Of a stretch of 64,000 nt of DNA, positions 1-64,000 are shown piece by piece. This DNA comes from Erythrobacter sp. SD-21. Its GTDB lineage: Bacteria; Pseudomonadota; Alphaproteobacteria; Sphingomonadales; Sphingomonadaceae. How positions within the stretch are numbered: position 1 is the stretch's first letter; each line of letters starts with the position of its first letter. The stretch lies in NCBI RefSeq assembly GCF_000181515.1, contig NZ_ABCG01000010.1:1-64000 (forward strand), written 5' to 3'. The notes beneath the pieces were generated by a model, which worked only from the letters and a program-made list of their open reading frames with translations, searched no databases and was not told the DNA's origin. The position numbers were made by a program, and so were the translations under genes.

Positions 1-31
1 ATTTTATGCCCCTAGGTGAGGTGGGAGGAGC

Positions 32-1570
32 CTAGTACTCCTCCGGCTCCTCGGGCGTGACGGCTGTGTGGGTGGGTCCTGCGGTCCTGTCGCCCTTCGC
101 GAGCTTGAACACCACGCCCGACAGCAGCGCCAGCGCCAGCAGGTTGGGCAGCGCCATCGCCGCATTGGAGATATCGCCCATGCGCCAGACCAGCGTCAGG
201 TCCAGCGTCGAGCCGAGGTAGATCACCACGCACCACAGCACGCGCCAGATCATGTGCAGCACCTTCTCGCCGCCGCGGGTCGATCCCGGGATACGGTCGT
301 AAATGAAGGTGATCGCCCGCTCGCCGTAATAGCTCCACGTCAGCAGCGTGGTGAAGACGAACAGGATCAGCGCGAGACTGGCGATCAGCGTACCGATCGG
401 GACTCCGAACACTTGCAGCGGGAACGCCGCGGCAAAGGCCCCACTGGTCATGGCGAAACCTTCGAGATCCGAATTCCACGCATGGCGGACCGTTTCGCCG
501 CCGGCCGTGAAATCGCCCTGCACGGTGAGCATGACCAGCGCGGTCATGGTGCAGATCACGATGGTGTCGATGAAGGTGCCCAGCATCGCCATGCGGCCCT
601 GCGCCTGCGGATCGTTGGTCTGCGCAACCGCGTGGGCGATCGGGGTCGAACCCTGGCCCGCCTCGTTCGAGAACAGGCCGCGGGCCACACCGGCACGGAT
701 CGCCAGCATGATCGCGGCACCGGCGAAGCCGCCGGTGGCCGCCTGCGGGTTGAACGCACCGTCGAAGATCAGCGCGAAGGTCGCCGGCAGGTCGCCGAAG
801 TTGAGGATCAGCGCGAGCACGGCCATCACGATATAGGCAGCGGCCATGAAGGGGATGACCTTCTCCGCCACATTGCCGATCGACTTGATGCCGCCGATGA
901 TGACGATGAACACGAGGATTGCGGTGACGAGGCCGCCGATCCATTCTTCTACGCCGAACAATTCGTTCATGCCGTCGGCAATCGCGTTGGCCTGGATCGA
1001 GTTGCCGGTCACCAGCGCCGAGAACAGCGTGCCGAGGCAGAAGACGATGGCGAGCCAGGTCCACTTTTTGCCCAGGCCCATCATGATGTAGGTCATCGGA
1101 CCGCCGCGATAGACGCCGTCGCTGGTCCTTTCGCGGTAGCGGATGGCCAGCGATCCTTCGGCAAAGGCCAGCGCCATGCCGACGAGTGCGGTAATCCACA
1201 TCCAGAAGATCGCGCCCGGTCCGCCCAGCGCGATGGCCGTGGCGACACCGGCAAGGTTGCCCGTGCCGACCTGTCCCGAAAGCGCGGTCGAGAGCGCGGC
1301 GAAAGGCGAAATTTCGCCCTCGCCTTCGCCCTTGCGGCTCTTGAAGAGGCCCTTGAAGGCACTGCCCAGATTGAGGATCGGATAGAAGCGCAGGCCGATC
1401 ATGATCCACATGCCGATCCCCAGCAGGATCAGCGTCATCGGAGGAATCGGCTGGCCGCCTACGGAAAGCCAGGGAAGGGCTTCCCCGTTCCACGTCCCGC
1501 CCCAGATGAAGTCGGATATATTGGTTACGCGATCGATCAGGCTGACCGAGCCGGCTTCAGTAGCGGCCAT
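32..1570 (-). CDS. Sodium:alanine/glycine symporter (AGCS family)
   Basis: This is an inner-membrane importer that couples small neutral amino acids (alanine or glycine in studied members) to sodium or proton entry. The 512-residue length is normal for the family. Family blocks are visible: QVGTGNLAGVATAI near residue 100 and GLFSNEAGQGSTPIAH near residue 300, among about ten hydrophobic helices. The ATG at 1570 follows a GAGGGG stretch. No partner gene or regulator is adjacent, and the next gene, secE, runs divergently, so the exact substrate cannot be read from context. Confidence 0.93.
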   Translation of the reverse strand: MAATEAGSVSLIDRVTNISDFIWGGTWNGEALPWLSVGGQPIPPMTLILLGIGMWIMIGLRFYPILNLGSAFKGLFKSRKGEGEGEISPFAALSTALSGQVGTGNLAGVATAIALGGPGAIFWMWITALVGMALAFAEGSLAIRYRERTSDGVYRGGPMTYIMMGLGKKWTWLAIVFCLGTLFSALVTGNSIQANAIADGMNELFGVEEWIGGLVTAILVFIVIIGGIKSIGNVAEKVIPFMAAAYIVMAVLALILNFGDLPATFALIFDGAFNPQAATGGFAGAAIMLAIRAGVARGLFSNEAGQGSTPIAHAVAQTNDPQAQGRMAMLGTFIDTIVICTMTALVMLTVQGDFTAGGETVRHAWNSDLEGFAMTSGAFAAAFPLQVFGVPIGTLIASLALILFVFTTLLTWSYYGERAITFIYDRIPGSTRGGEKVLHMIWRVLWCVVIYLGSTLDLTLVWRMGDISNAAMALPNLLALALLSGVVFKLAKGDRTAGPTHTAVTPEEPEEY

Positions 1571-1666
1571 TCTTGTATTCCCCTCAAGCGTCCCTCGAAT
1601 TCAAGCCGCGCACGCTAGCTAGGCAAGGGGCTCTTGGAAAGCGGCAATCGCGCCGGTCTCCACCGC

Positions 1667-1694
1667 TTGCGTTTTTATTGCGCGCGGCCTAAAT
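1667..1694 (+). promoter_or_regulatory. Candidate promoter of secE-nusG
   Basis: A TTGCGT hexamer (1667-1672) lies 16 bases before CTAAAT (1689-1694), resembling the alphaproteobacterial housekeeping pattern TTGAC-N17-CTATAT. It sits about 115 bases before secE, in the 238-base gap after the symporter gene. The rest of that gap shows a small hairpin (CCCGA/TCGGG near 1735-1751) and no tRNA. This is a by-eye match only. Confidence 0.35.
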
Positions 1695-1808
1695 GGCTTC
1701 CCGTCTTCCGACATCGATGAAGGAAAAGCCCCTCCCGACCTTGTATCGGGGCGGCGCGGCCCCCATCCCGGAAGCGACACAAAGTTCATTCGCGAGAGCA
1801 TACCGATC

Positions 1809-2042
1809 ATGGCCGACAACGCCGACAAGACAACCAAGGTCGCCAGGGGCAGCAAGCCTTCCCCCGCCGAATTCATCCGGCAGGTCCAGACCGAAGGCCG
1901 CAAGGTCGTCTGGCCGACCTGGCCGGAAACGGTGCGGATCTCGATCTTCGTGTTCATCATGATGATCATCCTCTCGCTTTTCTTCCTCGGCGTCGATTCG
2001 CTGTTCGGTGCCGTGGTGCGCTGGCTGCTGACGCTGGCCTGA
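1809..2042 (+). CDS. secE: Preprotein translocase subunit SecE
   Basis: SecE is the small essential membrane subunit of the SecYEG protein-export channel. The 77-residue protein has the short single-helix form usual in alphaproteobacteria. A charged N-terminus leads into the conserved amphipathic segment with VVWPTWPET (about residues 33-41), followed by one transmembrane helix at about residues 45-67. It lies 23 bases before nusG, the standard secE-nusG pair, although the ribosomal genes that often follow are about 3 kb further on here. Confidence 0.96.
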   Translation: MADNADKTTKVARGSKPSPAEFIRQVQTEGRKVVWPTWPETVRISIFVFIMMIILSLFFLGVDSLFGAVVRWLLTLA

Positions 2043-2065
2043 CCTCAAAAGGGTAACGAGAACAC

Positions 2066-2602
2066 ATGGCACGCTGGTACATCATCCACGCCTATTCCGG
2101 TTTCGAGAACAAGGTCCGCGATTCGATCATCGCCGAGGCCGAGCGCCTGGGCCTGTCCGAAGGCGTCGAAGAGGTTCAGGTCCCGACCGAAACCGTCACT
2201 GAAGTGAAGCGCGGCAAGAAGGTCCAGATCGAACGCAAGTTCATGCCCGGCTACGTGCTGGCCAAGCTCAACATGACCGACGACGTCTACCACCTCGTGA
2301 AGAACACCCCCAAGGTGACCGGCTTCCTCGGCAACAACAACAAGCCGCAGGCGATTTCCGATAAGGAAGCTGCGCGCTATTTCGGCGGTGTGGAAGAAGC
2401 CAAGTCCGCGCCCAAGAAGCAGGTTTCGGTCGATTACGAGATCGGCGACCAGGTCAAGGTGCTCGACGGGCCCTTCGCCAGCTTCAACGGCCTTGTCGAG
2501 GAACTCGATTTCGACAAGCAGAAGGTCAAGGTCTCGGTCTCGATCTTCGGCCGCGCCACGCCGGTCGAGCTCGAATTCGAACAGGTCGAACTGGTCAAGT
2601 AA
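2066..2602 (+). CDS. nusG: Transcription termination/antitermination protein NusG
   Basis: NusG binds RNA polymerase, suppresses pausing, and links transcription to Rho or the ribosome. The 178-residue protein starts with the NGN-domain signature ARWYIIHAYSGFENKV and carries VPTETVTEVKRGKK. The C-terminal KOW domain is visible as QVKVLDGPFASFNGLVEE at about residues 128-145. The ATG follows an AACGAGAAC leader. It is co-transcribed with secE and ends just before a strong hairpin terminator. Confidence 0.97.
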   Translation: MARWYIIHAYSGFENKVRDSIIAEAERLGLSEGVEEVQVPTETVTEVKRGKKVQIERKFMPGYVLAKLNMTDDVYHLVKNTPKVTGFLGNNNKPQAISDKEAARYFGGVEEAKSAPKKQVSVDYEIGDQVKVLDGPFASFNGLVEELDFDKQKVKVSVSIFGRATPVELEFEQVELVK

Positions 2603-2628
2603 GACCGGCCTTTCCGGCCTATCGAAAC

Positions 2629-2661
2629 GGGGCGCAATCCTGACCGGACGGCGCCCCTTTT
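2629..2661 (+). terminator. Intrinsic terminator of secE-nusG
   Basis: A perfect 7-bp stem, GGGGCGC (2629-2635) with GCGCCCC (2651-2657), has a 15-base loop and is followed by TTTT. It begins 27 bases after the nusG stop. It separates secE-nusG from the convergent kinase gene. Confidence 0.75.
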
Positions 2662-2707
2662 CGTATCCGCTATCCGGGTCGGCGCGGGTGGCCCGGCGCT
2701 GCTCGGT

Positions 2708-3610
2708 TCAGGACATGCCGAAAGTGTCGTCGACCAGTCGGGCGGCAAACTGACTCGACTTGTGATCTCCGGGATCGGGGAGCACGGCGGAGGCGGGCGC
2801 GCTAAGCCGATAGAGCAATTGCCCGGCGTCCAGCGTGCGTGTCGCTTCCCCGCGCAGCATCTGCGGCACGATGCGGGTCAGTAGCTTCAGGCCGAAGCCT
2901 TCGCCCTCCGGTCGATTCTCCGATGTCGCAACGCCGGAGGATGTTTCGCGCCATTCGAAGGTGAAGACCTGCTCTTCGCCATGGCCGCTGACCGCCCAGT
3001 CGACCGAGATCCGGACCGCCTCGTTTTCCGCAAGGCTGTATTTCTGGGCGTTGGTGGCGAGTTCGTGCACGGCGAGACTGATCTGCTGCGCCGCTTCGGG
3101 GGCGATGGCGATCCGCTCCTCCGACAAGGTGACGCGGTCGGGAAAGGCCAGCATCAGGGGTTCGAGCTGCTCGCGCACCACGGCGAACAGATCGCCCGAA
3201 TATTCCTCGCTTCCGCGCATGACCGTCGAGGTCGCCATGGCGAGCGAGCGGATGCGGCCCATCAGCGTGTCGATGAAATCCTCGGTTCGCTCGTGCTCGC
3301 GGGCGCTCTGCTTGGTCAGCGATCCGACGACGGACAGGAGGTTGGCGCTGCGGTGGACCGCCTCGCGCGCCTGCACGGAGAGGCGGGCGTTGAGATCGCT
3401 CAACTCCCCGGTACGGGCCGCGACCTGCGCCTCGAGCGAGGCGAGCGCCTGCTTATGGGCTTCGATTTCCGCGCGCAGGCGCTCGTTCGTATCGGCAAGC
3501 TGGCCCGGAGAGGGGAAGGCGACCAGCGTGGGGATCAGGCGGAAGAGGACCACGGCCGTGATGGCGGAGACGATGCCCGTCGCTAGTTTGACGAGGCCGA
3601 CAAGTCCCAC
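2708..3610 (-). CDS. HWE-type sensor histidine kinase with shortened N-terminus
   Basis: This is a signal-transducing histidine kinase of the HWE/HisKA_2 class common in alphaproteobacteria. Residues 1-32 form one hydrophobic segment (LVKLATGIVSAITAVVLFRLIP), 38-82 look coiled-coil, and His86 in AVHRSANLL is the probable phosphoacceptor. The ATP-binding part shows HELATNA (182-188), the WRE motif (220-222) and GEGFGLKL (236-243). The start is a GTG at 3610, with an in-frame TGA only two codons upstream. Related proteins usually carry further membrane helices before this first segment, so the N-terminus looks cut back or the protein depends on a partner. No cognate response regulator is adjacent. 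Confidence 0.85.
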   Translation of the reverse strand: MGLVGLVKLATGIVSAITAVVLFRLIPTLVAFPSPGQLADTNERLRAEIEAHKQALASLEAQVAARTGELSDLNARLSVQAREAVHRSANLLSVVGSLTKQSAREHERTEDFIDTLMGRIRSLAMATSTVMRGSEEYSGDLFAVVREQLEPLMLAFPDRVTLSEERIAIAPEAAQQISLAVHELATNAQKYSLAENEAVRISVDWAVSGHGEEQVFTFEWRETSSGVATSENRPEGEGFGLKLLTRIVPQMLRGEATRTLDAGQLLYRLSAPASAVLPDPGDHKSSQFAARLVDDTFGMS

Positions 3611-3675
3611 CCGGACTCACAAACCGAAAATTCGATCCGGGGTTCCTGATAGGGCGCTGCCTACGCGAAAAGAGC

Positions 3676-4428
3676 TCAGGTCGGCGGCAGGGTGCTCAGG
3701 CGGTCGGCATAGGCGAGGCTCATCATGATCACATCGACCGCCATGTGCGCCAGAACCAGCGCCCACAGGTTGCCCCCGCGGTTGTAGCGCAACCAGCCAA
3801 GGCCGAGGCCCACCACGCCGGTGATGATCATGCCGCCCCAGCCCTGATAGGCGTGGGGCAGGCCGAACAGCGCGCCCTGTATGATGATGATCGGCCACGC
3901 CTTGCCGGCGAGGCCGGGGAGCCGTTCCAGCCGGTCCATGAGATAGCCGCGCCACAGCAATTCCTCGCCAAGTCCGGCGGCGAACAGGGCGACCAGCACG
4001 ATCCAGAGCATAAAATGGAACCGGCTCTGCGTGACCCAGCCCAGCACCTCCTCAACGTCCGGAACGGCCAATCCGACCGTCTCCGCCAGCATGGCGCCCA
4101 GTGTGAACCAGCCGATGATCGCCACGGTTGCCAGCACGGCGACGAGAAGGGTCCGGGGCCAGCCTTCGGGCGGGGTGCGGAGGTTCCAGGCCTGCGCGAG
4201 CGCGCCGTCGCGGCGAAGCCACAGCCATGCCACAAGCAGGCCGCCGACCATGCTCGATGCCACCGAAACGGCCGCGCCGGTGGAGCTGATGGTGGCTTGA
4301 CCATTCGCGTCGAGTTCGCCCCAGATCGCCGCTGCCGGAATGGAACAGGCGAAATAGACAACGCCGATGGTCAGCATCTGGAGGATGAAATAGCCCCAGC
4401 CGATACGCTGCCGGTCGTCGCTGATCAT
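3676..4428 (-). CDS. CPBP family intramembrane metalloprotease (Abi/CAAX-like)
   Basis: This polytopic membrane protein belongs to the CPBP/Abi family, glutamate-type intramembrane proteases related to the CAAX prenyl protease. The diagnostic EELLWR motif is at residues 155-160, a conserved His is at 192 in GLPHAYQGW, and a third block HMAVDVIM lies near the C-terminus. I chose the ATG at 4428 because GGGAGAG lies eight bases before it; the longer reading frame begins with TTG at 4458 and lacks such a site. Substrate and role are unknown, and neighbours give no hint. Confidence 0.88.
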   Translation of the reverse strand: MISDDRQRIGWGYFILQMLTIGVVYFACSIPAAAIWGELDANGQATISSTGAAVSVASSMVGGLLVAWLWLRRDGALAQAWNLRTPPEGWPRTLLVAVLATVAIIGWFTLGAMLAETVGLAVPDVEEVLGWVTQSRFHFMLWIVLVALFAAGLGEELLWRGYLMDRLERLPGLAGKAWPIIIIQGALFGLPHAYQGWGGMIITGVVGLGLGWLRYNRGGNLWALVLAHMAVDVIMMSLAYADRLSTLPPT

Positions 4429-4460
4429 GGCCGAATCTCTCCCGTTCTGCCGCGCCAACG

Positions 4461-4490
4461 AAAAAGGGCGGCACCTTCCGGCACCGCCCT
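4461..4490 (-). terminator. Intrinsic terminator of pspA
   Basis: Read on the minus strand, a stem of AGGGCGG with CCGCCCT encloses a partly paired loop and is followed directly by TTTTT. It lies 21 bases after the pspA stop and just before the CPBP gene start, so pspA is probably a single-gene unit. Confidence 0.75.
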
Positions 4491-4510
4491 ATCATTCGAT
4501 CTCGTGGCGA

Positions 4511-5212
4511 TCACGCGGCCTTGCTGCGTTTTCCGCCCTTCTTTGCCGGTTTCTTCGCCGGCGCGGAGGTTTCGTTCGAGCGCATGGCTGCGAGTTCGTC
4601 CTCGATCTTGCGGTTGCGGCGCATTTCCTCGATCTCGCGTTCGACCGAGGCGTTGCCGCGGCATGGCGCGCTGTCTTCGGTGGCGAAGGCGGTGCGCTTT
4701 TCAAGCGTTTCGATGTGGTCCATGCGGCGTTCGGTGCGGCTGGCATAGCCGCTGCCCGAAACGCTGCCGCTGGCGTTGCCATCGGCAGCCGTCTGGCCCG
4801 CGTGGCGCTGGCGCACGTCCTCGCGCTTGTTCTCGAGCTCGCGCGTGGCCGCTTCCATTTCGGTGATGTCGGCGGAAAGGCGGTCGATATCCTGCTTCAC
4901 CCGCTCGATGCCGGCGCGGCAATCCTCGCGAGCCAACAATGCCTGGCGGGAAAGGTCCTCGCGCCCGTTGTCCATGGCGATCTGGGCCTTGTCCGACCAG
5001 TCGGCTTCGCGCAGTTCGGCCTGTGTCAGCTCGTTTTCGAGCCGGTCCTTCTGGCGGCGGGCCTTCGATACTTCACCGTGCAGGCTGACGAGAGCTTCTT
5101 CGATTTCGCGCTGCAGGCGCGCCAGCATCTTGGCCGGGTTCGAAGCGCTGTCGATCGCGCTGGTGACGTTGCTGGAGATGAGTTCCTTCACCTGGATGGC
5201 GATACGAAACAT
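4511..5212 (-). CDS. pspA: Phage shock protein A (PspA/IM30/Vipp1 family)
   Basis: PspA proteins coat and stabilise the cytoplasmic membrane under envelope stress. The N-terminus MFRIAIQVKELISSN is the amphipathic membrane-binding helix. Residues 30 to about 145 are almost entirely charged heptad-like coiled coil, and a variable Ser/Gly linker leads to a Lys/Ala-rich tail (residues 215-233). That basic tail is longer than usual. AAGGGGG lies nine bases before the ATG. The usual partners pspB, pspC and pspF are absent nearby, so control of this copy is unclear. A terminator-like hairpin lies directly upstream (5272-5298). Confidence 0.93.
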   Translation of the reverse strand: MFRIAIQVKELISSNVTSAIDSASNPAKMLARLQREIEEALVSLHGEVSKARRQKDRLENELTQAELREADWSDKAQIAMDNGREDLSRQALLAREDCRAGIERVKQDIDRLSADITEMEAATRELENKREDVRQRHAGQTAADGNASGSVSGSGYASRTERRMDHIETLEKRTAFATEDSAPCRGNASVEREIEEMRRNRKIEDELAAMRSNETSAPAKKPAKKGGKRSKAA

Positions 5213-5271
5213 GAAGGCGTCCCCCTTGAAAAGTCCCGAATTTCTTACCGGTCATTTGTTAACGCTTCGAG

Positions 5272-5434
5272 AAAAAAAAAGGAAGCGCACTTTGCGCTGG
5301 TCATCCGTTTTCCTACGCAGGCCCGGGCGAATAGGGTGGAGGTATGACCTTGCCTCGCCTCGCTTGCTTCCCGACGCCCGCTCATTTCCGCATGGCCGAC
5401 GGACTGGATTTTGCCGCAAGACCGTGCTCCACCC
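5272..5434 (-). ncRNA. Candidate minus-strand structured RNA or pspA leader attenuator
   Basis: On the minus strand a perfect hairpin, AGCGCA-AAG-TGCGCT (5298-5284), is followed by TCC and nine T residues (5280-5272), a textbook Rho-independent terminator. No protein gene on that strand ends here. About 36 bases upstream an 8-bp long-range stem pairs GGGTGGAG (5434-5427) with CTCCACCC (5341-5334), and nested inside it CTTGC can pair with GCAAG. The enclosed RNA would be about 100 nt, or about 163 nt including the terminator. It could be a free small RNA or an attenuated leader of pspA, 60 bases downstream. I could not match it to SRP, 6S or tmRNA. Confidence 0.4.
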
Positions 5435-5648
5435 GCTCCATCCTGTCGGGACTGCGCCGGGCCAATCCAAATGGCGTCCTACAAGGCGCGCGCAGGCTTG
5501 CATTTACGGGCAGAATCGCTATGTGCGCGCCTTCCCAAGCGACAGTTCGGGATTCCACGCGGGAGGACTGCCTCACGGCAAGCCGCTCGACCGCTCAACA
5601 TGAGGCCAGCTCAAAAGAGGCGGCCGACAGTGTGAAAGGAGGCCAATC
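5435..5648 (+). promoter_or_regulatory. rplK-rplA upstream region
   Basis: This is the right-hand part of the only gap longer than 300 bases in the window (5213-5648). I see no conserved reading frame in it. A weak promoter-like pair, TTGCAT (5498-5503) and CTATGT (5519-5524), is separated by 15 bases. The clear signal is a strong ribosome-binding site, AAAGGAGG, ending six bases before the GTG start of rplK. An autoregulatory L1 binding site may lie here by analogy with other bacteria, but I cannot point to one. Confidence 0.3.
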
Positions 5649-6080
5649 GTGGCCAAGAAAATCGAAGGCTATATCAAGCTGCAGGTGCCCGCAGGCACCG
5701 CAAACCCGTCGCCCCCCATCGGCCCGGCGCTGGGTCAGCGCGGCGTCAACATCATGGAATTCTGCAAGGCGTTCAACGCCGCAACGCAGGAACTTGAAAA
5801 GGGCGCTCCGATCCCGACCGTGATCACGGTCTATGCCGATCGCTCGTTCAGCTTCGTCACCAAGACGCCGCCGGCATCGTTCTACTTGAAGAAGGCTGCC
5901 AAGCTGAAGTCGGGCTCGAAGGAGCCGGGCAAGGTTTCGGCCGGAACCATCAAGCAGAGCGCGATCAAGGAAATCGCCGAAGCCAAGATGGTCGACCTCA
6001 ACGCGAACGATATCGACCAGGCCATGAAGATCATCGAAGGCAGCGCGCGTTCGATGGGCCTCGAAGTGGTGGAGGGCTAA
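5649..6080 (+). CDS. rplK: 50S ribosomal protein L11
   Basis: L11 forms the GTPase-associated centre of the large subunit with 23S rRNA. The 143-residue sequence shows the N-terminal domain ([24 protein letters not shown], given here in outline) and the C-terminal RNA-binding domain ending in [13 protein letters not shown]. The start codon is GTG, set by a strong AAAGGAGG six bases upstream. It is followed four bases later by rplA, the conserved pair. Confidence 0.97.
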
Positions 6081-6084
6081 GAAC

Positions 6085-6777
6085 ATGGTAAAGCAGACGA
6101 AGAACCAGCAGGTCCGCGCGAAGCTGGACAGCGAAAAGCTGTACACCGTGGACGAGGCCATCGCCACGCTGCGCGAGCACAAGGCGAAGTTCGATGAGAC
6201 CGTCGAAGTCGCGATGAACCTCGGCGTCGATCCGCGCCACGCCGACCAGATGGTCCGCGGCATGGTCTCGCTCCCGAGCGGCACCGGCAAGGACGTCAAG
6301 GTCGCCGTGTTCGCCAAGGGCGACAACGCCGAGAAGGCTCTTGCTGCAGGTGCAGACAAGGTCGGTGCCGAAGATCTCATGGAAGACATGCAGAACGGCA
6401 ATCTCGACTACGACCGCGTGATCGCGACCCCGGACATGATGGGTGTCGTCGGCCGTCTCGGTAAGGTTCTCGGCCCCAAGGGCCTGATGCCGAACCCGAA
6501 GCTCGGCACCGTCACGCCGAACGTGGAACAGGCCGTTAAGGACGCCAAGGGCGGCCAGGTCGAATTCCGCGTGGAAAAGCAGGGCATCATTCACTCCGGC
6601 ATCGGCAAGCTCTCGTTCAAGGACGAAGACCTGAAGACCAACTTCAAGGCTCTCACCGACGCGATCGTCAAGGCGAAGCCGTCGGGCGCCAAGGGCAAGT
6701 ATGTCCGCAAGGTCACGCTGACCTCGTCGATGGGTCCCGGCCTCAAGGTCGATCTCGGCGAAGTCGAGGGTGCCTAA
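6085..6777 (+). CDS. rplA: 50S ribosomal protein L1
   Basis: L1 builds the mobile L1 stalk that moves deacylated tRNA out of the ribosome. In many bacteria it also represses its own operon by binding the mRNA. The 230-residue protein has the family blocks [14 protein letters not shown]-like (here [14 protein letters not shown]), [12 protein letters not shown] and [18 protein letters not shown]. It follows rplK after four bases and ends before a strong terminator, so rplKA is a two-gene unit here, separate from rplJL. Confidence 0.97.
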
Positions 6778-6844
6778 TATCTGCGCTACCGCGCTTCGCG
6801 CTACTTGAGCGCGTAAGCACTTTCCTACACGGCTAGGATTTGAG

Positions 6845-6875
6845 AGGGCCGGGGGGGAACTCCCGGCCCTTTCTC
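6845..6875 (+). terminator. Intrinsic terminator of rplKA
   Basis: A perfect 9-bp stem, AGGGCCGGG (6845-6853) with CCCGGCCCT (6862-6870), is followed by TTCTC. Its right arm and tail run up to and over the stop codon of the convergent DUF2339 gene. Confidence 0.75.
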
Positions 6876-9777
6876 ATTGTTCGGCAGGCACGGCCTTCAG
6901 CTGGCGCGAGTAGAACCAGCCGATGCCGATCAGGCTCGCGCCCAAGGCCACGAAGCTGGCGATACGCAGGAGACCTTCGAGGCCTGCAGTGTCGACGATG
7001 AACACCTTGAGCACGGTGCCGGTCATCAGCACCAGCGAACCGACGCGCCACAACCGCTCGCCCCTCGCGCTGCCGATGAGCAGGAAGGCCACCGCAAGCA
7101 GGATGCCGACGAACGAGCGCAGCAGGTCCTCGGTTTGCGACATGGGCAGCGTATCGAGGAAGGTGCCTGCGAAACCCTGGCGCAGGAGCGTCATCGCCCC
7201 AAGCGTCGCGAGCACCATCGTGACGCTGTCGGTAAACCGTCGCCATTCCGGCCACCAGCGGCGCGCGGACAGCAAGGCTGCGATGCCAACCGCATAGGCG
7301 GCGAAGGCGAGGTTGGCGATCGGCACGGAGCCGACGGCCTGATGGTCCCACAGCGGGTTGTGAAGCAGCACGGTGAACCACAGGAAATGCGCGAGGGATG
7401 CAGCCGCGAACAGGGTCGCGAAAACGCGGTCGTTCAATCTCGCCCAGACAGCCCAGCCAATACAGAGCAGCAGGGCCTGCCACACGGTCCGCTCGGTCAG
7501 CCCCATGTCCGCGAAGTGCGGAAGGGAGTCGATCCGGAACAGCTGCTTGAACAGCGTGTGGACCACGAGAAGCGCGGGCGGCAATGCCATCCAGAACAGC
7601 GGCAGGCCGCGTTTCGAAAACGCCGGTAGCTGCACGCGCACTGTCCCGAGCGCGATGGCCAGCGGAAGGATGAAGCCAAGCACCTCGCGCAAGCGGGGAA
7701 GGTCGGTGACCAGCATAGGCTCGCTGCCGAGCGCCATCGTCGCTCCCGACAGCCACTCCCCGATGGGAGAAAGCGCCCACAGCGCGATACAGGCGATAAG
7801 GGCGAGCGCTGCGAAGGAGCGCTCCGGCAAGCCGATGCACAGGCCCACCACCAGCGCTGCCGCCACCCAGACCAGCACGATGGGGGAAAGAACCTGCGCC
7901 AGGGCGGCAAAGAGGATCAGCCCGGCAAGGAACTCCGCGACGGCCCGGCGACGGCCTGCAGCTCCGAAGAACGCCATGACGGCGAAGGGCAAGGCGACGG
8001 CCAGCCAGCGCAGGAAGGACAGGATCGATGCCTCGCCGAGGCCTTCGAACAGCGTTTCGATCTCGGTGAGGCGCGCGTCGCTGATCGGCAGGGTCAGGAA
8101 CGTACCGATGGCCCCCATCCAAAGGAGGGCCAAAAGCGAGCGACTGTCCTTCGCTCGCTCGCGCAACAGGACAGCGAGGCCCGTCGCAATTGCGCTGGCG
8201 GCAAAGGGCATGGCGGGATCGGGAAGCAGGCAGACGCTCGCAAGGAAGGCCAGCAGGCTGGCGCTGGCGAGGTTGGCGGCGAGTTCGCCCTTCACCTTAC
8301 GCTCCCACAGAACGAGGGCGGCAGCGGCGGGCAGGGCGGCCAAGGCAATCAGGCCGAACCCCTCCCACAACCGCAGCGCATCGCGATCGAAGGTCTCGAA
8401 GGTCCAAAGCGTCACGAGGCCGATTGCGAGCGCGACCCCTGCGACGCTCAGGGCCTCGAGCGCGCCACCGTCCTTCCAGCGCAGCTGGGCGAGCGGGACC
8501 GCCGCGAAAAGCGCAGCGAGGCTCGCCGCCACCAGCGCGAAGGAAACCGGCTCCGGCGAGGGCCAGAGCTGCAGCAGGACGATCCCGATGACGGCGGCCA
8601 TGGTGCTGCCCGCGCGCATGTCCGGTCTGCGCCAGCCGAACCACGCCAGCGCCGCGCCGAGCAGCATGTAGAGCCCCCAGGCGAGGGGCTGGTAGCCTCC
8701 GGCATCGATCAGCACGGCAAGCTGTAAGCCGGCAAGCCCTGCCGCAGCAAGGCGTATGGGCTGCTCCAACCGTTCGATCTCGAGCAAGGCAGGGACGAGC
8801 GTGCCGAGGACGATGAAATAGAGGCCGAGCGCGAGGATATCCGCAAAAGCGTAATCGCCGCCGAGCAGCAGGAGCGCGCCCCATCCGAGCCCGCCCGCGA
8901 GCGCGCCGAGGCCGAGCCATGAGCGGTGCTGGCGGTTGGCGGTTTGGGTCAGCCCGCCCGTCACCAGCGCGAGGTAGAGCGCCAGCATGGGGAGGTTCGC
9001 ATCCTCGCCGCCCACAAGCGCGGGCGCGGCGAAGCCTCCGACCAGCCCGAGCACCGCGCTCGGGAGCCCGAAGCGATAAGACAGGAAGATGGCGAGCGCG
9101 GTAACGCCCGCGAGACCGAGGAAGGCGAAGGTCTGGCCGATCAGCGCGTATTGGGTCCCGGCGAGGTAGAAAGCGGCGTAGAGCGTCGCGAGACCGGCCC
9201 CGGCAAGCGCCTGCCGGACGCGCTCGTCGCGCACGCGGTCCTCGAAGCGATAGGCCAGCTCCGCGCTTGCCAGGAGGCCAGTGCCGAAGAGGAACGACAG
9301 GGCCACGCGCACCGTCGGGGTCAGGAGGCCCTGCTCGATCGAATAGCGCACGAGGAATACGCCCGCGACCGCCAGCGTGATACCTCCCGCCCAGATGGGC
9401 AGGCGACGGCCGAAGATTTCCTCGAAGTCGAAGCGGAACCGCGCGGTGGCCGGTTCGACCGTCGGCCCCGTCGCAGCAGACGGTTCCGGCTGCTGCTCGG
9501 GCTCCGGTGGACCGGGATCGAACACCTCCGCTGGCTCTTCCAACCGGCGCAGCGTGACCGCAGGCGTTTGAGGTGACGGCTCGCTATCCAGCTCGGGCGG
9601 GGCTGGCTCGCTCGGCTGCGGGGCGGAGGCCGCCTCGGTCCCCGCCAGCGCAAGAATGCGCCAGGCCTGTTCGTCCTGCCGTTCCTCGAGATGCGACAGA
9701 CGTTCCTCCGCGCGTTGCAGGCGCTGGAAAAGGAGGGCGCAGGCCACAATCAGGCCGAGGACGAGAAGCCAGAGCAT
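6874..9777 (-). CDS. DUF2339 family polytopic membrane protein
   Basis: This 967-residue protein matches the DUF2339 family of large membrane proteins of unknown function. The N-terminus has one helix followed by a short coiled coil (ERLSHLEERQDEQAW, about residues 28-42). A Pro/Glu-rich linker (55-105) and then RLPIWAGGITLAVAGVFLVRY open a run of more than twenty hydrophobic helices reaching the C-terminus. The family is sometimes found with envelope or polysaccharide genes, but here neighbours are unrelated. The ATG at 9777 gives the expected N-terminal helix. Confidence 0.88.
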   Translation of the reverse strand: MLWLLVLGLIVACALLFQRLQRAEERLSHLEERQDEQAWRILALAGTEAASAPQPSEPAPPELDSEPSPQTPAVTLRRLEEPAEVFDPGPPEPEQQPEPSAATGPTVEPATARFRFDFEEIFGRRLPIWAGGITLAVAGVFLVRYSIEQGLLTPTVRVALSFLFGTGLLASAELAYRFEDRVRDERVRQALAGAGLATLYAAFYLAGTQYALIGQTFAFLGLAGVTALAIFLSYRFGLPSAVLGLVGGFAAPALVGGEDANLPMLALYLALVTGGLTQTANRQHRSWLGLGALAGGLGWGALLLLGGDYAFADILALGLYFIVLGTLVPALLEIERLEQPIRLAAAGLAGLQLAVLIDAGGYQPLAWGLYMLLGAALAWFGWRRPDMRAGSTMAAVIGIVLLQLWPSPEPVSFALVAASLAALFAAVPLAQLRWKDGGALEALSVAGVALAIGLVTLWTFETFDRDALRLWEGFGLIALAALPAAAALVLWERKVKGELAANLASASLLAFLASVCLLPDPAMPFAASAIATGLAVLLRERAKDSRSLLALLWMGAIGTFLTLPISDARLTEIETLFEGLGEASILSFLRWLAVALPFAVMAFFGAAGRRRAVAEFLAGLILFAALAQVLSPIVLVWVAAALVVGLCIGLPERSFAALALIACIALWALSPIGEWLSGATMALGSEPMLVTDLPRLREVLGFILPLAIALGTVRVQLPAFSKRGLPLFWMALPPALLVVHTLFKQLFRIDSLPHFADMGLTERTVWQALLLCIGWAVWARLNDRVFATLFAAASLAHFLWFTVLLHNPLWDHQAVGSVPIANLAFAAYAVGIAALLSARRWWPEWRRFTDSVTMVLATLGAMTLLRQGFAGTFLDTLPMSQTEDLLRSFVGILLAVAFLLIGSARGERLWRVGSLVLMTGTVLKVFIVDTAGLEGLLRIASFVALGASLIGIGWFYSRQLKAVPAEQ

Positions 9778-9821
9778 CGACCCGCGAAGCTAGTCCCGCT
9801 GCCTTGGCGCGCAAGGGCCGG

Positions 9822-10577
9822 TCAGATTCCGCCGTGGGTAAAGCCGAAGCCCGCCCGCTCCAGCCTGTCACATAGCGCGGCCATGCAGGCGTCGAGTTCG
9901 GCGCGGTCGGTCGAGCGGATGACGAAATTGGACCCGACGCGTCCTTCGCGGAAGAAGGGGTAGCTGCCGATCTGGCAGCTCTCATGCGCTTTCTCGACTT
10001 CGCGCAACAGGGTCGAGACTTCGCTTTCGGGGATGAAACCGCCCACCGTCTCCGAAATCAGCGGCGCGCCGCCCTCCAGCGTGCCGGTAAGCGCATCGAG
10101 CATGCCTGCGGTAATATGCGGCACACCGGCCATCAGGTGGACATTGCCGATACGGATGCCGGGAGCGCCCGACATGCGGTTGGGGATGAGTTCCGCGCCT
10201 TCGGGCGTGCGCGCCATGCGCAGGCGGCCCTCGTTGAGCCCGCCCTTGTCGGCGTAGTATTTCTCGAGGATTGCGCGCGCATCGGGATGGACGATCACGG
10301 GCACGCCGAGCGCTTCGGATACCGCATCGACAGTGATATCGTCATGCGTCGGCCCAATCCCTCCGGTGGTGAAAAGGTAGTCATAGCCTTCGCGCAGCGC
10401 GTTCACCGCCTCGATGATCTTGCCAAGCACATCGGGCACCACGCGCACTTCGGAGAGGCGGATGCCCTGCACCTGGAGCCAGCTGGCAACTTGCGCGATA
10501 TTCTTGTCGTGCGTGCGTCCGGAAAGGATCTCGTCGCCGATCACGACGAGGCCGGCGGTGTAGATGCGATCAGTCAT
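9822..10577 (-). CDS. CinA N-terminal (molybdopterin-binding-like) domain protein
   Basis: The 251-residue protein has the MoCF_biosynth fold of the CinA N-terminal domain: VIGDEILSGRTHDKN at 13-27 and FTTGGIGPTHDDIT at about 69-82. Full-length CinA adds a C-terminal nicotinamide-nucleotide amidase domain, which is absent. Stand-alone N-domain proteins of this kind are often annotated as competence/damage-inducible protein A or molybdopterin-binding protein, and related archaeal and bacterial proteins can act as pyrophosphatases. The precise reaction here is not known. It lies 44 bases upstream of the DUF2339 gene. Confidence 0.85.
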   Translation of the reverse strand: MTDRIYTAGLVVIGDEILSGRTHDKNIAQVASWLQVQGIRLSEVRVVPDVLGKIIEAVNALREGYDYLFTTGGIGPTHDDITVDAVSEALGVPVIVHPDARAILEKYYADKGGLNEGRLRMARTPEGAELIPNRMSGAPGIRIGNVHLMAGVPHITAGMLDALTGTLEGGAPLISETVGGFIPESEVSTLLREVEKAHESCQIGSYPFFREGRVGSNFVIRSTDRAELDACMAALCDRLERAGFGFTHGGI

Positions 10578-10610
10578 GCCGATGCTCGTAACGGGGCCGG
10601 AAGCGGAAAG

Positions 10611-12128
10611 CTACTCTGCAGCTTCGAGCTTCTCATCCTCGGTGCGCGCGTTGGCTCCCTTGCGGCGAAAGCCCATGATGCCGTCGTCCACCGGGTCGCT
10701 CGCCATGCGCTTGCGGTCGAGGACGTATTCCTGGTTGAGACGCCACGGATATTCGACCGCGTTCTTCGGCATGATCGCCTTGCTGCGCTGGATATAGCCC
10801 GAGGAGAAATCGAAGATGTCGTCCTCTTCCAGCCCGTGGTTTTCGGGCAGGACCGGGACGGCGATATCGACCCCCATGCGCTTGGTGAGGTCGAGCACCC
10901 GGCAGACGTAATCGGAATTGATGTCAGCCCTCAGCGTCCAGCTGGCGTTGAGATAGCCGAACACAACCGCAAGGTTCGGCACGTTGGAGAACATGCAGCC
11001 CTTGTAATAGAAGCGTTGCGCGAGATCGACCGGCTGGCCTTCCATCGAGAGTCTGATCTTGCCAGCCACGGCCAGCTTCAGCCCGGTCGCGGTGATCACG
11101 ATATCGGCGGGAAGGAATTGGTCGTCGGCAAGCCGCACGCCGCCTTCCTCGAAGGCCTTGATCTGGCCGGTGACGACATCGGCCTTGCCGGACTTGATCG
11201 CTTCGAAGAGATCGTCGTCCGGCACGAGGCAAAGGCGCTGGTCCCACGGATTGTAGGGCGGGGTGAAGGGCGCAAGGTCATAGTCCTTGCCCATGATCTT
11301 GGTGATCTTCTTGTGCAGGAACTGCTTGACCTTTTCCGGCTTTTCGCGGGCGCGCTTGAAGCCGATGTCCTGCAGCTTGATGTTCTTGAAGCGGGTGATG
11401 CGATAGGCGAGCTTTTCGGGCAGCACCTTGCGCAGGAAATTCGCAAAGCCGTCCTTCGCCGGACGCGAAAACATCCAGGTGGGCGTGCGCTGGAGCATGG
11501 TTACTTTGGCCGCCTTGTCTGCCATCGAAGGCACGATGGTTACGGCCGTCGCGCCCGAGCCGATGACAACCACGTTCTTGCCTGCGTAGTCGAGATCCTC
11601 GCGCCAGAACTGCGGGTGGATCACCTGCCCCTCGAACGCGCCGAAATCGAAGCCGGGATCGTAGGGCTCGTCGTAATCGTAATAGCCCGAGCCGAGATAA
11701 AGCCAGTTGGCGGTCAGGATCTTGCGTTCGCCGTCGGCGGTTTCCAGCGTGACATGCCAGCGCGCGTCGGCCCCGCGCCAGTCGGCGGCGACGACTTTGT
11801 GATCGAAGCGGATGTGGCGACGGATGTCGCGCTCGTCCACGATCCGCTCAAGATAGTCGAGGATGGCCGGCCCGTCGGCGATCGACTTTTCGTGCCTCCA
11901 CGGTTCGAAATCGAAGCCCAGCGTGTGCATGTCGCTGTCCGAGCGGATGCCGGGATAGCGGAACAGGTCCCAGGTCCCGCCGAGATTCTCGCGCCGCTCC
12001 ACGATCGCGAAGGAATGGTCGGGCACCTTTTCCTTCATATGCGCGGCCATGCCGATGCCGGATATGCCAGCGCCGACGATCAGGACGTCGAAATCGGTGG
12101 CTCGGTTGCTTGCTGGTCTCTCACCCAT
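10611..12128 (-). CDS. Flavin-containing monooxygenase, Baeyer-Villiger type
   Basis: This 505-residue enzyme should use FAD, NADPH and oxygen to insert an oxygen atom next to a ketone or oxidise related substrates. The FAD Rossmann motif GAGISGIG is at about residue 18. The two Baeyer-Villiger fingerprints are present: GGTWDLFRYPGIRSDSD near residue 49 and FEGQVIHPQFW near residue 164 (FxGxxxHxxxW). A second nucleotide-binding motif, GSGATAVT, follows near 190. The substrate cannot be told from sequence. The gene diverges from a LacI regulator, and a perfect inverted repeat lies between them, so regulation by that protein is possible. Confidence 0.9.
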   Translation of the reverse strand: MGERPASNRATDFDVLIVGAGISGIGMAAHMKEKVPDHSFAIVERRENLGGTWDLFRYPGIRSDSDMHTLGFDFEPWRHEKSIADGPAILDYLERIVDERDIRRHIRFDHKVVAADWRGADARWHVTLETADGERKILTANWLYLGSGYYDYDEPYDPGFDFGAFEGQVIHPQFWREDLDYAGKNVVVIGSGATAVTIVPSMADKAAKVTMLQRTPTWMFSRPAKDGFANFLRKVLPEKLAYRITRFKNIKLQDIGFKRAREKPEKVKQFLHKKITKIMGKDYDLAPFTPPYNPWDQRLCLVPDDDLFEAIKSGKADVVTGQIKAFEEGGVRLADDQFLPADIVITATGLKLAVAGKIRLSMEGQPVDLAQRFYYKGCMFSNVPNLAVVFGYLNASWTLRADINSDYVCRVLDLTKRMGVDIAVPVLPENHGLEEDDIFDFSSGYIQRSKAIMPKNAVEYPWRLNQEYVLDRKRMASDPVDDGIMGFRRKGANARTEDEKLEAAE

Positions 12129-12190
12129 GCGGGCGAGACTAACCTAAGCCGCGCTGCATGCAAAGTGTAAGTTGCGAGGTGAAACTGAGT

Positions 12191-12209
12191 TTGACCGATC
12201 GCTGGTCAA
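12191..12209. promoter_or_regulatory. Inverted repeat TTGACC-N7-GGTCAA, candidate operator
   Basis: A perfect 6-7-6 inverted repeat lies in the 158-base divergent region between the monooxygenase and the LacI-type regulator. Its position fits an operator. The 7-base centre is not the usual LacI-family layout, so it may belong to another regulator, and the TTGACC arm could double as part of a -35 element. Confidence 0.35.
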
Positions 12210-12286
12210 GGCAGCATCGACTGCCGGATGATACTCGCACTGTCTCGATCCATCGGCTAGGGCGAGAAGGGTCTTGAGGAGATGCC

Positions 12287-13315
12287 ATGACGAAAGAGGG
12301 TAACGGGCGTCCGCAAAGGGTCACGTCGATCGACGTGGCGGAGCGCGCAGGGGTGAGCCAGTCGACGGTCAGCCGTGCCTTGTCCGGTTCGGAAACGATC
12401 ACAGAGGCGACGCGCCGCCGCGTGGAGCAGGCGGCCGCCGAACTCGGCTATCACGTCAACATGCGCGCCGCCGGCCTGCGCAAGGGCGAAACCGGGACAA
12501 TCGCCATCGTCGTGATCGGCCGCGACGGGCAGGGTCCGGCCGCGATCAATCCCTTCTACTACAGTCTGCTGGGCAGCACCTGCGCCGCCGCGGCCGAGCG
12601 GGGCTACGAGGCGCTGGTTTCCTTCCAGGCCAAGGAAAAGGAATTGTTCGGCCACTATGTCGGCCGGCGGCAGGCCGATGGCGTTGTGGTGATCGGCACG
12701 GCGACCAACACCCCCGCTTGGGACTATTTTCGCGAGGTCGCCAGCACCAGCAGCGCCATCGCGTTCTGGGGCTCGCCCTTCGACGATGCGGTCTGGGTAC
12801 GGTCCGACAATCTCGATGGCGGCCGGATCGCGGTCGAGCGGCTCATCAAGGGCGGCGCCAAGGACATCGTCTTCGTCGGTGATCCGAATTCCTCGCAGAA
12901 ACAGTTTCGCGAACGGTATGAAGGCTATCGCAGCGCTATGGAGAAGGCCGGACTGCAGCCGCAGGATCCAATCGTTTCGGAAGGCGAGGACCGCGTGTCG
13001 CAGGGGCGCAACGCGATCGGCCAGCTCTGCGATGGCGGCGGCAAGTTCGACGGTCTCTTCTTCGCCTGCGACGCCATGGCGCTGGGCGCTCTGGAGGAAC
13101 TGTCGTCGCGCGCCATCAGCGTGCCGGGTACGCTTGGTGTGGTCGGTTTCGACGGGCTCGGCTCGGGCGAATTCAGCAATCCGCCGCTTACCACAGTCGA
13201 GCCGGACTTTGCCGAAGCAGGACGCCTCCTAGTCGAGACGGCACTGGCGGGAGAGGGCGAGCGGATCGAGCGCCGCGTCCCCGTCCGGCTGGTGGAGCGT
13301 GCCAGCGCCCGTTAG
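12287..13315 (+). CDS. LacI family transcriptional regulator
   Basis: The 342-residue protein has the LacI architecture. A helix-turn-helix at about 12-31 (TSIDVAERAGVSQSTVSRAL) leads to the hinge ELGYHVNMRAAGLRKG, which inserts into the minor groove, and then to a periplasmic-binding-protein-like effector domain ending SNPPLTTVEPDFAEAGRLLVE. Such regulators usually sense a sugar or a related metabolite. GAGGAG lies five to ten bases before the ATG. The neighbours are a divergent monooxygenase and a downstream secreted amidohydrolase, neither a typical sugar gene, so the effector is open. Confidence 0.93.
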   Translation: MTKEGNGRPQRVTSIDVAERAGVSQSTVSRALSGSETITEATRRRVEQAAAELGYHVNMRAAGLRKGETGTIAIVVIGRDGQGPAAINPFYYSLLGSTCAAAAERGYEALVSFQAKEKELFGHYVGRRQADGVVVIGTATNTPAWDYFREVASTSSAIAFWGSPFDDAVWVRSDNLDGGRIAVERLIKGGAKDIVFVGDPNSSQKQFRERYEGYRSAMEKAGLQPQDPIVSEGEDRVSQGRNAIGQLCDGGGKFDGLFFACDAMALGALEELSSRAISVPGTLGVVGFDGLGSGEFSNPPLTTVEPDFAEAGRLLVETALAGEGERIERRVPVRLVERASAR

Positions 13316-13397
13316 GCGTTCGTCGATTGGGCGTTTGCCAATCCGGCGCTGGTCGGTCTAAGCCTCCCAGCAATTCTCTAGGGGAGAGCTAAGAGAC

Positions 13398-16300
13398 ATG
13401 AAAACCAGCATCGCTTCCGCCCTCGCGCTCGTGCTTTGCGCGGGTTCCGCACCTGCTTTCGCGCAGAACCAGGAGCCTGAACCGAGCCCCAATCCGGTCG
13501 AGGAGCAGGAGGTCGACGCCTCGCAGGACGAATTGCCGCCGGAAGGCAGCGGCGAGGCGGTCGATGCCGCCCCGGCAACCGTGCCGATAGCGGGCGAGGA
13601 GGCGAAGGACGAAGGATGGGACATCACCGCTCCGCGCGGCGCGACCATGCGCGAGGTGGCCATCGACACGGACGAAGGCACCTGGATGGATGTCGCCGTC
13701 TCGCCCGATGGTCGCACGCTGGCTTTCTCCATGCTGGGCGATATCTACACCATGCCCGTTTCCGGCGGCACGCCCACGCGCATCGCCGAAGGACTGGCGT
13801 GGGAGATCCAGCCGCGCTTCTCGCCCGATGGCTCGCGCATCGCATTCATTTCGGACCGTGGCGGGGGTGACAACATCTGGCTGATGAATACCGATGGCTC
13901 GAACAAGCAGCAGGTCACCATGGAAGACTTCCGCCTGCTCAACCAGCCCAGCTGGTCGCCCGACGGGCGCTATATCGTCGCCAAGAAGCACTTCACCACC
14001 CAGCGCAGCGCCGGCACGGGTGAAATCTGGCTCTACCACGTCTCGGGCGGGGGCGGCGTGCAACTGGTCAAGCGCGCCAGCGAAGCGGTGCAGAAGGAGC
14101 TGGGCGAGCCGATCTACGCGCCCGACGGCAACGCGATCTACTACACCCGCAACATCACGCCCGGCGCGACCTTCGAATACGCGCAGGATTCGACGCAGGG
14201 CATCTTCAATATCGAACGCTACGACATCGACACCGGCGAAGTGACGACGGCGGTCGGGGGCTATGGTGGCGCGGTGCGCCCGGTCCCGTCGCCCGACGGC
14301 AGGAGCATCGCTTTCGTGCGCCGCGACAAGGACCAGTCGCAGCTCTGGGTAAAGGACCTCTCGACCGGCGAAGAGCGCATGATCTACGGCGCGCTCGACC
14401 TCGACCTGCAGGAGACCTGGGCGGTCTACGGCGTCTATCCGATGATGGACTGGATGCCCGACGGGAAAAGCATGGTCGTCTGGGCGGGCGGCAAGCTCAA
14501 CCGCGTGGCTGCCGATGGCTCGGGCTCCGATGTCATCCCCTTCCGCATCTCCGACACGCGCATGGTGGCCGAAGCGCCGCACCCGGTGATCGATGTCGCA
14601 CCCGACAGTTTCACCGCGAAAATCCCGCGTTTCGCCAGCGTTTCGCCCGATGGTCGTACGGTCGTCTTCGAAAGCCTCGGCAAGCTCTACGTGAAGCCGG
14701 TGGGCAGCGATGCCGCGCCCCGCCGCCTCATTTCCGGTAGCGATGACAGTCTCGAGCTGTGGCCGGCCTGGTCGCGCGACGGGGATCGGATCGCCTTCGT
14801 GCGCTGGACCGATGCCGGACTTGGCCGCATCGTCACGGTCGATGCCCGCGGCCGCAACGAGCGCGTGATCACCCGCCAGCAAGGGCACTACGCGGTTCCG
14901 CAATTCTCGCCCGATGGCGACACCATCGTCTTCGAGAAGCGCGGCGGCGGCTTTTTGACCTCGCCGACCTATTCGGAGAACGAGGGGGTCTATTCGGTTT
15001 CCGCTAGCGGGGGCACGCCGCGCCTTGTCGCGCGCGAGACGTCGACCCCGCAATTCGGCGCGGACGAGGACCGCATCTTCATGCTCGCGCGAGCAGAGGG
15101 CAATCTGCAGCTGATCTCCGCCGATCTCGACGGGGAGGCGCGCCGCGTCCACGCGCAGGGCGATCTCGCAAATGATTTCCGCGTGAGCCCGCGCGGCGAC
15201 TACGTGGCCTTCCGGCAGAATTACGAGGTCTTCGCCATGCCGCTGCTGCCCGGCGGGCAGACGGTTACCGTTGGCGAGAAAGCAAGCTCGCTGCCCGTGA
15301 CAAAGGTCAGCAAGGGCGGGGCGGATTACATCGGCTGGGCCGACAACGGTTCGACGCTTCACTGGTCGATGGGCCCCGTGCTCTACCGCGCCAGCACCGC
15401 CGCGCTTACGCCGAGCGCGCCGGGCGACGAAGCGCCGAAATTCACGCCGCCCGACCGCGGCACTTCGCTGGCGCGCACGATCCGCGCCGACAAGCGCAGC
15501 GGCGTGGTCGCCATCACCGGCGCGCGCATCCACACCATGGCGGGCGAGGGCGCGGCCACGATCGAGAACGGCACGATCCTGATCGAAGGCGACCGGATCG
15601 CCGCGATCGGACCGGCGGCATCGGTCCAGGTTCCCTCGGGTGCGAGAGTGGTCGATGCCAGCGGGCGGACCATCATCCCCGGCCTCGTCGATGCCCATGC
15701 GCATGGCGCGCAAGGGGTGGGCGACCTGATCCCGCAACAGAACTGGTCGCTCGTCCAGAACCTCGCCATGGGCACCACGACGCTGCACGATCCCTCGTCT
15801 TCGGCGAGCATGATCTTCGCAGCGGCCGAACGCCAGCAGGCGGGCAATCTGCTCGCCCCGCGCATCTTCTCGACTGGCGAGATCATCTATGGGGCCAAGG
15901 CGCCGAGCGTCTATGCCCGGATCGACAGCTACGAGGATGCGCTCGCCCATGTCCGCCGGATCAAGGCGCAGGGCGGCATCAGCGTGAAAAATTATAACCA
16001 GCCCCGGCGCGAGCAACGCCAGCAGGTCGTGGCCGCCGCGCGGGCCGAGAACATGCTCGTGGTGGCTGAGGGCGGCTCGCTCTTCGGCATGGACATGAAC
16101 CTCGTCGCGGACGGCAATTCCACCGTCGAGCACAATCTCCCGGTCGATGTCATGTACGAAGACGTGCTGCAGATGTTCGGCGGTTCGGATACGAATTACA
16201 CGCCGACGCTGACCGTGACCTATGGCGGACTGGCCGCCGACCCCTACTGGCGGCAGGCGACCGACGTGTTCGACAATCCGCTGCTCGTTCATACGCCGCC

Positions 16301-16736
16301 GAAGATGCTGCTGGCCCAAACCGGACGGCGCATCACGGCTCCCGAATGGGCCTTTGTCGATGACAATGCGGCGCGCGAAGCCAAGAAGCTGGCCCAGCGC
16401 GGCGTGAAGGTCAGCATCGGGGCCCATGGCCAGCAGGCGGGCATCGCGGCGCATTGGGAGCTGTGGAGCTTCGTACGTGGCGGCATGAGCCCGGTGGAGG
16501 CGCTGCGCGCGGGTACGATCGAACCGGCCAAGTCGCTTGGCATGGTCCAGGATATCGGCAGCCTCGAAGTGGGCAAGCTGGCCGACCTCGTCGTGCTGAC
16601 CGCCGATCCGGCCGAGGATATCCAGAACTCGGACGATATAGCGCAGGTCATGCTCGGCGGCCGCCTCTACGATGCGCGGACCATGAACGAGGTCGAAACC
16701 GGCGACGACCGCCGCCTGCCCTATTGGTGGGAATAG
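13398..16736 (+). CDS. Secreted beta-propeller/amidohydrolase fusion protein
   Basis: This 1112-residue protein joins a TolB/PD40-type beta-propeller to a metal-dependent amidohydrolase. Residues 1-23 are a signal peptide ending APAFA. An acidic, proline-rich stretch follows to about residue 70. PD40-like repeats (VSPDGRTLAFS, FSPDGSRIAFISD, and at least four more SPDG blocks) run to about residue 600. The hydrolase starts near 700, with the metal motif DAHAHG near 764, EHNLPV near 910, and the closing IGSLEVGKLADLVVLTADP. The propeller-hydrolase pairing is a known family of secreted enzymes with unproven substrates. A short AGGGGAGAGC site precedes the ATG. Confidence 0.9.
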   Translation: MKTSIASALALVLCAGSAPAFAQNQEPEPSPNPVEEQEVDASQDELPPEGSGEAVDAAPATVPIAGEEAKDEGWDITAPRGATMREVAIDTDEGTWMDVAVSPDGRTLAFSMLGDIYTMPVSGGTPTRIAEGLAWEIQPRFSPDGSRIAFISDRGGGDNIWLMNTDGSNKQQVTMEDFRLLNQPSWSPDGRYIVAKKHFTTQRSAGTGEIWLYHVSGGGGVQLVKRASEAVQKELGEPIYAPDGNAIYYTRNITPGATFEYAQDSTQGIFNIERYDIDTGEVTTAVGGYGGAVRPVPSPDGRSIAFVRRDKDQSQLWVKDLSTGEERMIYGALDLDLQETWAVYGVYPMMDWMPDGKSMVVWAGGKLNRVAADGSGSDVIPFRISDTRMVAEAPHPVIDVAPDSFTAKIPRFASVSPDGRTVVFESLGKLYVKPVGSDAAPRRLISGSDDSLELWPAWSRDGDRIAFVRWTDAGLGRIVTVDARGRNERVITRQQGHYAVPQFSPDGDTIVFEKRGGGFLTSPTYSENEGVYSVSASGGTPRLVARETSTPQFGADEDRIFMLARAEGNLQLISADLDGEARRVHAQGDLANDFRVSPRGDYVAFRQNYEVFAMPLLPGGQTVTVGEKASSLPVTKVSKGGADYIGWADNGSTLHWSMGPVLYRASTAALTPSAPGDEAPKFTPPDRGTSLARTIRADKRSGVVAITGARIHTMAGEGAATIENGTILIEGDRIAAIGPAASVQVPSGARVVDASGRTIIPGLVDAHAHGAQGVGDLIPQQNWSLVQNLAMGTTTLHDPSSSASMIFAAAERQQAGNLLAPRIFSTGEIIYGAKAPSVYARIDSYEDALAHVRRIKAQGGISVKNYNQPRREQRQQVVAAARAENMLVVAEGGSLFGMDMNLVADGNSTVEHNLPVDVMYEDVLQMFGGSDTNYTPTLTVTYGGLAADPYWRQATDVFDNPLLVHTPPKMLLAQTGRRITAPEWAFVDDNAAREAKKLAQRGVKVSIGAHGQQAGIAAHWELWSFVRGGMSPVEALRAGTIEPAKSLGMVQDIGSLEVGKLADLVVLTADPAEDIQNSDDIAQVMLGGRLYDARTMNEVETGDDRRLPYWWE

Positions 16737-16772
16737 AAAAAAGGGCGGCACCGGCTATACGCCGGGCCGCCC
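16737..16772 (-). terminator. Intrinsic terminator of the chemotaxis operon
   Basis: Read on the minus strand, GGGCGGC pairs with GCCGCCC (16772-16766 with 16749-16743). An inner CCGG repeat sits in the loop, and six T residues follow (16742-16737). It lies 21 bases after the stop of the last receptor gene and directly after the stop of the convergent amidohydrolase gene. Confidence 0.75.
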
Positions 16773-16793
16773 CCTGCTAGCGCGCGCGGGAGA

Positions 16794-18137
16794 TTACGCC
16801 GCGCGGATGTGGAACAGGAATTCGTCGACCTTGTCGCGCAGGGTCGTCGCCTGGTGTTCGAGATCGCTCGAGGAGGACAGCACCTGGCTGGCGGCGGCTC
16901 CGGCCGCCATACTGGTGTCGCGCATGCTCGAAAGGTGGGTGGAAACCTCGTCCGTGCCCTGCGCGGCGCGGTCGATGCTGCGCGCCAGGTCCTGACCTGC
17001 GACCGACTGCTGGTCGACCGCGCTGGCGATCGAGATGGCCGTGGTTTCGAGCTGCTTGATCTGGTCGCCGATCGAGCGCAGCGCATTGACGCTGGCACCG
17101 GTCGAGGATTGCATGGTCTGGATCTGCTCTGCGACTTCCTCCGTCGCGCGGCTGGTCTGGGCGGCGAGTTCTTTCACTTCGCTGGCCACCACGGCAAACC
17201 CGCGGCCCGCTTCGCCGCCACGCGCAGCCTCGATGCTGGCGTTCAATGCGAGCAGGTTGGTGCGCTGCGCGATCGACTGGATGAGCTGGACGATCTGGCC
17301 GACCTGTTCGGCCGAAGCAGCGAGGGCGAAAATGGTCTCGTCGGCCCCTTCCGCATCGTCCGAGGCCTTGCGGGCGAGTTCCGCCGAATGCGAGGCCTGG
17401 CGGCTGATCTCGCCAATCGACATGGCGAATTCGTCTGAAGCGGCCGCGGCTGCGGTGACCCCGCCCGAGGCCTGCTCCATGGCGTGGCTGACGTCGTTCG
17501 CCTGGCCGGAGGCCTGCTCCGCTGCTTGGGCCATGGAGCTCGCGGTGGCGTTGAGCTGGCTCGAAGCGGCGGCAACCCCGCCGACCACGTCGCCGACGGT
17601 CTTCTCAAAGCTGTCCGCCAGCAGCATCAGCTCCTGCTTGCGCTGTTCCGAAGCCGCTTTACGGCCCGCGAAGAGCTCGTCGAGCTTGTGGCCCGACTTG
17701 GCAAACACTTCGAGCGAGCGCGAAAGATCACCGATTTCATCGGGGCGTGCCGTGTTGCCGACATCGATGTCCCGCGCGCCGGAAGCCAGGCGTCCCATTT
17801 CGCAGGCCACATGGCGGAAAGGGGCGATGACATTGGCAAGGATAAAGCGCAGGCTGAGGACGCCGCCGACTACCGAGAGGGCGAAGACGGTGAGGATCGT
17901 CCACCAGGCGATGTTCGCCACAGCGGGGCTGGAGAGGCTGACGAGGCCAGCAGCTGACACCACCGACAGCCCGCCGAGGGTGAAATAGGAGGCAATCTTG
18001 GCCTTTGCATCGAGCGATTTGGCCATGAACCATCCGGACAGGCCGGAATGCTCCTCAATGTTCGAGCTATAGGTCCCCCCGACCTCGGCAATCTCCTGGC
18101 TCAACTCGCTTTCGATAAATCCGCTCTGTATGTTCAC
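16794..18137 (-). CDS. Methyl-accepting chemotaxis protein without a periplasmic domain
   Basis: This 447-residue receptor has two hydrophobic helices (about 48-67 and 72-97) separated by only a few residues, so it has no real periplasmic sensor. It probably reads a cytoplasmic or membrane-borne cue. A HAMP-like segment (about 100-150) leads into the signalling domain, with the hairpin tip [28 protein letters not shown]. The C-terminus [11 protein letters not shown] lacks the NWETF-type CheR tether. It is the last gene of the che operon, 48 bases after its paralogue, and its signalling half is nearly identical to that one. Confidence 0.93.
16950..17490. repeat. Duplicated MCP signalling-domain segment, copy A
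   Basis: This stretch encodes the receptor signalling hairpin and is close to identical with 18345-18885 at both protein and DNA level. I estimate about 90 percent DNA identity by eye, including long exact runs. The flanking N-terminal parts of the two genes are unrelated, as expected for a partial duplication or gene conversion. Confidence 0.8.
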
Positions 18138-18185
18138 GACATCTTGCTCCCCACGCTTACGCCTGCCCCCTTTATGGTTTTCCGG

Positions 18186-19964
18186 TCAGGCGGCCCTTAC
18201 ATGCTGTAGGAATTCGTCGACCTGCTGGCGCAGCACGCCGGCCTGCGATTCGAGTGCGGTGGCCGAGCCGAGCACCTGGCTGGCGGCGGCGCCTGTAGCC
18301 ACGCTGGCCTCGCGCACCTGGGTAATGCTGCCCGAGACTTCGTCGGTGGAGCGCGCGGCCAGATCAATGCTGCGCGCGAGGTCCTGACCTGCGACGGACT
18401 GCTGGTCGACCGCGCTGGCAATCGAGATGGCGGTGGTTTCGAGCTGCTTGATCTGGTCGCCGATCGAACGCAGCGCGTTGACGCTGGCACCGGTCGATGC
18501 CTGCATGGCCTGGATCTGCTCGGCCACCTCTTCGGTTGCACGGCTGGTCTGCGCGGCGAGCTCCTTGACCTCGCTGGCCACCACGGCAAACCCACGGCCC
18601 GCTTCGCCGCCACGTGCGGCCTCGATGCTGGCGTTCAATGCGAGCAGGTTGGTGCGCTGGGCGATCGACTGGATGAGCTCGACGATCTGGCCGACCTGTT
18701 CGGCCGAAGCAGCGAGGGCGGAAATTGTCTCGTCCGCGCCTTCGGCATCGTCGGAAGCCTTGCGGGCGAGTTCGGCCGAGTGCGAGGCCTGGCGGCTGAT
18801 CTCGCCGATCGACATGGCAAACTCGTCCGAAGCGGCCGCAGCTGCGGTGACCCCGCCCGATGCCTGTTCCATGGCGTGGCTGACATTGCCGGTCTGGTGC
18901 GTCGCCTGTTCTGCGCTGGCGGCCATCGCTGCAGCGGTCGAATTGAGCTGGCTGGACGCGGCCGCGACGCCGTTTACGACCTCGCCCACGGTGTTCTCGA
19001 ACTGCGATGCGAGACGCTGGAGGTCCTGACCCCGCTCCGCACGAAGCGCTTCCTTTTCCTCGGCCATCCGCTCGAAACGGAAGGCGGCGCGCAGGAAGAC
19101 GTGGAGCGAGCGAGCAAGGCCGCCCAGTTCGTCGCGGCGTTCGAGGCCGGGGATCTGGATCGACTTGTCGCCCGTCGCGAGGCGTTCCGAGGCATCGGTC
19201 AGCTGGCTCACCGTGCCCGAAATGTCGCGGGCGATCACGCGGGTGGATACGAGGATCAGGCCGATACCGAGGATCGCCACTGTGAAGAAGGCCACGAAGA
19301 GCCAGACGATGGTGGTTTCGCCCGCCGCATCGCTGGCTTCACCCTGGCGGAACAGGCCGGTTTTCAGCTCCTTGCTCAGCTCGGCGAACTGCGCGCCATG
19401 CTGCAGTGACGATTCGGCGGCGAGGGCACGCGCCATGCCGTCGGTCGCTTCCGCCTGCCGAGCGAGGTCCGCGACGAAGACGTTGAGGCCTTCGCGCAGT
19501 TCGCCGATGGTTCCAATCTGGTCGGGCGCATAGGTGCGCGCCGATTTTTCCAGCGCGTTGAGGTCGCGGCGCGCGCTCTGGAGCGAAGCCTTGGCGTTGG
19601 CGTGCGCGGCGGTGTCGCCCGAGTAGGCAAAGCGCTGCATGCTGAGGAGCACCTCGTCGGTGCCCGAACGCATCTCGCTGGAAAGCACCAGCATCTCCGA
19701 GATACGCATCCGTTCGTGCCGCAGCTCCACGGCGGTCCATCCGCCGATCACTATCGACAGCAGGATGAAAACGACCGCGCCGATATTGGCGAACGCCACT
19801 AGGCTCAGCTTGCTGCCGATCGAAAGGTCGGCGAACTTGCCGCCCAGCCCTTCGCTTCCAGCGCCAATGTCGGCGAGGATTGCGCGGTCTTCCGCGATCT
19901 CGTCGGAATAGTATTTGCTGGAGTCGACCACGGCTTGGTCGAAGTCCTGAGCCATCATGTTCAT
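18186..19964 (-). CDS. Methyl-accepting chemotaxis protein with periplasmic helical sensor
   Basis: This 592-residue receptor has helix one at about 52-75, a periplasmic region of about 150 residues that reads as helical and lacks a recognisable ligand motif, and helix two at about 226-249. A HAMP segment follows ([22 protein letters not shown]), then the standard signalling domain. A long N-terminal cytoplasmic extension (residues 1-50) is unusual for this class. The C-terminus [11 protein letters not shown] matches its paralogue and lacks an NWETF tether. Its start overlaps the stop of the GGDEF-EAL gene by four bases (ATGA), so the two are translationally linked. Confidence 0.94.
18345..18885. 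repeat. Duplicated MCP signalling-domain segment, copy B
   Basis: This is the second copy of the signalling-domain segment described at 16950-17490. The encoded stretch from [10 protein letters not shown] to [17 protein letters not shown] differs at only a handful of residues between the two receptors. Confidence 0.8.
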
Positions 19965-21529
19965 GCTACCTTGACCCCCGGGTCACTGTCTTCACTGGCA
20001 TCCACACCGTCGATTTCACGGCCGAGATGCTGCTTGATCTGGTCGGCCGGCATGGCCTTGAAATAGAGCCAGCCCTGGATCTGGTCGCACCCGGCAGCGC
20101 GGACCATGTCAGCCTGGTCTTCGGTTTCCACGCCCTCGGCGGTGACTTCCATCTTCATTGCGCGGGCCATGGTGATGCTGGAGAGCATCATGGCGCGGCT
20201 GGAATCGTCCTCACTCGCCTGCACCACGAGACTGCGGTCGAGCTTCAGCTTCTCGAAGCGGAACTGGCGCAGGAAGCCGATCGAGGCGTAGCCCGTACCG
20301 AAATCGTCCAGCGCCACGCTGACGCCGAAGCCGCGGATGAGGTTGAGGCTGCGCTCGGCGACCACCGGGTCGAGCACGAGGCAAGTCTCGGTCACTTCGA
20401 GTTCGAGGCGTTCTGGATCGAAGTTCGTTTCTTCGAGGATATGGCCGAGCTGGATCGGAAATTCCGGATTGCGCAACTGGGCGGCGGAAATATTGACCGA
20501 TAGCGTCACGCCTTCCCATTCTAGCGCGTCGCAGCACGCCTGGCGCAGGACCCACAGGCCGATCGGATTGATCAGGCCCGATTCCTCTGCCACCGGGATG
20601 AAGGTGTTGGGGCCGATCGACTTGCCGTCGGGGCGTTCCCAGCGCAGCAGGCTTTCGACCGAAACGACCTTGCGCGTCGTGCTGTCGACGAGCGGCTGGT
20701 AATGCATCCGGAACTCGCCGAGCGAGAGCGCCTGGCGCAGTTCGTCGTCGAGCTGCTTGATCTGTTCGCGACTGCGGTCGAAGGCCTCATTGAACCAGGT
20801 GCAGCGCATCTTGCCGCCCCGCTTGGAGGCGTACATCGCCACATCGGCGCGGCGCAGCAATTCGGAAGAGGTGACTCCCTGCCCCGGCGCGTTGCGGGCA
20901 AGCCCGATGCTGGCACCCAGCGTCAAGCGGCGGTTGTCCACTTTGATCGACTTGGCGAGCCGCTCGATGATCCGGCGGCAATGACCTTCGAGCAGCGTGC
21001 CGGCAAGCTCGCCACTCATCAGGACGGCGTATTCGTCTCCGCCGAGGCGGTAGATGCGCGCTTCCTCGCCGCAGATATCGGCAAGGATGCGGGCGATTTC
21101 CTTGATCGTCGCATCGCCCAGCACGTGGCCGTAATGGTCGTTGATGATCTTGAACCCGTCAAGATCGACGATCGCCAGCGCGACCTCGTGATCGGGCGAC
21201 ATGAGGTCCGTGATATCGCGGTGCAGCCCGCGGCGGTTCGGCAGGAGGGTGAGCGCGTCGCTGTTCGACAGGCGCTCCAGCTTCTTCAGGTGCTTGAGGC
21301 CCATCACGGCAAACCCGCCGATGCTGGCGAAGAGGGCGACGAAACCCCCGCCGAGGACCGCCTTCATGGAGGCGATCCCGACCTGCGGTCCGAACAGGGC
21401 GAGCAAGGCCGTGACGCCCACGATCCCGCCAAGCGAGGCGAGCGGCGCGAAGATCATCACGCGGGTGCTTTGCTGAGCCAAATCCGTATGTGAACGCACG
21501 CGAGAATCCCCCTCGATGGCAATATCCAT
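19961..21529 (-). CDS. GGDEF-EAL c-di-GMP turnover protein in the che operon
   Basis: This protein could make and/or degrade cyclic di-GMP. Two N-terminal helices are followed by a GGDEF domain whose active-site motif reads GGDEY, and I see no upstream RxxD inhibitory site. The EAL domain keeps its key residues: VESLLRW (E of EAL), [29 protein letters not shown] and AEGVETE. The phosphodiesterase activity therefore looks intact, and the cyclase is plausible. I chose the ATG at 21529, which has GAGG upstream; the ATG at 21556 lacks one. Lying between cheR and a receptor gene, it probably ties c-di-GMP to chemotactic behaviour. Confidence 0.9.
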
Positions 21530-21623
21530 TCGATCCTCGCCACCGCTAACGCGCATTCGCTAATTAACGGTAAACCCGATATTTACCTTGGCGATGCCGG
21601 GTGAGGGCGGCGAGGAAATTGAG

Positions 21624-22496
21624 TCAGGCCGTGGCTGCGCGGGGCAGCGTGTCGCCAAGCACCGAACCCGAACGGATCGCGGCCTTGGGCACGTACATCG
21701 CCGATCCGAACGGCGCCGGTTCGAAACGGTCGGTCTGGCCGACCACGGTCTCGCCTGCGCCAAGCATCAGGAAGCCGTCGGCTGCGATCCCGGTCGCCAG
21801 TCGCTCGAAGGCGTTGCGGCGCGTCTCGGGGTCGAAATAGAGCAGGCAGTTACGGCACAGCACGAGATCGAAGCGTCCCGGCGCCGGCGGATAATCGAGG
21901 ATGTTTCGCTGTTCGAAACGGGTCATGCCGAGCACCTTGTCGGCGACCTTCCAGCCCTTGGGCGTTTCGGAGAAGAAATTCAGCATCTGCGCCACCGAAA
22001 TGCCGCGCTGGATTTCGAACTGCGAGAACGTGCCGGTGCGCGCCTGCTCGATCGCCTTACTCGATACATCGGTGCCGAGGATCTCGATCTTCCAATCCGC
22101 CCAGCGACCCGGCTGTTCGCAGAAGGTCATGGCGAGGCTCAGGACCTCCTGCCCGGTCGAGCAACCGGCCGACCAGATCGAGATCTTGCGGCTGTCCGCG
22201 CGGCGTTTTGCCAGTTCCGGCAGGACCGTGTTGGCCAGCGTCGAGAAGTAGTTGTGATCGCGGAAGAAATAGGTCTCGTTGTTGAGCAGCGCCTCGACCA
22301 CGCGGGTCGCGAGGCGGTGTTCGCCGGGCCGTTCGAGCATGCAGGCCAGCTGGTCGACATTCTCGATGCCGAATTCGCGGAACAGGCCCGAAAGCGCGGT
22401 CGAAATGCGCCAGCGGCGGCTTTCGGTAAGGGTCTGTCCGGTACGCGATTCGAGAAGGTCAGCGATAATCTTGTGGGAAGCGTCTTCTAACGCCAT
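21624..22496 (-). CDS. cheR: Chemotaxis protein methyltransferase CheR
   Basis: CheR adds methyl groups from S-adenosylmethionine to receptor glutamates. The 290-residue protein shows the helical N-domain, NNETYFFRD, the SAM-binding SAGCSTGQEV (the usual GEEP reads GQEV) and FDLVLCRNCLLYFD. The ATG at 22496 overlaps the end of cheB by ten bases. The longer upstream frame simply runs inside cheB. Both receptors in this operon lack a C-terminal CheR-binding pentapeptide, so the enzyme should act without tethering. Confidence 0.94.
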   Translation of the reverse strand: MALEDASHKIIADLLESRTGQTLTESRRWRISTALSGLFREFGIENVDQLACMLERPGEHRLATRVVEALLNNETYFFRDHNYFSTLANTVLPELAKRRADSRKISIWSAGCSTGQEVLSLAMTFCEQPGRWADWKIEILGTDVSSKAIEQARTGTFSQFEIQRGISVAQMLNFFSETPKGWKVADKVLGMTRFEQRNILDYPPAPGRFDLVLCRNCLLYFDPETRRNAFERLATGIAADGFLMLGAGETVVGQTDRFEPAPFGSAMYVPKAAIRSGSVLGDTLPRAATA

Positions 22497-23581
22497 GCAT
22501 CGGCTCCAACGCTTGCAAGGACTTTGTCGGCGAGTTCCGCCGGCGGGAGAACGGCGGTAGCAAGTCCGCGTTCGGTAATGTCGCGGGGCATGCCCCAGAC
22601 CGCGCAAGTGTCCGCGCTCTGGGCGTACATCGAACCGCCGGCGTTGATGATCGCATCGGCGCCGTCGGTCCCGTCGCGGCCCATGCCCGACAAAAGGATG
22701 CCGGCGACATGGCCGTCACAGGCCTCGGCCAGCGTTTCGAACATCGGATCCACCGAAGGCGTGCAGCCGCTCTTGACAGGATTGAAGGCGAGGCCGGTGA
22801 CGTGGCGCGTGCCTTTCCTGCGCACCACCATGTGGCCATGGCCCGGCGCAATGACGATCCGCCCGCGCGTGATCTCGACGTCTTCGTCGGCCAGCACGGC
22901 CTCGCGACCGGCGGCCATTTCCATCTGCCTGGCGAAGACGGGGATGAAGCTGGCGGGAAGGTGCTGCGTGATGAGGATCGGCAGGTCGAAGTTCTTCGGC
23001 ACCTGCCGCAGGAAGAGGTTCAGCGCGTGGATGCCGCCCGTTGACGCCCCGATGGCGAGGACCTTAGGCCGCTTGCCCGCGCGGCGCTGGGCCGGGCGGG
23101 GAGCGGCGCGCTTGGGCTGTTCGTGCGGGGCGAGGCCCTTGAGCGCCCGGATCTTTCCCAGCAGCTGGTCGCGGTAGTCGTCGTTGAAGCCGCCCGGACG
23201 CGGCTTCAGCATGGTGTCGGCCGCGCCCATGCGCAGCGCCGCCACCGTCGCTTCCGCGCCTTCGGCGGTCAGCGAGGAAATGACCAGCACCTTGGTGTCG
23301 GGCGAAGCCCTGAGCAGCTTGGGCAGCGCCTCGAGACCGCCCATTCCGGGCATCTCGAGGTCGAGCAGGATCACGTCTGTCCGGTGGCTGCCCAGCTCCA
23401 TCAGGCCGCGTTCGGCTGAACTTGCGCTGGCGACGATCGTCATGTCGTCCTGACGCTCGATCATGCGCGAGAAGATCGTCCGCACGGTCAGCGAATCGTC
23501 GATCAGCATCACCCGCACGCAGCCGGGCGCGGGATTGGGATTCGGCGGGGCCGCTTTCAGAGATCTAAGGGCGGTCACCAC
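22487..23581 (-). CDS. cheB: Protein-glutamate methylesterase CheB
   Basis: CheB removes receptor methyl groups and deamidates glutamines when phosphorylated by CheA. The 364-residue protein has a receiver domain with the phosphorylated Asp74 in ILLDLEMPGM and a charged linker (about 150-170). The esterase domain carries the catalytic Ser in IGASTGG, His in ITQHLP and Asp in MGRDGTDGA. The start is a GTG at 23581, eight bases after AAGGAA. It lies 19 bases after cheY. Confidence 0.96.
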   Translation of the reverse strand: MVTALRSLKAAPPNPNPAPGCVRVMLIDDSLTVRTIFSRMIERQDDMTIVASASSAERGLMELGSHRTDVILLDLEMPGMGGLEALPKLLRASPDTKVLVISSLTAEGAEATVAALRMGAADTMLKPRPGGFNDDYRDQLLGKIRALKGLAPHEQPKRAAPRPAQRRAGKRPKVLAIGASTGGIHALNLFLRQVPKNFDLPILITQHLPASFIPVFARQMEMAAGREAVLADEDVEITRGRIVIAPGHGHMVVRRKGTRHVTGLAFNPVKSGCTPSVDPMFETLAEACDGHVAGILLSGMGRDGTDGADAIINAGGSMYAQSADTCAVWGMPRDITERGLATAVLPPAELADKVLASVGADAWR

Positions 23582-23600
23582 GAATCCGTTCCTTCTTGGA

Positions 23601-23966
23601 TCAGGCCATGCCGACGAGTTGGAGCTTGATCTGGAGCGTTTCGTGATCGAACGGCTTCATGACGTATTCGTCGGCGCCGGCGCTGATCGCCTCGCGGATG
23701 TGCGCGACGTCGTTTTCGGTGGTGCAGAACACGACCTTGGGCTTGTCGCCGCCTTCGTGCTTGCGCAGTTCGTGGATGAACTCGATACCGGTCATGACCG
23801 GCATGTTCCAGTCGAGCAGGACCACTTCGGGCATGCTCTCGAGGCACTTGTTCAGGCCTTCCTGGCCGTTTTCGGCTTCGTCGACCGTGAAGCCGAGGGT
23901 TTCGAGGATATGGCGCGACACCTTCCGGATAACGCGCGAATCATCGACGATAAGACAGGTTTTCAT
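23601..23966 (-). CDS. cheY: Chemotaxis response regulator CheY
   Basis: This 121-residue single receiver domain carries the CheA phosphoryl signal, presumably to the flagellar motor. The acidic pocket is CLIVDDSRVIRK, Asp52 in LLDWNMP is phosphorylated, the conserved Thr lies in CTTEND, and the Lys is in VMKPFD. I chose the ATG at 23966 because the domain starts exactly there and an AAGGGA site precedes it. The frame upstream to 24110 reads into the end of cheW and has no domain content. Confidence 0.95.
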   Translation of the reverse strand: MKTCLIVDDSRVIRKVSRHILETLGFTVDEAENGQEGLNKCLESMPEVVLLDWNMPVMTGIEFIHELRKHEGGDKPKVVFCTTENDVAHIREAISAGADEYVMKPFDHETLQIKLQLVGMA

Positions 23967-24022
23967 TTCTCGTGATCCCTTCACTTGCCTGCCCCTTATA
24001 CCGGCAGGCGGTAACCAATCGC

Positions 24023-24457
24023 TTAAGCTGCCTCGCGAAGAGGCCCTGAGATGAGATGTTCGATATCGACCAGCAGCGTAGGGCCGCCGTCGGTCTCGAC
24101 CATGCCGCACGCGGCGCGCTGCCAGCCTTCGCCGAAACCGCCCGGAACCGCGACCGGTTCGCTGCGGGTTTCGCCAACGTCATGCGCTTCCTCGACCAGC
24201 AGCGCGTAGAGGTGACTTTCGAACTCGACCACGGCGGCCCGGCGTTCCGAATGCTCGGCGGTCTCCTCGAGGCCCAGCGCCAGCGAACAGTCGATGACCG
24301 TCAGCGCCTGGCTGCGTAGGGCCGTCAGGCCGAGGATGAAATCGGGTGTGCCGGGGATGGGGGTGATATTCTCCACCTCGATCACCGACTGGACCTCGAT
24401 CGCGGGGATCGCCGCACGGCGACCGGCGATCGTGCACATCAGAAGCAGTTCGTTCAT
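24023..24457 (-). CDS. cheW: Chemotaxis coupling protein CheW
   Basis: CheW links receptors to CheA in the signalling array. The 144-residue protein is a single SH3-like CheW domain: CTIAGRRAAIPAIEVQSVIE, LRSQALTVIDCSLAL and EEAHDVGETRSEPV. Its ATG overlaps the cheA stop by four bases (ATGA), and GGAGGG lies upstream, so the two should be translated together in a fixed ratio. Confidence 0.94.
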   Translation of the reverse strand: MNELLLMCTIAGRRAAIPAIEVQSVIEVENITPIPGTPDFILGLTALRSQALTVIDCSLALGLEETAEHSERRAAVVEFESHLYALLVEEAHDVGETRSEPVAVPGGFGEGWQRAACGMVETDGGPTLLVDIEHLISGPLREAA

Positions 24458-26844
24458 GCCGCCCTCCCGGTGCGGATGCGCTTGAGCGCGGCGAGCAGCG
24501 CGTCGCGGTCGTAGCGGTAGATGGTGTCGTCGCCCGCATCTTCGGGCTCGGGGCGCAGGCGAATGGTCTCGCGTGCGCCGGCCGTGATCGGGGCTGCGTC
24601 TTCGGCGAGCGCGATGGCGAGATCGGCTTCGACCTCGTCATCCTCGCCCGCGATGCGATAGCCGGCGGCCTGCACCAAGGGTTCGAGAATGGTGCGCGCC
24701 CATTCGCTGCCTTCCGGGATGCGGCAGGTCAGCGTGTGGTCGATCTTGCGCGCCGCACGGTAGCGGGCGAAGACTGCGTGGCCGTCGAGCAGCGGGATCG
24801 GTTTGCCGCCGATGAGCGTAACGCCCTCGATGGCGGTGTCCGCTTCGCTCGGCACGACATCGTCGGTGATGTCCGCGGCGTCGAGCACTTCCTTGACCGC
24901 ATAGACCAGCTCGTGCTCGCCGTCCGAAAGGCGCAGCAGGCGGCAGCGTTCCTCGGGCAGCGGGCCGGTGTCGTGTCCGGCCAGCGTCATGATCTCGCCA
25001 TCGATGACCGCTTGGGCGCGGTCGCCCTCGATATCGATTGCCTCGCGGGAAATCGTGTCGATTCGGCGGACCAGTTCGAGGCGTACGGCGCGGTGACGGC
25101 CGTCGAGACCGGCGAACAGCATGACTGGCACGGCCTTGCTCTTCTGGGTGCGTTCTTCCTTCTCGATGCCGACCGGCTTGGTGCGCACGCCGCCGACCAT
25201 GCCGCGCATCTGCGCGATGGAGGGAAGGTCGATGAGCATCATCGGGCGGCCATCGTCGAGCAGGGTCGTACCTGCGTAAAGGCGCGTTTCCATGATGGCG
25301 GGCGCGATGGGTTTGACCACCACGTCCTCGTGATCGAACACCCGGTCGACCGCGAGCGCAAAGACATCGCCGCTGGCAAGGCGCACCAGGATCAGCGTCT
25401 TGTCTTCCCAGCGGCAGGTTTCGTTTGCTTCGCCGCCGAGCACTTCGCCCAGCGCAAGGCAGGGCACGCGCTGGCCGCGGAAGGTCACGAGGCGGCGGTC
25501 GCCGGCCTGCGCGAATTCGACATGGCTGGAATTGCCGAAAACGATTTCCTCGACATAGCTGCGCGGGATTGCATAGCGCTGGTCGCCCGAACCCACGGTG
25601 AGCGCGGCGATGATCGACAGGGTGAGCGGCAGCTGGAGGTGGAAGCTGGTGCCTTCGCCCGGCTTGCTCGACACTTCGATCGAACCGCCCACGCGCTCGA
25701 TGTTGGAGCGAACCACGTCCATGCCGACGCCGCGACCGGAGACCGAGCTGACCTGTTCGGCCGTCGACAGCCCGGGTTCGAAGATAAGGTTCTCTTTCTG
25801 CTTGTCCGACATCTTGTCGATTTCAGAGCGCGAATAAAGGCCGTTGGCGATCGCCTTGGCGACGACCTTGTCCACGTTGATGCCGCCGCCATCATCGGTG
25901 ATGACAAGGCTGATCTGGTTGCCCGACTGGCGAGCGGCGAACTTCAGCAGGCCGATCTCGCGCTTGCCGACCTTGAGCCGGGCTGCGGGTGTTTCAAGGC
26001 CGTGATCGATAGCGTTGCGGATGATGTGGGTCAGCGGGTCGCGGACCATCTCGATCATCTCGCGGTCGAGTTCGACCTCGCTGCCCTCGAAGTCGACCAT
26101 CACCTGCTTGCCGAGCTCATTCGACAGGTCGCGCACGAGGCGCGGGAGCGAGGAGAAGAGATGTTCGAGCCGCTGCATGCGCATGCGGGTGATCGAATTG
26201 CGCACATCGGCAAGGATGGCGGACAGGCGTTCGAAGGGGCCGTCGATGGTCGGCTGTTCGCCGGCTTCGCGCAGGCGGCGGGCAAGGTCGTTGCGCGCCA
26301 GCACCATGTCGGAAACGCCCTTCATCACCTCGTCGAGCAGGTCGACGGGCAGGCGGATCGAGCGCTGGACGGTCTGGCGCGGGGCCTTGGTCGGGGCGGC
26401 GGGCGCATCGCCTTCGGCCGGAGCCTCGGCCAGCGTTTCCTCGACGATTTCGACATCGCTCTGGACTTCGATCTCGGCATCGGGGCTGAGCGCGGCGATC
26501 AGCGCCTCGTCACCGCCGGCGGGGAAATCCTCGCCCGCTTCGATGGCGTCGGTCATTTCCGAAATGCGGTCGATGATGGCGAGCACCGCCGTTACCAGCG
26601 CGCTGTCGGGTTCGCGGCGGCCGGCGCGGCATTCGGCCAGCGCGTCTTCGGCCGCATGGCTCAGCTGCTCGAGCCGCGGAAAGTCGAAAAAGCCGCAATT
26701 TCCCTTCACCGTGTGGACGAAGCGGAAAATCGTATCGATGCGCTTCTTGTCCGACGGATCGGCTTCCCATGCGACCAGCTCGCTACCGCTCTGTTCGAGC
26801 ATCTCGCGCGTTTCCGCGACGAAATCGGCCAGCAATTCATCCAT
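24454..26844 (-). CDS. cheA: Chemotaxis histidine kinase CheA with extended C-terminus
   Basis: CheA phosphorylates itself at His44 (FVHTVKGNCGFF) in the N-terminal Hpt domain and passes the phosphate to CheY and CheB. No clear P2 domain is seen; a short acidic linker leads to the dimerisation helices (VMKGVSDMVLARNDLARRL) and the kinase core (HIIRNAIDHGLE, DDGGGINVDKV, GRGVGMDVV). After the CheW-like domain a second region (about 560-690) again resembles a CheW-like fold. The last 100 residues look like a degenerate receiver. This makes it 796 residues, well over the E. coli form of about 650. Confidence 0.94.
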   Translation of the reverse strand: MDELLADFVAETREMLEQSGSELVAWEADPSDKKRIDTIFRFVHTVKGNCGFFDFPRLEQLSHAAEDALAECRAGRREPDSALVTAVLAIIDRISEMTDAIEAGEDFPAGGDEALIAALSPDAEIEVQSDVEIVEETLAEAPAEGDAPAAPTKAPRQTVQRSIRLPVDLLDEVMKGVSDMVLARNDLARRLREAGEQPTIDGPFERLSAILADVRNSITRMRMQRLEHLFSSLPRLVRDLSNELGKQVMVDFEGSEVELDREMIEMVRDPLTHIIRNAIDHGLETPAARLKVGKREIGLLKFAARQSGNQISLVITDDGGGINVDKVVAKAIANGLYSRSEIDKMSDKQKENLIFEPGLSTAEQVSSVSGRGVGMDVVRSNIERVGGSIEVSSKPGEGTSFHLQLPLTLSIIAALTVGSGDQRYAIPRSYVEEIVFGNSSHVEFAQAGDRRLVTFRGQRVPCLALGEVLGGEANETCRWEDKTLILVRLASGDVFALAVDRVFDHEDVVVKPIAPAIMETRLYAGTTLLDDGRPMMLIDLPSIAQMRGMVGGVRTKPVGIEKEERTQKSKAVPVMLFAGLDGRHRAVRLELVRRIDTISREAIDIEGDRAQAVIDGEIMTLAGHDTGPLPEERCRLLRLSDGEHELVYAVKEVLDAADITDDVVPSEADTAIEGVTLIGGKPIPLLDGHAVFARYRAARKIDHTLTCRIPEGSEWARTILEPLVQAAGYRIAGEDDEVEADLAIALAEDAAPITAGARETIRLRPEPEDAGDDTIYRYDRDALLAALKRIRTGRAA

Positions 26845-26893
26845 TGGTCTTGGACCCCCAATTCTTCTTAGGGTCCGCTATGCACGAGGATGG

Positions 26894-28261
26894 TTAACGT
26901 TTCGTTGGAAGCGGTAAGGAGTTTTTCTCATGGCCGCCAAGCACTCGCCAGACGACATAGGCAGCCAGCGCTCCGCCGGCGAGATTGGCGACCAGTTCGG
27001 CCCCGTAAATCGCTTCCGCACCCCAGCTTGTGCGCAGGACCCAGGCAAAGGGCATCATGACGAGGAACACGCGCGCCGCGCTCTGCGCCAAGGCGTAAGG
27101 CGCGTGGTCGACCGCGTTCAGGGCGCCGTTGCCCACGATCAGCAGGCCGAAGCCCGCATAGCCCCAGACCGAGATGGCAAGGTAGCGCGAGAATTCCTCG
27201 ATGACCTCCGGATCGTCGGTGAAGAAGTCGGCGAACCATGTTCCGAAGGCAAACAGCACAAGGGCGATGGCCAGGCCGTAGACGATGCAAAAGAGGCCCG
27301 CCCAGTACATCGCCCGGCGCGCCCTGTCCGCGCGGTTCGCGCCCCAGTTCTGCCCGATGATCGCCCCGATCGATCCCGACAGGCCAAGCAGCGGGACGAC
27401 CGCGAAGCTTTGCAAGCGCCCGGCCGCGCCGAAGCCCGCAATCGCCGCTTCGCCCTGGCTGGCGAGGAGGGCGGTGAGCACGGAAAGGCCGACGGGGTTA
27501 ATGGCGTTGGAAAAGGCAGCCGGTCCGGCTACCTTGAGGATAGCGCCGCCCGAGGCGGCGATATCGCATTGGCGGATGAGCGAGGGGTGGATCGCCAGCT
27601 GTGCGCGGTTGATGAAGACGAGCGCGATAACGCAGGCGACGCCATAGCCGATGATCGAAGCATAGGCCGCGCCCGCAACGCCGAACCCCTCGAAGCCCAG
27701 CGCGCCGGTGATGAGGATCGGGTCGAGTATCCAGTTTACCACCGAATAGGTGATCGAAATCAGCGAGACGTAGCGCGCCTCGCCCTGTCCGCGCAGCACG
27801 CCGCTCAGCCCCATCTGCAGCAGCAGCACCGGCATGCCGAGCGAGAAGGGCCGCATATATTCGGTGATGAGAGGCATCAACTCGTCGCTCGCCTGCATCA
27901 GGCGGAACAGTGGATCGAGAAGCAGGAACAGTGTCAGGCCAAGGAACACCCCGGCGGTCAGCGCGAAGATCGCGCCGAAATTCGCCCGCCGCTCGGCTCG
28001 CTCCACATCGCCTTCGCCCAGCGCCCGCGAGATCACGGAATTGATCCCGACCATCACGCCGACACCGAGGCTGGAGAGCGCGATGATGATGGGGAAGATG
28101 AAGCTGACGGCGGCCAGTTCCGCTGATCCCAGCTGGCCGATGAAATAGGCGTCGATCAGCCCGACCGACATGATTGCGGCCACGCCGACGATCATTGGCA
28201 GTGTCTGCGTCACGAGATGGCGGCGTATGCTCCCGCGGGTGAGTTTGGCCGTCTCGCTCAT
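26894..28261 (-). CDS. MATE family efflux transporter
   Basis: This 455-residue inner-membrane protein has the twelve-helix MATE layout in two related halves. It should export cationic drugs or metabolites in exchange for Na+ or H+. Family features include PMIVGVAAIMSVGLIDAYFIGQLG at the start (abridged), GINSVISRALGEGD, LRGQGEARY and GQNWGANRADRARRA. The cheA start lies 49 bases downstream of its stop on the same strand, but function gives no reason to think they belong together. Substrate is unknown. Confidence 0.92.
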   Translation of the reverse strand: MSETAKLTRGSIRRHLVTQTLPMIVGVAAIMSVGLIDAYFIGQLGSAELAAVSFIFPIIIALSSLGVGVMVGINSVISRALGEGDVERAERRANFGAIFALTAGVFLGLTLFLLLDPLFRLMQASDELMPLITEYMRPFSLGMPVLLLQMGLSGVLRGQGEARYVSLISITYSVVNWILDPILITGALGFEGFGVAGAAYASIIGYGVACVIALVFINRAQLAIHPSLIRQCDIAASGGAILKVAGPAAFSNAINPVGLSVLTALLASQGEAAIAGFGAAGRLQSFAVVPLLGLSGSIGAIIGQNWGANRADRARRAMYWAGLFCIVYGLAIALVLFAFGTWFADFFTDDPEVIEEFSRYLAISVWGYAGFGLLIVGNGALNAVDHAPYALAQSAARVFLVMMPFAWVLRTSWGAEAIYGAELVANLAGGALAAYVVWRVLGGHEKNSLPLPTKR

Positions 28262-28385
28262 TGTTCCAGCGCGCTAGCGGGGCGGGGCGCGGTTGGGAAG
28301 CGCCGATTGACGGGCGAGGCGCTTGCCGCACACGGCCTCCCCGTGCGATAGAAGTTGCAAAGAGAGACCGACAGGAGAGTTCGCC

Positions 28386-29150
28386 ATGGCCACCCAGATG
28401 AAACCCAAGTTCGAATGCAGCGAAGAAGAATGGAAGGTCCGCCAGGATCTGGCCGCCTGTTACCGCATTTTCGAACATCTCGGCTGGGGCGAAAGCATCT
28501 ACAACCACATCTCGGTGGCGGTGCCGGGCGAGAAGGACACGTTCCTGATCAACCCCTTCGGCCTGCTCTATGATGAAGTGACCGCCTCCAACCTCGTGAA
28601 GATCGATGTCGAGGGCAACAATGTAGGCCAGTCGCAATATATGGTGAACAAGGCCGGATTCACCCAGCACGCGCACTTCCACAAGCATCTGGGCGAGAAG
28701 GCGACCGCCATCTGCCACGTCCACACCACCGCCACCATGGCGGTGTGCAGCCACAAGGACGGGCTGCTGCCGACCAATTTCTACGCCTGCAATTTCCAGG
28801 GCCAGATCGGCTATCACGATTTCGAAGGCGTCACCGTGCGCCCCGAGGAAGGCGACCGGCTGGTCGAGAACCTCGGCGATCATTCGATCCTGATGCTACG
28901 CAACCACGGCCCCGTGGTTATGGACAAGACCATCCCCGGCATGTTCGTGAAGATGTGGGCGCTCCAGCGCGCCTGCGAAATCCAGGTTGCCACATTGAGC
29001 CAGGGCGAACCCAATATCGTCAAGCAGGAGGTGGTCGACGTGCACCAGCGCGACCTGTCCACCATGCAGACGCAGGGCGGGGCAGGCCTGTTCGACTTCG
29101 AGGCGTGGAAGCGCCGCGTGTCGAAGATCGACGACAGCTGGAAGAGCTAA
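28386..29150 (+). CDS. Class II aldolase/adducin family protein
   Basis: This 254-residue protein has the fold of zinc-dependent sugar-phosphate aldolases and epimerases. The metal ligands are suggested by CHVHTTATMA (HxH, about residues 106-108) and the later LRNHGPVV. The start NHISVAVPG and NPFGLLYDEVTASNL are typical. The ATG at 28386 follows AGGAGAG; the earlier in-frame ATG at 28323 is probably not used. Members of this sub-group are usually uncharacterised. It lies 41 bases before the [2Fe-2S] protein gene and is likely co-transcribed. Confidence 0.9.
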   Translation: MATQMKPKFECSEEEWKVRQDLAACYRIFEHLGWGESIYNHISVAVPGEKDTFLINPFGLLYDEVTASNLVKIDVEGNNVGQSQYMVNKAGFTQHAHFHKHLGEKATAICHVHTTATMAVCSHKDGLLPTNFYACNFQGQIGYHDFEGVTVRPEEGDRLVENLGDHSILMLRNHGPVVMDKTIPGMFVKMWALQRACEIQVATLSQGEPNIVKQEVVDVHQRDLSTMQTQGGAGLFDFEAWKRRVSKIDDSWKS

Positions 29151-29191
29151 GCCCTCTCGACATTCCCGCGCATTGAAGCGAAGGCACCGCC

Positions 29192-29749
29192 ATGTCGCGC
29201 ATGACGGTCAACGAACGTCCCATCGAATTCCTGATGGACCCCGAAACGCCCCTGCTGTGGGCGCTGCGCGACGCTGCCAATCTGACCGGCACGAAATACG
29301 GCTGCGGCAATGGCGATTGCGGGGCCTGCGTCGTCCATATCGACGGCGAGCCGCTGCGCAGTTGCCTCGTCACCATTGCGGAGGCGGAAGGGCGCTTCAT
29401 CAAGACGATCGAAGGGCTGTCGGGCGACCGCACCCATCCGGTGCAGCAGGCGCTGGTGGCCGAACAGGCGATCCAGTGCGGGTTCTGCACGCCGGGTATC
29501 GTGATGGCGGCGGCTGCGCTGATCGACCGCAATCCCGGTGCGAGCGAGGCCGAGATCAAGGCCGCCATCCCGAACATCTGCCGCTGCGGCGTCTATCCGC
29601 GACTGGTGCGCGCCATCCAGCGCGCGGGCCGGGTGGCGCGCCGGCAGGAGCGGATCAGCGCTGCCCCGTCGCCGGGTATCAGCGCCAAAGATGCAGCGGC
29701 CGAAGTGCCCGCGCTCAGCGCGCCGCCTTCCGCACCCGAACGCGACTAA
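29192..29749 (+). CDS. Orphan [2Fe-2S] subunit of the xanthine oxidase type
   Basis: This 185-residue protein matches the small electron-transfer subunit of molybdenum hydroxylases (isoquinoline 1-oxidoreductase, CO dehydrogenase type). The plant-type cluster motif is GCGNGDCGACVV near residue 34, and the second cluster is CGFCTPG near 92 with ICRCGVYPR near 129. Such subunits normally sit beside a molybdopterin large subunit, which is not in this window. A Pro/Ala-rich tail of about 30 residues follows the second cluster. Its partner may be encoded elsewhere, or it may serve another redox protein. Confidence 0.9.
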   Translation: MSRMTVNERPIEFLMDPETPLLWALRDAANLTGTKYGCGNGDCGACVVHIDGEPLRSCLVTIAEAEGRFIKTIEGLSGDRTHPVQQALVAEQAIQCGFCTPGIVMAAAALIDRNPGASEAEIKAAIPNICRCGVYPRLVRAIQRAGRVARRQERISAAPSPGISAKDAAAEVPALSAPPSAPERD

Positions 29750-29760
29750 ACCCCTACGCA

Positions 29761-29788
29761 AAACGGCGACCGTTGCCGGCCGCCGTTT
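29761..29788. terminator. Bidirectional terminator between convergent genes
   Basis: A perfect 8-bp stem, AAACGGCG (29761-29768) with CGCCGTTT (29781-29788), ends in A/T on both sides and lies between the convergent [2Fe-2S] and TonB-receptor genes. Confidence 0.6.
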
Positions 29789-29812
29789 CACTTTGCCTAT
29801 CTTCCTGGCAGA

Positions 29813-31921
29813 TCAGAGCTCGAAGCGAACCCCGAAGCGCGCGCTGAACGGGTCGGCGGGCTGGATGTTGTTGTCGCCGTGGGCGCTCGGGTAATAGGTC
29901 TCGTCGAACAGGTTCTCGATATTGACCTGTAGGCTCAGGCGATCGCTCACCGTGTAGAAGGCCGCCGCGTCGACACGCCAGTAGGCGGGCAGGACGACAT
30001 CGTTCGAGAAGCTGGCGAATTGCTCCGACTGGTGGATCACGCCGAGACCGAAGCCGATCGTGTCGGTAACGTCGAAGCGGTTCCATGCGCTGATCGAGTG
30101 CCGGGGAAGCTGCTGCAGGCGCTGGCCCGCATCGCCGAACGCGTTGTCGTTCAGCAGTTCGCCGTCGAGATAGGTGTAGCCGAGGTTGGCCTTCCAGAAG
30201 TCGGTGACTTCGCCGACCGCGCCGATCTCGAAACCTTCCGCACGGCTCTCGCCGGCCAGCACGGACAGCGTCGGGTCGGCCGGGTCGGTTGCGCGAATAT
30301 TGGTGCGCTCCAGTCGGAACAGCGCGGCCGAGACCAGTACATTGCTGAGCGGAGCCCACTTTGCGCCGATTTCGTAATTGGTGAACTTCTCCGGCTCGAA
30401 CTGCGCACTGTCGGGGGAGAGTACGAGGAACTGGTCGCCCGCCTGCGGGAGGAAGCTCTGCGCATAGCTGGCGTAAATCGACAGGTCGGGCGTGGGCTTG
30501 ACGATCACACCGGCGCGCGGGCTGAATTCCTCGTCCACACGGTCGCCTTCGACGCCGTTGATGAGGTCGATGGTCTCGAGGTCGAAGCGATCCCAGCGCA
30601 GGCCGCCGACCAGCTCGATATAGTCGCCGATCTGCAGCTGTTCCTGCACATAGAAGGACAGGGTCGAAAGCTGGCTGTCGCGCGAACGCGAGGTCGGGTT
30701 GAGCGTGTAGGCCGGGATGAAGATCGTCTCTGCCAGCGGGGTGGCGTTGTCATCGGTGGTCAGCGGATCGCCATCGTCGAAGCTGACCGTCTGGCGCGCG
30801 TTCTGCGTGTCTTGGCTGCTGGCCTCGAAGCCGAACAGCAGGGTCGATTCGATGGTGCCGGTGCCGGCTTCCCAAATGCCGTTTGCCTGGCCGATCCAGT
30901 TGCGGCGGACGGTGGTGTCACGATAGCCGCCCAGGAACACGTCGGTGCCGTCGGTGCCGCTCGGTACGATGTTCTGATAGGCCTTGTCGTAATCGGCGAA
31001 CTGGAGGCTGGCGTTAGCCGAGAGGCCGCCGTTGAACGCGTGCTCGACGCGGAGGCGGGCGATGTTCACTTCGGCCGTGGCGAAGTTGAAATCGGGATCC
31101 CCGAAGAAGGTGCTGTCGAAGCCGGTCAGCGGACCGCCGTTCAGCGACGGCACGCCGCGATCGGTGACGCGCTCGTCATTGTCGTAAGTGTAGCTCGCGT
31201 AGAGCGTGGTGTCCGGGCCCAGAGCTGCGGTCAGCGTCGGCGAGATGCCGATGAAGCGGCCCTCGTAGAAGTCGCGGTCGTTGTCGAATTCCTCGTAGGT
31301 CGCGTTGAGACGAAGGGCGAGGCTGTCCGAGGCGGCGTGGTTCACATCGGCGAGCAGGGCGAAGGCGCCGAAGCTGTCGACCGAGGCTTCTCCGCTGATG
31401 GCGGACTGGAACTCGGCGCGTTTGGCCACGCGGTTGATCGCGCCGCCACCGGCGCCGCGGCCGAAGATCAGCGCGTTGGCGCCCTTGAGGACTTCGACCC
31501 GCTCGATGTTGTAGAGGGAGCGATAATATTGCGCGTCGTCGCGCAGCCCGTCGATATAGAAGTCGGCGGTCGATTCCTGGCCGCGGATGAATACCTCATC
31601 GCGGTGGCCTTCGCCGGTTTCCATGCTGATGCCGGGGACATAGCGCAGCGCATCGCCGAGCTGGTGGACGGCCTGGTCTTCCAGCTGGTCTTCGGTGATG
31701 AAGCTGACCGCCTGCGGCACGTCGATGAGCGGGGTCGGCGTCTTGGTGGCGGTGGAGCCATCGTCGGTGCCGTAATCGTCCGCGCGCTCGCCTTTCACCA
31801 CGATGTCGGAAGGCAGGTAGTCACGTTCGGGCTGGCCGTCGGCGCTCGCGGTGCTGGCCATGGCGGGTGCGGCCATGGCGGTTCCGGCGAGCAGGAGAGC
31901 GGCACGGGTGAAGGGCTTCAT
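29813..31921 (-). CDS. TonB-dependent siderophore receptor
   Basis: This 702-residue outer-membrane beta-barrel should import ferric siderophores, driven by TonB. It has a signal peptide (MKPFTRAALLLAGTAMAAPAMAS), a plug domain with the block RYVPGISMETGEGHRDEVFIRG (abridged) and YIDGLRDDAQYYRS, and a barrel ending in ARFGVRFEL with a terminal Leu-type signature. The plug resembles the catecholate receptors Fiu and FhuE. The ATG at 31921 begins the signal peptide. Two Fur-box-like sequences lie 18-66 bases upstream, so iron repression is likely. Confidence 0.93.
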   Translation of the reverse strand: MKPFTRAALLLAGTAMAAPAMASTASADGQPERDYLPSDIVVKGERADDYGTDDGSTATKTPTPLIDVPQAVSFITEDQLEDQAVHQLGDALRYVPGISMETGEGHRDEVFIRGQESTADFYIDGLRDDAQYYRSLYNIERVEVLKGANALIFGRGAGGGAINRVAKRAEFQSAISGEASVDSFGAFALLADVNHAASDSLALRLNATYEEFDNDRDFYEGRFIGISPTLTAALGPDTTLYASYTYDNDERVTDRGVPSLNGGPLTGFDSTFFGDPDFNFATAEVNIARLRVEHAFNGGLSANASLQFADYDKAYQNIVPSGTDGTDVFLGGYRDTTVRRNWIGQANGIWEAGTGTIESTLLFGFEASSQDTQNARQTVSFDDGDPLTTDDNATPLAETIFIPAYTLNPTSRSRDSQLSTLSFYVQEQLQIGDYIELVGGLRWDRFDLETIDLINGVEGDRVDEEFSPRAGVIVKPTPDLSIYASYAQSFLPQAGDQFLVLSPDSAQFEPEKFTNYEIGAKWAPLSNVLVSAALFRLERTNIRATDPADPTLSVLAGESRAEGFEIGAVGEVTDFWKANLGYTYLDGELLNDNAFGDAGQRLQQLPRHSISAWNRFDVTDTIGFGLGVIHQSEQFASFSNDVVLPAYWRVDAAAFYTVSDRLSLQVNIENLFDETYYPSAHGDNNIQPADPFSARFGVRFEL

Positions 31922-31938
31922 AAAGGGCTTTCTGTTCT

Positions 31939-31953
31939 TGCGAATGATTATCA
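31939..31953. promoter_or_regulatory. Fur box, proximal
   Basis: TGCGAATGATTATCA matches 12 of 14 defined positions of the 7-1-7 Fur consensus (TGATAAT-N-ATTATCA). It lies 18 bases upstream of the siderophore receptor start, where bound Fur would block transcription under iron-rich conditions. Confidence 0.7.
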
Positions 31954-31972
31954 ATTGCTGAATGCCTGCTAT

Positions 31973-31987
31973 TGAGAACCATTCGCA
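31973..31987. promoter_or_regulatory. Fur box, distal
   Basis: TGAGAACCATTCGCA matches 11 of 14 defined positions of the same Fur consensus. Its centre is 34 bases from the proximal box, about three helical turns, which places the two on the same DNA face. Confidence 0.5.
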
Positions 31988-32087
31988 TTTTCAACCCCGA
32001 ATCTGCCTTTCGCGCATTAAAAAATCGCGAGAGTGGCTTTCTCTCATCGCAAGGGTCGATTAGCGGGGGTGGCAAAGGAGACCCGAT

Positions 32088-32432
32088 ATGAAGGCCACGA
32101 TCTGGCACAATCCCAAGTGCGGCACCTCGCGCAAGACGCTCGCCATCCTCGAAAGCCTGTCGAAGGTGGACGTGGAGGTGGTCGAATATCTGAAGGACCC
32201 GCCGACGGCTCAGAAGCTCGCGCAGCTTTACAAGGACGCCGGAATCACGCCGAACGAGGGCCTGCGGATACGCGGGACCGATGCGGTGGACCGCGGCCTG
32301 CCCGATGCGAGCGCGGACGAAGTGCTGGCCGCCATGGTCGCCGACCCGATCCTGATCGAACGGCCGCTGGTCGAAACCGACAAGGGCGCGCGCCTCTGCC
32401 GCCCGCAGGATACTGTCCTCGAAATCCTTTAG
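32088..32432 (+). CDS. arsC: Arsenate reductase, ArsC/glutaredoxin type
   Basis: This 114-residue thioredoxin-fold protein matches the ArsC family. The active-site Cys12 is in IWHNPKCGTSRK, and further family blocks are EVVEYLKDPPT, RGTDAVDRGL and DPILIERPLVET. Such proteins reduce arsenate using glutathione and glutaredoxin, although stand-alone copies are often redox enzymes of unknown role. No arsenite pump or ArsR is nearby, so arsenic resistance is not established. AAAGGAG precedes the ATG. Its stop codon interlocks with that of the convergent MFS gene. Confidence 0.88.
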   Translation: MKATIWHNPKCGTSRKTLAILESLSKVDVEVVEYLKDPPTAQKLAQLYKDAGITPNEGLRIRGTDAVDRGLPDASADEVLAAMVADPILIERPLVETDKGARLCRPQDTVLEIL

Positions 32433-33781
32433 CGGCGTTCGCGGGTGAGCGTGCTGTCGCGTTGCAGCGCGCCCCAGCCATAGATAAACACGGCCGCGCA
32501 TAGCGCCACGATCAGGCCGAAGCCGAGCCAGTCGGAATGGCCATAGAGCCAGACGCCGAGCGCGGGCGCGTAGATGAAGCTCGCGCCCGCAACGCTCGCC
32601 GTGATGCCCGAAGCCTGCCCCTGCTCCGCCCGCGTCACAGCCAGCGAGGTGCCCGCCGTGCTGCCGGGGCGGAAAAGGCCGAAGCCTAGCGAGGCGATGG
32701 CGTAGGCCAGCGCGATGGCATGGAGGTTGTCGGCAACGCCCAGATAGGCGACGCCAGCGGCTGCAATCGTGATGCCCGACAACGTGGCCGCGCGCGGACC
32801 CAGATCGAGCCGCGGGATCAGCCCCCATTGCGCGAGCAGGGTGGCAATCGCCCCGCACATCAGGACGAGGCCGACCGGCCCCGTGCCCTCAGCCGGGGTG
32901 GCCCGCAGCCCGAGCCGATCGAGCACGAGAAAACCGATGATGCCCAGCACCATCGCCTGCGCGTGCCCCCCGATCAGGCCGACCGTGACCCAGGGGCGCA
33001 GGCGCGGTTCGAACCAGCGCAGCTTGTGCGGTTCGACTTCTTCCTCGTCTTCGTCGTCTTCGGCGTGGGAGGATTGCGTGCCCCCACCGGCATAGGGCGC
33101 GTCGTAAGTTTGGCCGCGTGCAGGAAATTGCGGCTCGTCGTTGGGCAGGCGCAGCCGCAGCGCCATCAGCGTGGCGAAGCCGATCAGCGCAAAGATGATG
33201 AAGGGTCCGGTCAGCCCGACGAAGGGCAGCACCATCAGCGGCGCCAGCGCCGGGCCGATAACCGTGCCGAGACCGAAACTCGATGCAATCAGCGAAAGCG
33301 CCTGCGTCCGCTCGGCGCGCGGGGTGCGGCTGGCGACATAGGCTTGCACCGCTGGCGGCGCCGCGCTGCCAAACCCGCCATAGAGACTGCGCGCAATGGC
33401 GAAAGCAATCAGCGCTGCCGTCCCGCCGAGGATGCCGATGAGACCCAGCCAGAGCGCAAGGCCGCACAACGCCATCGAGGCGATGAACCCGATGAGGCCC
33501 ACCGCCATCATCGCCTTGCGCCCGCGCCGGTCGGAACGCTCGGCCCAGATCGGCGCGCAGAGCACCCAGAGCAGCGCCGACCAGCTGTAGGCAAGGCTGA
33601 TCCAGACGTCGTCGATAGAGAGAGCGGTGCCGATCGAGGGCATGACCGACTGCATCGCCGTATTGCCCGCCGCCGTGGTCAGCATCACCGCGAACAGCAG
33701 CACCATGCGCTCGCGCGAGATGCTCTTCGGCCGGGCGGGCGGCGGCGCCGTAACGGCAGCTTTGGGATCGACATCGGCCAT
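32429..33781 (-). CDS. MFS transporter
   Basis: This 450-residue transporter has twelve helices in two halves. The loop motif WAERSDRRGRKAMM between helices 2 and 3 is the MFS signature A. An unusual highly acidic stretch (HAEDDEDEEEVEPHK, about residues 230-244) lies in the central cytoplasmic loop. The C-terminal half resembles multidrug exporters. I chose the ATG at 33781 (MADVDPKAA) over an earlier in-frame ATG at 33817, as the latter only adds a non-conserved leader. Substrate is unknown. Confidence 0.9.
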   Translation of the reverse strand: MADVDPKAAVTAPPPARPKSISRERMVLLFAVMLTTAAGNTAMQSVMPSIGTALSIDDVWISLAYSWSALLWVLCAPIWAERSDRRGRKAMMAVGLIGFIASMALCGLALWLGLIGILGGTAALIAFAIARSLYGGFGSAAPPAVQAYVASRTPRAERTQALSLIASSFGLGTVIGPALAPLMVLPFVGLTGPFIIFALIGFATLMALRLRLPNDEPQFPARGQTYDAPYAGGGTQSSHAEDDEDEEEVEPHKLRWFEPRLRPWVTVGLIGGHAQAMVLGIIGFLVLDRLGLRATPAEGTGPVGLVLMCGAIATLLAQWGLIPRLDLGPRAATLSGITIAAAGVAYLGVADNLHAIALAYAIASLGFGLFRPGSTAGTSLAVTRAEQGQASGITASVAGASFIYAPALGVWLYGHSDWLGFGLIVALCAAVFIYGWGALQRDSTLTRERR

Positions 33782-33918
33782 GGATAACCCGCTAGGCCTG
33801 TGCCCCATCGCTTGCAATGGCCGTGGGCTGCTGCCAAACCCTGCGACCTGGTTTAGGGTCAGCGAGAGGAAATGGGTTGTCCGGTCAACAAGGCTTGGGT
33901 GCGATCGAGCGCCGCACG

Positions 33919-34521
33919 ATGAAGCAGCGCGCGGCGCGGTTGTTCGGCCAGTGGGGCGTCTTCTTCAAGGGCTTCCTCGAAGAGCCGCGCATGGTCGGTT
34001 CGATTATCCCCTCCTCGCGCTTCACCATCCGCAAGATGCTGGAACGGGTGAAGTGGGACGAGTGCAAGGTTTTCGTCGAATACGGGCCGGGCGTCGGCAC
34101 CTTCTGCCAGGCCGTGCTCGACCGTCTGCCGCGTGACGGGCAGCTGATCGTGATCGACACGAACCCGCTCTATATCGACTATTTGAAGAAGCATTTCCGT
34201 GACAGCCGCTTCAGCGCGGTCCACGGCTCCGCTGCCGATGTGGAGGCGATCGTCGAGGCGCATGGGCACGAGAACGCAGACTACGTGCTTTCCGGCCTGC
34301 CGTTCTCGACCCTGCCTGAGAACGTGGGGCCGGCCATTGCCGATGCGACCTATCGCGTGATCCGCCCGGGCGGCGCGTTTCTGGTCTACCAGTTCTCGGC
34401 CAGGGCGCGCGATTACATGGCGCGCAATTTCGAGCGGATCGAAAGCGGTTTCGAACCGCTCAACGTCCTTCCCTGCCAGCTCTTCTGGGGTTGGAAGGAG
34501 CCGAAGAACCCTGCTGCCTAG
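33919..34521 (+). CDS. SAM-dependent methyltransferase, PmtA-like (phospholipid N-methyltransferase type)
   Basis: This 200-residue enzyme resembles bacterial phospholipid N-methyltransferases, which turn phosphatidylethanolamine into its methylated forms. The N-terminus WGVFFKGFLEEPRMVGSIIPSSR is typical of that group (abridged). The SAM site is VEYGPGVGTFCQAVL, and the catalytic-side motif is LSGLPFSTLP. The ATG at 33919 starts at the conserved block; the frame open to 33817 adds only low-complexity leader. Related methyltransferases can also act on rRNA, so the substrate is a family-level guess. Confidence 0.75.
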   Translation: MKQRAARLFGQWGVFFKGFLEEPRMVGSIIPSSRFTIRKMLERVKWDECKVFVEYGPGVGTFCQAVLDRLPRDGQLIVIDTNPLYIDYLKKHFRDSRFSAVHGSAADVEAIVEAHGHENADYVLSGLPFSTLPENVGPAIADATYRVIRPGGAFLVYQFSARARDYMARNFERIESGFEPLNVLPCQLFWGWKEPKNPAA

Positions 34522-35336
34522 GCCGCAGGGTTGCGCCCACGCTCGAGCCGCAGGAGTTGGCGGTGCGCCGCCGCTAGCACAAGGGTGAAGATTGCCACCC
34601 CGATCGCAATCAGAAAGGCGGCGACGATGACACCGCCAGTTTGCGCGATCGCTTGGCCAAACAGCGCCAGAACGACAGCGGAAAGCATGAGCGCAACAAA
34701 GGCGCAAATCGCAAGGGCAAGTCCGACCAGCAGGTAGAAAGCAAGCAGGCGGCCGCCATTGCCCTTGGTGCGGCGCCATGATGACCCGAGCACTGCGATG
34801 GGGTTCAATTGCCCCTCTCCGGCAATGATCGGCAAAATCAGGGAGAAGCGGGTCGTCAGATACCACCCCAGCACAAGCGCGGCGATCACGCCGAAAAAGC
34901 CCAGCGCGCCAAGGCCGGTAAGCGTCGTGGCCGCGACAATTAAACCCATTGCCAGCTGCACTAGGAGGGACTGCATGAACAGCGTAAGCAGCGCAGGAAA
35001 GAGCGCTTTGCCGGCAACGCCGATAGCCTCGCCAACGGTCGGGTTCGGTTTGCGCTCGAGTAGTGCCAGCATGGCCAATTGTCCTGTGGTGACGATCGCA
35101 AGGACTATGATCAGCACCCACCAGGTTTCCGCGTAGAAGGCAGACATCGCCTTCGACACTGCTTCCATGTCCGCCCCTTCCGGTGGTTGGGGGACTTCTG
35201 CAATGGTTGGTAGCAGGATCAGTGCAACCGCAAGCGGGATAAAGATAAACATCCCCGCGATGGACGTCAGCAGCGTGCGGTTTTCCGATGCGAGGCTTTT
35301 CACGTCGCGCCATCCTGTGTCGAGATCGAATTTCAT
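34518..35336 (-). CDS. Polytopic membrane protein, glycerophosphodiester phosphodiesterase membrane-domain-like
   Basis: This 272-residue protein has six hydrophobic segments and a conserved central stretch ([25 protein letters not shown], abridged) typical of the uncharacterised membrane domain often linked to glycerophosphodiester phosphodiesterases. There is no catalytic part. Two ATG codons lie side by side (35339 and 35336); AAGGGA sits seven bases before the second, which I chose. Its stop codon interlocks with that of the convergent methyltransferase gene through a CTAG palindrome. Function unknown. Confidence 0.7.
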
Positions 35337-35396
35337 CATGGGGTCCCTTATCGTTGGGTCTTGATAAGCGCACGCACAATCGCCACGCAATCGCCG

Positions 35397-36068
35397 ATGA
35401 CCGCCGAACTCCCCGAAACGATCGAATACCGCCGCGAGGAGGGGCAGGTCCCCTATCGCGAGGCGCTAGCCGAGATGGAAGCGCGCAACCGCGCGATTGC
35501 CGAGGGCGAGGCGAAGGAAATGGTCTGGCTGCTCGAACATCCGCCGGTCTACACCGCCGGGACCAGCGCGCATGGTGCCGAACTGCTCGACCCGCGTTTC
35601 GAAGTGGTCGAAGCGGGGCGCGGTGGGCGGTACACCTATCACGGGCCCGGCCAGCGGATCGGCTATCTCATGCTGGACCTGAAGGCCCGCGGCCGGGACG
35701 TGCGCTGTTTCGTCCATTCGGTGGAAGGCTGGGTTATCGCCACGCTCGGCGATCTCGGCGTCGAATGTTGGCGCAGCGAGGGGCGGATCGGCATCTGGAC
35801 GCGCGATGTGGACGGGCGCGAGGCCAAGATCGGTGCGATCGGCGTGCGCGTGCGGCGCTGGGTGACCATGCACGGTTTCAGCGTCAACATCGCGCCGGAC
35901 CTCTCGCATTTCACCGGCATCGTGCCCTGCGGGATCGAGGAATTCGGCGTGACGAGCCTTGCCAAGCTCGGCCTCGACATCGCGCCGCCTGAGTTCGATA
36001 AGGCGTTGATGAACCGCGCGGGCGATTTCCTTTCCGCGCTCGAAGGAAAACCCGCATGTCTCCCCTGA
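35397..36068 (+). CDS. lipB: Octanoyl-[acyl-carrier-protein]:protein transferase LipB
   Basis: LipB moves octanoate from acyl carrier protein to the lipoyl domains of pyruvate dehydrogenase and its relatives, the first step of lipoic acid synthesis. The 223-residue protein has [32 protein letters not shown] with the catalytic Lys, and the conserved Cys in [16 protein letters not shown] chose the ATG at 35397; the longer frame begins with TTG at 35361. Its end overlaps the next lipoprotein gene by 13 bases. Confidence 0.95.
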
Positions 36069-36391
36069 TTCGCAAACCCCCGATCCGTTCGCTGCTTGTC
36101 GCAGCCTGCTGCGTCGCGCTGTCGGCCTGCGGCGAACAGGCCGAAACCCCGCAAGGCACGGAGGAAAATCTCGATGCGCGCGGCGAAGTTCTCGGCGGTA
36201 CGATCAGCGACGACATGCTGCCGCTCGACACGGTGACCTCGCAATCGCCGTCGCAAGCGGGCGGGGCCGGGGAGACTGGCGGGGAGGCGGCGTCACCCGC
36301 CGAACCTGCCGCGGCTGCCGAGCCGGCCGAAGAAACGCCCCCCGCTGCGGCGGAAGAGCCCGCGCCGGAAGACGACACGTCCGGCGAATAG
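36056..36391 (+). CDS. Small acidic lipoprotein
   Basis: This 111-residue protein begins with a lipoprotein signal peptide ending at the lipobox LSAC (Cys25). It should therefore be lipid-anchored and carried to the periplasmic face. The rest is low-complexity Ala/Glu/Pro, with no recognisable domain, and it is acidic. It starts inside lipB (13-base overlap) and is probably co-translated. Function unknown; such tails often act as spacers. Confidence 0.75.
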
Positions 36392-36396
36392 GTCGC

Positions 36397-37272
36397 TTAT
36401 TCCTCGCCGAGCAAGGCCTTGGCCTGTGCCAGTTCCTTTTGCCCGACATGGCGCCCGCGAAAGCCGACCTGGCCGGCGTTCGGGTTGAGCGCGAAAAGGC
36501 CGACGATCTCTCGCGCTTCGGCGATTTCGTCGGAGGTCGGCCGGAAGGCCGCGTTGATGCCTTCGATCTGCGAGGGATGGATAGCGAGCATGCCGGTGAA
36601 CCCGTCCGCCCGCGCGGCGGCATAGGCGCGCGCTGCCCCCTCCTCGTCGCGGCGATCGCGGAACGGCGCTTCCAGCACTTCCAGACCCTGCGCATGGGCG
36701 GCAAGAAGGACCTGCGCGCGGACCATCGCCAGCGGATCGGTCCACAGGCCGCCGGGACCACGCATCCGCCGTGCGCCGAGCGAGCGGCCGAGCGCCGCCG
36801 GATCCCAGGTCAGGCCCGAAACACGCGGGTGCAGTTCCTCGGCAAAGGCTCGCAGAGCCAGCGCCGCGACCGGACTGGCGCCCAGTTCGGGCACAATCCG
36901 CGTGCTGTTCGCGCGAATCCCTGCACGGCCCTCGAGTTCGTAGAGCGCTGCGGCGAGGTTCTTCACCTCCTCGATATGGCTGCATTCGGCCAGCATCACC
37001 CCATCGGGCGCGCCTTCCAGCGCCGCCTCAATATCGCTGCGCCACTGGGGGCTCGACACGGGGCCGATCCGGACCCAGCGCGAAAAGGCGCGTGAGGAGG
37101 TGACCTGCTGGCGGTGCGACATCAGCCAGTCGCGGACGGTGAGGCGCGTGTGGAGCTTGGCCTCGTCGCTCGCGGCGCGGGCCATATCGAGCACGACGAC
37201 GTCGGCGCGCGCGAGGCTTGCTTCCTTAAGCGCCTTTTCCTTGTCCGCCGGGACCAGAAGCCACGAGCGCAT
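36397..37272 (-). CDS. HpcH/HpaI aldolase/citrate lyase beta-like (CitE-like) protein
   Basis: This 291-residue TIM-barrel protein resembles CoA-ester lyases such as CitE. The N-terminus SWLLVPADKEKALKEASLARADVVVLD and the block LTWDPAALGRSLGARRMRGP are family hallmarks (abridged). The usual LEDAV segment, which carries metal-binding acids, reads LDMARAA here, so metal binding or catalysis may be altered. I chose the ATG at 37272 because GAGGAG lies nine bases before it and abuts the other candidate ATG at 37281. No lyase partner genes are nearby. Confidence 0.8.
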   Translation of the reverse strand: MRSWLLVPADKEKALKEASLARADVVVLDMARAASDEAKLHTRLTVRDWLMSHRQQVTSSRAFSRWVRIGPVSSPQWRSDIEAALEGAPDGVMLAECSHIEEVKNLAAALYELEGRAGIRANSTRIVPELGASPVAALALRAFAEELHPRVSGLTWDPAALGRSLGARRMRGPGGLWTDPLAMVRAQVLLAAHAQGLEVLEAPFRDRRDEEGAARAYAAARADGFTGMLAIHPSQIEGINAAFRPTSDEIAEAREIVGLFALNPNAGQVGFRGRHVGQKELAQAKALLGEE

Positions 37273-37322
37273 GCGATACATCTCCTCAAGCCGGATGCAC
37301 GCGCCCGCAGATCAGGTGCGAA

Positions 37323-38435
37323 TCATCCCGCCGCAATATCGACCTGGTTGGTTAGCATCGGGTAATCGATGTAGCCTTCGGGGCCCGGAAGGTACCAGCT
37401 TTGCGGCACGTTGACATTGGGCTGCAACTGGGCGCCCAGTCGGAAGCGTTCGGGCAGGTCGGGGTTGGAAATGAAGTCGCGGCCCCAGCTCACGGCGTCG
37501 CAGCGGTCGGCTTCGATATCGGCCACGGCCTGTTCGGGCGTGTAGTCGCTGTTGAGGATCAGCGGACCGGAATAGGCCTTGCGGATCAGCGGGCTCTGCT
37601 TTGGCACTTCGGTTGAACCGAAGGTGCCTTCGGGGCCGGGTTCGCGCAGTTCGAGGAAGGCCAGGCCAAGGTCTTCGACGACCTTTGCCGCCGCGCCGAA
37701 GGTGGCGGGCGGGTCGCTGTCGTCGCAGCCCTGCGTTTCGCCATTGGGCGAGAGGCGCACGCCCACTCGGTCCGCGCCCCAAACATCGACCAGCGCGGTC
37801 AGGACTTCGCGCAGGAAACGGGTGCGGTTTTCGGGGCTACCTCCGTAGTCATCTTCGCGCAGGTTCGTGCTGTCGCGCAGGAACTGGTCGACGAGGTAGC
37901 CATTCGCGCCGTGGAGCTGGATGCCGTCGAAACCGGCCTTTTTCGCGTTTTCGGCGGCGTGGCGGTAATCCTCGACCACGCGGGCGATCTCGCCATTCGA
38001 AAGCTCGCGCGCCTGCTCGTAATCCTTGCGCCCTTCGAAAGTGTGCGCGTGACCCGGTGCCTTGGTGGCGCTGGCCGAAACCGGCGGAATGCCGCCGAGG
38101 AAATCGGGATGGACGAGGCGGCCCATGTGCCACATCTGGAGGACGATCTTGCCTCCTTCCTCATGCACGGCTTCGGTGACAGGCTTCCAGCCCTCGGTCT
38201 GCGCATCGCTCCAGATCCCCGGCGCGGCGGGCCAGCCGAGGCCTTCGACGCTAATACCGGTGGCTTCGGAAATGGTCAGGCCGGCGCCCGCACGCTGGCG
38301 GTAATAGGTCGCCATCATCTCGTTCGGGACCGAGCCGGGCTGGGTCGAGCGGCCACGAGTGAGCGGGGCCATGAAGATCCGGTTCTTCGCCTCGATGGCG
38401 CCGAGAGTGAGCGGTTCGAGCAGTTTTTCGTGCAT
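37323..38435 (-). CDS. Alkene reductase, Old Yellow Enzyme family
   Basis: This 370-residue FMN enzyme reduces carbon-carbon double bonds of enones, maleimides or nitroesters with NAD(P)H. It starts with LLEPLTLGAIEAKNRIFMAP (abridged) and has the motif HGANGYLVDQFLRD, with the substrate-binding His/Asn pair, and DDYGGSPENRTRF. The ATG at 38435 follows AGGAAA; the frame upstream to 38468 adds an unconserved leader. It lies next to the CitE-like gene on the same strand, 50 bases apart. Confidence 0.93.
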   Translation of the reverse strand: MHEKLLEPLTLGAIEAKNRIFMAPLTRGRSTQPGSVPNEMMATYYRQRAGAGLTISEATGISVEGLGWPAAPGIWSDAQTEGWKPVTEAVHEEGGKIVLQMWHMGRLVHPDFLGGIPPVSASATKAPGHAHTFEGRKDYEQARELSNGEIARVVEDYRHAAENAKKAGFDGIQLHGANGYLVDQFLRDSTNLREDDYGGSPENRTRFLREVLTALVDVWGADRVGVRLSPNGETQGCDDSDPPATFGAAAKVVEDLGLAFLELREPGPEGTFGSTEVPKQSPLIRKAYSGPLILNSDYTPEQAVADIEADRCDAVSWGRDFISNPDLPERFRLGAQLQPNVNVPQSWYLPGPEGYIDYPMLTNQVDIAAG

Positions 38436-38484
38436 GGAAGGTGGTTTCCTTTGCCTTGTGTGGCCCAAGAGCTAGGGGGCGGTC

Positions 38485-39405
38485 ATGGGCGAGACAAGCA
38501 CCGCGGCGGACAAGAATGGCTTTCAGGCCAGCGCCTGGCACTTTGCCGCCCTGATCGCGGGCAATGTCGCGCTGGCGCTCGGGCCCTGGCTGGTGCGGCT
38601 TGCCGATACGGGGCCAGTGTCGGCCGGTTTCTGGCGGCTGTTCCTCCCGATCCCGTTGATTGCCTTCCTTGCGTGGAGAGGCCGCGCGCCCGGACCGTTC
38701 GACAGGCGGCTCGCTTTGCTGGCCATCGTGGCGGGCGTGTTCTTCGCGCTCGACATCGCCACCTGGCACGTCGGGATCGAAGAGACGCGGCTCGGCAACG
38801 CGGTGCTGTTCGGCAATTCCGGAAGCGTGATCCTCATGCTTTGGGGCCTCATCGCCCTGCGCCGTGCGCCCTCCGGCCGCGAAAGCGCGGGCGTGCTGGC
38901 CGCGTTGGCCGGCGCGGCGATCCTGCTGGGGCGCAGCCTCGAGATCTCGACTGCGACCTTCGTGGGCGACCTTTTCTGCCTCTTTGCAGGGCTCTGCTAC
39001 GCCTTTTACCTGCTGCCCGCGCAAAAGGCGCGAGGCGTGCTGGGGCAGTGGAGCGTGCTGCTGCTGGTGTGCCTCGTTGCGTCGCCGCTGCTGCTGGGCA
39101 TGGCGGTCGCGGCGGGAGAGCCGGTCTGGCCGGGCGAAGCGGGCTGGACGCCGGTGCTGCTGCTGGCGCTGTCGAGCCAGTTCATCGGGCAGGGCCTGCT
39201 GGTCTATTCGCTCAAGCACTTCCCGCCGCTGATCATCGGCATGGCCCTGCTGACCCAGCCGGCGGTGGCGGCAACAGTCGGCTGGTTCGTTTTCGGCGAG
39301 AGGCTGGTGCCATTGGACGTACTTGGCATGGCGCTTCTGGCCGCAGCCCTGCTGCTGGCGCGCACGGCGCCGCCTGCACGTGTGCCTAACGCTCGACCCG
39401 ATTGA
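38485..39405 (+). CDS. DMT-superfamily EamA transporter
   Basis: This 306-residue membrane protein has ten helices made of two EamA repeats, the first ending near LGRSLEISTATFVG and the second containing LSSQFIGQGLLVYSLKHFPP. Such proteins export metabolites or amino acids. AGGGGGCGG precedes the ATG. Its last 20 bases overlap the end of the convergent DUF2254 gene. Substrate unknown. Confidence 0.92.
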   Translation: MGETSTAADKNGFQASAWHFAALIAGNVALALGPWLVRLADTGPVSAGFWRLFLPIPLIAFLAWRGRAPGPFDRRLALLAIVAGVFFALDIATWHVGIEETRLGNAVLFGNSGSVILMLWGLIALRRAPSGRESAGVLAALAGAAILLGRSLEISTATFVGDLFCLFAGLCYAFYLLPAQKARGVLGQWSVLLLVCLVASPLLLGMAVAAGEPVWPGEAGWTPVLLLALSSQFIGQGLLVYSLKHFPPLIIGMALLTQPAVAATVGWFVFGERLVPLDVLGMALLAAALLLARTAPPARVPNARPD

Positions 39406-40708
39406 GGAACTGCTGGTATCGCGCTTCGACGGCTTCGAGCTCAGGGCCGACGAGGTGCTCGCGTGCCTGCTGTGCGAGGAGGTCGCCCTCCTGCATGATG
39501 ATGGCGCGACGGGTCTCGTCGTCGAGCGTCGAGGTTGCATCGATCAGCGCGTCGAAGGTCACCAGCGCAGCAATCCGGTTGGTCGCCACGCCGCTGCGCA
39601 TCGCGCCGAAACCGCGCGCGACGAAATGCGCGAAATCGTCTTCCAGCAGGATGAGATGCGGCTCCTCATCCTCTTGCGCATAGCTGCGCGTCAAATTGCG
39701 CCGCGCCAGTTCCGCGGTTGCCGCGCCCAGCCAGTGGACCGCAGTCACGGCGGTGAAAGGGTCGTTGATGCCAGGTGAGAGGGCGCGAAGGCCGATCTCT
39801 GCCAGCTCGTCGATCAGGAACTGCATATCCTGGCTCGGCGTGCGCATCGATCCGAGCGTGAAGGCGGCGCGCACCTCGTCATCGGGGCAATCTTCGACCA
39901 CGTCCATTTCCGCCCAATAGGCGATTGTGACTTCGGGATGGACGAAGTCGCCGGTGCGCACGGCCAGTTTGAGCTTGCCGTTCTCGCGCTTCGCCAGCTC
40001 CTCCAGCGATTTGAAGGCAATTGCCTGCACATAGCCGGTGTCGCGCGCAGTGATGGCCTTGCCGTCAGGCGCCGAATGCGCGCGTCCGCCCGTGTTGTCC
40101 TCGGGGAAAAGTTCCTCGATTTCCTCGAGCAAGCGTGCGCCGATGCCCTTGAGCACGTTGTTCACCCGGATCGAGGAAGGGATGTGGTTGAGGAAATAGA
40201 CCAGCACCGCCACGCTCAGCAGCATCAGCCCGAAGGCGACCAGCAGGGACAGTTGCGGCACGAAGCCCGGCAGGGCGGAGGCCACCGCGTCTTCGATGTT
40301 CGAGGGCCGCTCGTCCTCGCCGCGCACCGTGCGCAGGACGGTGATCGAATAGACGAAAGTGCCGATGAAGGTCGCCAGGCTGAACTGGTTGCCACGATCC
40401 TCCATGAAATTGGTGAGGAGGCGCGGTCCGTAATTGCCGCTGGCATAGGCGACCGCGGCGATTGTGATCGAGAAGACGGTGGAAGCGACGCCCATCATCG
40501 TGCCGGCAATGACAGTGAGCATATTGCTCGCCCCGTCGGGTCGGGCGGGTTGGAGCCAGGTGACATCGTTGAGGAAATCGGCCCAGCCGCTGCGGTCGAG
40601 ATAGATCGTCAGACTGGCCAGCAACAGGGCGGCCAGCGAAAACAGCGCGGGCAGAAACCAGTAGCTGGCGTTTACGCTCGCCCAGATCGCTTTAAGGCGT
40701 GCGGTCAT
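39386..40708 (-). CDS. DUF2254 membrane protein, first copy
   Basis: This 440-residue protein matches DUF2254. Four N-terminal helices (WFLPALFSLAALLLASLTIYL, then VIAGTMMGVASTVFSITIAAVAYA, abridged) lead to a soluble domain with the family block IGLRALSPGINDPFTAVTAVHWL. I chose the ATG at 40708 because the conserved N-terminus begins there and the upstream frame is arginine-rich leader. It overlaps the preceding DUF2254 gene by four bases, so the two are a translationally coupled pair. Function is not known. Confidence 0.85.
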   Translation of the reverse strand: MTARLKAIWASVNASYWFLPALFSLAALLLASLTIYLDRSGWADFLNDVTWLQPARPDGASNMLTVIAGTMMGVASTVFSITIAAVAYASGNYGPRLLTNFMEDRGNQFSLATFIGTFVYSITVLRTVRGEDERPSNIEDAVASALPGFVPQLSLLVAFGLMLLSVAVLVYFLNHIPSSIRVNNVLKGIGARLLEEIEELFPEDNTGGRAHSAPDGKAITARDTGYVQAIAFKSLEELAKRENGKLKLAVRTGDFVHPEVTIAYWAEMDVVEDCPDDEVRAAFTLGSMRTPSQDMQFLIDELAEIGLRALSPGINDPFTAVTAVHWLGAATAELARRNLTRSYAQEDEEPHLILLEDDFAHFVARGFGAMRSGVATNRIAALVTFDALIDATSTLDDETRRAIIMQEGDLLAQQAREHLVGPELEAVEARYQQFLNRVER

Positions 40709-42021
40709 GCGACACGCTTCAGGCTGGAGGGTGGCTGGTCGAACTGGGAAAACGCCTCGGCGATGTCGCGCCGGTCGATCTCCTGCTCGGCGTTCGCCAT
40801 AGCGTGGTCGCGCAGTTCCTCGGCGCATTGGCGCAGGTAGCGCAGCAGGCCGGCGGGACAGTCCTGCTGCGCCATGAGCGCGCAGAGCCGGGCGTAATTG
40901 TCGATCGTGCGAATCGAAACGGAGGGATAGTCGGCCGCCGCCTGCCGGAAATGATTAAGCGGGGCGCCGAAAAGGCCGCGAAAGTCCTGGCCCGGCAATT
41001 CGAAGCGCGGCGCGTCCTTCCAAGCTGCTACCTTTCCGTCCTCGACCCAGAGGCTGGCGTTGCCGGAAATCGCCGCGGCGAGCTGGTCGGCGCAGGCGAT
41101 GGCGGAGTAAAAATCGTTGATGCCCGGCGACAGCGCCCGCGCGGCGACCTCGACCAGCAGGCGTACCTGATAGACGGTCGACTGCACGGAGGAACGGAAT
41201 TCGCCGATGGGTATGGCCTTGTAAATGCAGTCTTCGTCCGGGTTGGCCGTGGCAAAGCGCACCAGCGGTTCGCCTTCCATCACGTGCTGGCCGGGAGCGG
41301 CGCAGAAGCGCACGGCCCCTTGGTCGTCGCCCAGTTCCTCCGCGATGGCGGCCAAGTCGATGCCTTCGATATAGCCTTCGCGCCTGGAGGGGATGGTCAT
41401 TTGCCACTCGCCGTCGAAAGGCTCGCCCTCGATGATCGGGATCGCCACGCTGCCCGCATCGGCGCCGAGATGCGCGATCGAACGGTCGACGAACATGGTG
41501 CGTCCCAGATCGTGGATGGCAACGCCCAGCATAGCGATGTTGACGAGCTCGAGGGCCAACATCGTGGTCAGCGCGAAATGGGGCATTTGCGCCAAGGGCG
41601 CTTCGGGATCGACGCGCATCAGCACGATGATCGAGAACATGAGGCAGAAAGTCAGCCCGGCCATCGACAGGCGCACCAGCCCCTTGTCGAGCCAGCGATC
41701 CACTAGCCGTACGCCGAGATTGCCCGTGGCCAGCGTCAGCACGATCAGCGTGACCGACCAGTAGAGCGTCAGGAGGGCGACATTCACCCCGACCACGGCA
41801 ATGGCGAGGTCCTGCGCCGTGTCGCCCGCGACAAGCAGGGTGATGCCGTGCTCGAAGAGCCAGCGCCCGGCAAAGGCGCGGTCGGCCCACAGCACCAGCG
41901 TCCCCACCAGCGGCGCTGCGATCACGGCGACCAGCGGCAGCGACCAGTAATTGGCCACCAGCCGGTGAATCACCCAGTCGCGAATTCCTTTGAGTGGCCC
42001 CGTTGCAGCCAAAGCGCGCAT
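40705..42021 (-). CDS. DUF2254 membrane protein, second copy
   Basis: This 438-residue paralogue has the same plan: N-terminal helices starting YWSLPLVAVIAAPLVGTLVL, a linker, and [25 protein letters not shown] (abridged) in the soluble half. Identity with its neighbour is modest, so the duplication is old. It is the upstream member of the pair and its stop overlaps the start of the first copy (ATGA). Two different subunits of one membrane complex is a reasonable inference. Confidence 0.85.
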   Translation of the reverse strand: MRALAATGPLKGIRDWVIHRLVANYWSLPLVAVIAAPLVGTLVLWADRAFAGRWLFEHGITLLVAGDTAQDLAIAVVGVNVALLTLYWSVTLIVLTLATGNLGVRLVDRWLDKGLVRLSMAGLTFCLMFSIIVLMRVDPEAPLAQMPHFALTTMLALELVNIAMLGVAIHDLGRTMFVDRSIAHLGADAGSVAIPIIEGEPFDGEWQMTIPSRREGYIEGIDLAAIAEELGDDQGAVRFCAAPGQHVMEGEPLVRFATANPDEDCIYKAIPIGEFRSSVQSTVYQVRLLVEVAARALSPGINDFYSAIACADQLAAAISGNASLWVEDGKVAAWKDAPRFELPGQDFRGLFGAPLNHFRQAAADYPSVSIRTIDNYARLCALMAQQDCPAGLLRYLRQCAEELRDHAMANAEQEIDRRDIAEAFSQFDQPPSSLKRVA

Positions 42022-42073
42022 TTCCCCTACGATTGCGGACAGGGGGATAACGCGCAGGGTGGGGAAGGGTTGC

Positions 42074-42367
42074 CTACTCTTCCTCGTCTATCGGAAACCA
42101 TGTGAAGCCGTGACCAGGGCCATCATCCGACTGGTCATCGACAATCGAAATGTCGTCCAGTGCGATCATCGAGGTGGAATCGCCCTCTTGGGGCCGTCCG
42201 ACTAAGTCCCAGAGTTCATCGCGCACAAGATTGACAGCGAGACATTCAGCAGCCTCCGCATCATCAGCCTCGACCACGCGCGTGGTGAAGAAGCCAAGGC
42301 ACTTCCCGTCGTCGGAAAGACGCGCTGGGAAATCTCGGCCCTCTAACCGAACTTGATATTTCGGCAT
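42074..42367 (-). CDS. Conserved small protein of unknown function
   Basis: This 97-residue acidic protein (PKYQVRLEGRDFPARLSDDG at the start) has no recognisable domain and no signal or membrane segment. The start is the ATG at 42367, which overlaps the nadA stop in a TGATG, so it is very likely translated by re-initiation after nadA. The tie to nadA is positional only. Confidence 0.65.
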   Translation of the reverse strand: MPKYQVRLEGRDFPARLSDDGKCLGFFTTRVVEADDAEAAECLAVNLVRDELWDLVGRPQEGDSTSMIALDDISIVDDQSDDGPGHGFTWFPIDEEE

Positions 42368-43353
42368 CAAACCCGGCCCAAATCGCCTCCGCCAATCGTC
42401 CCGCTGGCCATTTCGAGCATCCGGTCGAGGCTCTGCTTGGCTTTCAACCGTAGCCCTTCCTCGATTTCAATGCGCGGCTTAAGCGTGTCGAGACACTTGT
42501 AGAGCTTCTCCAGTGTGTTCAGCGCCATATAGGGGCAGATGTTGCAGCTGCAGTTGCCGTCCGCTCCGGGCGCGCCGATGAAGGTCTTTTCGGGCAGCGC
42601 CTTTTCCATCTGGTGGATGATGTGCGGCTCGGTCGCGACGATGAGCGTGTCGCCTTCAAACGTTTCTGCAAATTGCAAGATGCCGCTTGTCGAGCCGACG
42701 TAATCGGAATGCTCGACGATGGTTGGCGGGCATTCGGGATGCGCGGCGATCGGGGCGTCGGGGTGCTGCGCCTTCAGCTTCAGGAGCTCGGTCTCGCTGA
42801 AGGCCTCGTGCACGATGCAAACGCCCGGCCACAGCAGCATCTCGCGGCCGAACTTGCGGCTCATGTAACTGCCCAGATGACGGTCGGGGCCGAAGATGAT
42901 TTTCTGGTCTTCGGGAATTTGGCTGATGATGGTCTCGGCGCTGGAAGAGGTGACGATGATGTCGGAAAGCGCTTTCACCTCGGTCGAACAATTTATGTAG
43001 GTCAACGCGATATGATCGGGATGCTTTTCGCGGAAAGCCTTGAACTTTTCAGGCGGGCAACTGTCTTCGAGACTGCAGCCGGCATCCATGTCGGGCAGAA
43101 CGACGATTTTCTCAGGACTAAGGATTTTGGCTGTGTCGGCCATGAATTTCACGCCGCAAAAGGCGATCACGTCGGCATCGGTTTCAGCTGCCTTGCGGCT
43201 GAGTTCGAGGCTGTCGCCCACGAAATCGGCAAGATCCTGGATCTGCGCGCTCTGGTAGTAATGTGCGAGGATGATCGCGTTCTTCTCCTTACGGAGGCGA
43301 TCGATGGCGGCGAGGAGGTCTTCGCCGGTCGGAAGGCTGGTTTCGGCGGTCAT
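42367..43353 (-). CDS. nadA: Quinolinate synthase A
   Basis: NadA condenses iminoaspartate and dihydroxyacetone phosphate to quinolinate in NAD synthesis, using an oxygen-sensitive [4Fe-4S] cluster. The 328-residue protein has the three expected domains, with AHYYQSAQIQDLADFVGDSL, FCGVKFMADTAKIL and DMDAGCSLEDSCPP. Cluster-binding Cys candidates include those in DAGCSLEDSC, AHPECPP and NCSCNICP. nadB and nadC are not in the window. Confidence 0.95.
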   Translation of the reverse strand: MTAETSLPTGEDLLAAIDRLRKEKNAIILAHYYQSAQIQDLADFVGDSLELSRKAAETDADVIAFCGVKFMADTAKILSPEKIVVLPDMDAGCSLEDSCPPEKFKAFREKHPDHIALTYINCSTEVKALSDIIVTSSSAETIISQIPEDQKIIFGPDRHLGSYMSRKFGREMLLWPGVCIVHEAFSETELLKLKAQHPDAPIAAHPECPPTIVEHSDYVGSTSGILQFAETFEGDTLIVATEPHIIHQMEKALPEKTFIGAPGADGNCSCNICPYMALNTLEKLYKCLDTLKPRIEIEEGLRLKAKQSLDRMLEMASGTIGGGDLGRV

Positions 43354-43436
43354 TGTTTGTCCCGTCAGTTGGCTTTGTGAGCGCTTATAGACTTAACGGG
43401 TGGCGAGGCGAGGGGGTTCCTTGCCCCGACTTCTGA

Positions 43437-44216
43437 TTACATGGTGAAACCGGGTGGCAGGAACGCCTCCATCGGGCGCTCTGCGCCCGATGTTCCGGCA
43501 ATGACCTGCTCGGTCACGGCAATGCCGAACGAGGAAAAGGCGATCAGCATCGAGACGGTGAACACCGCGATGTAGAGCCCGAGACCCCACCAGTAGGCCG
43601 GGTGGACGCGGCCCAGCTTGCGCTTGTCGACGATCATGCCGATCACCGGGAAAATCATGGTGACGATGGTCGTGATGAGCCAGGAATTGGGGATCATCAG
43701 CGGCAGGGGCAGCAGGCGTCCTAGACCGGGACCGGTCAGGATTGCCATGCCGCACAGCATCAGCCGCCGGTGCCAGCCGGTGTAGCGGCGGCGCATGAGG
43801 GCCCAGAAGGTCAGGCCGCCGAAGAGCCAGACGAGCAAGGTGTTGCTCCACAGGAACTCGCTGACATGAAAGAAGAACGGGCCGCCCGTGCGCCGTGCGA
43901 CGACGATCATGATCATCGTGCCCGCGATGACCATCAGCGGGACCCAGAGATAGGCGATCTTGCCGAATTTCGCGTGCAGCGACCAGTTGTCGGTCGAGGC
44001 GGTGACATGCTGGCCGCAATAGATGCCGAGCCAGGACATGAAGATGATACCGTGGACATGATAGGGCCAGGGCACGTCGAAGCTCGAGCGTGCGAAGGCC
44101 AGGTTGACCACGAAACCGGCCACGATGATGAAGCTCATCACAAAGGCCATGATGGTGAAAAAGCGCGTATTTCCGCGGATTGCGGTGTCATGCGGCGCGG
44201 CGGCGTTAGTAGCCAT
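43437..44216 (-). CDS. Histidine-rich polytopic membrane protein
   Basis: This 259-residue protein has about seven hydrophobic segments and conserved-looking His residues in or near them: YHVHG (53-57 region), YCGQHV, LHAKFGK, GWHRRLML and VHPAYWW. The pattern resembles DUF2306/cytochrome b561-like proteins, which may bind haem, but I cannot place it with certainty. The ATG at 44216 begins a normal N-terminus. Nothing around it suggests a function. Confidence 0.7.
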   Translation of the reverse strand: MATNAAAPHDTAIRGNTRFFTIMAFVMSFIIVAGFVVNLAFARSSFDVPWPYHVHGIIFMSWLGIYCGQHVTASTDNWSLHAKFGKIAYLWVPLMVIAGTMIMIVVARRTGGPFFFHVSEFLWSNTLLVWLFGGLTFWALMRRRYTGWHRRLMLCGMAILTGPGLGRLLPLPLMIPNSWLITTIVTMIFPVIGMIVDKRKLGRVHPAYWWGLGLYIAVFTVSMLIAFSSFGIAVTEQVIAGTSGAERPMEAFLPPGFTM

Positions 44217-44312
44217 TCTCGTAAACTCCCCCCCAGGAACGAGCGACCATGATGTCTTTTGTTATGGCCGGACTATCGTGCGGGATGGCGGGAAGGTCAA
44301 TACAGGCGCAAG

Positions 44313-44999
44313 CTATTCGGGTGCGGCTTCCCCATCGAAACGCACGTCGACGGTGACATCGCCGTACCCCGCCACCTGCAGCGGGATGGCTAGGTTCTGC
44401 CGCACCGCCTCCTTCGCAGCCTCGCGCGCCATGGCGAGCACTTGCGGGTTCTTGGCAAAAGCAGCGGCCTTGCGCTCGGCCTGCTGCGAATTGTTGCGGG
44501 CGAGGTCCGCACTGGCGTCGCGGCTGACATAGGTTCCTTCGGTGAAGGTCTTGGCCGCGCCTTCGTCGAGATTGGGGCGCGAAATCTTAAGGGCGGGGAG
44601 GACCACGCCCAAAGTCTCGCTATCCTCGTCCCAAGTGAGGCGGTCGCTGTCCATGCTGCTGAGGTCAAGCCGGTATTCGACCGTCGCCGGGATGACCGAG
44701 GCCTGGCGGCTTTCGAGCAAATCGATATTCAGCACGCCGCGACGGTCGACGCTTTCGGCGACCACTTCGAAGCGGCTGGAGAAAACGGTCAGCGAATTCT
44801 GCTTCTCGAAAGCGAGCATGGCGCTGGCCACCGGATCGCCTTCCTCCTTGTAGATGAAGGCGCGCCAGCCAAGCCATGCGGCGAGCGCGAAGAGCATTAT
44901 GGCGATCAACCACGGAACCGCCTGCACGCGGGCGAGCGAAGGACTTCGTTCCGCCTTCGGGTGGGCCTGGTTCGCGCGCTCGTTCAGATCATCTGCCAT
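44313..44999 (-). CDS. DUF4230-like membrane-anchored protein
   Basis: This 228-residue protein has one N-terminal helix (VPWLIAIMLFALAAWLGWRAF, abridged, about 28-48) and an exposed domain. That domain begins FEKQNSLTVFSSRFEVVAES, matching the uncharacterised DUF4230 family. The ATG at 44999 lies inside the end of the upstream hydrolase gene (16-base overlap), so the two are co-translated. Function unknown. Confidence 0.75.
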   Translation of the reverse strand: MADDLNERANQAHPKAERSPSLARVQAVPWLIAIMLFALAAWLGWRAFIYKEEGDPVASAMLAFEKQNSLTVFSSRFEVVAESVDRRGVLNIDLLESRQASVIPATVEYRLDLSSMDSDRLTWDEDSETLGVVLPALKISRPNLDEGAAKTFTEGTYVSRDASADLARNNSQQAERKAAAFAKNPQVLAMAREAAKEAVRQNLAIPLQVAGYGDVTVDVRFDGEAAPE

Positions 45000-45859
45000 A
45001 TATCGCCTGAACGCCGCACTATGCCGCGGCGTTCCAGATCGATGAGATGGGCGGTGACCGACATTTTCGCCGCCCCGTGCAGGCGCTCGTCCAGACCCTT
45101 GTACATCTTGGGCACGAAATCGGCTGCCTCGTGCGGACCTTCGGCAAGGTGGCGCAGTATCTGGTTCTCTCGCTGGCGGCGGTGGCCGATCATCCCGCGC
45201 ACAAGCTGGCGCGGCTTGTGGATCGCCTCGCCATGGGCGGGATAATAGACCGTATCCTGCTCGCGCGCGTAGAGCTTTTCGAGGCTGGCCATATAGTCCG
45301 CCATGTCGCCATCGGGCGGGACCACCACACTGGTCGACCAGCCCATCACATGGTCGCCGGTAAAGACCGCGCCGCTCTCTTCCAGCGCGAAACACAAATG
45401 GTTGGAGACATGGCCCGGTGTCGCCACGGCGCGCAGAGTCCAGCCAGGGCCGGTCATCGCCTCGCCATCCTCCATCACCCGGTCGGGTTCGTAGGTCCGG
45501 TCGAAACTGGCATCGGCACGCGGACCGCTATCGTCGAGCACCAGGGGCGCGCAGCCGACGATGGGCGCGCCGGTTCTTGCCGCAAGGGTCTTGGCGGCGG
45601 GCGAGTGATCGCGGTGGGTGTGCGTGCACATAATTGCGCAGACGTGTTCCTCGCCGATGGCGGCGTCGAGCGCGAGCAGGTGCTCCTTTTCGTCCGGGCC
45701 GGGATCGATCACCGCGCAGCCATCGCTGATGCCGACGATATAGCTCTGCGTGCCCGTATAGGTATAGGGCGAGGGATTGGGCGCGAGCACGCGGCGGACC
45801 AGCGGTTCCAGTTGCATCGCTTCGCCCGTGGGCCAGGGTTTGGGGGGAGGGCCTGCCAT
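44984..45859 (-). CDS. Metallo-beta-lactamase-fold hydrolase with winged-helix tail
   Basis: This 291-residue enzyme has the MBL metal site: THTHRDHS (HxHxDH), ATPGHVSNH, FTGDHVMGW and YPAHGEAI. The C-terminal 60 residues (ENQILRHLAEGPHEAADFVPKMYKGL, abridged) form the winged-helix-like tail found in LACTB2-type proteins. Relatives are glyoxalase II-like or RNA-acting hydrolases, so the substrate is not fixed. The ATG at 45859 is the first conserved Met; the frame stays open upstream to 46954 only as antisense to glpK. Confidence 0.85.
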   Translation of the reverse strand: MAGPPPKPWPTGEAMQLEPLVRRVLAPNPSPYTYTGTQSYIVGISDGCAVIDPGPDEKEHLLALDAAIGEEHVCAIMCTHTHRDHSPAAKTLAARTGAPIVGCAPLVLDDSGPRADASFDRTYEPDRVMEDGEAMTGPGWTLRAVATPGHVSNHLCFALEESGAVFTGDHVMGWSTSVVVPPDGDMADYMASLEKLYAREQDTVYYPAHGEAIHKPRQLVRGMIGHRRQRENQILRHLAEGPHEAADFVPKMYKGLDERLHGAAKMSVTAHLIDLERRGIVRRSGDIWQMI

Positions 45860-45907
45860 GGGCCAAGCCTGTAGCGAATGGCGCGGCTTGTCGATAGGGA
45901 GGAGCGC

Positions 45908-47371
45908 ATGGGAGAGAAAATTCTGGTCCTCGACGCGGGGACGACTTCGACACGGGCGATGGTTTTTGATGCAGCGGGATGCATGGAACGCGTTGCGCAG
46001 GCGGAACTGACGCAGCATTACCCCAGGCCCGGCTGGGTCGAGCACAACGCGGCCGAGATATGGGACAAGACGCTCGCCTGCATGCGCGAGGCGGTCGGCG
46101 ATGGCGCAGAGGCCATCGCGGCCATCGGGATCACCAACCAGCGCGAAACCGTGGTCGCATGGGACCGCGAGACAGGCGAGCCGCTGGCGCGCGCAATCGT
46201 GTGGCAGGACCGGCGCACGGCCGATTTCTGCGCGCGGTTGAAGGACGTGGGGCACGAGGCCGAGGTGCAAAAGCGCACCGGCCTCCTGCTCGATCCCTAT
46301 TTTTCCGGCACCAAGATGCGTTGGCTGCTCGACCACGACGAACGCGTGAAGCGCGCATCCGACGAAGGGCGTCTGGCCTTCGGCACAGTCGAGAGTTGGC
46401 TGGTCTACAAGCTGTCGGGCGGCACCCATGTAAGCGACGCCAGCAACGCTAGCCGGACGCTGCTGCTCGCGCTCGACGGCGCGCAGTTCGACGCTGGGCT
46501 GTGCGAGCTTTTCGGCGTGCCGGCCGCCAGCCTTCCCAAGGTCGTCGACACGCATGGCCGGCTTGCCGAATGCGGGGCCGAGTGGCTGGGACGGGCGATT
46601 CCGATCTCGGGGCTGGTGGGCGACCAGCAATCGGCCACGATCGGTCAAGGCTGCCTCTCCTTCGGGGAAACCAAGGCGACCTATGGCACCGGGGCCTTCG
46701 TCCTGACCAATAAGGGGCAGAACATCCCGCGCTCCGAACATCGCCTGCTCGGCACGGTGCTGCACCAGTCGAGCGGCACGCGGACTTATGCGCTGGAAGG
46801 CGCCTGCTTCGTAGCCGGTAGCCTCGTCCAGTACCTGCGCGACCAGCTCGGCCTGATCGGCAGCGCGGCGGAGACGGAAGAACTGGCGCGCTCCATCGAG
46901 GACAGCGGCGAGGTGGTGATCGTGCCTGCGCTGGCCGGGCTTGGCGCGCCGCACTGGAAGCCCGATGCGCGAGGCGTGATCTCAGGTCTCAGTTTCGCCA
47001 GCGGACGGGCGCAGATTGCCCGCGCAGCACTGGAGGCCATGGCGCATCAGACGCACGACCTCGCGACCGCCTTTGCCGGCGACGGCGCGGCCTGGACCAG
47101 CCTCAAGATCGATGGCGGGATGAGCGCGAATGAATGGATGGCGCAAGACCTTGCCGATATTCTGGATCTCGAAGTCGAGCGTCCCGATTTCGTCGAGACC
47201 ACTGCGCTGGGCGCAGCGATTTGCGCCAGCGTGGGCGCGGGGATTTATGCGTCGCTGGAAGAGGCTGCGCAGGCTATGCGCGGCGAAACGCGGGTGTTCA
47301 CCCCGGATATGGCAGAAGAGGTTAGGAAGGACCGGCTGGCGCGCTACGCCCGCGCTCTATCGGTCGCTTAA
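45908..47371 (+). CDS. glpK: Glycerol kinase
   Basis: GlpK makes sn-glycerol-3-phosphate from glycerol and ATP. The 487-residue protein has the FGGY-kinase opening VLDAGTTSTRAMVFD, the glycerol-site region GWVEHNAAEIWDKT, and GLVGDQQSATIGQGCLSFGETKATYGTGAFVL (abridged) near residue 240. I chose the ATG at 45908, which follows GGGAGGAG; the frame from 45878 adds ten unconserved residues. No glpF or glpD is adjacent. Its stop interlocks with that of the convergent rcdA gene. Confidence 0.95.
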   Translation: MGEKILVLDAGTTSTRAMVFDAAGCMERVAQAELTQHYPRPGWVEHNAAEIWDKTLACMREAVGDGAEAIAAIGITNQRETVVAWDRETGEPLARAIVWQDRRTADFCARLKDVGHEAEVQKRTGLLLDPYFSGTKMRWLLDHDERVKRASDEGRLAFGTVESWLVYKLSGGTHVSDASNASRTLLLALDGAQFDAGLCELFGVPAASLPKVVDTHGRLAECGAEWLGRAIPISGLVGDQQSATIGQGCLSFGETKATYGTGAFVLTNKGQNIPRSEHRLLGTVLHQSSGTRTYALEGACFVAGSLVQYLRDQLGLIGSAAETEELARSIEDSGEVVIVPALAGLGAPHWKPDARGVISGLSFASGRAQIARAALEAMAHQTHDLATAFAGDGAAWTSLKIDGGMSANEWMAQDLADILDLEVERPDFVETTALGAAICASVGAGIYASLEEAAQAMRGETRVFTPDMAEEVRKDRLARYARALSVA

Positions 47372-47826
47372 CGGCCGGCGAAAGCCTGCGCGATGCGGCC
47401 CTGCATGTCGCTGACCGGGTCTTTCGCGCTTTCGATCTGGCGCTGTTCTTCGTCGAGCCGCGCGACGCGGGCGTGGAGCCGCTCGGTGTCGCGGATCAGC
47501 GCGCGGGTTGCCAGTTCCAGCTTTTCCATGTTCGCCGGGTCGGAGGGGCGTTCTTCGCCTAGCGTCCCGTGGCGCAGCAATTGCAGCTTGGTCAGCTCGC
47601 CCGCGTGATAAGCGCGCTGGTTGAGCAACCATGCCAGGACATGCATCACCCGCGTTGTGGTGCGCAGCCCTTCGATGGAAAGCGCGATACGCACTTCGTC
47701 GGGCGTGTTGTCATGGCTCGCCTCGTCGCGGAGGTCGAACACGGCGCGCGCCTCGTCCGCTAGCGCAAGCGCTTCGGCATAGAGGTCTTCGACAACCTGT
47801 TCGTGAATCGTGCGGTCCATATCCAT
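47368..47826 (-). CDS. rcdA: RcdA/DUF1465 family protein (CtrA degradation adaptor)
   Basis: This 152-residue helical protein belongs to DUF1465. Its studied member, Caulobacter RcdA, helps deliver the cell-cycle regulator CtrA to ClpXP. The sequence reads as a three-helix bundle: TIHEQVVEDLYAEALALADEA, TTTRVMHVLAWLLNQRAY (abridged) and ALIRDTERLHARVARLDEEQRQIE. The ATG at 47826 is the best start; the track frame upstream to 47865 adds leader. It shares the palindrome TTAA with the glpK stop. Role in this organism is inferred from family. Confidence 0.85.
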   Translation of the reverse strand: MDMDRTIHEQVVEDLYAEALALADEARAVFDLRDEASHDNTPDEVRIALSIEGLRTTTRVMHVLAWLLNQRAYHAGELTKLQLLRHGTLGEERPSDPANMEKLELATRALIRDTERLHARVARLDEEQRQIESAKDPVSDMQGRIAQAFAGR

Positions 47827-47901
47827 CGTAAACGTGAAGGTACCGCGAATGCTCCGCAAGCCCAAGGTTTCCGGATGCGGTGTCCCGTGGTGGAACGGTG
47901 A

Positions 47902-48108
47902 TCAAGCGATGATGTCGGGGATGAGATTGTCCTCGATCGCCGAAATCCGGTCCTTCAGTTGCAGCTTGCGCTTTTTCAGTCGCGCGATCTGCAACTGGTC
48001 GACGAAACCGCCATCGCCTGCCTCGCTCAGCGCCGCGATCGCGACATCGAGGTCGCGGTGCTCGCTCTTGAGCGCTTCCAGGCGCTTGCGAAGTTCCTGC
48101 TCGTTCAC
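47902..48108 (-). CDS. DUF465/YdcH-like small coiled-coil protein
   Basis: This 68-residue protein is charged and almost entirely helical (LRKRLEALKSEHRDLDVAIAAL, abridged; IARLKKRKLQLKDRISAIEDN), the pattern of the DUF465/YdcH family, whose function is unknown. It lies 75 bases upstream of rcdA on the same strand. A 51-residue relative is read divergently, 150 bases away. Confidence 0.85.
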   Translation of the reverse strand: MNEQELRKRLEALKSEHRDLDVAIAALSEAGDGGFVDQLQIARLKKRKLQLKDRISAIEDNLIPDIIA

Positions 48109-48258
48109 CGTCGTCGTCCCCGTATCTCGCTTTGTCGCATGGCGTTTCTACGGGGGTTTGTAAATTCGCCAAGCTATGGTTTGATACTGAAAGGCGGCGC
48201 GTGCCGCGATGCACGAGTCGCTTCCAACGGGGTCGAAACCGTAAGAAGGAGCTAACCT

Positions 48259-48414
48259 ATGCAATCATCCCATGTCGCCGCACTCAAGGCCAAGCATGCA
48301 GGGCTCGAAGCCCGGTTGCACAGCGAACAGGCAAGGCCTTCGCCCGACATCGCGATGATCCAGCAGCTCAAGAAGCAGAAGCTCAGGCTTAAGGAAGAAA
48401 TAGCCGCCAACTGA
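48259..48414 (+). CDS. Very short DUF465/YdcH-like protein
   Basis: This 51-residue frame begins MQSSHVAALKAKHAGLEARL and ends MIQQLKKQKLRLKEEIAAN. It has the same heptad pattern and the same LKKQKLRLKEEI-type closing helix as the neighbouring DUF465 protein, so it is a second, shortened family member rather than noise. GAAGGAG lies eight bases before the ATG, and a hairpin follows the stop. Confidence 0.75.
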   Translation: MQSSHVAALKAKHAGLEARLHSEQARPSPDIAMIQQLKKQKLRLKEEIAAN

Positions 48415-48434
48415 GGCGCGCTAGCGATAGCGCT

Positions 48435-48475
48435 AGCGGGGCGGACAGAATTTGCTTCGTTCGCCCCGCTTCCGC
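48435..48475 (+). terminator. Probable terminator after the short DUF465 gene
   Basis: A perfect 9-bp stem, AGCGGGGCG (48435-48443) with CGCCCCGCT (48462-48470), has an 18-base loop. A T-run appears only some 14 bases later (ACTTTTT near 48485), so termination may be inefficient. Confidence 0.45.
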
Positions 48476-48504
48476 TGCCCTTACTTTTTGCTATAGCTGG
48501 CCCC

Positions 48505-50775
48505 ATGTCAGCTGCCGCTTCCGCCCGCCAGATCCTCACGCGCCTGCACGAGGTCATGGCCGGACGTCATCACGCCCAGCATAAACTCGACCGCGTGGTC
48601 GACATCATTGCCGACAGCCTGACGAGCGAGGTGTGCTCGATCTACCTGCTGCGCGATGGCGAGCTGGAGCTTTACGCGACCCATGGTCTCAACCCGGAGG
48701 CGGTCCACGTCACGCGCATGGCTGTGGGCGAAGGCCTCACCGGCACGATCGCGAAGAATATCGAAACGCTGAACTTGGCCGAGGCGAAGGCGCATCCCGA
48801 CTTCCTTTACCGCCCCGAAACGGGCGAAGAAAAGTTCCACTCCTTTGCCGGCGTGCCCATCGTTTACCGCGAGCGGTCGGTGGGGGTGCTCTGCGTCCAG
48901 CATGTCGAACCGCGCCGCTACGAGGATGTCGAGATCGAGGCACTGCAGACCACCGCAATGGTGCTGAGCGAACTGATCGCCCACAAGGAGCTGGTCGATG
49001 ACCAGGAAGCGATCGACCTCGACGAAGTCTCGATCGAATGCGAAGTCTTCGAAGGGCTGACGCTGGTGAAAGGGCTGGCCGAAGGGCAAGCCGTGTTCCA
49101 CCAGCCGCGGATCGAGATCGATCAGGTGGTGGCCGAGGATATCGAGGCCGAACGCCAGCGCGTCTACCGCGCCTTCGACAAGATGCGCGACCAGATCGAC
49201 GCGATGGGCCGCGAGCCGGAATTCGGCAAGGGCGGCGAGCATGTCGAGGTGCTCGAGACCTACAAGATGTTCGCCTATGACGAGGGCTGGAGCCGCCGCA
49301 TCAACGAGGCGATCGACAGCGGTCTCACCGCCGAAGCCGCCATCGAGCGCGTCCAGCAGCGCACCCGCATGCGCATGCGCGAGATCGACGATCCGCTGCT
49401 GGCCGACCGGATGCATGATCTGGAGGATCTGTCCAACCGCCTGTTGCGCATCGTTTCGGGCCAGCTCGGCACGGCGGCCAGCCAGGGGCTGCGGCGCGAC
49501 ACCATCCTCTTCGCGCGCAATCTCGGCCCGGCCGAATTGCTCGAATACGATCGGCGGCGCCTCAAGGGCGTGGTGCTGGAAGAGGGATCGCTGACGGCGC
49601 ACGTGGTGATCGTGGCACGCGCCATGGGTATCCCAGTTCTTGGCCGGGTTCCGCGGGTTCGCTCGCGCGTGTCCGAAGGCGACCCGGTGCTGGTCGATGC
49701 CGACAAGGGCACCGTCACCCTGCGTCCCTCTCAGCCGCTGCTCGAGGCCTTCGACGCGCGCTTTGCCAAGAGCAAGGAGCGCGCCGCCACATATGCCGAA
49801 CTGCGCGATGTCGAACCCTTCACCCGAGATGGCACGCGGATCACGGTGATGATGAACGCGGGCCTGCGCGACGATGTCAGCGCGCTGCAGCTGACCGGCG
49901 CCGACGGGATCGGCCTCTTCCGGACCGAATTCCAGTTCCTCGTCTCATCAACTCTCCCGGCGCGCGAACGCCAGCAGCGGCTGTATCGCGACGTGCTCGA
50001 TGCCGCCGATGGCAAGCCGGTGGTCTTCCGTACGGTCGACATCGGCGGCGACAAGGCAGTGCCCTATCTTGCCAATGATACGGCGGAAAAGGACGAAAAC
50101 CCCGCGATGGGCTGGCGCGCTCTGCGTCTTTCGCTCGAACGCGACGGCCTGCTCAAGGCGCAGGCGCGCGCGCTGCTGGAGGCGGCGGCCGGCCGCAAGC
50201 TTTCGGTCATGTTCCCGATGGTGTCCGAGCCGTGGGAATTCGATGCCGCCAAGGCAATTTTCGAGGAGCAGGCCGATTGGCTGCGCGACCGGCGCAAGCT
50301 CATGCCCGAGACGATCGAATACGGCTGCATGCTCGAAGTCCCCTCGCTCGCCGAGGTGCTCGACCTGCTTTTGCCGCGAGTCTCCTTTATTTCGATCGGC
50401 ACGAACGATCTCACCCAGTTCCTCTTCGCCGCCGACCGTGCGAATCCCAAGCTGGCCGAGCGTTACGACTGGCTCAGTCCGGCAATCTTGCGCTTTCTGG
50501 CGCGAATTTCTAAGCAGGTCGTGGGCAGCCAAGTGCGCGTCGGTGTCTGCGGGGAGATGGGCGGGCGCAGACTGGAGGCGCTGGCGCTGATGGCACTTGG
50601 TTACACCCGGTTTTCGATCACGCCGGCAGCTGTCGGCCCGATCAAGGAACTGGTGCGCAAGGTCTATCTGCCCGATCTAAAGACCCAGATGCAGCAATGG
50701 CTGATGAGCCCGCCGCTCGACATGCGCCTTGCGCTGACGGAATGGGCAGTCAAGAACGACATCGATCTCGACTGA
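48505..50775 (+). CDS. ptsP: Phosphoenolpyruvate-protein phosphotransferase PtsP (enzyme I-Ntr)
   Basis: PtsP passes phosphate from phosphoenolpyruvate to NPr in the nitrogen-related PTS, a regulatory relay. The 756-residue length fits. An N-terminal GAF domain (about 15-155) is followed by the enzyme I N-domain, the phospho-His region EEGSLTAHVVIVARAMGIPVLG, and the PEP-binding barrel with GIGLFRTEFQFL, KPVVFRTVDIGGDK and VGVCGEMGG. No ptsN or ptsO lies in this window. Confidence 0.95.
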   Translation: MSAAASARQILTRLHEVMAGRHHAQHKLDRVVDIIADSLTSEVCSIYLLRDGELELYATHGLNPEAVHVTRMAVGEGLTGTIAKNIETLNLAEAKAHPDFLYRPETGEEKFHSFAGVPIVYRERSVGVLCVQHVEPRRYEDVEIEALQTTAMVLSELIAHKELVDDQEAIDLDEVSIECEVFEGLTLVKGLAEGQAVFHQPRIEIDQVVAEDIEAERQRVYRAFDKMRDQIDAMGREPEFGKGGEHVEVLETYKMFAYDEGWSRRINEAIDSGLTAEAAIERVQQRTRMRMREIDDPLLADRMHDLEDLSNRLLRIVSGQLGTAASQGLRRDTILFARNLGPAELLEYDRRRLKGVVLEEGSLTAHVVIVARAMGIPVLGRVPRVRSRVSEGDPVLVDADKGTVTLRPSQPLLEAFDARFAKSKERAATYAELRDVEPFTRDGTRITVMMNAGLRDDVSALQLTGADGIGLFRTEFQFLVSSTLPARERQQRLYRDVLDAADGKPVVFRTVDIGGDKAVPYLANDTAEKDENPAMGWRALRLSLERDGLLKAQARALLEAAAGRKLSVMFPMVSEPWEFDAAKAIFEEQADWLRDRRKLMPETIEYGCMLEVPSLAEVLDLLLPRVSFISIGTNDLTQFLFAADRANPKLAERYDWLSPAILRFLARISKQVVGSQVRVGVCGEMGGRRLEALALMALGYTRFSITPAAVGPIKELVRKVYLPDLKTQMQQWLMSPPLDMRLALTEWAVKNDIDLD

Positions 50776-50835
50776 TTTCGTCTCTTTTGCCGCGCAATTC
50801 GTCGGTTTCCCGCGCATAGGGCTGGGGCGAGCAGG

Positions 50836-50864
50836 TTGACAAGCGCGACCGGCGTCTTTCTCAA
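50836..50864 (+). promoter_or_regulatory. Candidate promoter of the RodZ-like gene
   Basis: A perfect TTGACA (50836-50841) lies 77 bases before the gene, but the hexamer 17 bases on, TCTCAA, is a poor -10. A small hairpin (GCGGG-AACA-CCCGC, 50879-50892) then falls in the 5' leader, about 25 bases before the start codon. Confidence 0.3.
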
Positions 50865-50917
50865 CAAACCCAGTCGGAGCGGGAACACCCGCGGGGTTTC
50901 AGGTATTCGGGATTCGC

Positions 50918-51754
50918 ATGGAAGAAGAAGACGGCATCGTCGAAAACACGCCCGCGCCCAAACAGCGCGTTGGTGAGCGCTTGCGCGAAGCGCGTGAGGC
51001 CAAGGGGCTCGACATCGATCAGGTCGCTGCCGAAACGCGCATACCAAAGCGTCATCTGGAGACGATCGAGGCGGGCAATTTCTCCGCGCTTCCTTCGCGG
51101 ACCTATGCGATCGGCTTCACCCGCACCTATGCGCGCACGCTCGGCCTCGACGAAAAGGACGTGCTCGACCATGTGCGCGAGGAATTGGCGGAGGGCGATC
51201 CCAACGCGGTCGAGAAGCCGACCAAGTTCGAGCCGGGCGACCCGGCACGCGTTCCCGGTCGCGGCCTCGCGTGGTTCGCAGTGCTCGCCGCCGTGATTTT
51301 GCTGGGCGGCGTCTACGCCTTCTATTCGAGCTATTTCGCCCCCGGCCTTGGCCCCGCACCGCTGGAGGACCCCGAAGCGCAGGTCGCTGCGAACGAAGCG
51401 CCCCAGCAGGCTGCGACGCCCGCGCCGCAGCCGACCGGCGGCCCCGTCGTGTTCACCAGCGAAATGGACGATACCTGGGTCAAGTTCTACGACGCCAGCG
51501 GCACGCGCCTCTTCGAAGCGCAGATGGCCGAAGGCGACAGCTTCACCATTCCCGAGGATGCCGAAGGTCCGCAGATCTGGACCGGGCGTCCCTATGCGCT
51601 CGCCATTACCATCGGCGGCCGCAGCGTTCGCAAGCTGACCGAGGAAGATACGGTGGTGAAGGATGTCCCGGTAACGGCCGAAGCGCTGCTCGCCCGTGAC
51701 GAGCCCGAAGCGGAAGCTGCTCCGGCGACCGCCGCCACGCCCAGCGACACTTGA
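50918..51754 (+). CDS. RodZ-like cytoskeleton-associated protein
   Basis: This 278-residue protein has the RodZ plan. An N-terminal helix-turn-helix domain (GERLREAREAKGLDIDQVAAET, abridged, about residues 14-75) is followed by a single helix at about 109-131 and a Pro-rich linker. The C-terminal periplasmic DUF4115 domain includes FTSEMDDTWVKFYDASG and IGGRSVRKLTEEDTVVKDVPV. RodZ links MreB filaments to the envelope in rods; some alphaproteobacterial copies are uncharacterised. The ATG at 50918 starts a short acidic leader typical of the family. Confidence 0.88.
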   Translation: MEEEDGIVENTPAPKQRVGERLREAREAKGLDIDQVAAETRIPKRHLETIEAGNFSALPSRTYAIGFTRTYARTLGLDEKDVLDHVREELAEGDPNAVEKPTKFEPGDPARVPGRGLAWFAVLAAVILLGGVYAFYSSYFAPGLGPAPLEDPEAQVAANEAPQQAATPAPQPTGGPVVFTSEMDDTWVKFYDASGTRLFEAQMAEGDSFTIPEDAEGPQIWTGRPYALAITIGGRSVRKLTEEDTVVKDVPVTAEALLARDEPEAEAAPATAATPSDT

Positions 51755-51863
51755 TCTTGGCTTCCATCCAGCGGCGGATATCCGCTTTCATCCCCTCGAC
51801 AGCTTCGCGGGGCTAGGCCATTTCTGTCACCATGAATTCTCCAAACGGGAGCACGCACCTATC

Positions 51864-52787
51864 ATGATCGCACGCAGCGCACGCGCCTTTGGCCTCGGCG
51901 GGATCGCCATGGCCCTTATCGCCACTTCCATGCCCGCCATGGCGCAGGACAGCGACGAAACGCGCATCCGCAAGCTGGAAGCCGAAGTCCGCGCTCTCCA
52001 GCGCAAGGTCTTTCCGGGCGGCGACGGGCGGTATTTCGAGCCGCAGATCACGGCACCCGCAGCTACTGCAAATCCGGCCCAGCCTGCAGCGACATCGACT
52101 ACGGCGGTGACCGACATTCTCGCCCGCCTCGATGCGTTGGAAACCCAGCTTCAGCGATTGACTGCGCAATATGAGGTGGGCACCAACGCCATGCGCCTGC
52201 TTGAAGAACGGGTGGAGGCGCTAGAGGCCGCCAAGGCGCCTGTTCCGTCCGTGACTCCTGCAAACACGCCTTCGGCCGCCGCCAATCCGGCAAGTTCCAC
52301 GACATCGCCGGCGACGCCCGCAGCTACGACCCGCGCAGCCGCCCCCGATCCGGCGCGTGTCGCGGCTGTCCAGGCAATCACCAAGCCCGCTACGGGCGAT
52401 GCCGGCGACGATGAATATTCCTATGGCTTCCGCTTGTGGGACGCCGGCTTCTTTCCCGAAGCCCAGCAGCAGCTGACCCTGTTCGTGGAACAGCACCCCA
52501 ATCATTCGCGTGTGAGCTATGGCCGCAACCTGCTCGGCCGCGCCTATCTCGACGATGGCAAGCCGACCGAGGCAGCGCCGTGGTTCCTGCGCAATTATCA
52601 GGCCGACAAGAACGGTGCGCGCGCCGGGGACAGCCTGCTGTTCCTCGCCGAGGCGATGATTGCCTTGAAGGACACGGGTCGCGCCTGCATCGCTCTGTCG
52701 GAATTTGGCGAAACCTATCCGGCGCTCGCCACCGGCCGCTTGTCGGGTCAATACGCGACCGCGCGCAGCAAGGTTACCTGCAACTAA
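51864..52787 (+). CDS. CpoB/YbgF-like periplasmic TPR protein
   Basis: This 307-residue protein has a signal peptide (residues 1-28, ending AMAQ), a coiled-coil segment (TRIRKLEAEVRALQRKV), an Ala/Pro-rich linker, and C-terminal tetratricopeptide-like repeats (YGFRLWDAGFFPEAQQQLTLFVEQHPNHS, abridged). That order matches CpoB/YbgF, which coordinates outer-membrane constriction with cell-wall synthesis, usually next to tol-pal. Here tol-pal is absent, but the adjacent tilS matches the order in related genomes. The ATG at 51864 begins the signal peptide. Confidence 0.85.
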   Translation: MIARSARAFGLGGIAMALIATSMPAMAQDSDETRIRKLEAEVRALQRKVFPGGDGRYFEPQITAPAATANPAQPAATSTTAVTDILARLDALETQLQRLTAQYEVGTNAMRLLEERVEALEAAKAPVPSVTPANTPSAAANPASSTTSPATPAATTRAAAPDPARVAAVQAITKPATGDAGDDEYSYGFRLWDAGFFPEAQQQLTLFVEQHPNHSRVSYGRNLLGRAYLDDGKPTEAAPWFLRNYQADKNGARAGDSLLFLAEAMIALKDTGRACIALSEFGETYPALATGRLSGQYATARSKVTCN

Positions 52788-52788
52788 G

Positions 52789-53766
52789 ATGGCGCTGGCG
52801 CCGGAACTGGTAGAGCGGTTCCGGCAGGACCTGGCACGCGTCTGGACGCTCGACGAGGGCGAGAAAATGGGCATCGCGTTCTCGGGCGGGCCGGACAGTC
52901 TGGCGCTCCTGCTTCTAGCGGTAGAGGCGCTGCCCGGGAGCGTCGAGGCAGCGACGGTCGACCATGGACTGCGCGCCGAAAGCGCCGAAGAGGCGCGGAA
53001 TGCGGCGCGGATTTGCGAAGCGCTGGGCATGCCGCACGAGACACTCTCCGTGACCATACCGCACGGCAATGTGCAGGCCGAGGCCCGGCACGCGCGGTAC
53101 GAGGCGCTGGCGGAATGGGCGGAACGGCGCTCGCTCGATTACATTGCGACCGCTCACCATGCCGACGATCAGGCCGAGACCTTTCTGATGCGCGCCAACC
53201 GCAGCAGCGGGCTATCGGGGCTTGCAGCGGTAAGGGCGGCGACGTCGCTGGGTGAGGGCGACCTGATCGTCCTGCGCCCACTGCTGCCATGGCGTCGGTC
53301 GGCGCTGGAGGACATCGCGCGAGACAGCGGCTTTCCCGTCGCCGCCGACCCTTCCAACCTCGACGAGAGCTTCGACCGCGTGCGTATGCGCAAGGGGCTG
53401 GCCGAGGTGGACTTCATCGATGTCGAGGGACTGGCCGGATCGGCCCGCTATCTCGCCGAAATGCAGGACGACATCGACGGCATGGCACTGGAAGAATGGG
53501 TACGGGCGAAAGACGAGGACGGCGCTCCCCATCGCTATCGCCCGTTCGCGCGCTCAGGCGTCGACCGGCCGGTCTTCCTTGCCGAAGTTGTGAAGCTGTT
53601 CTGCGAAGATTTGGGCGCCACGCTGACCCGCAGCGAAGCGCGGCGCATGGTGGACGAACTGCTCGACGAGCGCCCGGTCAATATTGGCGGGATTCAGGCC
53701 CGGCGCGTCGTCGGCGACGATGTCGTATGGACCTTCGCTCCCGAAAACCCGCGAAGGACGGGTTAA
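52789..53766 (+). CDS. tilS: tRNA(Ile)-lysidine synthase, short form
   Basis: TilS adds lysine to the wobble cytidine of tRNA(Ile2) so that it reads AUA. The ATP-pyrophosphatase P-loop SGGPDS is at residues 29-34, followed by TVDHGLRAESAEEARNA and TAHHADDQAETFLMR. At 325 residues it lacks the separate C-terminal substrate-binding domain of longer enzymes, as is common in alphaproteobacteria. It starts one base after the preceding stop, so it is coupled to it, and its stop interlocks with that of the convergent eda gene. Confidence 0.93.
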   Translation: MALAPELVERFRQDLARVWTLDEGEKMGIAFSGGPDSLALLLLAVEALPGSVEAATVDHGLRAESAEEARNAARICEALGMPHETLSVTIPHGNVQAEARHARYEALAEWAERRSLDYIATAHHADDQAETFLMRANRSSGLSGLAAVRAATSLGEGDLIVLRPLLPWRRSALEDIARDSGFPVAADPSNLDESFDRVRMRKGLAEVDFIDVEGLAGSARYLAEMQDDIDGMALEEWVRAKDEDGAPHRYRPFARSGVDRPVFLAEVVKLFCEDLGATLTRSEARRMVDELLDERPVNIGGIQARRVVGDDVVWTFAPENPRRTG

Positions 53767-54377
53767 CCGCCCAGCGCTGCCGCCTCGCGCGCGACCTTTT
53801 CGACCGCTGCCTCATCCACCGCACTACGGGGTGCGACCCAGCTGCCGCCGACACACAACACCGGATCGAAGCCGAGCCAGTCGGGCGCGTTCTCCAGTGT
53901 GATCCCGCCGGTCGGGCAGAAGCGGCACTGGCCGAAGGGCGCAGCGAGCGCTTTGAGGGCAGGCAGGCCGCCCGCGGCCATGGCGGGGAAGAACTTGAAG
54001 TGGGTGAGGCCCAGATCGAGCCCGCGCATGATGTCGCCAGCGTTGGCGATGCCGGGCAGGAAGGGGATGCCTTCGCGGATCGCCGCCTTGCCGAGCGGCT
54101 CGGTAAGGCCGGGCGAGACGATGAATTCGCTGCCTGCGTCGATGGCAGCGGCCAGCTCTTCCTGATTGGTCACGGTGCCCGCGCCGACGATGGCTCCGTC
54201 GACCTTTTTCATCGCGCGGATCGCATCAAGCGCGGCGGGGGTCCGCAAGGTGACTTCGAGCACGCGCAATCCGCCTGCGACTAGAGCGCGAGCCAGCGGC
54301 ACGGCGTGTTCCATCTCGTCGACCACGATCACCGGAATGACCGGCGCGGTCTGCATGATGTCGGCGATATGGGTCAT
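53763..54377 (-). CDS. eda: 2-dehydro-3-deoxyphosphogluconate (KDPG) aldolase
   Basis: Eda splits KDPG into pyruvate and glyceraldehyde-3-phosphate, the last step of the Entner-Doudoroff pathway. The 204-residue TIM barrel has LRVLEVTLRTP with the catalytic Glu and THFKFFPA with the Schiff-base Lys. The ATG at 54377 overlaps the glk stop by four bases (ATGA). It is the last gene of the zwf-edd-glk-eda operon. Confidence 0.95.
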   Translation of the reverse strand: MTHIADIMQTAPVIPVIVVDEMEHAVPLARALVAGGLRVLEVTLRTPAALDAIRAMKKVDGAIVGAGTVTNQEELAAAIDAGSEFIVSPGLTEPLGKAAIREGIPFLPGIANAGDIMRGLDLGLTHFKFFPAMAAGGLPALKALAAPFGQCRFCPTGGITLENAPDWLGFDPVLCVGGSWVAPRSAVDEAAVEKVAREAAALGG

Positions 54378-55348
54378 GCGTGTTCCCTCGCATAGGCGGC
54401 AGCCGCGCCGAATAGGCCCGGTTGCGGATGGGTGATGAGCTTGACGGGGATCGACGCCATCAGCTCCTGGAAGCGGCCCTTGGCCTTGAAACGTTCGGCA
54501 AATCCCGACTTCACCAGCGTCTCGCGTATGCGGTAACCGAGCCCGCCCGCGATCACGACGCCGCCGAAACCGCCCTGCGCAAGCGCGATGTCGCCTGCCA
54601 CGCTGCCCAGCGAAAGGCAGAAGCGGTCGACGGCTGCGGCGGCGAGGCTGTCGCTGCCCTCCTGCCCGCGCGTCCAGATGGCGATATCGTCCTCTTCGGC
54701 GACCGGCTTGCCCTCCATCGCGGCGAGCGTCTGGTAGATGTCGGAGATCGCCGGGCCGGACACCACGCGCTCGATGGAGACGCGGTTGTGGCGCTTGCGC
54801 AGGCGGGCAAGGATCGCGTCCTCGATGCTGTCGAGCGGGGCGAAATCGATGTGCCCGCCCTCGGTCGCCGACACGCGGTAGGTGCCGTCGGGTTCGCGAT
54901 AGAGATGGGCGACGCCAAGCCCGGTGCCGGGGCCGAGCACGCTGAGTCGGCCCGTCGGGGCAAGCGGCTTGTCGGGGCCGGTCAGGTGAATGAACTGGTC
55001 GTCTCCGACCCGCGCCACCGCATGGGCGACCGCTTCGAAATCGTTGACGATGCAATAGCTCTCGACGCCGAGCTTTTCCTTCACCAGCGCGGGGCGAATG
55101 ATCCACGGGTTGTTGGTGAAACGGATGACATCGCCGCCCACCGGCCCGGCAATCGCCATGGCCACGCGCGAAGGCAGGCTGCCGCCCTTGCGGTCGCGAT
55201 AATCTTCCCACGCGGTCTGGAAACTGGCGTGATCCTTGGTGTGGATCGTCTCCGGCTCATCCAGCGTGATCGTGCCATCCTCGTGGATGGTCGCAATCGA
55301 GAAGCGCGCGTGCGTTCCGCCGATATCGACGCTTACCAGTTCCATCAT
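54374..55348 (-). CDS. glk: Glucokinase
   Basis: Glk phosphorylates glucose to glucose-6-phosphate with ATP. The 324-residue protein is of the bacterial glucokinase (COG0837) type: [13 protein letters not shown] at the start, [13 protein letters not shown], and [15 protein letters not shown]. Two ATG codons lie together (55348 and 55345); AGGGGAG lies one base before the first, so the second may be the used start. It lies 35 bases after edd. Confidence 0.94.
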
Positions 55349-55383
55349 TCTCCCCTCGGGCTCTTTGCGAGCCTCGTCATTCC

Positions 55384-57198
55384 TTACAATCCCGCCATGG
55401 CCAGCATCGACGAGGCGCCCTGTTCGGCGCCGTCGGCGTTGCTGCGGAACATGGCGAAAAATTCGCGGCCCATGCCGCTGTCGGCCTGCGGCTCGGGCGC
55501 CGGCTCGCGGGTGTCGAGATCGGCGGTGGTCGAGAGCGTGCCGGTCTCGGCGCAGACGCGAACGATGTCGCCGTCACGCAGCTTTGCCAGCGGTCCGCTG
55601 CCCAAGGCTTCGGGCGTGCAGTGGATCGCGGCCGGAACCTTGCCGCTCGCGCCCGACATCCGCCCATCGGTGACAAGCGCGACGCGGTATCCGCGGTCCT
55701 GCAGCACGCCGAGGGCGGGGGTGAGCTTGTGGAGTTCGGGCATGCCGTTGGCGCGCGGTCCCTGATAGCGGACCACCACGACCACATCGCGGTCGAGTTC
55801 GCCCTTCTTGAACGCCTCGTTGACGCTCGGCTGGTCTTCGAAGATCCGGCACGGCGCCTCGATGGTCCAGCGCTCGCGCTTGACCGCGGAGGATTTGAAG
55901 CAGGCGCGGCCCAGATTGCCTTCGACGAGACGCATTCCGCCATCGGCCTCGAACGGCTCGGAAGCCGGGCGCAGCATCTCGGTGTCGCCGCTCGGGCCGG
56001 GATCGCGCCAAGTGAGCGCGTCGCCATCCATGACGGGCTCGCGGCTGTACATCTCGAAGCCGCCACCCGCGACGGTGAGGATGTCGCCATGCGCCAGCCC
56101 CTCGTCCAGCAGCGTGCCGATGACATAACCCATGCCGCCCGCTTCGTGGAAATGGTTCACGTCGCCCGATCCGTTGGGATAGACGCGTGCGACCAGCGGC
56201 ACGGCCCTCGACAGCTCGGCAAGGTCGGTCCAGTCGAACTTGATGCCGGCGGCCCGGGCCATGGCGGGAATGTGGATCGCGTGATTGGTCGAACCGCCTG
56301 TGGCGAGGAGGCCGATGGCCGCGTTGATGATCGCCTTTTCGTCGACCACGCGGCCCAGCGGGCGGAAATCTTCGCCCGACTTGCCGATCTCGGTCAGGCG
56401 ATGCGTCGCCTTGCGGCTCAGCTCCTGCCGCAGCTTCGCGCCCGGCGGCACGAAAGCCGCGCCGGGAATGTGGAGACCCATCATCTCCATCATCATCTGG
56501 TTCGAATTGGCGGTGCCGTAGAAGGTGCAGGTGCCGGGCGAATGGTAGCTGCCCATCTCGCTTGCCAACAGTTCCTCGCGCCCGACCTTGCCCTCGGCAT
56601 AGAGCTGGCGGGTGCGCTGCTTCTCCTTGTTGGAAATGCCGGTCCCCATCGGGCCCGAAGGCACGAAGATCGCGGGCAGGTGCCCGAAGCGCAGCGCGCC
56701 CATGAGCAAGCCTGGTACGATCTTGTCGCAGATGCCGAGCAGGGCAACGCCATCATACATGGCGTGGCTGAGGGCAACGACAGTCGAGAGCGCGATAGTG
56801 TCGCGGCTGAAGAGCGACAGTTCCATGCCGTCCTCGCCCTGCGTCACCCCGTCGCACATGGCTGGCGTGGCGCCCGCGACCTGTACGGTAGCGCCCACTT
56901 CGCGCGCCCAGATCTTCATCCGCTCGGGGTAGCGGTAATAGGGTTGATGCGCGGAGAGCATGTCGTTGTAGGCGGTGACGATGCCGAGGTTAGGCCCGCG
57001 CGCGGCCATGATCGCCTGCTGGTCTTCCTCGGCCCCGGCATAGGCGTGGGCGAGGTTGGAACAGGACAAAGTGCCGCGATTGACCTGCCGATCGCCTTCG
57101 CGGTCCATCAGGTCGAGATAGGCGCTGCGGCTCGGTTTCGAGTTCGCAATCACCCGCTCGGTCACGCGGTGGATGGTATCGTTCAAGCTCTTAGTCAT
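55384..57198 (-). CDS. edd: Phosphogluconate dehydratase
   Basis: Edd dehydrates 6-phosphogluconate to KDPG using a [4Fe-4S] cluster. The 604-residue protein is normal length for the IlvD/Edd family, with [39 protein letters not shown] (abridged), [14 protein letters not shown] and [15 protein letters not shown]. Conserved Cys residues in these blocks are the cluster ligands. Its start overlaps the end of zwf by eight bases. Confidence 0.95.
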
Positions 57199-58639
57199 CG
57201 TGCCAGGTCACCCCGTCGCGTTCGGCAAGCGCCACGGCGGCGCTGGGTCCCCATGTGCCCGCGGCATAGGTCTTGGGTTGTGTCTCGTTTTCCGCCCACA
57301 GCGCGCGGATGTGGTCGATGAAGTCCCACTGGGCCTCCACCTCGTCGCGGCGGACGAACAGCGTCTGGTCGCCATGGATGAGATCGAGCAGCAGGCGCTC
57401 GTAGGCGATCCGGCGGACCACATCGGAAAAGGCGTCGGGCATGGCGATGTCGAGCGGGACGGGGCGCAGGCGCAGCCCGTCGCTGCCAAGGCCGGGGACC
57501 TTCGCCATCATGGTCAGCTGGATGTTTTCTTCCGGCTGGATTTCGATGACCATGCGGTTGGGTTCGGTCTTGGCGCCGCGGCCTTCGAAGATCGAATGCG
57601 GGATGCATTTGAACTGGATCACGATTTCCGTGACCCGGCGCGGCATCCTCTTGCCGTGGCGCAGGTAGAACGGCACGCCGCGCCAGCGCCAGTTGTCGAC
57701 ATGGGCTTTGAGCGCGACATAGGTTTCCGTGTCGCTTGGCTTGCCCAGCTCCTCGTCATAGCCAGGCACGCTTTTCCCATCGACGGCCCCGGCGCGGTAC
57801 TGGCCGGTGACGACCTCGTTCGACTGGGCCGGGCGCAGCGCGCGCAGGACCTTCACCTTCTCGTCGCGCACGGCGGTGGCGTCGAAGCTGGTGGGCGGCT
57901 CCATCGCCACGAGCGCGAGGAGCTGCAGCATGTGGTTCTGGACCATGTCGCGAAGCGCACCGCTGTCGTCGTAATAGGCGACCCGGCTTTCGAGCCCGAC
58001 CGTCTCGGCGACGGTGATCTGGACGTGGTCGACGTAATTGGAATTCCACACCGGCTCGAGCAGGATGTTGGCGAACCGCAGGGCGAGGAGGTTCTGGACC
58101 GTTTCCTTGCCGAGATAGTGATCGATGCGGAAGATGCGGTCTTCGCTGAAGGCCTTGGCGACCGCATCGTTGATCTCGCAGCTGGAGGCAAGATCGGTGC
58201 CGAGCGGCTTTTCGAGCGCGATGCGCGCGTTGCCGTTGGTCAGACCGGCGCTTTTCAGGCCGGCGATGGTCGGCTCGAACAGGCTCGGCGCGGTCGAGAG
58301 GAAGATCGCGAGACCCTTGTACTCGCCGACTTGCCTCGCAAGTTCGTCATAGCCTTCAGGCGTCGTCGCATCGACCGGGACATAGCTCAGCCGGTTGAGG
58401 AAATCCGCCATCGGGCCACGCCGGTTCTTGGGCAGGTATTTCTCCAGCGCCTGCCGGGCGAAGTCGCGGAACTCCTTCGTGGTCATTTCCGAACGTGCGG
58501 TCGCCACGATGCACAGATCGGGATCGAGGAGGCCGTCGGCGTGCAAGGCGCAGAGCGAAGGCAGCAACATGCGCTGCGACAAATCTCCCGTGGCGCCGAA
58601 CAGGAGCAGCCCGTCCGCGTCGAACATTACCTCGGGCAT
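57191..58639 (-). CDS. zwf: Glucose-6-phosphate 1-dehydrogenase
   Basis: Zwf oxidises glucose-6-phosphate to 6-phosphogluconolactone, making NADPH or NADH. The 482-residue protein has the cofactor-site block LLLFGATGDLSQRMLLPSL and the catalytic RIDHYLGKETVQNLL. It is the first gene of the operon. A 6-phosphogluconolactonase gene (pgl), often next in line, is missing here. The ATG at 58639 is used here; a second Met four codons in is also possible, and neither has a clear ribosome-binding site. Confidence 0.95.
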   Translation of the reverse strand: MPEVMFDADGLLLFGATGDLSQRMLLPSLCALHADGLLDPDLCIVATARSEMTTKEFRDFARQALEKYLPKNRRGPMADFLNRLSYVPVDATTPEGYDELARQVGEYKGLAIFLSTAPSLFEPTIAGLKSAGLTNGNARIALEKPLGTDLASSCEINDAVAKAFSEDRIFRIDHYLGKETVQNLLALRFANILLEPVWNSNYVDHVQITVAETVGLESRVAYYDDSGALRDMVQNHMLQLLALVAMEPPTSFDATAVRDEKVKVLRALRPAQSNEVVTGQYRAGAVDGKSVPGYDEELGKPSDTETYVALKAHVDNWRWRGVPFYLRHGKRMPRRVTEIVIQFKCIPHSIFEGRGAKTEPNRMVIEIQPEENIQLTMMAKVPGLGSDGLRLRPVPLDIAMPDAFSDVVRRIAYERLLLDLIHGDQTLFVRRDEVEAQWDFIDHIRALWAENETQPKTYAAGTWGPSAAVALAERDGVTWHDD

Positions 58640-58733
58640 GCAGTGTCCACCGGCATCTTTTCTCTCATGAGCTTGGCGATATCAGCGGGGTAGCCGCGAC
58701 GCCAGTGCACCGCATTGCTATTCATGAGCCGCT

Positions 58734-59531
58734 TCATGACGCGGCAACCGTCACCTGCTTATCACCGAATTCGTTGAGGCCGAAACTGGTCAGGAAGCTT
58801 ACGTCGGCCGCATCGCGGCCCACACCGATCTTCACCGTCTGTGCGGGATCGGCCATTCCGGTCGCATCGACGATTTGCCAGGTTCCGCCGTCCTCGGTCT
58901 CGGGATCGTGGAGAAAAACTTCGGCCACCGCATGAAAATCGGGTGGATCGACTCCAGGAGCGTAGCAGGCGACATAACGGGCCGGGATAGTGCTGGCTCG
59001 CGCGAGAGCAACCATTACATGGGCGTAATCGCGGCAGATCCCGCGCCGCTCAACGAAGGTATCAAGGGCAGTGGTCTGGGGGCCTGATGCTCCGGGAACG
59101 TAGGCGAAGTTACGCGCCATCCAGTCGCGTATAGCGGCGATTCTCTGCCCCCCATCTGTGCTGCCAAACTCGTCTTCAACGAAAGTCTGGAATCGATCTG
59201 CGGGGCAGTAGCGGCTGTCGAAGAGGTACTGAACCGCCTCGCCCGGCATTTCATGGGGGGGAAGCCGCTTGAGTGACGATAGTTCGGCCAATTGGCGCTG
59301 AATTTCGATTTCAGCTCTGTAGACCACCCCAAACTTGCCCTTGGCTCTGATCCAGATACGTTCGCCGATGTCGTCCTGCGCCGGAACCCACGCGCAATGC
59401 TCGGAATCGGAAAGCTCGGTGTTGCTTGAGAGGATATCCTGCTCGGGTATCTTGGCTGCTTCGAATTGTAACAGAAGGTCCGTCGTACGGGGCAGGCAGA
59501 AAGAAAAATTCGTTTCAATAGAGATTGTCAT
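58734..59531 (-). CDS. Transglutaminase-like protein
   Basis: This 265-residue protein has the transglutaminase-like cysteine-protease fold. The catalytic triad is visible as Cys in ERRGICRDYAHVM, His in PDFHAVAEVFL and Asp in WQIVDATG. The N-terminal 100 residues match the domain usually found before this fold. Bacterial members are probably proteases or amidases, with unknown substrates. It lies downstream of the structured micro-gene on the same strand, 109 bases away. Confidence 0.88.
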   Translation of the reverse strand: MTISIETNFSFCLPRTTDLLLQFEAAKIPEQDILSSNTELSDSEHCAWVPAQDDIGERIWIRAKGKFGVVYRAEIEIQRQLAELSSLKRLPPHEMPGEAVQYLFDSRYCPADRFQTFVEDEFGSTDGGQRIAAIRDWMARNFAYVPGASGPQTTALDTFVERRGICRDYAHVMVALARASTIPARYVACYAPGVDPPDFHAVAEVFLHDPETEDGGTWQIVDATGMADPAQTVKIGVGRDAADVSFLTSFGLNEFGDKQVTVAAS

Positions 59532-59595
59532 AACCGCCCAACGCCAGAGGACACGCTCTGTTTCGCCTCACAGCAAAAAGGCCCTGAAACGAGAA

Positions 59596-59615
59596 AGGGC
59601 CCCTAAAGGGGCCCT
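59596..59615 (-). terminator. Perfect terminator after the micro-ORF
   Basis: Read on the minus strand, AGGGCCCC pairs with GGGGCCCT around a TTTA loop (8 of 8 pairs), followed by TTCTCGTTT. It lies 25 bases after the micro-ORF stop and 64 bases before the transglutaminase start. Confidence 0.85.
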
Positions 59616-59640
59616 TCCGAAAAGTAGTTAAGCTTTGGGC

Positions 59641-59676
59641 TTACTTGCCCATGAGCCATCCCCAAAAATCCCACAT
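59641..59676 (-). CDS. Eleven-codon tryptophan-rich micro-ORF
   Basis: This frame encodes MWDFWGWLMGK, with three Trp in eleven residues. It has an excellent ribosome-binding site, AGGAGG, six bases before the ATG. That site is the 3' arm of an 8-bp hairpin. A further 5-bp hairpin, TGGGC-AAGTAA-GCCCA, places the stop codon in its loop (59651-59636), and a perfect terminator follows. It is either a regulatory leader peptide for the transglutaminase gene downstream, or a peptide gene in its own right. The composition suggests a Trp-sensing leader, but the gene downstream is not for Trp synthesis. Confidence 0.6.
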   Translation of the reverse strand: MWDFWGWLMGK

Positions 59677-59682
59677 AATTCG

Positions 59683-59705
59683 CCTCCTGTTTGACGGACA
59701 GGAGG
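59683..59705 (-). promoter_or_regulatory. Hairpin sequestering the micro-ORF ribosome-binding site
   Basis: On the minus strand CCTCCTGT pairs perfectly with ACAGGAGG (59705-59698 with 59690-59683) around a 7-base loop. The paired 3' arm holds the entire AGGAGG of the micro-ORF, so translation should need melting or a trans-acting factor. Confidence 0.75.
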
Positions 59706-59720
59706 TAACTATCTGTTAAC
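59705..59720. promoter_or_regulatory. CtrA-like site
   Basis: GTAA-CTATCTG-TTAAC matches the CtrA consensus TTAA-N7-TTAAC at eight of nine positions. It lies 29-44 bases upstream of the micro-ORF start. A TTTACA-N17-GATAGT promoter-like pair overlaps it on the minus strand (59736-59708), but would start transcription inside the hairpin. Confidence 0.35.
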
Positions 59721-59743
59721 CATGAGTGTTTGTAAAGTGTTAA

Positions 59744-62086
59744 CTATCCTTCCAACGCGTCTTTTCCCCTAAAATCATTTAATTGCAGGAGGTTATCGAG
59801 GCTCATTGGACGCGCAAGAATATATCCCTGAACGTGCGTACAACCCATTTCCGTTAACATTTTCAGCGTTTCAGCGTCTTCTGCACCTTCGGCCACCACT
59901 CCGATTCGTGCGTCGCGTCCCATCTGAACAACACTGGACACGATTGCCTTTGCCTTAGAACTCTTAGCCATGTTCGCGATAAAAAGCCTGTCGATCTTAA
60001 GCTCGTCGAACGGCAGTTCGAAAAAGGTTTCAAAGTTGGTTTCTCCAACGCCGAAATCGTCCATCGAAATGCGCGTGCCGAGAGACTTTAGTTCATTGAG
60101 CACCATTTCTGCTGTCTCAAGATTGCCGATACGGGAGGTCTCCGTCACTTCGAGGATAAGAAATCGCGGGTCGAAGCCGGTCGCCTGGAGAACATTCCGG
60201 ACCATGCCGACGATCTTCATGTCCGACAGCAGCGTGGCGGAAATATTGATCGACATAGTGATCGAACGGCCCCGGAAATGCATCAGGCGACCTGCCGCGC
60301 AGGCATGTTCGAAGACGAATTCGGTGAGCGCATCCATTCGTCCCGCCTTCTCGCACTGCGCGATGAAGTGCATTGGCGGGATGAAACCGCGCGCAGGATC
60401 CTGCCAGCGAACCAGCGCCTCCACCCCGGTCATGTTACCATTCCTTGTGTCGACTTTGGGCTGGTAGACGCAGAAGATTTCGCCTGCGGACATGGCCTCG
60501 TCAATCCGTGCTCGCAGCGAGATGTCCCACAATTCGTCGAAGCGCGAGCTGCTCTCCGCGATCTTGATCGGCTGCAGTGCTTCTGAGCTTTCTTCCGCCG
60601 CAGCCACGGCCGCGGCAAGACGGACGGCGGGATCGCCGTCGAGCTTCGCCACACCGAAGCTAATTCCGACGTCGATCGACGATCCGGCAACGATGATCGG
60701 TGCGGCAAACATCGCGCGCAGACCTTCGAGATGCTCGGCGAGACGGTCGCCGTCTTCTTGCTTGGAATGCCAGGCGAGATGGTGACCTTCGGAATAGATG
60801 GCTAAGTTGCCATCGGTCGCACGAAGGCGGTCGACCAGTTTCAGGATGTATTGCGCGCGATGCGCGCGCGGGAGCGTCTTGAAAACGTATTCGTATCCGT
60901 GGATTCGGGCGACCACGAGATGTCCCCGCATATGGATGTCTTGCGTGACCTTGGCCTCGAGCGCGCGTAGTTTCTGCAGACCCGTTTCGTTGTCGACCAG
61001 TGCCATCCGGTCTTTCCATCGCGCGCGGGAGCGGAGTGCCGCGTAGGCCAAGAGGACGGCTGCGCAATACGACAGTTCGACCCGAACACCCAGCAGGCTG
61101 GCTACATAAAACCCTACCGGAACGATCGCGAGCATCATTGCATAGACGATTCGCCGACGCTTGCGGCTGTTGGCGATCAACAGCAGGACTGAGAAGATTA
61201 GGACGTAGGCTACAAGTGCGGGCAGGGCGCTGATGTAACCCGTGCGTCCGGCCTTCAGCGTCTCGGCGCCATAAATAGCCACGTAGCTCTCTGGCACAGA
61301 GTAGTTGCCGGGGACGCGTTGCCGCTTTTCCGAAAGGCTTGCGGCCTCGCCTATCACCACGGTTCTTCCAGCGAAACCGACGAGTGAGGAACCTGCATTG
61401 AGATCGGCAAGATCGACCGATGCGATATCCTCCGAATCCATTGCGTAGTCGACTTGGAAGCTGCCCGAACGCGTATCTTCGATGCCGGCCATCGAGGCAG
61501 CGAGAGTCGGGAGGCGCTGCCCCCTCACTTCGTGGGCATACTGGCGCGTCCAAGAGAAACCCAGCCAGTTGCCTGCATCGCGGGAAACCACACGCCTAGC
61601 CTGTCCGGCTATAGAAGAAGTGGTTGTGACGAGCCGGTCTTCGGCGCTGGCACTGCGTTCGATCTTGTCGACGACGATGGCACGGGGGCCGAGGCTAGCA
61701 AGTGCATCGGCGAGGTCGCGGTCGGCTTCTTGGGAAGATTCGAATGGGAAGGCGATATCGACGTAGACGCGGCCTACGCCTTCTCTTTCTAAGTTTCGCA
61801 AGGCCCTTGCTAATTCCTTGCGGCGATGCGGTAGTTGCGGGTCCGCCATATCTCGCTCGGTCCCGACGAAAACGATATCTCCGGAAGGCTCCTGATGTGC
61901 GAGCCGCGATTGAACCATCCAGCTAAACTGATCAACGGGATTGAGCAGAGTTGCCATGAACAGGACAAGGGCGATGCAGGCACTGACCAGCAAGTGCTTT
62001 ACCCGTTGAGCAGCACCGAGCGGCAAGCCAGTTACAGGCTTGACCGTATGCGCCGCTGCGCGGTCCAGGGTGCGGATGACATTCAT
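59744..62086 (-). CDS. CHASE2-degenerate GGDEF-EAL c-di-GMP phosphodiesterase
   Basis: This 780-residue membrane protein has a helix at about 32-48, a periplasmic CHASE2 domain (about 50-270), further helices (about 285-360), then GGDEF and EAL domains. The GGDEF motif is replaced by EGHHLAW, so no cyclase activity is expected; that domain may still bind GTP. The EAL part keeps its active-site residues (VEALVRWQDP, NISATLL, EVTETSR, MDDFGVGETN, ELKIDRLFI, AEGAED), so c-di-GMP breakdown is likely, triggered by a periplasmic cue. The ATG at 62086 has no strong ribosome-binding site. It has a structured leader. Confidence 0.9.
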   Translation of the reverse strand: MNVIRTLDRAAAHTVKPVTGLPLGAAQRVKHLLVSACIALVLFMATLLNPVDQFSWMVQSRLAHQEPSGDIVFVGTERDMADPQLPHRRKELARALRNLEREGVGRVYVDIAFPFESSQEADRDLADALASLGPRAIVVDKIERSASAEDRLVTTTSSIAGQARRVVSRDAGNWLGFSWTRQYAHEVRGQRLPTLAASMAGIEDTRSGSFQVDYAMDSEDIASVDLADLNAGSSLVGFAGRTVVIGEAASLSEKRQRVPGNYSVPESYVAIYGAETLKAGRTGYISALPALVAYVLIFSVLLLIANSRKRRRIVYAMMLAIVPVGFYVASLLGVRVELSYCAAVLLAYAALRSRARWKDRMALVDNETGLQKLRALEAKVTQDIHMRGHLVVARIHGYEYVFKTLPRAHRAQYILKLVDRLRATDGNLAIYSEGHHLAWHSKQEDGDRLAEHLEGLRAMFAAPIIVAGSSIDVGISFGVAKLDGDPAVRLAAAVAAAEESSEALQPIKIAESSSRFDELWDISLRARIDEAMSAGEIFCVYQPKVDTRNGNMTGVEALVRWQDPARGFIPPMHFIAQCEKAGRMDALTEFVFEHACAAGRLMHFRGRSITMSINISATLLSDMKIVGMVRNVLQATGFDPRFLILEVTETSRIGNLETAEMVLNELKSLGTRISMDDFGVGETNFETFFELPFDELKIDRLFIANMAKSSKAKAIVSSVVQMGRDARIGVVAEGAEDAETLKMLTEMGCTHVQGYILARPMSLDNLLQLNDFRGKDALEG

Positions 62087-62156
62087 CGCACATCCGTATG
62101 GCCCGATTAAGTTTAAGAATGTTTTGACGTACCCGCGTTTTTTTGACGGATTGATG

Positions 62157-62264
62157 AAAAACCGCGCCCTTCAGTGGTTAAGGGTGCAGTAGTAAAGAAG
62201 ATGAAGAATGTCTGATCGTGCGCCTTTGGAGGCGCAAACAACACACGTATTTTCCTAGATTATA
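62157..62264 (-). ncRNA. Candidate small RNA or attenuator in the CHASE2-EAL leader
   Basis: On the minus strand TATAAT (62264-62259) is followed by the hairpin TGCGCC-TCCAAA-GGCGCA (62236-62219). Next comes GCACCCTT with AAGGGCGC (62187-62180 with 62171-62164, one mismatch) and then GGTTTTTC (62161-62157). Transcription from that -10 would give a product of about 95 bases ending at a terminator, 70 bases before the gene start. No good -35 is present. The rest of the 242-base gap (62087-62328) shows nothing further. Confidence 0.35.
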
Positions 62265-62328
62265 CAACCCTTTACCATTCTGCGGCGCAGGGGTAATTCG
62301 TCGCTAAAGCAGCAGTTGGAGCAGCGAT

Positions 62329-63702
62329 CTAGGAAAGAATTCCAAATAGGTCATGCGCATCAGCATCTTCGACGGTCACGTTTACGATATCGCCGGCAGC
62401 AAGCGTTCCGGGCACGTTTCGCAGGTAAACCGCACCGTCGATTTCGGGCGCATCGGCTTGGCTGCGACCGGTCGCGCCGATATCGCCGTCCTCGTCCGGC
62501 TCGCCCACTTCGTCGATGATGACGGGGATTGAGCGGCCGACCTTTGCCTGCAGCTTGGCGGAGCTGATCCGCTCGGTCACTTCCATGACGCGGGCGTAGC
62601 GTTCTTCCTTGATCTCTTCGGGCACAGGATCGGGCAGGTGATTGGCCTGCGCGCCTTCGACGGGTTCGAAGCGGAAGGCGCCGACGCGGTCGAGCTGGGC
62701 TTCTTCGAGCCAGTCGAGCAGGTACTTGAAATCATCGTCGGTCTCGCCCGGGAAGCCGACGACGAAGCTGGAGCGGATCGCGATCTCGGGGCAGATCTCG
62801 CGCCAGCCCTTAAGGCGTTCGAGCACCTTGGCCTCGTTCGCCGGACGTTTCATCGAGCGCAGCACCTTTGGGCTGGCGTGCTGGAAGGGAATGTCGAGAT
62901 AGGGCGTCAGCAACCCCTCGGCCATGAGCGGGATGACCGCGTCGACATGCGGGTAGGGATAGACATAGTGCAGCCGCACCCACGGCGGCATACCGCCACC
63001 GATGTCGAGCTGGCCCAGCTCGCGCGCGAGCTCGGTCATGTGCGCGCGCACTTCGCGGCCCTTCCACGCCTTGCTCTCGTGGCGCGTATCGACGCCATAG
63101 GCGCTGGTGTCCTGGCTGATGACCAGCAGTTCCTTCGTGCCGGCGGCGACCAATTTTTCAGCTTCGCGCAGCACCGCATCGATCCGGCGGCTGGCGAGCT
63201 TCCCGCGCAGGTCCGGGATAATGCAGAAGGCGCAGGAGTGATTGCAGCCTTCGGAAATCTTCAGATAGCTGTAGTGGCGCGGCGTCAGCTTCACGTCCGG
63301 CTGCGGGATAAGGTCGATATATGGACCCTGGCTGGGCGGGGCGTGCTCGTGCACCGCTTCGACCACGGCTTCGTATTGATGCGCTCCGGTCACCGCCAGG
63401 ACGCTGGGATGTGCGGCGCGGATGGCGTTCGCTTCCTCGCCCATGCAGCCCGTCACGATCACACGACCATTTTCGGCAATAGCCTCGCCGATCGCCTGCA
63501 AGCTTTCTTCCTTCGCCGAATCGAGGAACCCGCAGGTGTTCACCAGCACCACGTCCGCGCCCGCGTAATCGGGGCTCATCGCATAACCGTCCGCGCGCAG
63601 GCGCGTAAGGATGCGTTCGCTGTCGACCAGCGCCTTGGGGCAGCCGAGGGAAACCATGCCGACCTTCTTCTGGTCGGGGATCGGAGTGGTGGGGGTGTTC
63701 AT
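62329..63702 (-). CDS. rimO: Ribosomal protein S12 methylthiotransferase RimO
   Basis: RimO is a radical-SAM enzyme with two iron-sulfur clusters that adds a methylthio group to Asp88 of ribosomal protein S12. The 457-residue protein has the N-terminal UPF0004 domain ([34 protein letters not shown]), the radical-SAM motif GCNHSCAFC (CxxxCxxC) near residue 152, and a TRAM domain at the end. MiaB is the close relative, but the S12-specific blocks favour RimO. Confidence 0.95.
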
Positions 63703-63768
63703 AGCTATGTCCGTGGGGTTTGCGCGCGCCCCTACACCAAGAGGGCGGCTCGCGCTAGGAGGGACGAT

Positions 63769-64000
63769 ATGGGACCTGTAAACTGGATCGCGGTGGTGGC
63801 CGCATGGGGTGTCGCCGCGCTACTGGGCGTGGCTTTCTATGGCAGGGCAGCGGCACCGCGCCCGCCATATCTCCTGCATATCGCGGCAGCTCTGCTGATG
63901 TTTGCGAGCGCCGCCATGCTCGGCCACATGTTTGCCCGGGTCGGCACGGCCACGCTCGATGCGAAGTGGTGGCTTTACTTCATGATGGCGGGCGGGCTGG
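63769..64000 (+). CDS. Membrane protein, N-terminal part (window ends)
   Basis: The frame starts [20 protein letters not shown] after AGGAGGG and runs past the end of the window, giving 77 codons. It shows two or three hydrophobic segments, and the [10 protein letters not shown] opening recalls DUF1761, but too little is present to be sure. Confidence 0.65.

Follow-up and report, generated by a model that had tools for sequence, protein, structure and literature searches.

A conserved Trp-motif micro-gene directly behind CHASE2-EAL genes in the Sphingomonadaceae, with a ribosome-binding site paired in a predicted hairpin

The window analysed here, a stretch of 64,000 nucleotides from Erythrobacter sp. 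SD-21 (contig NZ_ABCG01000010.1), carries between 55384 and 63702 the genes rimO, CHASE2-EAL, a micro-gene, transglutaminase, G6PD and Edd, in that order. The micro-gene unit is placed directly behind the 780-aa CHASE2-EAL gene and ahead of the transglutaminase-like gene. It occupies positions 59595-59744 of the minus strand and runs from a promoter-like element through an 8-bp hairpin over the Shine-Dalgarno (SD) sequence AGGAGG, an 11-codon ORF and a stop-codon hairpin to a terminator-like stem. An earlier, sequence-only reading of this DNA had pointed to the ORF, to its fully paired AGGAGG, to a second hairpin whose loop holds the stop codon and to a terminator with a T-rich tail. All four are present in the window: the ORF MWDFWGWLMGK at 59676-59641 with a TAA stop, the first hairpin as an exact 8-bp match (59705-59698 / 59690-59683), the second with a 5-bp stem (59651-59636), and the terminator-like stem with 9 bp (59616-59595), its T tail interrupted after the stem and a generic terminator scan reporting none here. 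Absent from that reading were the promoter-like site TTTACA-17-GATAGT and the link to the upstream gene as a constant neighbour. The features are as follows.

59744..62086, minus strand: CHASE2-EAL c-di-GMP phosphodiesterase gene, 780 aa (Pfam CHASE2 and EAL; solved EAL relatives; adjacency in 97/97 loci)
59716..59744, minus strand: conserved element GTTWANNCTTTACAAACNNNNNTGGTTAA, containing ATGGTTAA; kept in relatives, with the CtrA-like TTAACCAT on the opposite strand
59731..59736, minus strand: -35-like TTTACA (promoter scan, relatives)
59708..59713, minus strand: -10-like GATAGT, spacing 17, weak; putative start near 59701
59698..59705, minus strand: 5′ (anti-SD) arm of the hairpin, CCTCCTGT, overlapping the predicted transcription start
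59683..59690, minus strand: 3′ arm of the hairpin, ACAGGAGG, with the SD within it (fold prediction)
59683..59688, minus strand: Shine-Dalgarno AGGAGG, fully paired in the predicted fold, 6-nt spacing to the ORF
59641..59676, minus strand: micro-ORF MWDFWGWLMGK, 11 codons + TAA (direct reading; core conserved among relatives)
59636..59651, minus strand: 5-bp stem with the stop codon in its loop, present in part of the relatives
59595..59616, minus strand: terminator-like stem-loop, 9-bp stem AAGGGCCCC/GGGGCCCTT, 4-nt loop, then TCTCGTTTC

The 181-nt segment folds at -69.9 kcal/mol (z -4.8), and 0/200 shuffles were equally good. Matches to the hairpin with at most 3 mismatches number 2, against 0.20 expected per window. 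Under a looser criterion a terminator is found in all 97 relatives' loci described below, the window's included, and the stem probably serves both the micro-gene and read-through from the EAL gene. Since the same loose script also picks terminator-like stems upstream in 51/97 loci, no claim is made that a terminator is absent between enzyme and micro-gene. Hairpins around the stop codon with a stem of at least 5 bp were seen in 24/97 loci, with differing sequences, as against 2.6% with shuffled flanks (a comparison uncorrected for relatedness); being found in so few loci, this hairpin was rejected as a general part of the unit.

The block is present once in its own genome, as judged with a 150-base blastn query. 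With this query, matches at E≤0.01 were obtained in 28 of 61 genomes, comprising 27 of the 37 in the window's genus (own genome included) and one spurious 22-base match. A 27-row sequence-only profile matched 54 of 60 genomes of the genus at E below 1e-11 (55 at E≤1) and, family-wide, 57 of 397 genomes, from 17 of 96 genera. Five of the remaining six genus genomes carry a second type of micro-gene behind another CHASE2-EAL gene; in the sixth (G468), no micro-gene was seen behind the one CHASE2-EAL gene examined. A separate scan returned 60 stretches, of which 58 were read as micro-gene, 53 by the aromatic pattern and five by eye (L142, L164, L168, L181, L183). Most carriers in that scan are recorded as Qipengyuania, Erythrobacter, Aurantiacibacter, Altererythrobacter or close kin, a few bear no label finer than Sphingomonadaceae or Alphaproteobacteria, and the matches in Anaerolineae (L144) and Bacteroidetes (L177) look like chance. 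The comparisons below use 97 distinct loci. Of these, 50 belong to the window's genus, and the whole set spans 17 genera (Qipengyuania, Aurantiacibacter and related ones). The 97 were drawn from loci L001-L121 by leaving out L026 (the 22-base terminator match) and L109 (second type) and then removing duplicates from the resulting 119, of which 94 were read by script, 24 were recovered by a looser rule and one (L101) was read by hand. Because the finding profile includes the promoter, the SD and the Trp codons, the conservation of these parts is partly selected for; the upstream gene and the base pairs are excluded from the profile. A peptide profile run on 246 genomes of the order, which is insensitive and misses the window's own copy, matched 44 at E≤0.01. 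Ten of its places were fetched: the six in-family ones (E≤0.0042) adjoin CHASE2-EAL genes, and no adjoining CHASE2-EAL gene was found at a weak in-family match (G086) or at three weak extra-family ones (L261-L263).

Of the 97 ORFs, 92 encode 10-17 aa and five encode 18-38 aa; ATG is the start codon in 96. A core of about 7-8 residues, [F/I]-W-x-W-[L/I]-[F/L]-G, is kept in 96/97 loci; in these 96 core blocks Y stands in place of W in 4 at the first Trp position (W in 92) and in 3 at the second (W in 93). Ahead of the Trp pair stands F or I (M in 2), the residue after it is mostly L, I or F, and 92/97 peptides contain two or three Trp. In the window's genus (g1, 50 rows) pN/pS of the ORF is 0.36, and in another genus (g36, 11 rows) it is 0.10; for g1, the values in the other two frames are 0.59 (42 rows) and 1.00 (49 rows). 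This amounts to selection at the protein level. The suggestion of the sequence-only reading that this is a peptide gene with its own function is supported by this purifying selection and by the compensatory change in the stem described below. As a gene, the micro-gene is almost certainly real, representing a conserved family, apparently unannotated, that is tied to CHASE2-EAL enzymes.

All Trp are lost at two loci, L101 (genome G118; MIDLIAIALGSRRGS, GTG start, ORF chosen by hand) and L181 (MRDILNTIIGGSR); both retain the promoter box and the SD, and L101 also the hairpin in its predicted fold. In more distant relatives the peptide often gains length and a basic N-terminal portion, the core being the same (e.g. 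MAKRTKQPVRGFWDWLLGGGWSN, MKTTKTVRPAPTKGFWDWVMGGGWKNG). The second type of CHASE2-EAL gene with a micro-ORF is represented by L222, L226, L227, L229, L231, L234, L241 and L246 (e.g. MSIWKWVGNLVSPR, MWEYFRTLFGAR), and several of these loci show a GCAC..GTGC inner stem immediately 5′ of the SD. An amphipathic helix was also considered, and is not claimed, the hydrophobic moments of seven peptides lying not clearly above those of shuffles.

The protein encoded upstream has TM-like stretches at residues 33-51, 287-305 and 316-334, with a borderline one at 459-477, and no Pfam GGDEF match was found in its 780 residues. Its EAL domain carries the motifs EALVRW, NIS, EVTE, DDFG, ELKID, EGAE and QGY, which we take to be those of active phosphodiesterases, and MucR and DosP are among the closest solved chains. 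In 97/97 loci a CHASE2-EAL protein terminates on the same strand no more than 260 nt upstream of the micro-gene, and in 19/19 longer loci the enzyme is adjacent and 30-54% identical. A reverse search with the CHASE2 part only gave 57 matches in 50 of 129 family genomes, with a micro-ORF behind 46 of them (18/18 already known, 17/20 and 11/19 in further sets) and none downstream of the other 11; micro-ORFs were accepted here on the aromatic pattern and reading by eye (L205 and L241 by eye), and pattern-positive ORFs without SD or similarity were rejected. On an enzyme tree of 68 rows built by a quick method, 53 with and 15 without the micro-gene, the micro-gene label needs 2 changes, as against 13.8 for shuffled labels (0/500 as low); the window and 19 other rows had been chosen for having the micro-gene. 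The rows without it form one clade of 14, plus L206. At this last locus (genome G181) a transposase-like ORF stands where the micro-gene is expected, and the closest enzyme relative, L245, has the micro-gene. A search of 210 genomes of the class from other families yielded 8 CHASE2 matches with no micro-ORF downstream in the 7 readable ones (L256 runs off its contig), a thin test because only L256 and L260 carry the EAL motif. Plasmid records gave no CHASE2 match. CHASE2-EAL proteins ending in -AA, reminiscent of ClpXP degrons, occur among L202-L252 both with (19/53) and without (6/15) the micro-gene, and the window's own protein ends DALEG. Taken on the pattern of co-inheritance, the product of the micro-gene is probably a functional partner of the CHASE2-EAL enzyme, with the reservation that the products of constant neighbours do not necessarily bind each other.

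The hairpin over the ribosome-binding site recurs throughout the set. Predicted pairing of the SD exceeds 0.5 in 96/97 loci (the exception being L046) and 0.8 in 70/97, and the leaders fold better than their shuffles (mean z -3.2). With leaders of 40 nt the corresponding counts are 96/97 and 68/97, as against 52% and 20% of 25 ordinary genes; among ordinary SD-bearing genes within the fetched loci, 1/14 shows pairing above 0.8. For 33 longer or second-type micro-genes with 60-nt leaders, predicted pairing above 0.5 (30/33) and above 0.8 (15/33) is in modest excess over controls (76% and 28%). The 5′ arm of each locus beats arms from other genera by 4.0 kcal/mol (genus average) in 17/17 genera, with 17% of single arm swaps as stable as the native pair; since swapped arms cost stability in every genus, the two arms co-vary. 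Conservation of the peptide and compensatory changes in the stem, which the sequence-only reading had named beforehand as its test among relatives, are thus both found.

Upstream of the hairpin, TTTACA-17-GATAGT (59736-59708) is the only sigma-70-like site on either strand of 59500-60000, where shuffles give 0.4. A genome-wide search allowing up to 3 mismatches located the conserved element here only, and with just this one site there is therefore no regulon from which a function could be deduced. Among relatives the TTTACA box is nearly invariant, with a weak [C/T/G]ATTNT at spacing 17; these counts omit L082 and L104, where the box finder failed though TTTACAAA is visible in both. A TTGNWAACC box, selected by script for its best -10, is present in 14 of the 33 longer or second-type loci, and the hexamer at spacing 17 starts with TA in 9 of these 14. 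The predicted start, near 59701, lies inside the anti-SD arm (59705-59698). Over 106 leaders the centre of this arm is -2.2 ± 3.8 nt from the predicted start, and the distance from SD to arm rises from 11 to 28 nt between types. The longer type alone shows more scatter (-0.6 ± 7.1, 13 leaders), and a looser box search placed the arm near the start in only 9/16 further loci. When the RNA is cut at the predicted start, SD pairing drops from a mean of 0.84 to 0.55, close to that of ordinary genes (0.55), with 61/95 cut RNAs still above 0.5. The -10 at spacing 17 is a weak candidate: mean matches to TATAAT in 14 longer-type loci are 3.00 at spacing 15 and 2.79 at spacing 17, and in 95 other loci 3.45, 2.43 and 2.68 at spacings 10, 12 and 15 and 2.42 at 17. 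Should GTTAAY within the conserved element serve as the -10 instead, the start would lie about 6 nt earlier and the lock would be kept in the micro-gene's own transcript. Between -35 and -10 the window has ATGGTTAA, which reads TTAACCAT when reversed, and this suggests a link to CtrA. According to excerpts of one report, CtrA sites comprise an ungapped motif TTAACCAT, or TTAA-N7-TTAA near -35 (PMC6180460), and excerpts of another describe loss of CtrA in Sphingomonas melonis as having no negative effect on growth or viability (PMC8116508).

From the conserved ORF and neighbour and the predicted, co-varying lock we infer a promoter start, an insulator and an action on the enzyme, combined as follows. 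The 11-residue Trp-motif micro-protein would work with the CHASE2-EAL phosphodiesterase of the gene just upstream. Most likely it would bind this enzyme and so set its activity, an action proposed because the micro-gene is co-inherited with the CHASE2-EAL gene. The hairpin would hold the ribosome-binding site shut: mRNA reading through from the EAL gene would fold the lock and yield no peptide, and transcripts from the micro-gene's own promoter, possibly CtrA-linked, would begin inside the anti-SD arm and so be translatable. Such a read-through insulator is the likeliest working because the anti-SD arm sits at the predicted start of the own transcript. Insulator-type control is nonetheless put a little below an even chance, lowered slightly because the TATAAT comparison does not single out spacing 17. 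For the explanation as a whole, i.e. a separately controlled micro-gene, a micro-protein working with the enzyme and a read-through insulator, the balance seems even. It is tempting to extend it to the family, with minimal micro-proteins as a dedicated ligand or subunit of CHASE2-EAL proteins, translated only from their own (perhaps CtrA-driven, cell-cycle) transcript by way of a promoter-embedded lock; in this full form the idea is rather unlikely.

Another possible working, to which we give serious if clearly minor weight, keeps the same micro-protein and partner and has the own transcript also carry the lock, to be opened by temperature, a trans-acting RNA or a protein. The conservation of the hairpin with covariation is in line with it, as are the start position ahead of the anti-SD arm that GTTAAY would imply as the -10, the failure of spacing 17 to give the best -10 by overall match, and pairing of the AUG above 0.5 in 22/97 loci. 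Against it, the position of the anti-SD arm follows the predicted start more closely than it follows the SD, and Rfam gave 0 matches at E≤1 in 56000-64000. Leader stability ranges from -5.1 to -20.4 kcal/mol (sd 3.1), unlike a tuned thermometer, so that of the RNA thermometer proposed by the sequence-only reading the paired SD (predicted above 0.5 in 96/97 loci) stands and the thermal switch is not favoured. That reading had also raised Trp-dependent attenuation of the gene beyond the terminator. Leaders such as trpL have a short Trp-containing ORF before a terminator; the micro-gene is likewise a short ORF with a terminator 3′ of it, mostly with two or three Trp. However, the transglutaminase gene lies downstream in 45/97 loci from 3/17 genera only, 43 of them in the window's own genus, and of 19 longer loci 4 (L124, L136, L140, L141) retain the full RimO/transglutaminase/G6PD/Edd neighbourhood, CHASE2-EAL being the only one of the window's neighbours found in the other 15. 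With no conserved downstream gene, attenuation of the transglutaminase gene is refuted. Trp-free and Tyr versions moreover show Trp to be dispensable in some relatives, and the hairpin lies upstream of the ORF, over the ORF's own SD, leaving a Trp-responsive leader peptide for the downstream gene the least probable of the explanations considered.

A non-coding small RNA with an incidental ORF would fit the compact promoter-hairpin-terminator unit of about 105 nt, but the frame and aromatic core are retained with synonymous drift in 96/97 loci and the ORF has a lower pN/pS than the other frames, which makes this very improbable. Slightly less so, and still improbable, is a type I toxin, that is a short hydrophobic peptide made from an SD-sequestered mRNA under an antisense RNA. 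A parallel is the aapA3 toxin mRNA, in which, according to excerpts of PMC6733600, local hairpins sequester the SD of a short ORF, an arrangement shared by the micro-gene with its short hydrophobic peptide. Against a toxin, the micro-gene is present in single copy, is co-inherited with one c-di-GMP enzyme gene, has a core of only about 8 residues, and shows no promoter-like site on the opposite strand of 59500-60000 in a sigma-70 consensus scan.

For 11 longer versions of the peptide (23-38 aa), neither Pfam nor NCBIfam gave a match at E≤10, the 11-mer itself being below the 20-residue minimum. In open-licence PubMed Central, no paper with the peptide core motifs was found, nor one joining CHASE2, EAL, c-di-GMP and Alphaproteobacteria. 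Genes of 11 codons fall far below annotation limits, yet much of a family has retained this one alongside a single signalling enzyme. Should the peptide regulate that enzyme, it would represent an overlooked component of c-di-GMP control in the family and a candidate ligand or subunit for CHASE2 domains, and the arrangement of a hairpin at the transcription start would offer an easy criterion, at sequence level, by which further insulated micro-genes could be sought. Were the ligand or subunit reading true, few conserved bacterial protein genes with an assignable partner would be shorter than the micro-gene.

Several known systems share individual traits with this locus. In the read-through hairpin of the IS10/IS50 transposase genes, the anti-SD arm lies upstream of or at the promoter start, so that read-through mRNA would be locked. 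The anti-SD arm of the micro-gene resembles this by its place at a promoter start, here a predicted one; the gene so arranged is a transposase in IS10/IS50 and a chromosomal micro-gene of one bacterial family here. The ORFs of the streptococcal ComS/XIP Trp-Trp pheromones are very short, carry a Trp-pair motif and adjoin the gene of the receptor. The micro-gene is comparably short, has such a motif too, and adjoins the CHASE2-EAL gene as ComS/XIP adjoins its receptor gene; CHASE2-EAL is not, however, an Rgg-type receptor. A further parallel is DbfQ, which excerpts of PMC12714742 present as a periplasmic small protein encoded beside dbfRS. In both cases the gene for a small protein adjoins that of a membrane signalling protein, on which DbfQ acts according to those excerpts; unlike periplasmic DbfQ, the peptide considered here has 10-38 aa with no signal peptide visible by eye, and its constant neighbour is CHASE2-EAL.
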